NCBI GenBank assembly: GCA_004292595.1
Contig: RDXM01000103.1
Coordinates: 1 to 41,017 of the forward strand
Direction: 5' to 3'
Source: Candidatus Kapaibacterium sp.
GTDB lineage: Bacteria; Bacteroidota; Ignavibacteria; Kapaibacteriales; UBA4661
Length of the DNA stretch: 41,017 nt
Shown here: positions 1 to 41,017 of the stretch, piece after piece
Layout of the letters: every line of letters starts with the position of its first letter
Numbering within the stretch: position 1 is the stretch's first letter
The notes under the pieces: model-generated
Told to the model about the DNA's origin: nothing
Seen by the model: only the letters and a program-made list of their open reading frames with translations
Database searches by the model: none
Program-made: the position numbers and the translations under genes

Positions 1-436
1 TTGGCATCAGATTGTTACCGAAATGTTTATTGTCGCCTACAATCTTTCGTGCAGTAAGAAATAGATTTTATCATGTAGACTTGAACCACTACCAAAAACG
101 TTTGGTGCTTTAGATGTAGTCCACCTCAAAGGTGGACTACATCTCATTTCCTTCACTTTTTGATATGCAATTTTTACCCGTTTTTAGTATATTTTCAGGT
201 AAGTCGTTCGACACAGAATGTTGCAGTGGGTGAGTCTTGGTTATCTGGCAACTGTGGCACAATTCTTGCATTTTCAACAATGAGCATTCCGTCCAGAACA
301 GACCTCCACCATCAGAACAAGATGCACAATATCGTGGAATGATGCATCAGCGAAGGCTTTGGCAGAATGTATGCAATACAAAAGTGTGATACACACCCTT
401 GCTCAATATTTTGCTCATACTCTTGCTTTTCTCGTT
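1..436. other. Upstream region of the IPT/TIG protein; no gene supported
   Basis: No convincing coding region is seen here. Short frames run in from the left edge and stop within the first 65 bases, so the 3' end of a gene cut by the window cannot be excluded, but nothing in them is recognisable. The only structured part is the MITE-like repeat at 89-190 (listed separately). The remaining 191-436 presumably carries the promoter of the surface protein starting at 437, but I see no clear -35/-10 pair or ribosome binding site. Confidence 0.5.
89..190 (+). repeat. MITE-like palindromic repeat, copy 1
   Basis: The core is a perfect 15-bp hairpin, AGATGTAGTCCACCT at 112-126 and its reverse complement at 130-144, with a CAA loop. 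A conserved tail follows (145-190) that includes GATATGCAATTTTTAC. The ends form an imperfect terminal inverted repeat: CTACCAAAAACG at 89-100 against CGTTTTTAGTAT at 179-190 (10 of 12 match). A second copy lies at 20762-20869 in the opposite orientation and matches over nearly its whole length. No open frame is inside, so if mobile it would be non-autonomous. The last bases TA could be a TA target duplication as in IS630/Tc1-type MITEs, which is inference. Confidence 0.75.
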
Positions 437-2665
437 ATGAAACGCTCTTCAATGCTTTTTTGTGCCATTCTTTTTCTGCTCGGTGGTCTTGCTCTTACGC
501 CGCAGCAAAGCCTTGGGCAGTTTATTGCGGCTCCGCCAAACCTGAACTTCGGACGCATTATTTGCTCAAATACTGTGATTAGCACGACCGTCGTTATCCG
601 AAACACAGGCGCGAACACTCTTGTTCTCTCTGGTGCTGCCATCAGCCCGCCGAACAGCGATTTTGTTCTTGTTGCGCCGACCAACGTTTCTGCCTTTGCG
701 CCGCTCTTTATTCCCGCGAACTCAACACAAGGAATCATCATTGCCTACAACCCGCTCCGCATCGGGGCGCAGAATGCCGCATTGATACTTGCTTCCAACG
801 CGCTCAATACCACAACAGGAATTGTCTCGCTCCCAATTTCTTCCCAGCGCGATTCCACTGGCTTCCAGCTCTCCAGCACGAATATTGTCTGGAATAATGC
901 TGCTGCAAATGCCGCAACCACAACCACATTGACACTCACCAACACAGGTTCTGTACCGTTTTCGCTTCCCACACCGCAATTTTCTGGCGCGTTTGCGCTC
1001 GATGCCATGCAGCCACCGACTGTCGCGCCTGGGGCAAGTGCCACTCTCACCTTTCGTTTTTTTGGTGCGCCCGCCGGCACAACAACAGCCACCGTGTTTA
1101 ATTTCAACGATGACTGCGCTAGAACCACACAAGTACAAGCCTTTGCTGCCGTCCAGCAAGCTCCCTCTGTAACGGGCTTTGCGCCGAGTATCGGAACGAT
1201 TGGAACACAAGTAACCATCGTGGGTGCAAATCTTGCCAACGCAACGGCAGTGTTTTTTGGTGGTGTGCAGGCGCAAGCCTTCCGCGTGGATTCGCCAACG
1301 CAAATCACCGCAACGCTTGGGCAAGGTGCATCGGGAGCAGTATTTGTCAGTGTTGGCGGTAATGTTGCCATTTCGGCGCAGCAATTTCGCTTTATTCCGC
1401 CGCCGTCGTTGCTTTTTTTTACGCCCAACACTGGCGGCACAGGAACGCCCGTAACGCTTATTGGGACAAATTTTGAAAATGTAACGCAAGTGCGCTTCGG
1501 CAATACGCCTGCTCGGAGCTTCACGATTGATTCTCCCACGCAAATCACCGCCTTTGTGGGAAGTGGTAATAGCAGCGAAATAGGAGCAATTACCGTCGCA
1601 ACGCAACTGAGCGCAACGACATCAACACAGCAATTTACCTACATTCCACCGCCAGAAATTCTCTTTCTTACGCCCCAATCTGGTGCGGCGGGAACAGTCG
1701 TAACGATTGTAGGAAATAATCTTGCAAATACCCGTTCCGTGCGTTTCGGCGGGGTGGCAGCGCAATCATTTGTGCAAATAAGCCCAACGCAACTGCAAGC
1801 AACTCTTGGTGCCGACGGCGCGACGGGGCTTGTTTCTGTGCAAACGCCCGGCGGTTCGACCACCTCCACACAAATCTTTACCTTCACTGCACCGCCCACG
1901 ATTAATTTCGTTTCCCCGACAATCGGCGCACAAGGAACGATTATCAATATCATCGGCAATAATTTTACAAATGTGAGCGGAGTGAGCTTTGGCGGGGTTC
2001 CAGCGCAGATGTTTACCGTCAGCAGCCCGACGCAGATTATCGCAACGCTTGGGCAGGGCGCAAGCGGCAATATCACCGTGAATACAGCAAGCGGCTCTAC
2101 GACTGCCTCCACGCAATTTACGTTTGCTGCCACACCAACGATTACTTTTTTTTCGCCCACGAGCGGCATAGCAGGAACACTCGTTAATATCTTTGGTTCA
2201 TCGTTTAATAACGTTGTAGGCGTGAATTTTGGTGGTATTCCAGCACGCACCTTTACCGTGCTTTCGCCAACACAAATTACGGCAATCGTTAGTAATCAGG
2301 GCGCAACGGGTAACATAGCAGTTATCACACAAAGTGGTGCTGGTTTTTCAGCAAATCAGTTCATGTTTCCCGTAATCAATAGTGTACAAAACTCTAGCAA
2401 CGACACGGGATTGAAGCTATATTGCACACCAAATCCTAGCGCGGACGAAACAACGCTCCATTACACCATTCCCGAAGCAGCATCCGTGCGAATTGAAGTG
2501 CTTACATTGCTGGGAGAGCGCATCATTGCTCTGCAAGAAGGCACAAAAGCTGCTGGAGCGCATTCTCTCTCATTCTCTACGCAGGCAGTAGCGCAAGGCG
2601 TGTATCTGTGCCGTATCTCTGCTGGAAGCCGCATGAACACAGCGTTGTTGCGCATTCTTCGATAA
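437..2665 (+). CDS. Secreted surface protein with five IPT/TIG repeats and a T9SS type A sorting domain
   Basis: A 742-residue protein. I start it at the ATG at 437 because it gives a clean signal peptide (MKRSSMLFCAILFLLGG, cleavage near LGQ); the open frame extends upstream without one. An N-terminal Ig-like region of the choice-of-anchor/ASPM type (conserved FG..., TNTGSVPF) is followed by five IPT/TIG Ig-fold repeats of about 80 residues, each opening P-x-I-x-F-x-x-P-x-x-G and holding a V.FGG..A....S.TQI.A motif. Their DNA starts are 1163, 1403, 1652, 1895 and 2135. The last ~80 residues (CTPNPSADETTLHYTIP ... GVYLCRI ... LLRILR) match T9SS type A C-terminal sorting domains, so export across the outer membrane and surface attachment or release is expected. 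It converges on the GWxTD gene with an 11-bp gap. The ligand or adhesive role is unknown. Confidence 0.85.
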   Translation: MKRSSMLFCAILFLLGGLALTPQQSLGQFIAAPPNLNFGRIICSNTVISTTVVIRNTGANTLVLSGAAISPPNSDFVLVAPTNVSAFAPLFIPANSTQGIIIAYNPLRIGAQNAALILASNALNTTTGIVSLPISSQRDSTGFQLSSTNIVWNNAAANAATTTTLTLTNTGSVPFSLPTPQFSGAFALDAMQPPTVAPGASATLTFRFFGAPAGTTTATVFNFNDDCARTTQVQAFAAVQQAPSVTGFAPSIGTIGTQVTIVGANLANATAVFFGGVQAQAFRVDSPTQITATLGQGASGAVFVSVGGNVAISAQQFRFIPPPSLLFFTPNTGGTGTPVTLIGTNFENVTQVRFGNTPARSFTIDSPTQITAFVGSGNSSEIGAITVATQLSATTSTQQFTYIPPPEILFLTPQSGAAGTVVTIVGNNLANTRSVRFGGVAAQSFVQISPTQLQATLGADGATGLVSVQTPGGSTTSTQIFTFTAPPTINFVSPTIGAQGTIINIIGNNFTNVSGVSFGGVPAQMFTVSSPTQIIATLGQGASGNITVNTASGSTTASTQFTFAATPTITFFSPTSGIAGTLVNIFGSSFNNVVGVNFGGIPARTFTVLSPTQITAIVSNQGATGNIAVITQSGAGFSANQFMFPVINSVQNSSNDTGLKLYCTPNPSADETTLHYTIPEAASVRIEVLTLLGERIIALQEGTKAAGAHSLSFSTQAVAQGVYLCRISAGSRMNTALLRILR
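1163..2374 (+). repeat. Five tandem IPT/TIG-encoding repeats inside the surface-protein gene
   Basis: Five in-frame units of 240, 249, 243, 240 and about 240 bp start at 1163, 1403, 1652, 1895 and 2135. The protein units align well (ATLGQGASG occurs in units 1 and 4, SPTQI in units 1, 2, 4 and 5), while the DNA has diverged, so the array is old but could still recombine. Confidence 0.8.
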
Positions 2666-2676
2666 GAAGTTGCCAT

Positions 2677-4074
2677 TTACCGCCGATAGCGATATTTTTC
2701 AAACGGCATTCCCGACGACAAACGAAAATCCGAGCCAAAGCCTGTAAAATCAACAAAGACGAACTCCCGCGCAAAGGTCGGATAGACCCACGACCAGAGA
2801 ATACGCCCATCGCGGCGGACATCGCGGGTGTATTGAGGTTGTCCAAAAATAGTGTAAATCATGCCCATATCCGATGCCCAGCCTTCGCCTGCGCCCATGG
2901 TGCGAAAATTCCTATTTGCATAGTCAATACGCTGGTAGTATTCCTCAAACGCCTCATTGCGCAAGGTTTTCGGCGTGGGGTCGAGGCGTTGCCAATACTC
3001 GTAGAAGCGTTTTTGTTTTTCTTCTTCGTTTGTTCCGTTTTGAATCGTTGTTATCTCGCCCGCCTGTGCGACGTAGCGCATTTGCCGCACTGCACGGTTG
3101 AGTTCCTCGCCTTTGAGCATCGTCAGCCAGCCTAAGCCTTTCCATTCCAAACGAATTGTCCGTGCAGAGGCAGCAATCACGTCGCGGTCTTGGAATTTCT
3201 GCGTGGTGTCGTTTGCCCGCAAGGCGAGAACACGCAAAGTATAGTTCCCAAGCTGCATCTGGGGCGGGAGCTTGATGCCGAGATAATGTTGGTCGCGTGG
3301 CGCGGCAACGTTATAGCGTGTGCGGCGACTCATGGTGAGGCGATTATTTTTTTCATCCAGCACTTCGCAGACAAAATCGGCGGAATCCAAGCCCGGACCA
3401 AAAGCATTATAGGTTTCAAAGAACACATAGAAGCCATCCTGCGTGAGGGGCGATACGTCGTCGCTCAGGTACGGCGTGATACCGAAGCGGTCTCCATTTG
3501 GCGTAATCGCGCTCGCAAGCATGACGCTACTCATCGCAAATTGCATTGCATCTACCTGAAGAGCCTTGAAACTACGCTGCATAGAGACGGTGCGTTTGCT
3601 CAAAATATCTTCCACTTCAGCAATGACGGTGTACGAGCCGGGCGCAATCATAAATGATGTTTGCATATTGTCAAAGGCTGCCGTTGCGCCCAGCGTAGCT
3701 TCTATGCGGTCTTCTTTCAAGGGGCGTTCTTTGCGAATTGTTTGTAAGTCCTTGCCTGTTGTCGCATCTTTAAGCGTAATGGTCAAGTAATAATCGCCTA
3801 AATACACACCGTCTTTTTTCATGAAACTGAGCGTGGTGTAGGGAACAACGGTAAAAATGTCCACACGCTGCGTAGAATCTCGGTCGCCTTTAAAGAAAAG
3901 CACATCCATAAAAAACGCCTTTGCGGGGCTTTGCTGTGGAATCGGCGACGGCGCATTTTGGAAAACCGTACTCGGGCTGTTTTGTGCGCGAAGCAGCGTA
4001 CTCGGCAAGGCAAGCACTAGAGCGCATAGCCCAAACACAAGTAATGGTGAGCTTTTCAAAGGATATTGTTTCAT
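2677..4074 (-). CDS. GWxTD domain-containing secreted protein
   Basis: A 465-residue protein starting at the ATG whose complement is at 4072-4074. The open frame runs nine codons further to a TTG, but the ATG gives a normal signal peptide (MKQYPLKSSPLLVFGLCALVLALP..., cleavage near LRAQ). The C-terminal part contains GEGWASDMGMIYTIFGQP followed by YTRDVRRDGRILWSWVYP, which is the GWxTD domain seen in Bacteroidota and relatives. Here the usual Thr of GWxTD is Ser (GWASD). The middle consists of beta-rich segments. The family is exported and uncharacterised, and commonly found in genomes with T9SS. No Shine-Dalgarno sequence is seen. It follows the enoyl-CoA hydratase gene on the same strand, separated by a 15-bp direct repeat. 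Confidence 0.8.
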   Translation of the reverse strand: MKQYPLKSSPLLVFGLCALVLALPSTLLRAQNSPSTVFQNAPSPIPQQSPAKAFFMDVLFFKGDRDSTQRVDIFTVVPYTTLSFMKKDGVYLGDYYLTITLKDATTGKDLQTIRKERPLKEDRIEATLGATAAFDNMQTSFMIAPGSYTVIAEVEDILSKRTVSMQRSFKALQVDAMQFAMSSVMLASAITPNGDRFGITPYLSDDVSPLTQDGFYVFFETYNAFGPGLDSADFVCEVLDEKNNRLTMSRRTRYNVAAPRDQHYLGIKLPPQMQLGNYTLRVLALRANDTTQKFQDRDVIAASARTIRLEWKGLGWLTMLKGEELNRAVRQMRYVAQAGEITTIQNGTNEEEKQKRFYEYWQRLDPTPKTLRNEAFEEYYQRIDYANRNFRTMGAGEGWASDMGMIYTIFGQPQYTRDVRRDGRILWSWVYPTFAREFVFVDFTGFGSDFRLSSGMPFEKYRYRR

Positions 4075-4091
4075 GAAAAGAATAAAATAAT

Positions 4092-4136
4092 TGCTGGTCA
4101 AGCAGACGTTGATTCAGCAGATGCTGGTCAAGCAGA
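4092..4136. repeat. 15-bp direct repeat with 30-bp period
   Basis: TGCTGGTCAAGCAGA occurs at 4092-4106 and again at 4122-4136, with a related AGCAGA in between. It occupies the gap between the hydratase stop (4147) and the GWxTD start (4074), in the leader of the GWxTD gene. It could be an operator pair or a replication-slippage product. Confidence 0.6.
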
Positions 4137-4146
4137 GCGAACGTCC

Positions 4147-4941
4147 TTACTTTCCAACAAAGACAGGTGCTTGTTTGGTCGCAAATGCCATCAAACCAAT
4201 CGCGCAATCTTGGCTGTTTCCAGCGATTTCCTGCATATCGGCTTCCAAGTCCAGTATCTCATCAAGCGTGGAATGAAGCGACTTGTGGAGCATTTGCTTT
4301 GCCAAACCGAGTGTTTTTGTTGGTGCCGCAGCAAGGCGCAGAGCGAGTTCCTGTACGGTTTGCTGGTAGTTTTCCGCCGAAGCAATGCGGTTCACTAAGC
4401 CCATTTTTAGCGCAGTTTCAGCATTCATGGGTTCATTCAGCGCGATAAATTCAAACGCTTCGGGATAATTCATCATCCGAGAAAAGAAATATGTGCCGCC
4501 GGAATCTGGCACAAGTGCAATCCCCGTAAAGCCTTCTACTAAGCGGGCTTCCGCGTGCATTACGCGCATATCAGTTGCCAGTGCGATAGCAAGCCCAGCT
4601 CCGGCAGCTACGCCATTGATTGCGCCAAGAATCGGTTTCGGAAGGTCGCGCATGGCGCGGATGAGTGGATTATAGCCTGTTTGCACCATCGTCTTAAAAT
4701 CTATTTTGCCACCTTTGCTCATTTCCATTGCTTCTTTCAAATCCTGTCCTGCCGAAAAGGCTTTGCCAGAGCCACCCGTTAGCACAACACAGCGCACAGC
4801 ATCATCGGCGGCGGCGGCGTTCAGTGCTGCAAGGAGTTCTGTTTTGAGTTGTCCATTGAAAGCGTTATAGACGGCGGGGCGGTTCAGCGTGAGCGTGGCT
4901 ACGCCCTTTTCGAGCGAGTAAGTAAGTGTTTCGTAGTTCAT
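4147..4941 (-). CDS. Enoyl-CoA hydratase/isomerase family protein (PaaG-like)
   Basis: A 264-residue crotonase-fold protein. The ATG at 4939-4941 (complement) is preferred over a 23-residue upstream extension of unrelated composition. Oxyanion-hole segments are AFSAGQDL (61-68) and NGVAAGAGL (109-117). The second catalytic loop reads VPDSGGTYF (144-152): in hydratases this position is usually EPGxGGT with a catalytic Glu, whereas an Asp before SGG/CGG is typical of PaaG-type isomerases (2-(1,2-epoxy-1,2-dihydrophenyl)acetyl-CoA isomerase). It probably works on acyl-CoA esters in fatty-acid or aromatic catabolism. No other beta-oxidation or paa genes are next to it, so the substrate is not fixed by context. 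Confidence 0.85.
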   Translation of the reverse strand: MNYETLTYSLEKGVATLTLNRPAVYNAFNGQLKTELLAALNAAAADDAVRCVVLTGGSGKAFSAGQDLKEAMEMSKGGKIDFKTMVQTGYNPLIRAMRDLPKPILGAINGVAAGAGLAIALATDMRVMHAEARLVEGFTGIALVPDSGGTYFFSRMMNYPEAFEFIALNEPMNAETALKMGLVNRIASAENYQQTVQELALRLAAAPTKTLGLAKQMLHKSLHSTLDEILDLEADMQEIAGNSQDCAIGLMAFATKQAPVFVGK

Positions 4942-5094
4942 GGAAAAAGCAAAGAAAGTGTGATGGAAAGGCGTTGTTTGTGAGATTGTGATGTGTTGTG
5001 TGTATTTCACATCCTGAGTGCTGTTGAGAACGTTGCACCAAAATAACTGACGTTTTTCACGGAAAGTTGTTGCGATGCGGAGACGTGAAATTAC

Positions 5095-6324
5095 CTAAAA
5101 TTGAATTGAACCAAGTTTGAAGGGAAAAATAAAATAAAAACGCGGCGGTCCAAGCGGTTTTCCATCAGGTGCGAAGCTAAATTCCAGTGCTGGCGAAGGA
5201 AATTTGAGAAGATTCAAATACTGCCGAAACCAATTCCACACCGGTCCGCCCGAGGGCAAGAGCTTTTCCATATCGTAGTCCAGCGCAATGATATAGCGGC
5301 GCGACGCATCTGCCCATTCTAAATTTCGTGCGGCATAGCCAACACTAAGATTGAGCCACGAGGGCCAAAAAGGCTTTGCTTCTTCCCAGAGCATTCCGTG
5401 AATGTTGAACGAGAACCACCACGTCCACGCACTGTAATCATCAATTGGGTTGCTAGAGCCTTTGCGCGTTTTTTCGTCCATCCATGGAGCTGGCAAATAG
5501 GTAGCTTTATAGTGGATATTGGAGAAAAATGGAACAAAGTGCTGCAAAATGTGCAAGACCGAACCTGCTGTATTTGCATAGACATCCGTCGGTGAGAAGC
5601 CCCAATTTTTGCCGAATCCGTCCTGCACTTCCACGAAAAACTGATAGCCTGCACCAATCAATCCACCACTGACCACTGCTAAGTCGTGGCTAAAACCAGA
5701 AGTAAGCAGCGCGTCGGTCGCAAATTTCGACATCGTATATGCTGCGAACATATGCCCGCCTTTGTCTGCGCCGTATTCGAGGTCGCCATCTTCAATAATC
5801 CGAAACGTGGTGCGGTCTGACCAAAAAGCATTGTATTGATAAATCTGCAACCCACCTAAAATCGCCGTAAAGCCGCCCCCGACGAGCGCAGTTTTGAGCG
5901 GGTCGAGCTGCGTATAATTCCGCACGGGCGAGCCATCAAGCGTGAAACGAGGAGGTCGTTGCGGGAGCGCAATGCTATCGAGCGCAGTTCTATTGAGCGG
6001 AATGCTATCGCTGGAAGTCCGTGCGCTATCCTTTGGAGCGTGGGTGCTATCAGCAAACTCACGTTGTGGTGCGCAGATGAATACCGGGGCAGAGCATTCT
6101 TCGACAACAGCCTCCACAGCCGCTGTATTGCTTCTATCAGACAGATTATTTGTAGCCGAAGAGACATCCACACCCGCCACAGGATGCAATTCTACAAGCA
6201 TGGTATCCTGCTGAAGCGGTACAGATGAAGTATTTTGGCAAGCACGTAATGGCGGGCTTTGTAGAAAAATACTGTGCAGCAATGCCACAAACAATACCGT
6301 CAAGAAATGGCAGGAAGAGCGCAT
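5095..6324 (-). CDS. DUF2279 family envelope protein
   Basis: A 409-residue protein starting at the ATG at 6322-6324 (complement), which begins a hydrophobic export signal (RSSCHFLTVLFVALLHSIFL). Residues ~30-130 are Ser/Thr/Ala-rich and probably disordered. From ~140 the sequence matches DUF2279 (YfiM-like predicted periplasmic protein): DKGGHMFAAYTMSKF (188-201), SGGLIGAGYQFFVEVQDG (219-236) and GFSPTDVYANTAGS (242-255), with conserved His and Asp/Glu. The C-terminus ends in phenylalanine (GSIQF), as outer-membrane beta-structured proteins often do. Function is unknown. It lies downstream of the lytic transglycosylase on the same strand, with a palindrome between them. Confidence 0.7.
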   Translation of the reverse strand: MRSSCHFLTVLFVALLHSIFLQSPPLRACQNTSSVPLQQDTMLVELHPVAGVDVSSATNNLSDRSNTAAVEAVVEECSAPVFICAPQREFADSTHAPKDSARTSSDSIPLNRTALDSIALPQRPPRFTLDGSPVRNYTQLDPLKTALVGGGFTAILGGLQIYQYNAFWSDRTTFRIIEDGDLEYGADKGGHMFAAYTMSKFATDALLTSGFSHDLAVVSGGLIGAGYQFFVEVQDGFGKNWGFSPTDVYANTAGSVLHILQHFVPFFSNIHYKATYLPAPWMDEKTRKGSSNPIDDYSAWTWWFSFNIHGMLWEEAKPFWPSWLNLSVGYAARNLEWADASRRYIIALDYDMEKLLPSGGPVWNWFRQYLNLLKFPSPALEFSFAPDGKPLGPPRFYFIFPFKLGSIQF

Positions 6325-6367
6325 ATTTTCAGGGGTTTGAAGATTGAGAGGAAGTCTTGTATCAAGT

Positions 6368-6391
6368 ACCACCCGCTAAAAAACGGGTGGT
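6368..6391. repeat. 8-bp palindrome between the DUF2279 and MltD-like genes
   Basis: ACCACCCG (6368-6375) and CGGGTGGT (6384-6391) form a GC-rich stem with an 8-nt loop. It lies between the stop of the MltD-like gene (6451) and the start of the DUF2279 gene (6324). Read on the minus strand there is no T tract after it, so it is at best a pause or processing hairpin rather than a canonical terminator. Confidence 0.5.
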
Positions 6392-6450
6392 TTTCAGAGC
6401 AAAAATATATGAAGCAAATTACTTGATGAACGCACGTCGTGATGAAAACA

Positions 6451-9129
6451 TCACTGCAAGCGAAGAATCTGCCCCAAACGTACCGTATTCGACTCTAATT
6501 CTTTGTTCAATTCCTTCAAGCGTTCTTGTTTTATGCCGAATTTGCGTGAAATAGAGAAAAGTGTATCGCCCTCACGCACCGTATATGTTTTCTGACTTGC
6601 CGCGTCTTCTTGCGAAGGCGTTTCACTGCCTTTTTCGGCGGTGCTGCTCAAAATAACTAAATCCATTCCTTTACGGATATAGTTTCCGCGTAATTGATTC
6701 CATGCCGAAAGCTCGCGTTGGGTAACATTATAGCGGTTCGCAATATCAGCAAGTGTTTCGCCTTTTTGAACTTTATAGACTATCGCTTTACCGCCAGCAG
6801 CAGCCGTTGTGGACGCTACGGAGCTTTTAGGCTCGGTTACTTTTTTGTCTCCTTCTTCTGTTGCCGAGCGTGTGGGCTTGGACTCGACAAATTCCACTGG
6901 CACGGTCAGCACTTGCCCAACGTAAATGCGTCCGTGCTTCGACATACTCGAAAATCTGCGAAGGTCATCAATCGTAACGCCGTAACTATCGGCAATTTGC
7001 GCAAGGGTCTCGCCGCGTGCTACGGTGTGCTGGACTGTGCCTTGCTTCACCGCTGGTTTTTTGTTTGCATCTTCGGGGCGAAAATTCTTATCAACGTAGA
7101 GCGTCAATTCTGCGCCTTCACTCACTTTATCAGAATTGTAGGGAATATCGTTCCAGTTGCGCAAATCCGACATCCGCACGTTGTAGCGAGCAGAAATGCT
7201 GTATAACGTCTCGTCGTCTTTCACGCTGTGCGTAATTTTCTTGCTATTTTCGGGAATCGGCGCAGGGCGATGCTGTACTTTTTCTTCCGTAGTGCTTTTT
7301 GTTTCTGCTTTTGTCTCTCCTTTCGTCTCTGACTTTGTCTCTGCTTTTGCCAGTGCTTTTTCGTCAGATTTGCTCGAAGGCTGTTCTTTACGCTTTTCCT
7401 CGTCTTTGCTGGACTGCCGCGTCGTTGAACTTGTTACCGCTTGTGTACTTGTATTTTCATCGTCGTCTTCCTCATCCTCATCGGCATCGCTCTTCGCATT
7501 GTATCTGCCATCGGTCGGAATGCGGAGCATCGTTCCGACAGAAACACGTTTTCTGCGTCCGGTAATGTCATTCGCTGCGGCAATCACCGACGATGGAACG
7601 TTGTATTTGCGAGCGATTGACCACAAAGTTTCGCTACCCGTTACCTCGTGCATTGTCCATGAATGCTTGTCGGACTGACTCATTTTATCGTAATTCGCCA
7701 CAAATGTGCTTTTTGTTCCAACAGGAATTTTGAGCTGATAATTGTCCGAGTACGGCGGCGTGGAATAGTTGATAAGCTCAGGATTGAGGTCACGGAGCGT
7801 TTCTTCGCCCACTCCTGCGGCTCTGGCTAATACTTTGAAGTCTGCTGCTTCATTCACAGGAACGGTTTCGTAATTGTAGCGTTCTTCAAATTGAATTTGC
7901 GACGACGTAAAACCATATGCTTCAGGATTCATGCACACCTTCGAGGCAGCCACATACAAAGGCACATAGTTACGGGTTTCTTTCGGGAGAAAGGGGCGAA
8001 TATCCCAATACGACGGGTTTTGAATACCAGAACGCGCTATGGCACGGCGCACACCGCCCGGACCGCAGTTGTAGGCGGCAAGTGCCAAATGCCAATCGCC
8101 AAGCTCATTGTAGAGGTCTTTCAAATAGCGCATCGCGGCACGGGTGGCTTTTTCGGGGTCGCGGCGTTCATCGCGCCAATAGTCCGCGCCCAAGCCGTAC
8201 ATTTGCCCTGTGCCTTTGATAAATTGCCACAAACCGACCGCTTTTGCCCACGACGTGGCTTGCGGGCTGAGTCCGCTCTCAATCATGGAAAGGTAGATAA
8301 TCTCTTCTGGTGCGCCTTCTTCGCGGGCAATTTTCCGCATCATGGTAAACCACTTGCCCGTACGCTCAATCCACTTCTGGAAATACCGCCGTCCGCGCAC
8401 AGCCAGAAACTCAATCGCCCAAAGAACTTCTTGATTTTCTGGCATTGCCACTTGCAGTTTCACCCCACGCATCCCCGTAAAGGTCGCTAGTGCGGAGCTT
8501 GATTCTGGTAGCTTGAGTGCCTGAAATTGCCGCGCAGAGGAATCCTTCCCACGCGGGAAATTCAAATCCTCATATGACGGCATATCGGGATTTTCGACCG
8601 ATTGGAAGAACTTATCTCGCAACACCACAATCTGCGCCTTATCGCTCAGATTATCGAGGTTGCGGATATAGTTTTCGTAGTCCTCAATGATAGACTGCAT
8701 GAGGTCCATGAAGTCTTGATTATCCTGAATTTTGGGATAATCCGAGATTTTGTTGAGTGTTTCGATAGCTTGGTCGAAGGAACGGGCTGCGCGAGCGGTG
8801 TCTGAGCGGTTTATGTACGACAATGCTCGAAGGTACTGCTGACGCGCACTTTCAAGCGTTGTCGTCACAAAGCGTTCATTAACCTGCAAACCCGGTACAA
8901 CTTGGAGCGTATCGTCCAAATCAGCAAAATCATCCTGAATACGAGGAAGGACGGTCGTTCCGTCATTTTTTTGCAAGGTTGTTGCTGCCTGAAGAGTTTC
9001 TTTATTCGTGCGCTGCTGGGCAAGAAGCGTGGAGGCACTTCGCTGCTCATTTAGCACAAGAACACACAAACTCATCACAGCGAAGAGGCGGAACAGTGCG
9101 CTTTGTGCGAGACACAAGGTCTGTTTCAT
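6451..9129 (-). CDS. MltD-like lytic murein transglycosylase with five LysM domains
   Basis: An 892-residue exported protein; the N-terminal signal ends about residue 38 (TLLAQQ). The transglycosylase SLT domain spans about 265-400, with the catalytic Glu at 284 in the SMIESGLSP motif, and AVGLWQFIKGTG (297-308) and AAYNCGPGG (351-359) as the other family signatures. A degenerate LysM-like stretch (419-470) is followed by LysM domains at about 494-538, 634-679, 700-744, 785-827 and 848-892, the last one ending the protein. A Lys/Glu/Ser/Thr-rich linker (545-630) separates LysM 1 and 2. It should cleave peptidoglycan glycan strands in the periplasm, with LysM domains holding it on the wall. 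AGAGGAGA about 5 nt before the ATG is a strong ribosome binding site. Confidence 0.92.
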   Translation of the reverse strand: MKQTLCLAQSALFRLFAVMSLCVLVLNEQRSASTLLAQQRTNKETLQAATTLQKNDGTTVLPRIQDDFADLDDTLQVVPGLQVNERFVTTTLESARQQYLRALSYINRSDTARAARSFDQAIETLNKISDYPKIQDNQDFMDLMQSIIEDYENYIRNLDNLSDKAQIVVLRDKFFQSVENPDMPSYEDLNFPRGKDSSARQFQALKLPESSSALATFTGMRGVKLQVAMPENQEVLWAIEFLAVRGRRYFQKWIERTGKWFTMMRKIAREEGAPEEIIYLSMIESGLSPQATSWAKAVGLWQFIKGTGQMYGLGADYWRDERRDPEKATRAAMRYLKDLYNELGDWHLALAAYNCGPGGVRRAIARSGIQNPSYWDIRPFLPKETRNYVPLYVAASKVCMNPEAYGFTSSQIQFEERYNYETVPVNEAADFKVLARAAGVGEETLRDLNPELINYSTPPYSDNYQLKIPVGTKSTFVANYDKMSQSDKHSWTMHEVTGSETLWSIARKYNVPSSVIAAANDITGRRKRVSVGTMLRIPTDGRYNAKSDADEDEEDDDENTSTQAVTSSTTRQSSKDEEKRKEQPSSKSDEKALAKAETKSETKGETKAETKSTTEEKVQHRPAPIPENSKKITHSVKDDETLYSISARYNVRMSDLRNWNDIPYNSDKVSEGAELTLYVDKNFRPEDANKKPAVKQGTVQHTVARGETLAQIADSYGVTIDDLRRFSSMSKHGRIYVGQVLTVPVEFVESKPTRSATEEGDKKVTEPKSSVASTTAAAGGKAIVYKVQKGETLADIANRYNVTQRELSAWNQLRGNYIRKGMDLVILSSTAEKGSETPSQEDAASQKTYTVREGDTLFSISRKFGIKQERLKELNKELESNTVRLGQILRLQ

Positions 9130-9279
9130 GCGGTCTCCTCTCTGGTTAAGGGGTTAAACATTGGAAAATTATGATGATAACTGTGAAACAATGAGAACTA
9201 CGAGCGTGGAACATTATCAGTGAAACATCATCAAAAACAAGATTCTCGCTCCGAAAAGTGTGCCAAGAATGCAGAAAAG

Positions 9280-9403
9280 TGTCAGATTTTCTTGACAACA
9301 CCGCAGACTACCTTTTTGGAGACGCAATATAAACTTTTGCCGAAATCTATCCAAACCTGAAGTTTTTCAAAGGCTTATACACTTTGTCAGATTTTTCTGA
9401 CAA
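9280..9403. promoter_or_regulatory. Pair of similar dyads, TGTCAG-AT-rich-CTGACA
   Basis: Copy 1 at 9280-9297 reads TGTCAGATTTTCTTGACA (TGTCA/TGACA arms). Copy 2 at 9384-9403 reads TTGTCAGATTTTTCTGACAA (perfect 7-bp arms). They share TGTCAGATTTT and lie about 105 bp apart, a whole number of helical turns (10), upstream of the mltD-like gene. This is the pattern of a two-site operator. The regulator is unknown. Confidence 0.4.
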
Positions 9404-9516
9404 TCCTCGTATTTACGGGCGATTACGTGAAAAACGCTTTGCCAGAAGTAACATTTTTTAACACAGAGAAAAACTACGTTCACCGCGAAAAAAGATTTGG
9501 ATTTTTGAAAGAATAT

Positions 9517-9557
9517 AAAAAAAAGCTGTTGCATCGTGAAGAAGCAACAGCTTTTTT
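9517..9557 (-). terminator. Rho-independent terminator of nrdJ
   Basis: The 8-bp stem GCTGTTGC (9525-9532)/GCAACAGC (9544-9551) is extended by A/T pairs on both sides and has an 11-nt loop. Read on the minus strand it ends in eight T residues, 40 bp after the nrdJ stop. The other strand has six T residues, so it is bidirectional in form. Confidence 0.9.
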
Positions 9558-9596
9558 GTTTTGTATCTCTTTGTCTGCCTTTTTACTTTTTACTTT

Positions 9597-12500
9597 TTAC
9601 GAGCAGCCGCTTGTTGTGCCGCAATCTTCGCAGACCGTACACGAGCCGTTGCGCTTGACGCGCATAGAGCCACAGTTGAAGCATTGTTCGCCAGTATAGC
9701 CTTTTACGCGAGCTTCAGCAATACGGGCTGTACGGGTATCGCCGTTAGCTACCGCACCGTTGCTTGCTGTGCCATTGGTGGTGCTGCCGTTGCTTGTTGT
9801 GCCATTTGTACCGATACCCTCGTATTCCAATTCATGCTGACGCGGTGCAACCTTCGTCTCTGGCGACGGCGGCGCAGGAACGACGTAGGATTGCGGCGTT
9901 AGCTCTGGCGAAGCAGGTTTTACGGGAACTTCATCCACTGCTTTGATGTGAACAAAATCGTTGCGCTTCAAGTAATCATAGCCAACCGAGCGGAAAACGT
10001 AATCCAAAATCGAGGTTGAATTTTTGATAGCTTCGTGTCCTTCCACCAAGCCTGCTGGCTCGAAGCGTGTGAAGGTGAAGGTTTCGACGAGTTCATCCAC
10101 AGGCATACCGTATTGAAGAGCTTTCGAGGCAAGCACCGCGAAGCAATTCATCAAGCCCTTGAAGGACGCGCCTTCTTTGTACATATCAATAAAAATTTCG
10201 CCCAACGTTCCGTCCTCGAATTCGCCCGTGCGCAAGAACACTTTGTGTCCGCCCACATATGCCTCGCGGACAAAACCATTGCGCTTTTTCGGCAAGCGGC
10301 GGCGTTGTGCGCGGTGATAGACTTTCTCCACGATTTGCATTTGGACTTCTTTCGGTCCTTTGGTTTCGTCGAGGTCGTCATCCGAGCCAAGCATCAAGAT
10401 TTCATCCAATTCGCTTGCGTTCGTGCTATTGAGCGGCTGCGAAAGTTTCGAGCCGTCGCGGTAGAGCGCAATCGCTTTTACGCCCAATTTCCACGATTCC
10501 ATATACACATCGCCTACTTCTTCGATGGTTGCTTCGCCCGGCATATTCACCGTTTTCGAGATTGCGCCCGAAATAAACGGCTGAACAGCAGCCATCATGC
10601 GGACGTGTGCCATATGCGCGATGTAGCGTTCGCCTTTCGCGCCGCACTTGTTCGCACAATCAAACACGGGCAAATGCTCTGCTTTCAGGCTTGGTGCGCC
10701 TTCGACGGTCATTGTTCCGCAAATGTATTCGTTTACTTCTTCCAGTTGTTGCTTCGTGAAGCCAAGTTCTGCAAGCATATTGAAGCTGTAATCGTTCAAC
10801 TGCGCATCCGTGAAACCAAGCGTTTGCGTGCAGAATTCCTCGCCAAGAGCCCATTTATTGAAGGCAAATTTGATGTCGAAAACGGTATCAAGCTGCTTTT
10901 CGACGGCTTCAATCGCTTCGGGCGTAAAGCCGCGTTCCTTCAGGCTTTGGCGGTTCACGTGCGGGCAGCCCGTGAGCGTGCCATGTCCTTTGCAGTATTT
11001 CTCAATGTCATCAATTTGCTGCGCGGTGTAGCCAAGCGTTACTAAGGCTTTGTGAACAGATTGATTAACAATTTTGAAGTATCCGCCACCAGCAAGTTTT
11101 TTGAACTTCACAATCGCAAAGTCAGGTTCTACGCCTGTTGTATCGCAATCCATCACCAAACCGATTGTGCCTGTTGGCGCAATCACGGTTGTTTGCGCAT
11201 TGCGGTAGCCGTGCTTCTCGCCGAGCGCGACGGCATTGTCCCACGCTTCGCGGGCAGCTTTGATGAGGTTTGCCGGCGCGTCGTCCGCATTGATGCCAAC
11301 GGGGAACACGCTAATTTCTTCGTATTCGCTGCGAGGCGCATTGTATGCGGCGCGGCGGTGATTGCGCATGACGCGGAGCATCGAATCGCGGTTGTTGGCA
11401 TAGCCCGGAAACGCGCCTTGTTCCTTCGCAATAAGCGCGGAGGTTGCGTAGGCTTCGCCCGTCATGAGCGCGGAAATCGCACCTGCAATCGCCAAACCAT
11501 GCGGCGAATCGTAGGGAATGCCTTGCGTCATCAGGATTGTTCCCAAGTTCGCGTAGCCAAGCCCCAACGTGCGGAATTTGTAGCTCAGTTCAGCAATGCG
11601 CTTCGAGGGAAACTGCGCCATGAGAACGGAAATTTCCAGAATCGTTGTCCAGATGCGGCTTGCATGGCGGAAGTCCTCCACTTTGAAGTCGCCATTTTCT
11701 TCAACAAAGTGTGAAAGGTTCAAGCTAGCGAGATTACACGCGGTGTCGTCGAGGAACATATACTCACTGCAGGGATTAGAGCCGTTAATACGCCCATCCG
11801 CCGGAGACGTATGCCATTCGTTAATCGTCGTGTCATACTGCAAACCTGGGTCGGCAGATTTCCACGCGCTCATGGCAATTTTATTCCACAAGTCTCGTGC
11901 TTTCAGGGTTTTGCGAATTGCGCCGTTGGTGCGATTGGTCAAATTCCAGCTTGCATCGTTCACCACAGCGTTCATAAATTCTTCAGTAACGCGCACGGAG
12001 TTGTTCGAGTTCTGACCGCTTACGGTGTTGTAGGCTTCGCCTTCATAGTGTGCGTCGAATGCCGTAAAATCAAGCGTCGTGAAGCCCTGCTCGACAAGTG
12101 CAAAAATACGGAAAATATAGCTATGCGGAATTTCCGCCTGAACAGCAGTATTGATGAGCTTTGCAAGCGTTTTATTGGATTTTGCATCGGTGCCATTTTT
12201 CAATGCTTCGTCCATGATTGCTTGCAAGTGATGTGCGGCGAGCTTCGAGCCTGCAACGAGCGCAGCTACTTTATCTTCTTCTTTTGCTTTCCACGCAATA
12301 AATTCTTCAATATCGGGATGATCCACGTTCAAAATCACCATTTTCGCGGCGCGGCGCGTTGTTCCGCCTGACTTGATTGCTCCTGCTGCGCGGTCGTAAA
12401 TCTTCAAAAAGCTCATTAAGCCAGACGATGTGCCGCCGCCAGAGAGTTTTTCGCCCGTTGCGCGGAGCGACGAGAAGTTCGTGCCTGTGCCAGAGCCGTA

Positions 12501-13130
12501 CTTGAAAATACGCGCCTCGCGGGTTACAAGGTCGAAAATACCGCCGTCGTTTACCAAATCATCTTCAACGGATTGGATGAAGCAAGCGTGCGGTTGCGGA
12601 TGCGTGTACGCGTCTTTCGAGGCAACAAGTTTTTCCGTTTTCGGGTCCACGTAGTAGTGACCTTGCGACTTTCCGGTGATTCCGTAGGCAAAATTCAAGC
12701 CTGTATTGAACCACTGCGGCGAGTTCGGCGCAGCCATTTGCTTCATGAGCATATATGCGGTTTCGTCGTAGAATGCCTGTGCGTCTTCGGTGGAATCGAA
12801 ATAGCCATGCTTTTCGCCCCACTCGCGCCAGCAACCTGCCAAGCGATGGACGACTTGTTTCAGGGAATGCTCTGCACCCATTTTTTGGTTACCGCTCTCG
12901 TCGAATATTGCCTGACCATGGTCGTCCGTAAGCGGCACACCAGCTTTACGGAAATATTTTTGAGCGAGAATATCGGTCGCAACTTGCGACCACTGTTTTG
13001 GTACTTCGATATTATCCATTTGAAATACCACCGAACCATCGGTATTGCGCAGGATTGAGCTGCGTAGGGTATAATCAAATTGGTCGAAAACATTTACGCC
13101 AACCTGCGTAAAACGACGCTGGATGTTCAT
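9597..13130 (-). CDS. nrdJ: Vitamin B12-dependent (class II) ribonucleoside-diphosphate reductase
   Basis: A 1177-residue protein, the usual size for the large class II enzymes. It reduces ribonucleotides to deoxyribonucleotides using adenosylcobalamin, so it is oxygen-independent. The NPCSE motif (452-456) supplies the radical Cys 454 and Glu 456; Cys 183 (HACFIQSV) and Cys 465 (TACNLASLN) correspond to the redox pair and adjacent conserved region of other reductases. [19 protein letters not shown] matches the class II family. The C-terminus has a Cys-rich zinc-ribbon tail (CFNCG ... CTVCEDCG ... GCS), typical of this subfamily. The ATG at 13128-13130 is the natural start. No cobalamin riboswitch is recognisable upstream; a GTACTACT pair at 13177-13195 may be regulatory. 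It is followed by a strong terminator, so it is probably monocistronic. Confidence 0.97.
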
Positions 13131-13477
13131 GCAAAAAACTCCGCTAAGTGTATATAACTGAGGATTTTATTTGGATGTACTACTACTGTACTACTCTTTA
13201 TGCTGTTAAAACCGAGTGCAAAATTTGGTAAGACGAATCATTGTGGATTTATCTTTTGCTGCACAGGAGAGTAAACTTAAAAAGTTTTTTTTTGATAACC
13301 ATTGGAAAAATTTTTGAACAAGAGAGAATAGTTGTTTTCTATGTCAAATATGCTCTCGAAGCAGCATGAAACCTTGTGCGCAGGTTTTCCACAACTTACG
13401 CCCACTCCCAACATTTAGCACGAAAGAGGTTTGAATGAAGGCGTATTTTTGGAAAGATGTACTTTTCTTCACTTTTT
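13131..13477. other. Upstream region of nrdJ; no gene supported
   Basis: A 347-bp AT-rich gap between the DUF2339 stop and the nrdJ start. It carries the nrdJ promoter region and the GTACTACT pair. I see neither the class II riboswitch boxes nor a good NrdR box pair. A short AT-only stem followed by T residues near 13274-13295 points to the plus strand, where there is no gene to terminate. Confidence 0.5.
13177..13195. promoter_or_regulatory. GTACTACT direct repeat upstream of nrdJ
   Basis: GTACTACT occurs at 13177-13184 and 13188-13195, an 11-bp period that puts both copies on one face of the helix, 47-65 bp before the nrdJ start codon. The position fits an operator or activator site. It does not match the NrdR box consensus, so the factor is unknown. 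Confidence 0.3.
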
Positions 13478-15898
13478 TTACTTTTCTTCACGCTCATCAG
13501 CAAAAATAATATCTTTATAGCGTTGGTACAGGTACGAAAGCAGCATCAACACTACGCCCAAGCCGATAAACGAGCCAATCCGATACGGCGTAGTGAGAAA
13601 CGAAAGGTCGAGCAGAAATATCTTTGCAATGGACAATAGCGACAAGCCCAACGCCGCCACACGCAGCCCCCAGACGCGCTTCACCAGCCCCGCCGCCATG
13701 AGCGTGAGCGCGTACACCAGCCACACGAGCGAAAGCGTGAGTTGTTTGCCATTCTCCAATTCCGCAATGCGCCCTTCTATTGCCGCGCCCTGTGGCAAAG
13801 CGTAGAGGTGCATGATTTGGCTGTGCCAATAATCAGACGCTTCGCCCGAAAGCAGCGTAAAGACAAGCAAGAACGCGCAAATACTGAGCGCGAAGGGAAT
13901 ATATTTTTTGATTAGTTCTGGCATGGTTTCGTTGTTGTCATCCCAAACCCGCATGAGAGCGAGCGTTGCGGCAAGACTTACAACAAGGCTCAGAACACGC
14001 TTATTCCAGAGGAATTGCCACGCCGTTGCGGGTTCGTACGCAAATCCCTTCAAAATAACCACGAGGAAAATTGCCCAAATTACCAAGCTGATTTGCGTAA
14101 TTTCGCGCCATTTCATGCGCCTTCCAAGCCACGCTAATCCAAGAAAATATGCCACGTACATCACGATAAATGCTCCTGAGGACCACGCGGGACTGAGCAA
14201 AGCATCCTCGCTCAACAGCGCAGAAGAACTGCCGTTGCGGTCAAAGAGAACTCTATGTAAATATCCCAAAAACTGCGCTCCTTGAATTGCCCAAGGGAAA
14301 TGGAAGACATTCCCTGCGAGCCATGTTCCTCCTTTTTGCGAAGCAAGTGCGCCGAGTATATTGCCAGCGAGAAATTCGCCGTCTCGTCTCATTTGCTCAT
14401 ACATGAGCGCGACAGCAAGGAATGATGCGATGATAGAGCAATATACCGCCAGCGTCAGCCAATGAAACGTGCCTGTTTTGTTCAAAAAGACAATGTATTC
14501 AACATACATGAACATTCCCCAAAGCAAGCCTCCAAGCAAAGTAACGACAAGCCACAAAAACGTATCTTTGTACACCCACCACGCAATGTAAAACATCACA
14601 GCCATTTCCACCGACCAAGCAATGACGAGCCATTCACGGGAAAACTGCTGCTGCGTAGCGATAACAATGAGCAATATCACGCTTGTCATTGTGCGGCGAA
14701 AACTCCATGTATCTTCCGCAACGCGGCGACGAAGAAACTCGGAAGCAAGTAAATACGCCAGCACAAAGCACACAGTAACAATGGGCAGCATTGTCGGAGC
14801 AGCATCCAGCATCAGCACCCACACAGGCGCGTAGGCAATGGTGGAACAAACCGCCACTTCTTGCTTGCGCCAAGCGACATCTGTTTTCACAAGGTTTTGT
14901 GCGGCTCGCAGCATATCTACTGCAAAAAATACGACCGCATACAAACACGCAAAGGTGAGCGCGAGCGCAAAATGCTCCAACGTCGTGTATTTGTCAATGT
15001 ACCAGAGGAAGGCAATGCCGTAGGTGGCAGCAAAACTGAGCGGCTTCAAAATATACCACGCATCCCGCATGAGGACGAGCGCGAGTAAGCCAATGTTCAA
15101 AAGCAGCAAATAGGTAAAGAGTCCAAAAATATTCGGCGTTGTAGTGTGAAAAAGCAAGGGCGTGATGAATCCGCCAAACCACGCTATGAGTGCAGTTGGC
15201 AGGGATTCAAAGCGCAGAGCCATGAGGAAGCCAAGCGCAGTTACCAAAATCATTCCGCCAAAGGCAACAGGCAATGGCACAAGATGGTAGAAATTATACG
15301 ACGCATACACGCTCAAATACAGCGTTCCCAGCCCCGCGCCGAGCAAACCTTGTGCGAATATCTCCAAGTCGCCCGCTCGCGCCCGCACTGCTCCCACAAG
15401 CAATCCTGCGCCCGCCACGAAGCCCATCGCAACGCGCAGCCATTCGGGAATGAGGTCGTTGTCAAACGCATATTTCAGGAAAAAGCCAATGCCGAGAATA
15501 ATTGCCGCCGCACCAATGCGATTGAACACACGCCCGCCGATAAAGGCTTCCCACTCACGCTTGGTCTTGCTTGGTGGAGCGGGTTGCTTGGTTGCTTGGT
15601 CATTGGTTACTTGGTTGTTTGTTTCTTGATAACTTGTTTCTTGCTCTGGGTGTTTGAGGGTTTCCAGTTCAATGAGCGTGGAAAGCTCGCGGGCTGTATC
15701 GCGCTCTGTTGCTGGTGTTGGGAGGGAAGTTTTTTGCTCGGAAGCAAGCAGTTGTGAGCGCTCTAATTTCACAATGCGTCTGCGTAATTCCACGACATCG
15801 TTCTCTAGGGCGCGTATTTTCAGGATATTACGCGCAAAAAAGTAGATTGGCACAAGAACGACTGCCATGCTAAATAGTCCAAAAACTAATTCTTCCAT
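13478..15898 (-). CDS. DUF2339 polytopic membrane protein
   Basis: An 806-residue integral membrane protein. The N-terminus has one hydrophobic segment (MEELVFGLFSMAVVLVPIYFFA), then a short coiled coil (ALENDVVELRRRIVKLERSQ) and a Gln/Thr-rich linker. From about residue 115 the motif WEAFIGGRVFNRIGAAAIIL and long runs of hydrophobic helices to the end match DUF2339, a family of very large predicted membrane proteins of unknown function. It is 50 bp downstream of the glycosyltransferase gene on the same strand and may be cotranscribed with it, which would suggest an envelope or membrane-lipid role, but that is inference. Confidence 0.8.
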   Translation of the reverse strand: MEELVFGLFSMAVVLVPIYFFARNILKIRALENDVVELRRRIVKLERSQLLASEQKTSLPTPATERDTARELSTLIELETLKHPEQETSYQETNNQVTNDQATKQPAPPSKTKREWEAFIGGRVFNRIGAAAIILGIGFFLKYAFDNDLIPEWLRVAMGFVAGAGLLVGAVRARAGDLEIFAQGLLGAGLGTLYLSVYASYNFYHLVPLPVAFGGMILVTALGFLMALRFESLPTALIAWFGGFITPLLFHTTTPNIFGLFTYLLLLNIGLLALVLMRDAWYILKPLSFAATYGIAFLWYIDKYTTLEHFALALTFACLYAVVFFAVDMLRAAQNLVKTDVAWRKQEVAVCSTIAYAPVWVLMLDAAPTMLPIVTVCFVLAYLLASEFLRRRVAEDTWSFRRTMTSVILLIVIATQQQFSREWLVIAWSVEMAVMFYIAWWVYKDTFLWLVVTLLGGLLWGMFMYVEYIVFLNKTGTFHWLTLAVYCSIIASFLAVALMYEQMRRDGEFLAGNILGALASQKGGTWLAGNVFHFPWAIQGAQFLGYLHRVLFDRNGSSSALLSEDALLSPAWSSGAFIVMYVAYFLGLAWLGRRMKWREITQISLVIWAIFLVVILKGFAYEPATAWQFLWNKRVLSLVVSLAATLALMRVWDDNNETMPELIKKYIPFALSICAFLLVFTLLSGEASDYWHSQIMHLYALPQGAAIEGRIAELENGKQLTLSLVWLVYALTLMAAGLVKRVWGLRVAALGLSLLSIAKIFLLDLSFLTTPYRIGSFIGLGVVLMLLSYLYQRYKDIIFADEREEK

Positions 15899-15948
15899 AG
15901 TTTACGCTCCTCCCAGTGCGATGAACATGGCGTACAATCAAGATATTA

Positions 15949-17331
15949 CTACGAATTTGAATCCTGCGAAAACCGCTTAATTTTTGGAATGCGCTCGGCA
16001 CGATTGAGATTGAGCCACGTTGTGAAGCCAGGTCGCGTTGATTGAAACTGCCGAAGGCGCGGCGCAGACGTTGGCGCGGTGGAATCCAGCACTGATGCAG
16101 GACTCATGCTCGCAAATTCTTCATCAATCGCCATGCGCTCAATAAAATGCGCCATTTCTTCGGTGCGCTTGAGTGCCGCAGCGCGTTCTTTTTCGGCAAT
16201 CACGCGGAAAACAGCGTTGCGCTCCAATGCCAAATGTGGATTATTGCTCAATTCTTCCAGAGACTTGATAAAATCTGCCTTCTGCGGCGTGTAGGCACCT
16301 AAATTTCGCTCGCGGATATATTTCAAGTTAAATCGTTCTGGTCCAGGATTGATGCGGCGGATAATCGGCACGCCCGCTTGCGCTTCGAGTAATTCGTACA
16401 ACGTCGCGGGCGCAATGCCAGAGAGCATCACCACATCCGATGCGCGGTAGAGCGTTGCCATTTGCCCATAATTCAAAAACGGCAAAGGAACAATGCGCAC
16501 GTGAGGGTTGTAGGCAGATGCCTCACGCTGAAGTTCGTTATACTTTGCAAACGCCTCTTCGTTATGTCCACAGGCAACAAGGATTTGTGCGCCTTCCCAG
16601 TTAAAATTGTCTGATTTAGCAAGTGCGCGAATATCGCCAAAAATTTCTGAAACCCAATACGAACCGCCTGCGGCGATAAATGTGAGTTTGTCGCGCTCAA
16701 TAAACGGTGCGAAAGGTGCATCAATACTTGTCAGTGCGGTACGTGCAGTGCGGGCAGACTGCGAGCGAACATCGGTAAATTCTTCCCGCGCAATGAAGCC
16801 CGCTCGCTGCGTGGCATAGCGCGACAAGCCATATTTCATGCGGAGTTTCGCCAAAAAGCGTGGACTTTGTGCAATCACCCCATCGGGATTCAGACCACGA
16901 TGCGGCGTGAAATGCACAAGCGACTCGTCAAAATCAGGAACGTAGCTGATGATGCGGACAGGAGAATTGAGTTCATATTTCAGTTCTTGCAGCGCGAAGG
17001 TTTGCAGAAAGTGTGTGCTGATAATCACTTCGGTTTCAGCATTGGCAATCAACGGACGAAGCTCGGCAGCAAGCTCTTTGCGGACGGGTTGGGTGAAAAG
17101 ACCGTAGATTTCGCGGAGCGTATCGTTGTCGGCGGAGCGGTAGAGAAGGTCGTAAAAGGTCTCTGCTTTGGTGTAAATGCTACGGTGCATCGAATCTAGC
17201 ACCTGTGCAGTGCTTTCAAAACATTCTACGTCCAGATGCGGCGCGAAAGTGCGCAGGGCGCGTTCAATGGAGAACATCGCCGTTTTATGCCCGCCGCCGG
17301 CAGCAAGGGTAACAATCAATACTTTTGCCAT
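15949..17331 (-). CDS. GT-B glycosyltransferase, MGDG-synthase-like
   Basis: A 460-residue protein. The N-terminus, AKVLIVTLAAGGGHKTAMFSI, matches the MGDG synthase N-domain (PF06925-type, glycine-rich acceptor loop with the His). HFTPHRGLNPDGVIAQSP (141-158) and the C-terminal half with LTFIAAGGS, LYRASDVVMLSGIAPATLYE and INPGPERFNL fit the MurG/GT28 donor-binding fold. The family transfers sugars to diacylglycerol or similar acceptors at the inner membrane; whether this one makes a glycolipid cannot be read from sequence. It probably forms an operon with the DUF2339 gene. The last ~70 residues are Ser/Pro-rich and not conserved. Confidence 0.7.
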   Translation of the reverse strand: MAKVLIVTLAAGGGHKTAMFSIERALRTFAPHLDVECFESTAQVLDSMHRSIYTKAETFYDLLYRSADNDTLREIYGLFTQPVRKELAAELRPLIANAETEVIISTHFLQTFALQELKYELNSPVRIISYVPDFDESLVHFTPHRGLNPDGVIAQSPRFLAKLRMKYGLSRYATQRAGFIAREEFTDVRSQSARTARTALTSIDAPFAPFIERDKLTFIAAGGSYWVSEIFGDIRALAKSDNFNWEGAQILVACGHNEEAFAKYNELQREASAYNPHVRIVPLPFLNYGQMATLYRASDVVMLSGIAPATLYELLEAQAGVPIIRRINPGPERFNLKYIRERNLGAYTPQKADFIKSLEELSNNPHLALERNAVFRVIAEKERAAALKRTEEMAHFIERMAIDEEFASMSPASVLDSTAPTSAPRLRQFQSTRPGFTTWLNLNRAERIPKIKRFSQDSNS

Positions 17332-17741
17332 ACCGAAAAAAGATGAAGGTTGAGCGGGAATGCAGAGGCGCAGAAGCCGCGTACAAACACGCTTTCAAGC
17401 ATAAATTGTGGTGAAACAATACTTGACGAAGAGGTGCGCTACGACACTGATTGTACGCGCCAGTTCGTGCAAAGTTGCGTGGTAGAAGTGTTCCACAAAC
17501 TCATCCTGAACGACGAATAAACTACAATTTTTATTTCACATGGAAATGGTTAAGACTTTCGCAAACCTCACAGGCAAGAATGCCTGTGCCACCACAAAAC
17601 TGATATATACTGGCTTTGGTGGCACAGACATTCCTGTCTGTGAGCTTCAGAAGCACATTTTGCGAAAGTCCTCATGGTATCAAATGCAAAGAGACCTGAA
17701 TGGGCAAAAAGTTACATAAAATATTCAATTTTGGGCAAAAA
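17332..17741. other. Gap between glycosyltransferase and M24 peptidase genes
   Basis: A 410-bp gap. The only structured element is the REP-like repeat at 17554-17670. A TTG-initiated frame of 57 codons on the plus strand (17350-17520) reads smoothly but has no ATG, no ribosome binding site and no recognisable family, so it is not called as a gene. Confidence 0.5.
17554..17670. repeat. REP-like paired-hairpin element, variant with 12-bp terminal inverted repeats
   Basis: GACTTTCGCAAA at 17554-17565 and its exact reverse complement at 17659-17670 bound the element. Inside are two hairpins, CACAGGCA/TGCCTGTG (17570-17589) and CACAGACA/TGTCTGTG (17623-17642). These hairpins are themselves inverted copies of each other (24 of 27 positions), so the whole 117 bp can fold as one long cruciform. 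The hairpin core is shared with the repeats near 30.3, 36.0 and 41.0 kb, but the termini differ. No target duplication is evident. Confidence 0.8.
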
Positions 17742-18971
17742 TCACGCCGAAATTAACGCCTCAAGGTCGAGCGAAGGCGCGAGAAGCGGCAATAATTCTC
17801 GCTGCGCCGAACCGCCCGACACAATCACTTCGCCGCTTGCGGAAATTACCACATCAATTTCCGTGCGCATTCCAATATCGCCTTCGATGTAAATGCCCGG
17901 TTCAATCGAAAACGATGTCATTGGAATAAGCGGGCGAATATCGTTGGTTTCAAAATTATCCATATTCGCGCCAGAGCCGTGCGTATCAGTGGTGATGCTG
18001 TGTCCAGTGCGGTGAATGAAGTATTTACCAAAGCCAGCCTCTTCAATCACAGTGCGGCAAGCATCGTCCACATCGCAGCCGCGCACGGGCTTTGCGGGAT
18101 TTTTGCCAAATTCGTCCTGCACAAGGCGCAAAGCGGCATCGCGTCCCGCCGCAATCGTATTGAAAATATGCGCTGGACGCTCTGGCACGGTTTCGTCAAT
18201 GTACGCCATCCACGTAATATCGGAATAAACGGAATCTGGCTCGGTGGAACGCTTTGCCCACATATCCACGAGCAGCACATCGCCGCGCTTGAGCGTAGCA
18301 GAATTGTCCGCCGTCGGTCCGTAGTGCGCATTGGCAGAGTTTGCATTCACCGAAACGCTAGGCATGGAGTAGCTTGTCATGTTGTTGTGTTCAAAAAATT
18401 GCCAGACGTTTTGCTGCACGTCGTATTCGGTAATGCTTTTTCCTGCCAAAATACTCTCGCGCACAAACCCCAACGCAGAGCGCATCATTGCTGTTCGGAG
18501 GAGCTTTGCCGTTTCCTTATTTTCTTCAAATTGCTTCTCCGACCACACCGCCGAATACTGCTGCACAATATCCGCCGACGAAACCACATCAAACCCCAAA
18601 CTCCGCAGCCATTCTACCGTACCGCCATCAACAAACGAAACAACGGGAATAGCATTGTTGGGTGAGTATTCAAGCGCGATGCGGCGTTTTCCCTGCAAGG
18701 TTGTCGTGATTACATCGTGCCAATCTTGGCGGTTTGCGTAGCGGATTTCTCGCGCATCCACCGCCGCGAGCGTGTGCGGTTCGATACCGTTTACAATCTT
18801 GACCACCTCGCCTTTGGCTGGAACAATAATCGCCCAACGCCGTGTACAATGGACGCTTTCGGGAATGCCAAAGGTGCGCCATGCAATGGGATTACTACCG
18901 CGAAAATCATAGAAAAGCCAAGCATCGAAGCCGTGTTCGCGGAGGATAGATTGTATGCGGGGGAGATTCAT
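17742..18971 (-). CDS. M24 family metallopeptidase (Xaa-Pro aminopeptidase-like)
   Basis: A 409-residue protein with the pita-bread fold. The N-terminal creatinase-like domain (1-~140) precedes the catalytic domain. The five dinuclear-metal ligands are all visible: Asp 236 (LLVDMWAK), Asp 251 (SDITWMAYI), His 324 (HRTGHSI), Glu 357 (SIEPGIY) and Glu 371 (MRTEIDV). It probably removes N-terminal residues ahead of proline in cytoplasmic peptides; the exact specificity (prolidase or aminopeptidase P) is not decidable from sequence. The ATG start at 18969-18971 is natural. It lies 74 bp after the histidine kinase gene on the same strand. Confidence 0.9.
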   Translation of the reverse strand: MNLPRIQSILREHGFDAWLFYDFRGSNPIAWRTFGIPESVHCTRRWAIIVPAKGEVVKIVNGIEPHTLAAVDAREIRYANRQDWHDVITTTLQGKRRIALEYSPNNAIPVVSFVDGGTVEWLRSLGFDVVSSADIVQQYSAVWSEKQFEENKETAKLLRTAMMRSALGFVRESILAGKSITEYDVQQNVWQFFEHNNMTSYSMPSVSVNANSANAHYGPTADNSATLKRGDVLLVDMWAKRSTEPDSVYSDITWMAYIDETVPERPAHIFNTIAAGRDAALRLVQDEFGKNPAKPVRGCDVDDACRTVIEEAGFGKYFIHRTGHSITTDTHGSGANMDNFETNDIRPLIPMTSFSIEPGIYIEGDIGMRTEIDVVISASGEVIVSGGSAQRELLPLLAPSLDLEALISA

Positions 18972-19045
18972 GGTCGTTCAGCAAAATGAAGTAGGTGAAA
19001 ACGTGAATTCAAGAGAAGAACGCGAGAGATTCGTGAATCATTTGT

Positions 19046-20728
19046 TTATTCAGGCGTTGTCGTGGCGGCAAATTCCTGAGCATTTTCTATTGGCAGAAAC
19101 GGCGAACCCATCGGAAAAAGCCGCTCTTGACATGGTAAATCAATGGTAAACGTCGAGCCTTTTTGTGGCTCACTTTCGGCGTGGATTGAGCCTTTTTGCA
19201 GACCAACAATCCGCTTCACAAGTGCCAGTCCAATGCCCAAGCCGCCATGCTTTCGTGTTGTCGAGCCATCTTCTTGAACAAAGGGTGCAAAGATGCGTTC
19301 CATTTGCTGGGAAGAAATACCAACGCCCGTGTCCTGAACTTCAATTCTCAGTATAGAAACATCAGACAGGTAGAAAACGCGAACATCAATACTGCCCTGC
19401 GAGGTGAATTTTACGGCATTGTTCACGATATGAAACACAATTTGCCGTGTTCGCTGTATATCGAACACAAGCGAACGAGGTACGTCGGGCGCAACACTGT
19501 GCTTGAAGTCAATCTTTTTTGTTTGAGCTTCGATATGCAACGTTGTACAAATCTCGTCAATAACACTACGAATAGAGCCTGGCGCAAGGCGAATTTCTAT
19601 TTGCCCAGCTTCGATTTGTGCAAGGTCAATCATATCGTTCAGCATCACCAAGAGGACATTCGCGCTTTTTTTAATCTGCCGCATGAACGGCATACCGTCT
19701 GGGCTAACAAAATCTTCGTGAAGAATTTCGGTAAAGCCCATAATTGCCGAAAGCGGTGTGCGAAATTCATGCGAAAGATTTGCCAGAAACTCGGATTGTA
19801 CGCGGCGTGCTTCCTGCACTTCTCTGAGCATTCGCTCCATTTCAAGCATTTGTCCTTGAAGAATATGACGATGCCGCTCCAACTCAACATTCTGTTCTTG
19901 AACTTGCGTGTTCATCATCTCTAATTCACGGGCTTGCGCTTCAAGAATATCCTGCTGTCTGCGCAAAAGCTCATTGCTGGAGGAAAACTCTTCATTTTGA
20001 GCTTCCAGCATATTCACCGATGTTTCTAGGTGCTGCACCGCAGGACGAAAGATAAAGAAGGCTTCTAAGCCAAGCGTGAGAAGAGTAAGAAGAAACAATG
20101 CGCCTTCGAGCATTTGCAAGCGCTGTACTGCTGCATGAAACTCTTCGTCGTACTGAAAAACAATAGCATTCATTTTCGGCAAAAACACTTCCGATTCTCG
20201 CAGCAAATCGCCCACCGTTGCTACGGCGACGGGCGAAGTGCGTGTGCTGGCAGTAAACCGCGCCGCCGCTTCGACTAAACTATCCATGCGCTGGAAGGTT
20301 GGGTTCAGCTTGGCAAACATTTCCTGTATTTGACGGCTGTTTTTTCCTTCAGGAATTCCTAAGGTAGCATCACCAAACTGCAACGCATTATGCGATTGCC
20401 GCCACAGTGTTTGCGCTGCTCGGAGCTTCTCTACAAAGTTTGGTTGTAGAGAAGGATCAACAAAGGCGATTTGCATGGCAAGTTTGCAGATTTGCTGACT
20501 GAGCATACGCTGCCTACCAGCAATATTAACAATCCGCGCATTGGTTTTATCATTCCGAAGGACGTACTGAACCGCAATTTGCCCAATAATCGCCATTGCA
20601 GCAATCGTACCAAGCGCAAGCATATACAAACGCCGAAGACGTATAATCTCAAAGCGCGGTGGTATCGCCATGGCAGAAGTATCAATCTTCTGTATCATGT
20701 TATTTATCGTTGTGCTATCTACCATCAT
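19046..20728 (-). CDS. Membrane sensor histidine kinase with PilJ-type N-terminal domain
   Basis: A 560-residue protein with two membrane segments (about 33-56 and 207-227). The extracytoplasmic region starts with RIVNIAGRQRMLSQQICKLA (66-85), the signature of the PilJ / type IV pili methyl-accepting N-terminal domain also found in nitrate sensors. A long coiled coil (~235-310) leads to HisKA with the phospho-acceptor His 320 (SHEFRTPLSAIMGF) and HATPase_c with the N box (NNAVKF, 436-441), DTGVG (466-470) and GLGIGLAL (496-503). There is no receiver domain and no adjacent response regulator, so it is an orphan kinase. Two consecutive ATGs (20728 and 20725) are possible starts. The signal is unknown. 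Confidence 0.9.
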   Translation of the reverse strand: MMVDSTTINNMIQKIDTSAMAIPPRFEIIRLRRLYMLALGTIAAMAIIGQIAVQYVLRNDKTNARIVNIAGRQRMLSQQICKLAMQIAFVDPSLQPNFVEKLRAAQTLWRQSHNALQFGDATLGIPEGKNSRQIQEMFAKLNPTFQRMDSLVEAAARFTASTRTSPVAVATVGDLLRESEVFLPKMNAIVFQYDEEFHAAVQRLQMLEGALFLLTLLTLGLEAFFIFRPAVQHLETSVNMLEAQNEEFSSSNELLRRQQDILEAQARELEMMNTQVQEQNVELERHRHILQGQMLEMERMLREVQEARRVQSEFLANLSHEFRTPLSAIMGFTEILHEDFVSPDGMPFMRQIKKSANVLLVMLNDMIDLAQIEAGQIEIRLAPGSIRSVIDEICTTLHIEAQTKKIDFKHSVAPDVPRSLVFDIQRTRQIVFHIVNNAVKFTSQGSIDVRVFYLSDVSILRIEVQDTGVGISSQQMERIFAPFVQEDGSTTRKHGGLGIGLALVKRIVGLQKGSIHAESEPQKGSTFTIDLPCQERLFPMGSPFLPIENAQEFAATTTPE

Positions 20729-20761
20729 GCTCTCTACAGTAAACGCAGTGTGATGTCTCTG

Positions 20762-20869
20762 TTATGCTAAAAGCGAGTAAAAATTGCATATCGAAAACTA
20801 AAGGAATGAGATGTAGTCCACCTTTCAGAGGTGGACTACATCTGAAGCAACAAGCCTTTTTTAGTATAA
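20762..20869 (-). repeat. MITE-like palindromic repeat, copy 2
   Basis: The same 15-bp arms as copy 1 (AGATGTAGTCCACCT at 20809-20823, complement at 20829-20843) have a 5-nt loop. On the minus strand the same tail follows, including GATATGCAATTTTTAC. The ends TTATGCTAAAA (20762-20772) and TTTTAGTATAA (20859-20869) are an 11-bp inverted repeat with one mismatch. It lies between the rny stop and the histidine kinase start, so it is transcribed if the two are cotranscribed. Confidence 0.75.
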
Positions 20870-20906
20870 AGGCATATACGATTTTAACTCATGTTCTTGT
20901 GTATTT

Positions 20907-22469
20907 TTACCGTGCATACGCCATTGAACGCCGCTCGCGCACAACCGTTACGCGGATTTGCCCTGGATATTCCAGTTCGTTTTCAATGCGCGTGGCAATG
21001 TTATTTGCGAGCGAATCCGCCAGCAAGTCATCCACGCGCTCTGGCTCGACAATGACGCGGATTTCCCGACCTGCTTGAATAGCAAAGGTCTTGGTAACGC
21101 CCTCAAAACTGGTGGCAATGCCTTCCAACTGCTCCAAACGCTTGATGTAGCTCTCAAGCGATTCCCGACGCGCACCCGGACGCGCTCCGCTAATGGAGTC
21201 GGCGGATTGAATAAGCGGCGCGAAAATACTTTCCATCGGAATATCGTCGTGGTGCGCTCCTACGGCATTGACGATAATTGGATGCTCGTTGTATTTTCTG
21301 GTCAAATCCATACCAATCAGTGCGTGCGGACCTTCAACACTTTTATCTACACACTTTCCAATGTCGTGCAGAAGCCCTGCGCGTTTTGCGGGAATGGGGT
21401 CTAAGCCAAGTTCGGTTGCCATAACGCCGCTTAAATACGCCACTTCCATTGAGTGATGCAAAAGATTTTGTCCGTAGCTGGAACGATATTTCATGCGCCC
21501 GACAAGGCGAACAAGCTCGTTGTGAACGCCGTGAATACCGAGTTCCAAGAGCGAATTTTCGCCGATGCTGCGGATTTCGTCTTCCAATTCTTTCGTTGTT
21601 TTTTCAACAATTTCTTCAATGCGTGTTGGGTGGATGCGCCCGTCGCTCATAAGACGCTCCAGCGAGATTTTTGCCACTTCGCGCCGGAAGGGGTCGAAAC
21701 CAGAAATCAAGACCGCTTCTGGCGTGTCGTCGATGATGAGGTCAATGCCAGTTGCTGCCTCGAAGGCGCGGATATTACGCCCTTCGCGTCCGATAATGCG
21801 CCCTTTCATGTCCTCGCTGGCAAGATTCACCACCGAGACGGTTGTTTCGATAGAGTGGTCGGAAGCGGTGCGCTGTATGGCTTGAACAATGATTTTCTGC
21901 GCCTCGCGCTTTGCGTTTTCCTTCGCATCGTCGCGGATGTCCTTGATTTTCTGCGCTGCGGCAGCCCGCGCATCGTTCATCATATTTTCCATCAAATACT
22001 TTTTCGCATCATCCTTCGACATTCCGGTAATGCGCTCCAAACGCAGCGTTTGTTCTTTCAGCGATTCTTCTGCCTTACCGTAGATTTCATCGGCACTGTG
22101 GCGTTTTTTCTCAATATCTTTTTCGAGCTGCTGGAGCTGCTTTTCTTTGCGATTGATAAGTTCTACTTTTTTCTCAATGTTCTCCTCGCGTGTTTTCACC
22201 TGCTTTTCGTACTGCTGCATTTTATTTTTTTTGGTCTGGACGTGGTTATCGTATTCCTGCTTTTTCTGAAACCACTCATCTTTTACTTCCAAGAGGCGTT
22301 CTTTTTTGATAGTTTCTGCCTCTTTTTCTGCGTCGTCAAGAATATTTTGCGCACGGGTGCGCGCTTCGGCAATGGTGCGTGCTGAGGCTTTGTTCAGAAG
22401 AAAATATCCCGCACCTGCGCCTAAAATCAAGCCCAGAATGCTGAGAATTATTGGCATGAGAGTATCCAT
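20907..22469 (-). CDS. rny: Ribonuclease Y
   Basis: A 520-residue endoribonuclease of the usual length. An N-terminal membrane anchor (PIILSILGLILGAGAGYFLL) is followed by a long coiled coil (~30-200), a KH RNA-binding domain (MKGRIIGREGRNIRAFE, GXXG loop) and an HD domain with HDIGK as metal-binding signature, then the family C-terminal domain ending GQIRVTVVRERRSMAYAR. It starts mRNA decay at the inner membrane. GGAG ahead of the ATG gives a good ribosome binding site. It lies downstream of zapA and of a structured RNA candidate, a gene order seen in Bacteroidota. Confidence 0.97.
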   Translation of the reverse strand: MDTLMPIILSILGLILGAGAGYFLLNKASARTIAEARTRAQNILDDAEKEAETIKKERLLEVKDEWFQKKQEYDNHVQTKKNKMQQYEKQVKTREENIEKKVELINRKEKQLQQLEKDIEKKRHSADEIYGKAEESLKEQTLRLERITGMSKDDAKKYLMENMMNDARAAAAQKIKDIRDDAKENAKREAQKIIVQAIQRTASDHSIETTVSVVNLASEDMKGRIIGREGRNIRAFEAATGIDLIIDDTPEAVLISGFDPFRREVAKISLERLMSDGRIHPTRIEEIVEKTTKELEDEIRSIGENSLLELGIHGVHNELVRLVGRMKYRSSYGQNLLHHSMEVAYLSGVMATELGLDPIPAKRAGLLHDIGKCVDKSVEGPHALIGMDLTRKYNEHPIIVNAVGAHHDDIPMESIFAPLIQSADSISGARPGARRESLESYIKRLEQLEGIATSFEGVTKTFAIQAGREIRVIVEPERVDDLLADSLANNIATRIENELEYPGQIRVTVVRERRSMAYAR

Positions 22470-22591
22470 GTCGTTGCTCCAAATAATAAAATTCTATGGG
22501 AAAGGAAGAGACAAAATTGTGAATTGTAACGCCTGAACGGTGGTTGTTCCTATCAGGCTTGTGAGCGGAGGAATTATTTTAAAAACAAAAA

Positions 22592-22842
22592 TACCGTACC
22601 GATTCACCGCAAGTAAAGGTCTATATAAGAACTCTAGTCAGACACAGTGGGTAAACGCCCTTCTACATTTTGCTTCCAATGAACCCCGTTTCTCCAGAGA
22701 AGGCAGCTATTGTGCGATGACCGGACGGGATTTCCTTCTCAGGGAGAAGGTAAGGCCTGTAATTTGTAGCCGGAGCAGAATTCCCTAATAAAAAAGATTA
22801 TAAGTTCTTATGTAAGGGTCTGTACGGTGAACCAGTACGGTA
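22592..22842 (-). ncRNA. Structured RNA candidate between zapA and rny, possibly 6S RNA
   Basis: On the minus strand, UACCGUACUGGUUCACC (22842-22826) and GGUGAAUCGGUACGGUA (22608-22592) form 17 consecutive pairs, two of them G-U. They close a domain of about 251 nt. Inside lie a 14/16-nt internal loop, a 9-bp helix (AUAAGAACU 22811-22803 with AGUUCUUAU 22633-22625), and a central region with a CCUUCUC/GAGAAGG hairpin. The 3' strand of the closing helix runs straight into UAUUUUUGUUUUU, a terminator-like end. Long closing helix, internal bubble, U-tract end and the position next to zapA (ssrS follows zapA in many bacteria) suggest 6S RNA, which sequesters sigma-factor-bound RNA polymerase. It is longer than most 6S RNAs, and I do not see a family-specific sequence motif. 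No open frame with coding character occupies it. Confidence 0.5.
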
Positions 22843-23047
22843 CTTTTGGGTGCTTGGTATAGTGGTGCTGCTTAATGACAAACTATATCAAGACTTCCAT
22901 GCAAAACGTAACGATACTGTTGGCATAACGAGTATGCCGATGCAATATCAAAGAACATGAAGAAAACAATTATCAGCAATTTTCGTATAAGCAATCTTCG
23001 TTTGAAAGATTCTTTGCAATGATTCTACACGAGCGTCGAACTCACGT

Positions 23048-23548
23048 TTACGAGATAGTATCAGATTTTCCAAGATTTGTTGGTAAAGAGACAGTTCCTG
23101 CTAACGATGATTTTTCTTGTTTTTCGTTGTGATTCTTTTGCATCGGTGCTTTGGTGTACCCTTTATCGTTTGTTTTCTCGTATTCTAATACATCTTGATT
23201 TTTTGAGCCATGAGTTGTGTTGCCTACTGGGAGTGGAGTGTCGGCAAAAGTTTTACTGCCGATACTCGCATCGCCAAAGGACTGACGCAAATACGCTACC
23301 ATTTTTTCTACTTCAGAGGCAAGATAGAGTTTGTCGCGCTGCTGCTGCTGCCGTACGTCATGTTCTTGCTCGGCAACGTTCAACGCGGTAAGAATGGAGA
23401 GTGTCGCGGTTGATTGTTCTTTGCTGCTACCTTGAATCAAGCGGAATTGGGTATCAACCTTTGCTGCAACGTCCCGCACTTTGGCTTCGTCGTCGCTTCG
23501 CAAGTTGTACTCTTGTCCACCGATTTTTACGCGCACTGTTTTTTTCAT
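23048..23548 (-). CDS. zapA: Cell division protein ZapA
   Basis: A 166-residue protein started at the ATG at 23546-23548 (complement). The open frame extends 27 codons further upstream, but that part is a transposon remnant (see 23570-23720). Residues 1-~95 match ZapA: KKTVRVKIGGQEYNLRSDD, then the conserved helix with ILTALNVAEQEHDV and a coiled coil. ZapA cross-links FtsZ filaments at the division site. The C-terminal ~70 residues (Lys/Asn/Ser-rich) are an extension not found in the ~100-residue family norm and look disordered. It is followed by the structured RNA candidate and rny. Confidence 0.85.
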   Translation of the reverse strand: MKKTVRVKIGGQEYNLRSDDEAKVRDVAAKVDTQFRLIQGSSKEQSTATLSILTALNVAEQEHDVRQQQQRDKLYLASEVEKMVAYLRQSFGDASIGSKTFADTPLPVGNTTHGSKNQDVLEYEKTNDKGYTKAPMQKNHNEKQEKSSLAGTVSLPTNLGKSDTIS

Positions 23549-23569
23549 GTTTGTTGGATTATACAGACC

Positions 23570-23720
23570 GTGAATCACCCCGCGCCCAAAGACGGGAGCT
23601 TCTTGGTTCAACGACGTGGATGCCTCCACAGTCTCCCCAAGCGTTTATTCGGGCAATTCCTGCCCTATTGATGCTTCTAACGCCTGAAGCATCCTCTCTC
23701 CGAGCATATTACTGAGAGAG
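23570..23720 (-). pseudogene. IS200/IS605-type scar: tnpB 3' end and omega-RNA-like fold
   Basis: On the minus strand two reading frames recall TnpB C-termini: AGIARINAWGD in one and, after a shift, EASTSLNQEAPVFGRGV in another, with a stop before it. The DNA ends in a hairpin (GAAGCTCCCGTC ... GCGGGGTGATTCAC, 23611-23570), which is the typical right end of IS605-group elements and the 3' end of TnpB omega RNAs. Three more hairpins lie just upstream: GGGCA/TGCCC (23651-23665), GATGCTTC/GAAGCATC (23670-23693) and a 7-bp CTCTCTC/GAGAGAG (23694-23720). The ~150-nt size fits an omega RNA. No tnpB catalytic region or tnpA is present, so this is a decayed fragment. It ends 21 bp before the zapA start codon. 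Confidence 0.6.
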
Positions 23721-24048
23721 TCATAGCATTGGTGGTATCGCTTTTATGCCTGTCAGATTTGATGCGCTCCAGAAGGAGGTTTGCAGCACAAGCGGCTATC
23801 TTCAAAGAACTGTGGCAAAAATACACATTCTACGATTGACAACCAAAAGAACTTCGCTGCGCTCTTCGGTGGCGCATCCTGCGGTATCAACGACAAACCA
23901 CACTGCCCAAGAGTACTGCGACGAAATGTCGTATACTCTGCTATGCCCGAAAGCAAAAAGAACAGCACATCAGACAAACACGGTAATCTACACATTTTCT
24001 CACACTGTTTCAACAAGAAAAAATGCAAAGTATGTACGTCTATATTTG
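23721..24048. other. Remainder of the zapA-methyltransferase gap; no gene supported
   Basis: A 328-bp stretch with only short frames. A 91-codon minus frame (23753-24028) begins at TTG, is Cys/Phe/Leu-rich and resembles nothing known, so it is not called. Part of the region may be older insertion-element debris joined to the IS605 scar, and the original zapA promoter may have been displaced to here. Confidence 0.45.
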
Positions 24049-24786
24049 CTATTTCACCGCTCGCACCGCAAAGATATTGCCCGGCAAGTCCAACAATAAA
24101 AGACCTCTATCAATACTACGTCCAATCCATTGCAGGGGTTTAGGATAATAAAAATCTAATTGCCCTACTCGTGTAAAGTTGATATACGAAAGAGATTGAA
24201 AATTTTTTCCTAATGCCTGAACGTGGCGTGGAGAATTACTCCGATAAAACACGGGATAATTTTCATACCGTGCTTCCCCGCGTTTGCCATGCAAAGCATT
24301 TAAGTATGCGTCTTTCAGTCCTGATTTTTCAAATGCGAGCGAAATATAGGGAAAATAAGAACGCGCGTCAATCGTAAACCCCCAAAATACGCCATTCGGA
24401 CGCAATACTTCGTGCAGTTTGTCCCAAAATTTTTGTGGATGTTCTAAGTGTTCCAACACCATACACGAGAAAGCAAGATCTACAGAATGCGGCTCAATAG
24501 CAGCATCTTCAAAAAAACATCGATGTGTCTCGGTAAAAAGCGAGTTCAGAGGAATTTCTGTGTCTGGCTCAACACCGATATACCGTGCCGAAGCCTTCCC
24601 CAGCACTGTTTGCACATCCATATCTGCATCGAAACCATGCCCACAGCCAATGTCCAGTGTGGTCGGCTCTGGGAATTGTGTGAGTTCATGAAGAAGAATA
24701 TCACGAAAAATTGCCCCGCGCCATTCGGCTGAACGGTAACGCTCCTGCAATGAAGCCACAGGAAGAGAGCGAAAAGAAGTACTCAT
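24049..24786 (-). CDS. Class I SAM-dependent methyltransferase
   Basis: A 245-residue protein, from the ATG at 24784-24786 (complement); the longer frame starts at TTG. Motif I is TTLDIGCGHGFDAD (SAM-binding), motif II-like YIGVEPD, and VDLAFSCMVLEHLEHPQKF with LHEVLRPNGVFWGFT matches the Methyltransf_11 (UbiE/COQ5-like) pattern. The substrate is not identifiable; the C-terminal part (QLDFYYPKPLQWIGRSIDRG) resembles methyltransferases from surface-polysaccharide clusters, but no such cluster is here. It lies 77 bp downstream of the LRR gene on the same strand. Confidence 0.8.
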   Translation of the reverse strand: MSTSFRSLPVASLQERYRSAEWRGAIFRDILLHELTQFPEPTTLDIGCGHGFDADMDVQTVLGKASARYIGVEPDTEIPLNSLFTETHRCFFEDAAIEPHSVDLAFSCMVLEHLEHPQKFWDKLHEVLRPNGVFWGFTIDARSYFPYISLAFEKSGLKDAYLNALHGKRGEARYENYPVFYRSNSPRHVQALGKNFQSLSYINFTRVGQLDFYYPKPLQWIGRSIDRGLLLLDLPGNIFAVRAVK

Positions 24787-24863
24787 AAAAGAAGTAGTCA
24801 AGATGTTCGGCAGAACAGACGAGATGAAAGGAAAAATGCGGCATTTAGAGCAGTGCTTGATGC

Positions 24864-26306
24864 CTAGTCTGCACTCAGCAAATTAGGAAACTTCATCGCC
24901 AAACGCTGCATTTCTGCTGGTGGGAAAGGATTTGAGCTGACCTCTAATGAGCGCAAACTCTCAAGATTGGCAAGCTCATCGGGCAAGGTCGTGAGCTGAT
25001 TGCCACTGACCAGAAGCGTACGTAAATCCATCAGAAAGCCCATTTCATGCGGTAGTGTGGTCAGCTTGTTTCCGCTTGCGAGCAGCACTTGAAGCTGCTT
25101 GAGTTTACCAATTTCTGGAACAATACTTTGAAGTTGATTATCGCTCACGTTCAGCGTTTGGAGACTAGTGAGTTCGCCTAATTCCTCTGGTAAGAATTTC
25201 AATTTATTGCTGCTCACATCAAGGTTTTGCAAGTTTGTCAGTCCCGCTAATGCAGAATCCAGCTTGATAAGTTGATTTCCTGTTGCCACGAACGTGCGCA
25301 GATTGCTCAGATTATGGAGTTCGGCGGGTAGCTTGGCAATTTGATTAAAACTCACCACAATCGTCTGCAATTTTATCAGCGTGCCGATTTCTGGCGGTAG
25401 TGCTTTGAGTTTATTGACATTCACTTCCAGGCGTTCTAATGCCGTCAAATACTTGATTTCCTGCGGCAGAACGGTCAATTTATTGTTCACCACATCCAGC
25501 ACACGCAAGCTCTCCAAGCCGCTGATTTCGGACGGAAGTGCGGTCAGTTTATTGCCGACAAGCAAGAGGTGTTCGAGCTTGGTCAAGCGTCCAATGCTGG
25601 GCGGAAGCACAGTCAGATAATTGTAATTCAACGCTAAGGTGCGTAATTCCTGAAGTTTGCCAAGTTGTGCGGGAATGGTAGGAATGCGGTTGTTATTCAG
25701 GTCGAGCGTTCGCAAAGCAGGTAAATTGCAGATTTCCCAAGGAAATGCGGTAATTTGATTCGACATTAAATGCAAAGACTGAAGCTGCGGTAAATTCCCA
25801 ATCTGCACGGGGATAGCCGTAATTTTATTATGCGATGCATTCAAATAGCCCAACAGCTGCAAGTTTTCAATCTGCGCGGGCAGCGCGGTGAGATAATTAT
25901 GCGTCAGGTCGAGGCGTTGAAGATTCGGAAAATTCCCAATTTGCGGTGGCAAAAAAGACATTTCGTTATTGCTGAGGTCAAGGATTTGGACATTGCGCAG
26001 TTGCGAAATCTCAATCGGGAAGGTTTTGAGTTTGCGAAAACTCAGCGATAGCTTGTACACTTTCGTTGGTTCTTTGAGTGCTTCTTTGATAGAATAATAG
26101 GTTTTCTGTTTGGCAAGAGCAACCGAATCTAAGATAGCACCTGGCGGAACGGCAATTTGTACGAATTTTATTTGTCCGCTTGCTTTGTCCTGCGCACGTG
26201 CTGATGCGCCTTGTGCGCAAATATGCACGAGCAGCGCACCGCACCAATAAAGGCACACTATTATTACCGAAAAGACACGACGATAAGAAATCAGACGATT
26301 CACCAT
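24864..26306 (-). CDS. Secreted leucine-rich repeat protein (17 x 23-residue LRRs)
   Basis: A 480-residue protein. I prefer the ATG at 26304-26306 (complement) since it gives a signal peptide (VNRLISYRRVFSVIIVCLYW...CAQG); another ATG at 26333 adds 9 residues and is also possible. After ~75 residues come seventeen leucine-rich repeats, each 23 residues, of the form LxxLxLxxNxLtxLPxxIgxLxx (for example LRTLDLNNNRIPTIPAQLG), which is the bacterial/plant-like Ras-group LRR pattern. The repeats run to nearly the C-terminus. No membrane anchor, sorting domain or enzymatic domain is seen. It is a likely protein-binding solenoid in the periplasm or outside the cell. It is divergent from purC. Confidence 0.88.
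   Translation of the reverse strand: MVNRLISYRRVFSVIIVCLYWCGALLVHICAQGASARAQDKASGQIKFVQIAVPPGAILDSVALAKQKTYYSIKEALKEPTKVYKLSLSFRKLKTFPIEISQLRNVQILDLSNNEMSFLPPQIGNFPNLQRLDLTHNYLTALPAQIENLQLLGYLNASHNKITAIPVQIGNLPQLQSLHLMSNQITAFPWEICNLPALRTLDLNNNRIPTIPAQLGKLQELRTLALNYNYLTVLPPSIGRLTKLEHLLLVGNKLTALPSEISGLESLRVLDVVNNKLTVLPQEIKYLTALERLEVNVNKLKALPPEIGTLIKLQTIVVSFNQIAKLPAELHNLSNLRTFVATGNQLIKLDSALAGLTNLQNLDVSSNKLKFLPEELGELTSLQTLNVSDNQLQSIVPEIGKLKQLQVLLASGNKLTTLPHEMGFLMDLRTLLVSGNQLTTLPDELANLESLRSLEVSSNPFPPAEMQRLAMKFPNLLSAD
24954..26055 (-). repeat. Array of 69-bp LRR-encoding units
   Basis: The LRR coding part is built of uniform 69-bp units (23 codons) without length variation, seventeen in number. 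The DNA of the units has diverged, but the register is preserved throughout. The boundaries given are approximate. Confidence 0.7.
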
Positions 26307-26527
26307 TGTTCTGCAAAATTGATAGACAAACATGGTCGCACCGCTACAGACGGTACGCAAGGACTCACTTATAAAGCATTAAATGTTCTGAAAACGAGCC
26401 GAAAGATACATCTTTGTTAGGTTTTACACAAGTTTCACCGAAAGAGTTTTTTGCGAGAGTCAATACACATCTTTCACCAAATCATCTTGGGTACAAGCGA
26501 ATCTCTGTGTATTTTGGGCGTTGCAAA

Positions 26528-26533
26528 TATAAT
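26528..26533 (+). promoter_or_regulatory. Possible -10 element for purC
   Basis: TATAAT lies 61 bp upstream of the purC ATG at 26594 and is followed by TTG, so TATAATTTG also resembles the Bacteroidota -7 box (TAnnTTTG) with one extra base. No good -35 (TTGACA) or -33 (TTTG) partner stands at the usual distance. No purine riboswitch is recognisable in the gap. Confidence 0.3.
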
Positions 26534-26593
26534 TTGTCGCACGTGTTGTGATAATGTAATGTGATAATTTCTATCCTAAGCCCCGCTCCAACT

Positions 26594-27469
26594 ATGCTCT
26601 TATATCAATCTAATTTCCCCACACTCACGCTCTTCCGACGCGGCAAAGTACGCGATGTCTATGACCTCGGCGACAAGCTGCTTATGGTTGCCAGCGACCG
26701 CATTTCCGCCTTCGATGTGATTATGGCAGAACCTGTGCCAGACAAAGGCGAGCTTCTCACGGCTATTTCGCTGTTTTGGTTCGAGCGCACACGCGACCTT
26801 GTGCGCAATCACCTCATCACGGCAGATGTCGAAAAATACCCCGAAGAATGCCAGGCGTACCGTGAAATCTTGCGCGGACGCTCAATGCTGGTCGAAAAAA
26901 CACAGCCTTTGCCGATTGAATGCGTTGTGCGTGGCTACATTGCGGGTTCTGCGTGGAAGGAATATCAACAATCGGAAACTATCTGTGGAATCAAGATTCC
27001 AAGCGGCTTACAGGAGTCATCGCGCTTGCAAGAACCTATTTTCACGCCCGCAACAAAAGCCGAAGAAGGACACGATGAAAACATTTCTTTCGAGCAAGCA
27101 GCGAACATTATCGGCGCAGAACAAGCAATGACGGTGCGGATTCTGAGCATTAACCTCTACAAAACAGCCGCGCTCTACGCCCTGCAACGCGGTATTCTTC
27201 TCGCCGACACGAAGTTTGAATTTGGCATTGATTCGCACGGACACATTATTTTGATTGATGAAGCTCTCACGCCTGATTCCTCGCGCTTCTGGCTGAAAGA
27301 AGAATGGCAACCAGGCAAAGCACAAACGAATTTCGACAAGCAAGTTCTCCGCGATTATCTGGAAACACTGGATTGGAACAAACAATATCCGCCTCCAACG
27401 CTTCCGCAAGAAATTTTAGACAAGACCACAGCAAAGTACAAAGAAGCATTGACACGGCTTGTAGGCTAA
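26594..27469 (+). CDS. purC: Phosphoribosylaminoimidazole-succinocarboxamide synthase
   Basis: A 291-residue enzyme (ATG at 26594; an upstream GTG at 26561 would add 11 unlikely residues). It ligates aspartate to CAIR to form SAICAR in de novo purine synthesis. The family signatures are RRGKVRDVYDLGDKLLMVASD at the N-terminus (nucleotide loop), LPIECVVRGYIAGSAWKEYQ and LIDEALTPDSSRFW. Length fits the longer, yeast-like form with the internal TPATKAEEGHDENIS segment. No other pur gene is adjacent. hprK follows 59 bp later. Confidence 0.97.
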   Translation: MLLYQSNFPTLTLFRRGKVRDVYDLGDKLLMVASDRISAFDVIMAEPVPDKGELLTAISLFWFERTRDLVRNHLITADVEKYPEECQAYREILRGRSMLVEKTQPLPIECVVRGYIAGSAWKEYQQSETICGIKIPSGLQESSRLQEPIFTPATKAEEGHDENISFEQAANIIGAEQAMTVRILSINLYKTAALYALQRGILLADTKFEFGIDSHGHIILIDEALTPDSSRFWLKEEWQPGKAQTNFDKQVLRDYLETLDWNKQYPPPTLPQEILDKTTAKYKEALTRLVG

Positions 27470-27528
27470 AGAATAGTGGTAAGTGTTGAGTAGTAAGATA
27501 TTATTTTGCAAAATGTTATCAATCGGCA

Positions 27529-28554
27529 ATGATGAATCTCAATCCGCAACAACTCACCGCACCGCCGATAACGGTGGAAGAAATGCTCGAATCGCCCATG
27601 CTGCGCTTGCCGCTCACACACATCAATCCGAGCGTGGCTTTGACACGGAGTATCAATGACAAAAACATCCATCGTCCGCAGCTTGCATTGGCGGGCTACG
27701 TGGGCTTGTTTACTTATCATCGCATTCAAGTTTTTGGCAATACGGAAATTCATTATTTACAAAGTCTGAGTCCGAAAAAACGCCAGCAAGCCTTTCGTGC
27801 ATTAGCGCAATTTGAAATCCCTGTTATCATCGTAACAACTAAGAATACGCTTGATGATGAACTCATTGCGATTGCGACCGAGCATAATATTCCCGTGCTG
27901 GCAACCGAGCTTGAAACCATGCGGGTTACCTACATTTTGTCGGAGTATTTGGATACGCATTTTGCACCGCAAGTGGCTTTGCATGGTTCGTTTGTGGATG
28001 TGTACGGCGTTGGAATTATGTTTGTCGGGAAAAGTGGCATTGGCAAAAGCGAAATCGCGCTCGACCTGATTGAACGCGGACACCGCCTCGTTGCTGATGA
28101 TGTGGTGATTCTGACGCAAAAGCGCGACGATATTATCATCGGCGCAGGAACGCGTCTCGTGCAACACTTCATGGAAGTACGCGGCTTGGGGTTGATTGAT
28201 ATTCGCCAAATGTTTGGTATTCGCTCAATTCGCTTTCAAAAACGCTTGGAAATTATTGTGGAATTGGAGCATTGGGAAGAAGCAGGCAACTACACCAGAA
28301 CTGGCTTAGATGCTGAGACCGTCGAAGTGTTGGGTGCGCCCATTTCCTACGTGCGCTTGCCAATTTTGCCTGGAAAAAACATCACCGTCATTTCCGAAGT
28401 TATTGCGCTCAATTATCTCCAACGCGCCTACGGCTACGATGCCGCACAAACCTTCTCCAAACGCCTTGAATCCGAGATTGTGAACCGCATGAAGCATGGC
28501 AAATCTGCACGAATGGAACGGAATTTATCGCAATATCACAATGATTTTGAATAA
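27529..28554 (+). CDS. hprK: HPr kinase/phosphorylase
   Basis: A 341-residue bifunctional enzyme that phosphorylates and dephosphorylates Ser of HPr, the phosphocarrier of PTS-type systems. It has the N-terminal HPr kinase N domain (~15-145), catalytic His 152 (ALHGSFVDVYG), Walker A GKSGIGKS (167-174), Asp 190/191 (LVADDVV) and the signature EVRGLGLIDI (216-225). Two consecutive ATGs (27529, 27532) are possible. The MBL hydrolase follows after 15 bp, indicating cotranscription. No PTS gene is in the window; in related bacteria HprK often occurs with an incomplete PTS used for regulation. Confidence 0.96.
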   Translation: MMNLNPQQLTAPPITVEEMLESPMLRLPLTHINPSVALTRSINDKNIHRPQLALAGYVGLFTYHRIQVFGNTEIHYLQSLSPKKRQQAFRALAQFEIPVIIVTTKNTLDDELIAIATEHNIPVLATELETMRVTYILSEYLDTHFAPQVALHGSFVDVYGVGIMFVGKSGIGKSEIALDLIERGHRLVADDVVILTQKRDDIIIGAGTRLVQHFMEVRGLGLIDIRQMFGIRSIRFQKRLEIIVELEHWEEAGNYTRTGLDAETVEVLGAPISYVRLPILPGKNITVISEVIALNYLQRAYGYDAAQTFSKRLESEIVNRMKHGKSARMERNLSQYHNDFE

Positions 28555-28569
28555 CAAGAACACCCATTT

Positions 28570-29262
28570 ATGAACACCACACCAGAAACCAATCCCCCCG
28601 AAAGCGCACCATCACTCTCTGTCTATCCTGTGGAAGCGGGACCCGTTGCCACCTTTGGCTACATGATTACCGATACCACCAAAGGCGTAGCGGCGGTGAT
28701 TGACGTGCCGCTTGAGAGCGCGGACTATTTTATGGAAATTGCCGAACAGGAACAAGTCCGCATAGAATCTATCTTTCTCACGCATTCGCATTGGGACCAC
28801 ACGGGCGACGTGGCAGCACTGTTGCGTTTGTGTGCGGCGAAAAATCTTGACGCTCCGAAAGTCTATATCCACCCCGACGATGAATACCGCATGGGTAAGC
28901 CAAATGACTATACCAGTGTACCGTTGCCGTTTACGCTAGAAGCCTGTAAAGCCGACGGATTCATGCGTCATGGCGATATTATCAGTTGTGGCGGCTGGCA
29001 TTGTGAAGTGCGCCACACGCCTGGACATACCGAAGGCGGCGTGTGTTTTATTGACCATGCGCAAAAAATCGCTTTTGTTGGAGATACCTTGTTTGCGGGC
29101 AGCATTGGTCGGACGGACTTGCCAGGCGGCGACACAGAAACCTTGCTGAACGCTATTCGCACACAACTTTTCACGTTGGATGACGGTTTTATCGCTCTTC
29201 CCGGACATGGCAATCACACAACGATAGGTGTGGAGCGGCGTAGCAATCCATTTTTGATGTAA
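28570..29262 (+). CDS. MBL-fold metallohydrolase (glyoxalase II-like)
   Basis: A 230-residue protein with the complete metallo-beta-lactamase-fold metal set: HSHWDH (72-77), His 153 (TPGHTEGG), Asp 172 (VGDTLFAGSIGRTD) and His 213 (PGHGNHT). FAGSIGRTDLPGGD is typical of the glyoxalase II-like hydrolases of the YcbL group, which hydrolyse S-acyl-thioesters or similar small substrates. Fifteen bases separate it from hprK. The substrate is unknown; given bshB1 in the window, a bacillithiol thioester is conceivable but not shown. Confidence 0.88.
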   Translation: MNTTPETNPPESAPSLSVYPVEAGPVATFGYMITDTTKGVAAVIDVPLESADYFMEIAEQEQVRIESIFLTHSHWDHTGDVAALLRLCAAKNLDAPKVYIHPDDEYRMGKPNDYTSVPLPFTLEACKADGFMRHGDIISCGGWHCEVRHTPGHTEGGVCFIDHAQKIAFVGDTLFAGSIGRTDLPGGDTETLLNAIRTQLFTLDDGFIALPGHGNHTTIGVERRSNPFLM

Positions 29263-29428
29263 TCGTTGCCGAAGGGATACGCGGTTTTGGCAGACGCTCT
29301 GTACGAGAATAAAGTTGCGAAGAGCCAGAATTCATCGTATCTTGGGGAAGCAACGCGCGAAGATTGTTGTCTGTTTTTTCATTGTTTCTTTGCGCAACTT
29401 TCCTTCTCTTTTTCATAAAATTGTTGAG

Positions 29429-30259
29429 ATGAAATCGTTGTATCATCATGTTGTACGTTTTCACATTGTGGCTGTTTTTTTGAGCGGTATGGCAGCGTTT
29501 ATGCTGGAAACTGCTCCACTCCACGCCCAGCAAGCACAAGCAATTTTTATATTGCGCGACACGAGCATTCAACGCGGCGCATTTGTGCGGATTCCGCTTG
29601 CTGTCTCCTTGCGCAATGCGCCAGCACGTATAGATTCCATGCGGCTTGTGCTACGTTACACGCCGTCGGTTGTGCTAGTGGATAGTGTTCGCGGTGGTGG
29701 TGAGAATATCATTGCTTGCCCCGCGCCCCGCTTCACCACTCAGTTTTTGAGCCTCAGCGAAGGCGTGATGACGCTCGCGTGCAATCAAATTCGCCCAATC
29801 GCAGCCAACAACCAAGATACTGCCATACTTTGCACGGTGGATTTTCGCGTGTTAGCGTCCGCCGAGTCGCTTGCCACGATACGCATTGAAAGCCTCACTC
29901 TCAACGCCACCGATGCAGAATTAGTCGGAATGCGGCGCAGCAGCACGATTCGCGTCTTTGGCGAACCCAGCATCACAACACGCTTCACCGATGCTATTGA
30001 ACAAAATTATCCGAACCCGATTGCAAATAGCGCGAGCGGAACAACATTTCCCTACACGCTCGCAGCCGCAGAAGAAGTGCAGTTTAGCGTGTATTCGTTG
30101 CGTGGCGAGGAAGTATTTCGCTTTCCAGCTATGCGCCAATCACAAGGACGCTACTTCCTTCGGTACGTGCCAGAGCCGAGTCTACCCAATGGGTTGTATT
30201 CCTTGCGCATGGTGACGCGCAATGGCGCATTTCGGCAATCGTTTATGATTTTGCGGTAA
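29429..30259 (+). CDS. Secreted protein with cohesin-like domain and T9SS type A sorting domain
   Basis: A 276-residue protein from the ATG at 29429, chosen because it begins a signal peptide (MKSLYHHVVRFHIVAVFLSG...LHAQ). Residues ~38-185 form a beta-rich domain reminiscent of cohesin-like folds (GAFVRIPLAVSLRNAPARID, VDFRVLA), with weak similarity only. The C-terminal ~80 residues (QNYPNPIANSASG ... GEEVF ... GLYSLRM ... QSFMILR) are a T9SS type A sorting domain; the NYPNP motif is diagnostic. It is exported to the cell surface or medium. The partner is unknown. Confidence 0.8.
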   Translation: MKSLYHHVVRFHIVAVFLSGMAAFMLETAPLHAQQAQAIFILRDTSIQRGAFVRIPLAVSLRNAPARIDSMRLVLRYTPSVVLVDSVRGGGENIIACPAPRFTTQFLSLSEGVMTLACNQIRPIAANNQDTAILCTVDFRVLASAESLATIRIESLTLNATDAELVGMRRSSTIRVFGEPSITTRFTDAIEQNYPNPIANSASGTTFPYTLAAAEEVQFSVYSLRGEEVFRFPAMRQSQGRYFLRYVPEPSLPNGLYSLRMVTRNGAFRQSFMILR

Positions 30260-30293
30260 AAACAGCTCAAGTACATGACAAAATTGATTCATT

Positions 30294-30387
30294 AGTGGCA
30301 CAGACATTCTTGTCTGTGAGTATTAGTGTGGGGTTCAGGCAAAAAATTCAGGCATGATAAAACACAGACAAGAATGTCTGTGCCACT
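30294..30387 (-). repeat. REP-like paired-hairpin element
   Basis: A perfect 25-bp inverted repeat: 30294-30318 (AGTGGCACAGACATTCTTGT...) and its complement 30363-30387. Each arm is itself a CACAGACA/TGTCTGTG hairpin. Read on the minus strand, the linker contains GCCTGAACCCCACACTAATA, alignable with the linkers of the copies near 36.0 and 41.0 kb. GAAGCCTGATTTT follows the right arm. It lies in the 287-bp gap before ilvC. Confidence 0.85.
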
Positions 30388-30546
30388 GAAGCCTGATTTT
30401 ATTGAGAATTAAAGAATTTTGCCGCGTACTAAAAAAACAACACATCATTCCTCGCTTTCAGAGAGCGTTGGTATTCGTTTCATGTGATTCAACTATTTGG
30501 TGTTAGTACGCCTAACTCCTTCTTCTCCAATTCATTCCTACGATGT

Positions 30547-31599
30547 ATGGCAAAATTAAATTTTGGTGGCGTTGAAGAAAACGTCGTTACGCGCGAAGAA
30601 TTTCCGCTTGCAAAGGCTCAAGAAATCTTGAAAGATGAAGTCGTTGCCGTGATTGGCTACGGCGTTCAGGGTCCTGGACAAGCATTGAACCAAAAAGATA
30701 ACGGCATTACCGTGATTGTCGGGCAGCGTCCGAACTCAAAATCATGGGACAAAGCCGTTGCTGATGGTTTCGAGCCAGGCAAAACCTTGTTCACGCCCGA
30801 AGAAGCTGCCGCAAAAGGCACAATCATCTGCTATTTGCTGTCGGATGCGGCGCAAATTGAGATGTGGCCCAAGCTCAAGCCGCATTTGACCAAAGGCAAA
30901 GCTCTCTATTTCTCGCACGGCTTTGGCATTACCTACAAAGAGCAAACGGGCATTATTCCGCCCGATGATATTGATGTGATTTTGGTCGCACCGAAAGGCT
31001 CTGGTACCTCACTTCGCCGCTTGTTTGTGGCTGGACGCGGCTTGAATTCGAGCTTTGCTATTTTCCAAGATGCCACCGGACGTGCGCACGACCGCACCAT
31101 TGCGCTTGGTATTGCGGTTGGTTCGGGGTATTTGTTCGAGACCGATTTCAAAAAAGAAGTATTTTCCGACCTCACGGGCGAGCGCGGAACGCTCATGGGC
31201 GCAATTCAAGGCATTTTCGAGGCGCAATACAACGTCCTCCGCAAGCGCGGACACACGCCATCGGAAGCATTCAACGAAACCGTTGAAGAACTCACCCAAA
31301 GCCTGATGCCACTCGTAGCGGAAAACGGCATGGACTGGATGTACGCAAACTGCTCCACCACCGCACAGCGCGGCGCGTTGGACTGGAAAAATAAATTCCG
31401 CGATGCTGTCGCGCCCGTCATGGAAGACTTGTACGAAAGCGTTGCCACAGGCAAAGAAGCTGCGCGGTCTATCGCTACAAACAGCCAGCCAGATTACCGC
31501 GAAAAACTGGAAGTGGAACTGACGGAATTGCGGAATTCCGAAATGTGGCAAGCTGGAAAGACTGTTCGCAGCTTGCGTCCAGAGAACAAAAAAGCATAA
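30547..31599 (+). CDS. ilvC: Ketol-acid reductoisomerase (class I)
   Basis: A 350-residue enzyme of valine/isoleucine/leucine synthesis that isomerises and reduces acetolactate (or acetohydroxybutyrate) with NAD(P)H and Mg. The start ATG is at 30547; the upstream open extension is not family-like. The nucleotide loop is GYGVQGPGQALNQ (38-50), followed by QRPNSKSW (60-67), which sets the cofactor; Ser and Lys/Arg suggest NADPH. Catalytic and metal residues include His 124 (FSHGFGI), Lys 150 (VAPKGSG), Asp 208 and Glu 212 (SDLTGERGTL), and EELTQSLMPL. It stands alone: no ilvB/N/D or leu genes adjoin. A strong terminator follows. Confidence 0.97.
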   Translation: MAKLNFGGVEENVVTREEFPLAKAQEILKDEVVAVIGYGVQGPGQALNQKDNGITVIVGQRPNSKSWDKAVADGFEPGKTLFTPEEAAAKGTIICYLLSDAAQIEMWPKLKPHLTKGKALYFSHGFGITYKEQTGIIPPDDIDVILVAPKGSGTSLRRLFVAGRGLNSSFAIFQDATGRAHDRTIALGIAVGSGYLFETDFKKEVFSDLTGERGTLMGAIQGIFEAQYNVLRKRGHTPSEAFNETVEELTQSLMPLVAENGMDWMYANCSTTAQRGALDWKNKFRDAVAPVMEDLYESVATGKEAARSIATNSQPDYREKLEVELTELRNSEMWQAGKTVRSLRPENKKA

Positions 31600-31623
31600 A
31601 ACGTTGGAAACTGGAAGAAAAAT

Positions 31624-31671
31624 ATGCCCGTACTGTGAGCGATTCAGACATTCACATTACGGGCATTTTTT
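31624..31671 (+). terminator. Rho-independent terminator of ilvC
   Basis: The stem ATGCCCGTA (31624-31632)/TACGGGCAT (31658-31666) is extended after one mismatch by TGTGA/TCACA, and is followed by six T residues. It begins 24 bp after the ilvC stop and insulates ilvC from pdxA. Confidence 0.92.
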
Positions 31672-31715
31672 GTTGAGCGGGCAAGTAGTTATCATTCCTC
31701 ACAAAACCTCATATC

Positions 31716-32768
31716 ATGCAGCACATCGTCCTCACCTGTGGCGACCCCAACGGTATCGGCTTGGAAGTTGGAATCAAAGCATTGACGCGCTATGCAGAGC
31801 TTGTGCGCCAAAGCAATGCTGCACCCGTGCGCTTCTCGCTCATTGTTCATCCCGAAACATTTTGGCAGTATGTTAGGCAAATACCAGCATTAAAAAGCCT
31901 TGTACAGCGCACGGAATCAGGCTTTCAGCTTGGTGAAATGTCGTGCGAAATTATTGATTGCGCAAAGCAGGTGAACGTGGAATTTGGTAAGGAAACGCGA
32001 GATGCGGGAGAATTATCGTGGGAGGCATTACGCATTTCGGCAGAATTGCTGCGAAAAGGAGCAGAAGCGAGTGCTGATGCGGTTGTTACGCTACCCGTCT
32101 CGAAACGAGCATTGCATTTAGCAGCATTTCCTTTTCCTGGACAAACGGAGTTTTACGCACACAAATTCGGCACCGACAAGCAAATGATGATTCTCGCCAC
32201 CGAAGCCGCCGAACTCGACCCCAAGCACGCGCCAGTGCGGGTTGGCTTGGCAACGGTACATATTCCGCTTCGTGAGGTTGTTACGCGCCTCAGCGAGGAA
32301 CGCGTTGTGGAGCGCATTGTTGCCCTGAACAGCGCATTACAACGCGATTTCGCCATTGCGAAGCCGCGAATTGCCGTACTCGGCGTGAATCCTCATGCGG
32401 GCGAGCAGGGTGATATTGGTTCGGAGGAAATTCACATTATTGAACCAGCCCTGAAGACCGCACAAAATCATGGCATTCACGCCGAAGGAGCGTTCCCAGC
32501 CGATGGCTTTTTTGCGCACGGCGCGTTCCGCTTGTATGATGGAATTTTGGCGATGTATCACGACCAAGGACTGATTCCCTTGAAGCTCCTTGCTGGAAAT
32601 GGCGGCGTGAATTTTTCGGCAGGCTTGCCAATTATTCGCACCTCGCCCGACCACGGAACCGCATTCGCACTCGCTGGGAAGGGCATTGCCAATGAAGCCA
32701 GCACGTTCGATGCAATTCAAATGGCACTCAGTATTTGCAACAATCGTACAAAATTTATCACCAAATAA
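31716..32768 (+). CDS. pdxA: 4-hydroxythreonine-4-phosphate dehydrogenase
   Basis: A 350-residue enzyme of pyridoxal 5'-phosphate synthesis that oxidises and decarboxylates 4-phosphohydroxythreonine. The N-terminus TCGDPNGIGLEV and the metal-binding His 182 (VHIPLRE), His 227 (NPHAGE) and His 282 (YHDQG), plus RTSPDHGTAFALAGKG, identify PdxA. In the usual GHTE motif that contacts the substrate phosphate, His is replaced by Gln (PGQTEFYA, Gln 143). It forms an operon with the nuclease gene 4 bp downstream. Confidence 0.93.
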   Translation: MQHIVLTCGDPNGIGLEVGIKALTRYAELVRQSNAAPVRFSLIVHPETFWQYVRQIPALKSLVQRTESGFQLGEMSCEIIDCAKQVNVEFGKETRDAGELSWEALRISAELLRKGAEASADAVVTLPVSKRALHLAAFPFPGQTEFYAHKFGTDKQMMILATEAAELDPKHAPVRVGLATVHIPLREVVTRLSEERVVERIVALNSALQRDFAIAKPRIAVLGVNPHAGEQGDIGSEEIHIIEPALKTAQNHGIHAEGAFPADGFFAHGAFRLYDGILAMYHDQGLIPLKLLAGNGGVNFSAGLPIIRTSPDHGTAFALAGKGIANEASTFDAIQMALSICNNRTKFITK

Positions 32769-32772
32769 ACCT

Positions 32773-33828
32773 ATGAAACTCTCCATCGGAACGTTCAACG
32801 TTCAAAACCTAACCCGTGCTGGCAAGCCAATTTACAACGAATCTCGCCCTTTGTACTCGACCGAAGAATATGCGAAAAAGCGGGCGTGGATTCAAGCACA
32901 GCTCGCAAAAATGGATGCCGATATTATTGGCTTTCAGGAGATTATTGAGGGTGAAGCTCTGCGTGATTGTGTGCGCGGAACAGAGATGGAGGATTGGCAC
33001 ATCGCGGCGGCAAAACCCAACGGGCAAACCCCTGTAAACGCCATTCTAAGCCGCTTTCCGATTGTCAGCACCGAGTGTATTTCCAAGATTCCCTTTGCCT
33101 TCGAGTTTTTTGATGACGATGCGCAGCGTGCGCGCCTGAAAAGCGCGTCCGGACAAGTTCCGGCGGCTATTCCTTTGCAAATACAGGATTTCTCGCGTGA
33201 TGTTTTGAAAGTGGAAATTGAAATTACGAAAGGTTTCTCTATTGTGGTCGGCGTGGTGCATTTGAAATCGAAACGCCCCATTCTCCCAGACGGACTCGAC
33301 CGCGACGATGCGACGCTCGTGGAATTAGCGCAAGGCAGTGTGCGGTCATTGATTCGGCGCGGTGTGGAGGCGGCAGGTGTGCGAGCAATTTTGTCGCAGC
33401 ACATCGAAGAACGCCCAAACACGCCTATTTTCCTCATTGGCGACCTGAACGACAGCGATACTGCGGTGACGAACCAAGCAATGCTCGGCGAGCCGCCCTT
33501 TCACCGCCTCAGCCCAGAAGAAAAAATTGCGCGGTGGCGATACGTCCTGCAAAACAGCCGCGATGTGCAGGCACGGCGCAGCATGGAGAACTTTTACTAC
33601 ACCTACATCCACAACGGACATTATGAAAGTTTGGATAATATTTTTGTCTGCAATCACTTCGCAGACCGCAACACAGAACGCTTGGGGCGGATTATTGATG
33701 TGCGTCTTTTTAACGACCACCTTTTCGACCAAACGCTTTCGCACGACCGCAAACCGCGCCACGTCAGCGACCACGGGCAAGTTGTGACCAATATTGATGT
33801 TTTTGAAGATAGGATAGAGGGCGCGTAA
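32773..33828 (+). CDS. Endonuclease/exonuclease/phosphatase (EEP) family protein
   Basis: A 351-residue protein starting at the ATG at 32773, four bases after the pdxA stop. EEP-fold motifs are present in order: GTFNVQNL (6-13), GFQEI with Glu 56 as metal ligand, a VGVVHLKSKRP His region, LIGDLNDSD (catalytic Asp/Asn) and a C-terminal VSDHGQVV. The family includes nucleases and phospholipid phosphatases; nothing here decides the substrate. No signal peptide is seen, so it is cytoplasmic. A link to vitamin B6 synthesis is only positional. Confidence 0.82.
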   Translation: MKLSIGTFNVQNLTRAGKPIYNESRPLYSTEEYAKKRAWIQAQLAKMDADIIGFQEIIEGEALRDCVRGTEMEDWHIAAAKPNGQTPVNAILSRFPIVSTECISKIPFAFEFFDDDAQRARLKSASGQVPAAIPLQIQDFSRDVLKVEIEITKGFSIVVGVVHLKSKRPILPDGLDRDDATLVELAQGSVRSLIRRGVEAAGVRAILSQHIEERPNTPIFLIGDLNDSDTAVTNQAMLGEPPFHRLSPEEKIARWRYVLQNSRDVQARRSMENFYYTYIHNGHYESLDNIFVCNHFADRNTERLGRIIDVRLFNDHLFDQTLSHDRKPRHVSDHGQVVTNIDVFEDRIEGA

Positions 33829-33865
33829 AATCAAGTATTCAAGACTATTTTTTCAGGAGATACCA

Positions 33866-34126
33866 ATGAAAAATTCAACGCAAAATCTACAACAACGCTA
33901 TCATGCAAAATGGCGTGTTTTCGCACCCTTGGGGCTTGCGCTTGTCGGGTGCGGTCTCAGTATTCTTGGTGAGGCGATTGGCATAAAGACAAGGAATGAA
34001 GAGGTTTTGAGCTGGTTTACGTGGGGGACGCTTGGGCTGATTATTACCAATGCAGGGCTTGTGTTCTTTGGCGAAGCGGTCAAATGTCGCGTTTTGTTTG
34101 AAGTGCAGGAACATCGCACAAAATGA
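33866..34126 (+). CDS. Small two-helix membrane protein
   Basis: An 86-residue protein with two predicted membrane helices (FAPLGLALVGCGLSILGEAI and TWGTLGLIITNAGLVFFGEA, about 19-38 and 52-72) and charged ends. AGGAGA at 33855-33860 stands five bases before the ATG, a clear ribosome binding site that supports a real gene. It follows the nuclease gene by 37 bp. No family is recognised. Confidence 0.65.
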   Translation: MKNSTQNLQQRYHAKWRVFAPLGLALVGCGLSILGEAIGIKTRNEEVLSWFTWGTLGLIITNAGLVFFGEAVKCRVLFEVQEHRTK

Positions 34127-34202
34127 AGAGCAAAGTCGCCCAAACTGCTCAATTATCCAGTTTTGATAGCTTGAAATATTCTTGCCTGCCTACGTCCGAC
34201 GT

Positions 34203-34370
34203 ATAGAGCGCAAGACTCTGGTCTCTTTAGTCAAAGAAATTGTCAGCATCCGATGGAAGATTAAGCAGTTTTTCCACGGATTCAAGCAATGCACGGAGCT
34301 TGAGTACTGGCAATGCCGAGTCTCACGTATTCAACGCAATCACATATTGTTCGTGGGTTACGCATTTTGA
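34203..34370 (+). pseudogene. DDE transposase C-terminal relic (IS4/IS701-like)
   Basis: The frame has no start codon and stop codons directly upstream. It encodes VKEIVSIRWKIKQFFHGFKQ followed by WQCRVSRIQRNHI, matching the C-terminus of IS4-superfamily transposases (...RWKIEQFHRE.KQLTG.E.CQCRKARIQRNHI...). The Glu of RWKIE, part of the DDE triad in this group, is Lys here. Only ~55 codons remain, so it is a dead fragment. The rest of the gap (34127-34202 and 34371-34549) shows no gene and no recognisable IS end. Confidence 0.65.
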
Positions 34371-34549
34371 ATTGTAGAATTGATATGCAATAATTTCGCC
34401 TTCAGCTCACGCTAAGGGTGTAAGGTGCATATTTTTACGCGCTTTCTAAAAAAATGTTGTGGTTATGGGACTGACAATGATAATCTCTTGCCTTATCGCA
34501 TTGGTCTAGTTTTTCTATTCTACCTTGTCACTATTTCCGAGATGTTGGT
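34371..34549. other. Region after the transposase relic, before the lipoprotein gene
   Basis: There is no coding frame of note. This part of the gap should contain the promoter of the lipoprotein gene at 34550, but I cannot point to boxes with confidence. Confidence 0.4.
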
Positions 34550-35242
34550 ATGCTTATAGGACAATCGCTTCAACGCTTACTCGCAACAATTTTTTGCATG
34601 GCAATGCTGTGCGGGAGCGGCTTGTTATCATGCGCCGATGCTTTCCGTGTACAAACCATTACACAACGAATTATCCTTCAACGGCAGACGACACTGTACA
34701 AACTTCAGCAAGGACGGCGCACACAGGAATATTTCGGTATGGCACTCGCTGAAGATACTCTCTTTTCCTTTGCTACTGTGCAAGCTCCGAGCGAAGCAGG
34801 CAACAGGCAGCTTTTCTACATTGTGCGTGAGAGTGGTGAAGCGTGGTTTGATGCTGATTCGGGGCAAAGCTCTCCAAAAGCCTTGACCGAATACGATGCT
34901 GTTACGCGGGTTTGCGACACCAAGTTTTCCTTGCCAAATGAGCTTGATTCCCTTGCGTGGGCGCGTGCGTTTGCCTTTGTGGACACGCACACGAGCGACA
35001 TTATCAATCAAGCCAGTCCGACGCTCATCCAAACAAGCAAGCGGAATCGCTTGCCGAATAGCGTGAGCTTTACTATTCGCCGCACACCGCAGGCGGGCGG
35101 GATGGTGCAATACAGCGTCCGCGCCAATGAGAGCCTCACCGACTTGAACGCCAGAAAATGTGCCTTCTTCATGCAAACCGGACGCGATGAACGATTTTAT
35201 CAGGGCTTGGAGCAAATTACACCGAAAGCACGACGCGAATAG
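34550..35242 (+). CDS. Putative lipoprotein of unknown function
   Basis: A 230-residue protein. The N-terminus (LATIFCMAMLCGSGLLSC) is a hydrophobic export signal ending in a lipobox-like LLSC, so lipidation at Cys 28 is likely; a type I cleavage after CADA is the alternative. The mature part is mixed alpha/beta, with a motif FTIRRTPQAGGMVQYSVRAN and a Cys pair far apart (Cys 122, Cys 204). It ends in a basic tail. No homologue is recognised. There is no operon partner on either side. Confidence 0.65.
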   Translation: MLIGQSLQRLLATIFCMAMLCGSGLLSCADAFRVQTITQRIILQRQTTLYKLQQGRRTQEYFGMALAEDTLFSFATVQAPSEAGNRQLFYIVRESGEAWFDADSGQSSPKALTEYDAVTRVCDTKFSLPNELDSLAWARAFAFVDTHTSDIINQASPTLIQTSKRNRLPNSVSFTIRRTPQAGGMVQYSVRANESLTDLNARKCAFFMQTGRDERFYQGLEQITPKARRE

Positions 35243-35394
35243 GCTGGAAACTTGAAAGAAATTACCCAAAATGAGGCATAAGCAATGAGGAAGGTAATTT
35301 CAAAATATGATTTCCTCTGAATTTATCGTATTTTTGAAGCCTTGAATTAGTCATTCCTCATAATTTTTCCATTCTACGTTTTTTCCTAAGCATT

Positions 35395-35874
35395 ATGCGC
35401 GAACTCTCTATTGAAAGCAATGGTAGCCTTGAAAAAACAGCTGTCTATATCAATGGCGAACAGATTAGCGGCATTCACCAACTCATGCTGCACATCAACG
35501 AAGACGGCGATTTCGATACGATTCTCGTGTACGAAGGCACGGATAAACAGATGTACACCAAAAATCTTTTTGCAGATTATTTGGATAATATCAAAAAAGT
35601 GCCGCCTACCTTCACCGAAGAAGAGGCACAGTATTTACGCCTTCTCACGGTGACGAGCGATGGCGACCTAGCAAATACGCTGGTCTATATCAATGAAGAA
35701 GAGCAGATTGGCTTGACGGACTTGCTCGTGCAGGTACAGCGCGGTTCGCAAGCCCAAAAATCCTTAACATCGTTCTTCAAAAAACAAGAACCCGCCGAGC
35801 GTCCTGTGTTTCGCGCCGAAGCGCAGTACCGCAATGAGGACAATACTATTTCCACCGAATTGATTTTTGGGTAA
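35395..35874 (+). CDS. Hypothetical protein with internal duplication
   Basis: A 159-residue, acidic, cytoplasmic-looking protein. It contains a duplicated motif of about 31 residues: LSIESNGSLEKTAVYINGE... (4-34) and LTVTSDGDLANTLVYINEE... (83-113), both continuing with LMLHI/LLVQV. A third partial copy ends the protein (FRAEAQYRNEDNTISTELIFG). A basic FFKK precedes the third copy. No family is recognised. It is followed by a REP-like repeat and the HisF paralogue on the same strand. Confidence 0.7.
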   Translation: MRELSIESNGSLEKTAVYINGEQISGIHQLMLHINEDGDFDTILVYEGTDKQMYTKNLFADYLDNIKKVPPTFTEEEAQYLRLLTVTSDGDLANTLVYINEEEQIGLTDLLVQVQRGSQAQKSLTSFFKKQEPAERPVFRAEAQYRNEDNTISTELIFG

Positions 35875-35932
35875 GGTCTTTCTTTATGCTTCTCAGTATC
35901 ATATAAACTCTTGTAAGCTGCATCGAATCAGG

Positions 35933-36014
35933 CTTCAGTGGCTTGAGACTTCTTGTCTGTGTTTGCCACCTGAATCCTGCATCAACACTCACAGACAGGA
36001 ATGTCTGTGCCACT
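35933..36014 (+). repeat. REP-like paired-hairpin element, partly degenerate
   Basis: The left arm (35933-35961, CTTCAGTGGCTTGAGACTTC...) has decayed; the right arm CACAGACAGGAATGTCTGTG... (35990-36014) is intact. The linker TTTGCCACCTGAATCCTGCA aligns with the other copies. AATCAGGCTTC precedes the left arm, the complement of the GAAGCCTGATT that follows the 30.3-kb copy. It ends 29 bp before the ATG of the HisF-like gene, inside its 5' leader. Confidence 0.8.
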
Positions 36015-36043
36015 ATTTGATTTTTTTGTACGGTACAAAAACT

Positions 36044-36829
36044 ATGCTCAAACGCCGCTTAATTCCTAAACTTCAGATGAAGCAAAGTCGCTTCAGCCCA
36101 AACCAAATGGTGCTGGTAACGACGGTGCAATTTGATAAAGTTGTTGAAGTGGGCGACCCCGTGTCGCAAGCAAAGATTTATCAAGCGCAGGCAGCAGATG
36201 AGCTTGTTTTTCTTGACCTCGATGCCACGCCGAATTCCCGCAAACCAATGGCGCATATTATTCGCAAAGCGGCAGAAGAAATCTTTATGCCGATGACCAT
36301 TGGCGGCGGCGTAACGTCGTTGGAAGATTTTCGCCTCATGCTGGAAAATGGCGCGGATAAAGTTGCTATCAATACTGCTGCGCTCGATACGCCCGACTTG
36401 ATAACACAAGCATCCGAGCGGTTTGGAGCGCAGTGCGTCGTGGTGAGTATTGATTTTAAGCAAACCGAATACGGCGCGTACAAAGTTTGGACGGCGTGTG
36501 GCAAACGCGCAACACCGCTTCATCCATTAGAATGGGCGCAAAAGGCAGAAGAACTAGGCGCGGGTGAACTCATGCTCACCTCTATTGACCGCGACGGGAT
36601 GCGCAAAGGGCTGGATGTGGATATGATTCGCACTATTGCTGAAGCCGTCTCTATTCCTGTGATTGCGGCGGGTGGCTGTGGCGTTGCGATGGATTTTGTC
36701 GATGGTTTTCAGCTTGGCAAGGCTGATGCGGTTTCGGCAGGAACATTTTTCTGTTTTCAAGACCAAAACCCCATGCAAACCCGCGCCCATATTGCCAATG
36801 CGGGTATTCCTATTCGTCTTCATACCTGA
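36044..36829 (+). CDS. HisF-like TIM-barrel protein (divergent paralogue lacking Asp 11)
   Basis: A 261-residue (beta/alpha)8 barrel of the HisA/HisF family. The ATG at 36044 is family-typical (MLKRRLIPKL); the frame is open upstream through the repeat but that part is not protein-like. Conserved HisF features are MTIGGGV, GADKVAINTAAL, VVSIDFK (Asp 130 equivalent), TSIDRDGMRKGLD, VIAAGGCG and the final phosphate loop. The first strand differs: HisF has PCLDVKDGRVVKG, with catalytic Asp 11 and Lys 19, and here it is PKLQMKQSRFSPNQMVL, so Asp 11 is Gln and Lys 19 is absent. HisF paralogues in surface-glycan amidation (WbuZ/HisF2 type) also lack Asp 11. No his, hisH or amidotransferase gene adjoins. 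It may not be the histidine-pathway enzyme. Confidence 0.8.
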   Translation: MLKRRLIPKLQMKQSRFSPNQMVLVTTVQFDKVVEVGDPVSQAKIYQAQAADELVFLDLDATPNSRKPMAHIIRKAAEEIFMPMTIGGGVTSLEDFRLMLENGADKVAINTAALDTPDLITQASERFGAQCVVVSIDFKQTEYGAYKVWTACGKRATPLHPLEWAQKAEELGAGELMLTSIDRDGMRKGLDVDMIRTIAEAVSIPVIAAGGCGVAMDFVDGFQLGKADAVSAGTFFCFQDQNPMQTRAHIANAGIPIRLHT

Positions 36830-36858
36830 TTCAAGACACTTGATTTTTCTTTGATTTT

Positions 36859-37839
36859 ATGCGTGTTTCACAAGAATTTTCTTTCCAATGGTTGTTCTCG
36901 TTGATGCTTGTTCTCTCCGTGCAGAGCGCATCAAACCTATACGCGCAGGATGTTCGCGTTCAAGCCACGCTCGACACCACCGCTCTTCGCATTGGCGAGC
37001 AAACCTCGCTGCGTCTCACCGTTGAGCATTCACACGGTGTGCAGGTGCGTTTTCCGATGCCGCCCGATAGTTTATCTCCAAACATTGAAATTGTTTCGCG
37101 GAGCGCGGTGGATTCCAGCGACGAGCAGGGCCGTGCTATTCAGCGTCAAATCTATACAATCACTTCTTTTACCGACGGTCTGCACGATATTCCGGCACTG
37201 ACAGTGCAATATCGCAAGCCCAATGACACGGCGTTGTATAGCATCCAAACACCTATTCTTGCGCTGACCGTGCAGGGCGTTCCTGCGGATACAACCAATC
37301 GCCAAATCCGCGACATCAAGCCTCCAATGGCTGTGGAGCGCACTTTTGCTGAGATTGCGCCGTATCTGCTCATCGCGCTTGGCGTGATTGCTGCCATTGT
37401 AGGCGGTGTCTATTGGTGGCGGAAGCGCAAACCTGTTGTAAGCGAGGAAATACGACCTTCTGCGCCGAGTTTGCCGCCGTATCAAATGGCAATGGAAGAG
37501 CTGGAACGCTTGGAGCAAGAACGTCTCTGGCAAGCTGGCGACGCAAAGGAATACCACACGCGTTTGGCAGACATTGTGCGCGTGTACGTCGAACGCAGCT
37601 ACAACGTTACCACGCTCGAAGCCACGAGCGATGAAATTTTGGCGCAATTCCGCATGGTTGCTGCTCCGACGGGCAGTTTGGAAAAATTACGCTCGGTCTT
37701 GAAAACGGCGGATATGGTGAAGTTTGCTCGCTACGAAGCACTTCCCGATGAAAATGACCGCTCCATGAAATTGGCAAAAGAATTTGTCACCATCACGACC
37801 TTGAAGCCAGAAACACAAGAAAACATCACGCTTGCGTAA
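36859..37839 (+). CDS. BatD-like membrane protein with DUF4381-like tail
   Basis: A 326-residue protein with a signal peptide (to about LYAQ, residue 30), an N-terminal periplasmic Ig-like domain resembling BatD (IGEQTSLRLTVEH ... DIPALTVQYR), one membrane segment (APYLLIALGVIAAIVGGVYW, ~170-189) followed by basic residues, and a cytoplasmic helical domain (AMEELERLEQERLWQAGDAK ... LADIVRVYVERSYNV) of the type attached to BatD/DUF4381 proteins. BatD proteins normally stand with MoxR ATPase, DUF58 and VWA proteins; none of these is in the window, so it is an orphan here. It follows the HisF-like gene by 29 bp and may be cotranscribed. Confidence 0.72.
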   Translation: MRVSQEFSFQWLFSLMLVLSVQSASNLYAQDVRVQATLDTTALRIGEQTSLRLTVEHSHGVQVRFPMPPDSLSPNIEIVSRSAVDSSDEQGRAIQRQIYTITSFTDGLHDIPALTVQYRKPNDTALYSIQTPILALTVQGVPADTTNRQIRDIKPPMAVERTFAEIAPYLLIALGVIAAIVGGVYWWRKRKPVVSEEIRPSAPSLPPYQMAMEELERLEQERLWQAGDAKEYHTRLADIVRVYVERSYNVTTLEATSDEILAQFRMVAAPTGSLEKLRSVLKTADMVKFARYEALPDENDRSMKLAKEFVTITTLKPETQENITLA

Positions 37840-37871
37840 CATCCTCGTAACTGGTCTTCGTAATGAAAAGG

Positions 37872-37988
37872 GGACGCAGATTGAAGATGATTGGATTGAT
37901 GAAGATGATACAGTGAATGGCTGTACCTTTGATTTTCTCTGCTCTTTCATCATCTTCATCCATTCAATCATGGGCTTCATCTGCGTCC
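37872..37988. repeat. Long inverted repeat, GGACGCAGAT family, copy 1
   Basis: The left arm starts GGACGCAGATTGAAG at 37872 and the right arm ends CATCTGCGTCC at 37988. The ~40-nt arms pair at about 33 positions around a 39-nt loop. ATGAAGATGAT is repeated at the inner ends. The right arm shares GGGCTTCATC-GCGT-CC with the copy at 40792-40896. It fills most of the gap between the BatD-like gene and bshB1. Confidence 0.75.
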
Positions 37989-38053
37989 AAAAAATCATGA
38001 CCTGACCAATCCAACCACAGTTTTCCTTTTTGAATCATCCCCCCATTGCCCGC

Positions 38054-38899
38054 ATGGATTCTTATCATCACATCGTCAGTGCTGACCGTATTTTTCAAGC
38101 CGAAACCGAGCGAGAAGACGTATCATCTCTGTTGCCGCCGCCTGTTCACGCGCTGGTGATTACGGCGCATCCCGACGATGCCGAGCTTTCTTGTGGTGGC
38201 GTAATTCTGCAAATGACGGGGGAAGGCAAGCGCGTCGCAGTGGTGGAATGCACACGCGGGGAAATGGGGTCGCGCGGAACGCCAGAGATTCGGCGCAATG
38301 AGGCTCTGGAAGCCGCAAAAATACTCGACTTGACGGAACGGTGGAATTTGAATTTGCCCGATGGGAATATTGCCCAAACACCAGAAAACATCGCGGCAAT
38401 CGTGGCGGCAATTCGCTATTTTCGCCCGAATATCCTGCTTTTCAATCCGCCCCACGAGCGGCACATTGACCACGAAAACGTGCATCGCCTCACGCGAACA
38501 GCCGTGTTTCAGAGTGGTTTAGCGAAATTGGAAGTCGAAGTCTTTGGCATGAAGCTCCCACCATATCGCCCAAAGCGGCTTTTTTGCTATATGCAGACCT
38601 ACGAATTTGAGCCAACCTTTTACGTGGATATTTCCGCACATTTCGAGGGAAAATTACGCTCCATTTTCGCTCATGCCTCGCAAGTATTTGTGCCATCCGA
38701 AGCAAAAAAAGCAGGCGAACAAGCGACGGTTCAAGAAGATGCAAACACTCCTCAAACCTTGATTTCCAGCCCAGAATTTTACGAATTTTTGAAAGCCCGC
38801 GCACGGCATTTTGGCGGGAAAATTGGTGTGCAATATGCGGAAGGATTTTTGTCCATTGAGCCGCTTGGTTTTCGCTCAATGTCGGAAATGTTGGGATAA
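38054..38899 (+). CDS. bshB1: Bacillithiol biosynthesis deacetylase BshB1
   Basis: A 281-residue LmbE/PIG-L family enzyme that removes the acetyl group from GlcNAc-malate in bacillithiol synthesis. The start is the ATG at 38054 (a TTG lies eight codons upstream). Zinc-binding motif HPDDAELSCGG (39-49) and the downstream HERHIDHENVH supply the ligands; GEMGSRGTPEIRRNEALEAA is the BshB1 signature and FYVDISAHFE the C-terminal one. It has a ~30-residue N-terminal extension before the first strand. bshA and bshC are not in the window. Confidence 0.9.
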   Translation: MDSYHHIVSADRIFQAETEREDVSSLLPPPVHALVITAHPDDAELSCGGVILQMTGEGKRVAVVECTRGEMGSRGTPEIRRNEALEAAKILDLTERWNLNLPDGNIAQTPENIAAIVAAIRYFRPNILLFNPPHERHIDHENVHRLTRTAVFQSGLAKLEVEVFGMKLPPYRPKRLFCYMQTYEFEPTFYVDISAHFEGKLRSIFAHASQVFVPSEAKKAGEQATVQEDANTPQTLISSPEFYEFLKARARHFGGKIGVQYAEGFLSIEPLGFRSMSEMLG

Positions 38900-38950
38900 G
38901 CAGGAAAGCATAGTTTTGAATCCTTTTTGATATACCTCAACGCAAGATAC

Positions 38951-38980
38951 TATCTGCCATTGAAGCCTGTTTTTTGATTT
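38951..38980. repeat. Possible REP-like end fragment
   Basis: TGCCATTGAAGCCTGTTTTTTG resembles the terminal part of the REP-like family (TGCCACTGAAGCCTGATTTT at the 30.3-kb copy). It has no hairpin arms, so it is either a worn half-element or chance. It lies between the convergent bshB1 and trmD genes; no terminator is seen there. Confidence 0.3.
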
Positions 38981-39080
38981 TTGCCCTTTGAAGCTATTTC
39001 CCCTACAAGCCTGATGCAGTCTGCGATACAAGCCATTTTTCTTTCAAGGTCGGCAAAGAACCTTCATTCCCCAGCATTCA

Positions 39081-39758
39081 TCAGCCTTGCAGCAAATCTG
39101 GTCGGCGGAGGCGTGTTTTTTCGAGAGCTTGCTGCTCGCGCCATGCCTGAATCCGCTTGTGATTGCCGCTTTGCAATTCCTCTGGCACGGCAACACCGCG
39201 AAACTCCGCAGGGCGCGTGTAATGGGGAGCGTCCAAAAGTTCGCTTTGAAACGAATCGGAAAGTGCGGACTCGGCATCGCTCATCGCACCTGGAAGCAAG
39301 CGCACAATCGCATCCACCAGCACCAGCGCGGGGAGTTCGCCGCCCGTCAGCACGTAATCGCCAATTGAAATTTCCCGCGTTACGAGCATATCGCGCACAC
39401 GCTGGTCAATGCCCTTGTAATGCCCCGCAAGCAAGATGATATTGCGCTTTAGCGATAATTCATTTGCAATGGATTGGGAAAAACGCTCGCCGTCGGGCGT
39501 GAGGAAAATAATGTCGTCGTAGCTTCGCTCGGCTTGAAGTTTTTCAATGCAGGTAAAAATTGGCTCGCACTTCAGAATCATACCTGCCCCGCCGCCAAAG
39601 GGTTCGTCGTCAATTTGCCGATACTGTCCCACGCCGTAATCATGCAAATTATGCACCGCAATTTCCACCGCGCCCGCGTCCTGAGCGCGTTGCAGGATGC
39701 TCGCACCCAAAACCGAACCAAGAAGCTGCGGCACGGCTGAGATAATATCAATGCGCAT
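39081..39758 (-). CDS. trmD: tRNA (guanine-N1-)-methyltransferase
   Basis: A 225-residue enzyme that makes m1G37 in tRNA, using SAM bound in a trefoil knot. The ATG at 39756-39758 gives the family-typical start [10 protein letters not shown]; an in-frame ATG 13 codons upstream (39797) is possible. Motifs: PFGGGAGM (53-60, PYGGGAGM in most), [10 protein letters not shown] (111-120), [11 protein letters not shown] (131-141), and [10 protein letters not shown] with [11 protein letters not shown]. It usually sits in the rpsP-rimM-trmD-rplS operon, but here none of these adjoins. Confidence 0.95.
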
Positions 39759-39855
39759 CCAGCATTCACGCGCTTTCTGGGGTTCTCGTTTTGGCATGGG
39801 AAATGGTGTAAAAAGTGAATGATTGAAAAAATCTTGTGAAAGATTTGCCCGCGCT

Positions 39856-40752
39856 TCAGCCGTACACCTCGCGTAAAACCTTGTACGTCTGGATATGCGC
39901 TTCCACTGTGCGTTCAATTGGCTTCGCATAGCCGCCACCCATAGCCACAGAAACGGGAATCTGTGCGGCTTTGCAGGCATCAAAAACGATTCTATCCCGC
40001 TCGGCAAGCCCCGCCATTGTGAGCGATAATCGCCCAAGCGAATCTTCGAGCAATGGATCTACTCCCGCTTGATACAAGACAATATCGGGCTTCCACGCCA
40101 GAACTCGCGCTACTTCTCGCTGTACAAGCGGCAAATATTCTGCATCGCTGGTGTTATCGGGCAGGTCAATATCAACGGTGGAAGGAACTTTGCGAAAGGG
40201 ATAATTTTTCTCGCCGTGCAGACTCAAAATATACACATCCTCGCGCCCACCGAGAATGGCGGAATTGCCGTTGCCTTGATGCACATCCAAATCAATAATC
40301 GCCACACGCCGCACCAATACTCGCGTTAGAAGCGACATCGTAACGATTGCCAAATCATTGAACACACAAAAACCTTCGCCCGCATCCCACAAGGCGTGAT
40401 GCGTTCCGCCCGCGAGATTGCCCGCAATACCGTGCTGCAACGCCTCTTCCGCGCTCATTATCGCGCCGCCGACGATTGTAAAAGAACGCACGACTAATTC
40501 TGGTGTCCACGGAAAACCGATACGCCGCATAATCATGCGCTCGACGGTGCCGTTTTGAATTGCCTCGACGTAGTGCGGTGCGTGGGCGAGTTTGACCACA
40601 TCAGGCGAAGTGGGACGCGAAAGATGAAGCTCTGTCTCCCGCACAATTCCTTGCTCCACGAGACCATTGCGCACAAGTCGATATTTCGTTATCGGAAAAC
40701 GATGCCCTTCGGGAAGCGGCAAAACATACACATCGGAGTAGAAAACTTTCAC
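39856..40752 (-). CDS. Histone deacetylase family hydrolase
   Basis: A 298-residue protein of the arginase/deacetylase fold. Motifs: HAPHYVEA (57-64), GGTHHA with His 118/119 (catalytic dyad), DLDVHQGNG (Asp 156, His 158, zinc ligands), YQAGVDPL...DSLGRLSLT with the third zinc Asp, and MGGGYA (~270). Bacterial members deacetylate acetylated proteins (AcuC-like) or polyamines. The start is a GTG at 40752 (complement CAC), since no ATG is in frame upstream and KVFYSDVY is the natural N-terminus. It is 97 bp upstream of trmD on the same strand. Confidence 0.9.
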
Positions 40753-40791
40753 GGAATTGTTGAAGAATGGTAGCTGTTTCTCCTTGATTTG

Positions 40792-40896
40792 GGAACGCGG
40801 ATTTGAGGACTTGGGAGGATTTTAAGGACAAAAAGACGGTGAAAAAAAAGAAAAAAGTCCTCAAAATCCTCTGAGTCTGGGCTTCATCCGCGTTCC
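40792..40896. repeat. Long inverted repeat, GGACGCAGAT family, copy 2
   Basis: The left arm starts GGAACGCGGAT at 40792 and the right arm ends ATCCGCGTTCC at 40896, both ~40 nt with imperfect pairing around a purine-rich loop (GGTGAAAAAAAAGAAAAAA). The inner ends read AGGATTTTAAGGAC against GTCCTCAAAATCCT. It lies directly upstream of the deacetylase-like gene, so it is probably in its promoter region. Confidence 0.75.
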
Positions 40897-40955
40897 ATGA
40901 CGAATGACCTCACCAATGATAAGGAATGGTAAAAAAATAAGTGGTTCAAGTCAGT

Positions 40956-41017
40956 AGTGGCACAGACATTCTTGTCTGTGGTCGTCGCCTGAAGCCCGCA
41001 CCAACACGCACAGACAG
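40956..41017 (+). repeat. REP-like paired-hairpin element, cut by the window end
   Basis: The left arm (40956-40980) is identical to the left arm of the 30.3-kb copy. The linker GTCGTCGCCTGAAGCCCGCA and the start of the right arm (CACAGACAG) follow, and then the window stops. By analogy about 17 more bases of right arm lie outside. Confidence 0.8.

Follow-up and report, generated by a model that had tools for sequence, protein, structure and literature searches.

The zapA–rny gap and the RNA predicted within it

The window, a stretch of 41,017 nucleotides from Candidatus Kapaibacterium sp. (contig RDXM01000103.1), carries on its minus strand a zapA gene (23048-23629; PF05164, E = 2.1e-13; start codon uncertain) and, downstream of it, rny, which encodes RNase Y (20907-22469; PF12072, E = 7.6e-52). 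The gap between these genes contains a predicted mature RNA of ~251 nt (22592-22842, minus strand), which is supported by its fold and by matches to the Rfam 6S family RF00013 and to a covariance model, R1, described below. An earlier note on this DNA had placed a 6S-like RNA at exactly these coordinates and on this strand, and had named both flanking genes; all of this agrees with the domain matches, which put zapA and rny on the strand of the RNA. The segment folds at -84.8 kcal/mol, compared with -62.7 +/- 4.8 kcal/mol in 200 dinucleotide shuffles, none of which was equally good (z = -4.64).

The predicted RNA is closed by a helix whose 5' arm (22823-22842) and 3' arm (22592-22611) form 20 contiguous pairs. 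None of 300 mononucleotide shuffles reached this length (mean 9.9, maximum 16). The earlier note had recognized this helix, but its count of 17 pairs was too low. The further elements that it described, namely a 9-bp second helix, an internal bubble, and a U tract directly after the 3' strand, were all recovered. In the second helix, AUAAGAACU (22803-22811) pairs with AGUUCUUAU (22625-22633) over nine positions. It adjoins a central bubble whose 5' strand (22786-22802), the predicted pRNA template, lies opposite 22634-22648, as placed by the RF00013 alignment and the consensus structure. On its inner side the bubble is closed by an invariant GGG (22783-22785) paired with an equally invariant CCC (22649-22651), and an inner helix follows (22765-22774 with 22658-22667). 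The apical domain of 76 nt (22678-22753) varies in length and sequence among relatives (MAFFT alignment A1). Directly 3' of the closing helix lies the U-rich, terminator-like tract UUUUUGUUUUU (22581-22591), and in relatives, too, the closing stem is followed by U tracts. All of these elements are on the minus strand.

With 251 nt from stem to stem and self-closed ends, the RNA lies at the upper end of the size range of 6S RNA (~150-250 nt). The earlier note had remarked that it exceeds a typical 6S RNA, and the apical domain accounts for the main part of the excess; the RNAs of relatives measure 223-293 nt, U tract included. The arrangement of closing stem, second stem, central bubble, and inner stem is that of the 6S hairpin and is supported by the consensus structure, covariation, and the RF00013 alignment. 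However, when folded without constraints, the single sequence adopts a minimum-energy structure that departs in part from this 6S core, and forcing the core costs 7.4 kcal/mol, which counts against a 6S RNA. A scan for sigma-70 promoters found nothing, and neither did a terminator scan, which is blind to hairpins with a loop so large.

Covariation, gene order, and distribution

The proposed pairing shows strong covariation among relatives. In alignment A4, which comprises 54 distinct sequences and was fitted to the structure, hence leaning towards it, 96.4% of the cells are standard pairs, compared with 45-55% for slid partners. Changes on both sides were found in 17 of the 23 pairs, and none of 500 shuffles reached any of five measures. 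Such changes affect eight of the nine pairs in the second helix and likewise eight of nine in the inner helix. The GGG/CCC step is G-C in 54/54 sequences; being invariant, it provides no covariation information. The MAFFT alignments A1 and A3 gave the same picture as A4, and A1 also shows covariation in the closing stem. The earlier note had held that a lack of compensatory changes in relatives, or conservation of the region as protein-coding sequence, would speak against the 6S-like RNA. Neither result was obtained: the relatives do show compensatory changes and share no reading frame. A protein-coding region was rejected as an explanation, because no frame is open throughout the relatives.

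The gene order is also conserved. All 42 loci examined have a ZapA frame upstream in the same orientation, although some of the distant ZapA matches are of low significance (E up to 0.04); RNase Y lies downstream in 41 of the 42, the exception (L054) being without RNase Y in the sequence examined. A zapA neighbor supports the assignment as 6S RNA but does not strictly define it. In E. coli, ssrS follows zapA too, in keeping with the earlier note's remark that this is the place of ssrS in many bacteria, whereas rny is not alongside. The proximity of rny bears on the alternative raised in that note, according to which the structure is a cis-regulatory leader within the rny mRNA, through which RNase Y controls the decay of its own message. 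The position of rny, which follows the RNA in the same orientation in 41/42 loci and often lies within ~100 nt of the core, would fit such a leader, which should then adjoin rny directly in all relatives. This is not the case in four loci from the same genus as the window (L003-L006), where a 268-aa frame (e.g., L004:1811-2617) separates the RNA from rny and the RNA is kept. This intervening gene and the RNA's own U-rich tract at its self-closed end weaken the proposal. Moreover, the architecture and the full-length alignment are those of 6S RNA, and the ssrS of E. coli adjoins zapA without rny. An rny leader is therefore very unlikely. The intervening frame has the look of a short-chain dehydrogenase, as judged by eye from the motifs VTGAARGIG and YASSK.

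Plain blastn reached the RNA in only 15 of 61 near genomes, and covariance models were therefore needed. R1, a model of the core built from 14 trimmed sequences, matches 22625-22815 (minus strand) with 117 bits, the window being part of its training set. Of the 149 genomes of the class, 108 gave a match, as did 162 of the 395 genomes sampled across the phylum. R2, a broader model made from 55 loci, extended the latter count to 214 of 395, and with both models each matching genome contained one match. Among the sampled genomes listed for the window's own class, 96 of 98 matched R2, a copy number and conservation as found for 6S RNA; the two without a match are G017 and G069.

This distribution also bears on the possibility that the gap merely contains a chance inverted repeat or a mobile repeat element. 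Repeats do occur nearby: the closest relative carries an inverted repeat, long and nearly perfect, just downstream of the 6S RNA (L002:1811-1878), which may be a mobile repeat element. However, a repeat of either kind is contradicted by the covariation and the gene order, and further arguments against it are the fold z of -4.64, the presence of one match in each matching genome, and a gene slot that is the same in different families. The odds that the structure is such a repeat are very small.

Relationship to known 6S RNA families

At the gathering thresholds of Rfam, neither the window nor its relatives matched any family. In a permissive search of the gap (581 nt searched) with 4227 Rfam families, RF00013 gave the one meaningful match, which covers model positions 1-187 of 187 on the minus strand with 28.8 bits (E = 5e-4). 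The RF00013 search, which the earlier note had proposed, thus yielded a full-length match below the gathering score of the family (46.4 bits), a value that is the curators' database threshold rather than a biological trait. The statement in that note that no family motif is visible was too pessimistic, since the RF00013 consensus can be aligned over its whole length. Closing stem and second stem are common to both, and the GAAC/GUUC stem, the bubble, the GGG/CCC step, and the GGCC...GGAAGC elements of RF00013 are found at matching places. The difference between the 187-position model and the 251 nt of this RNA mainly reflects the 76-nt apical insertion.

Relatives show end-to-end matches to RF00013 at the same place, which are likewise below the threshold (31.4, 30.5, 37.8, 35.6, 33.7, and up to 42.3 bits). 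None of the 395 sampled genomes of the phylum passed the RF00013 cut-off, whereas controls including E. coli and B. subtilis did. Sub-threshold matches were found in 55 genomes. R1 matched 41 of these as well, and in every one of the 36 for which both sets of coordinates are listed, the R1 match lies inside the RF00013 match. A search of the organism's own genome with RF00013 returned none at E <= 0.001, the search space being larger than that of the gap. Two loci without a reported R1 match were found by R2 (L070 and L079, in genomes G387 and G346). RF00013 matches the first with 41 and the second with 36 bits; both loci are located between ZapA-like and RNase Y-like frames and represent a further divergent form of 6S RNA.

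The curated family 6S-Flavo (RF01685) gave no match in the gap up to an E value of 10, nor did the bacterium's own genome contain one at E <= 0.001. It matched 49 genomes, none of which is among the 162 with an R1 match, although this mutual exclusion follows lineages, and a naive probability for it should not be read literally. In the 6S-Flavo loci read, the RNA occupies the same slot between zapA and rny (proteins judged by eye), its hairpin layout is similar by eye, and a U tract follows at the 3' end. Its sequence, however, has diverged beyond the reach of R1 and R2. As both models give 6S-Flavo and the 6S RNA of E. coli no score above noise, neither is a universal 6S model.

Two of these results count against a 6S RNA at this locus: the score of 28.8 bits is below the 46.4 bits of the RF00013 cut-off, which no relative passes either, and models built from these RNAs score neither E. 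coli 6S RNA nor 6S-Flavo above noise. The assignment is based instead on the full-length RF00013 alignment, covariation, the occurrence of one match in each matching genome, and the shared gene order. The same evidence supports the main proposal of the earlier note, a 6S-like RNA downstream of zapA. Thus, 22592-22842 (minus strand) is, with high probability, ssrS, the 6S RNA of this bacterium of the Kapaibacteria group. The zapA–rny gap almost certainly encodes a 6S RNA that is divergent enough for the Rfam cut-off to miss. In the paper collection searched, no publication links 6S RNA with Ignavibacteria, or small RNA with Kapabacteria.

Proposed function and implications

6S RNA, a small RNA, holds RNA polymerase by imitating an open promoter. 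The RNA of this Kapaibacterium could act in the same way: it is one long hairpin, whose open central bubble mimics a melted promoter. By analogy to 6S RNAs elsewhere, including that of Bacteroides thetaiotaomicron (see below), it would be expressed and bind the RNA polymerase holoenzyme with the primary sigma factor. Growth-phase control would then result if the RNA kept polymerase off promoters once nutrients are exhausted. For its release, the polymerase may use the 5' strand of the bubble as template for a short pRNA. The predicted pRNA, which should begin AUAAGUUCUUAUG, would be transcribed from 22800 to 22824 on the plus strand. Aligning the RNA with RF00013 and with ssrS of E. coli suggested its start: position 22800, three bases into the bubble, is analogous to U44 of E. 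coli 6S RNA; the 3' end is provisional.

Alternatively, the RNA might be of the Ms1 type, which is 6S-shaped but binds the polymerase core without a sigma factor rather than the holoenzyme. Ms1 is structurally related to 6S RNA (PMC9130861), and hence shape alone is not decisive. However, no Rfam family other than RF00013 gave a meaningful match, and the zapA neighborhood is that of ssrS. Furthermore, the phylum has a documented case of 6S RNA accompanied by pRNAs, both of which dRNA-seq detected in Bacteroides thetaiotaomicron (PMC7366714), a member of the same broad group. An Ms1-type RNA is accordingly most improbable, and the following considerations refer to a 6S RNA.

The gap between zapA and the 6S RNA also contains a boxA-like element, GTTCTTTGA (22948-22956, minus strand), ~105 nt upstream of the RNA. 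Such elements are enriched ahead of the RNA in relatives. GTTCTTT was found in 19 of 45 loci (~1 expected) and the stricter G[TC]TCTTT[GA]A in 13 (0.2 expected) within the 230 nt that precede the core; downstream of the core the counts were 4 and 0, respectively, and on the opposite strand of the upstream 230 nt neither motif was found in the 45 loci. Because the loci are related, their counts lack independence, but they come from several families. The forms GTTCTTTGA, GCTCTTTAA, or GTTCTTTAA precede the RNA in L002, L007, L008, L013, L024, L051, L054, L056, L058, L059, L065, L092, and L096. Because the distance between element and RNA varies, a leader signal fits better than a promoter element. 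The rRNA leaders inspected were those of relatives, as the own genome shows no 16S start: GTTCTTTGA is located before the 16S rRNA in three of five, a close variant, ATTCTTTAAAA, occurs in the fourth, and the motif is absent in the fifth, which is from a genome with 6S-Flavo. Further copies of GTTCTTTGA in the window are at 23802-23810 and 3416-3424 (both minus strand), one of which precedes the zapA frame by ~170 nt. In a published survey of boxA targets, non-coding RNAs were, by the authors' own statement, left out of consideration (PMC5725501). Tentatively, a 6S precursor might carry a boxA in its leader, and the Nus-factor antitermination complex that serves rRNA might also govern 6S RNA, although we consider this rather unlikely. 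If functional, the element would connect 6S RNA with the machinery for rRNA antitermination, and a boxA leader would couple the RNA that sequesters polymerase to the regulation of ribosome synthesis.

If annotation depends on the RF00013 cut-off, 6S RNA will be omitted in this part of the phylum, and the omission makes these bacteria seem to be without a widespread regulator. The R1 and R2 models, combined with the slot between zapA and rny, offer a simple route to annotate 6S RNA and to pick pRNA starts. Finally, the order zapA-6S-rny, which is common to 6S-Flavo and in part to E. coli, supports the view that separately named forms of 6S RNA are one orthologous gene.
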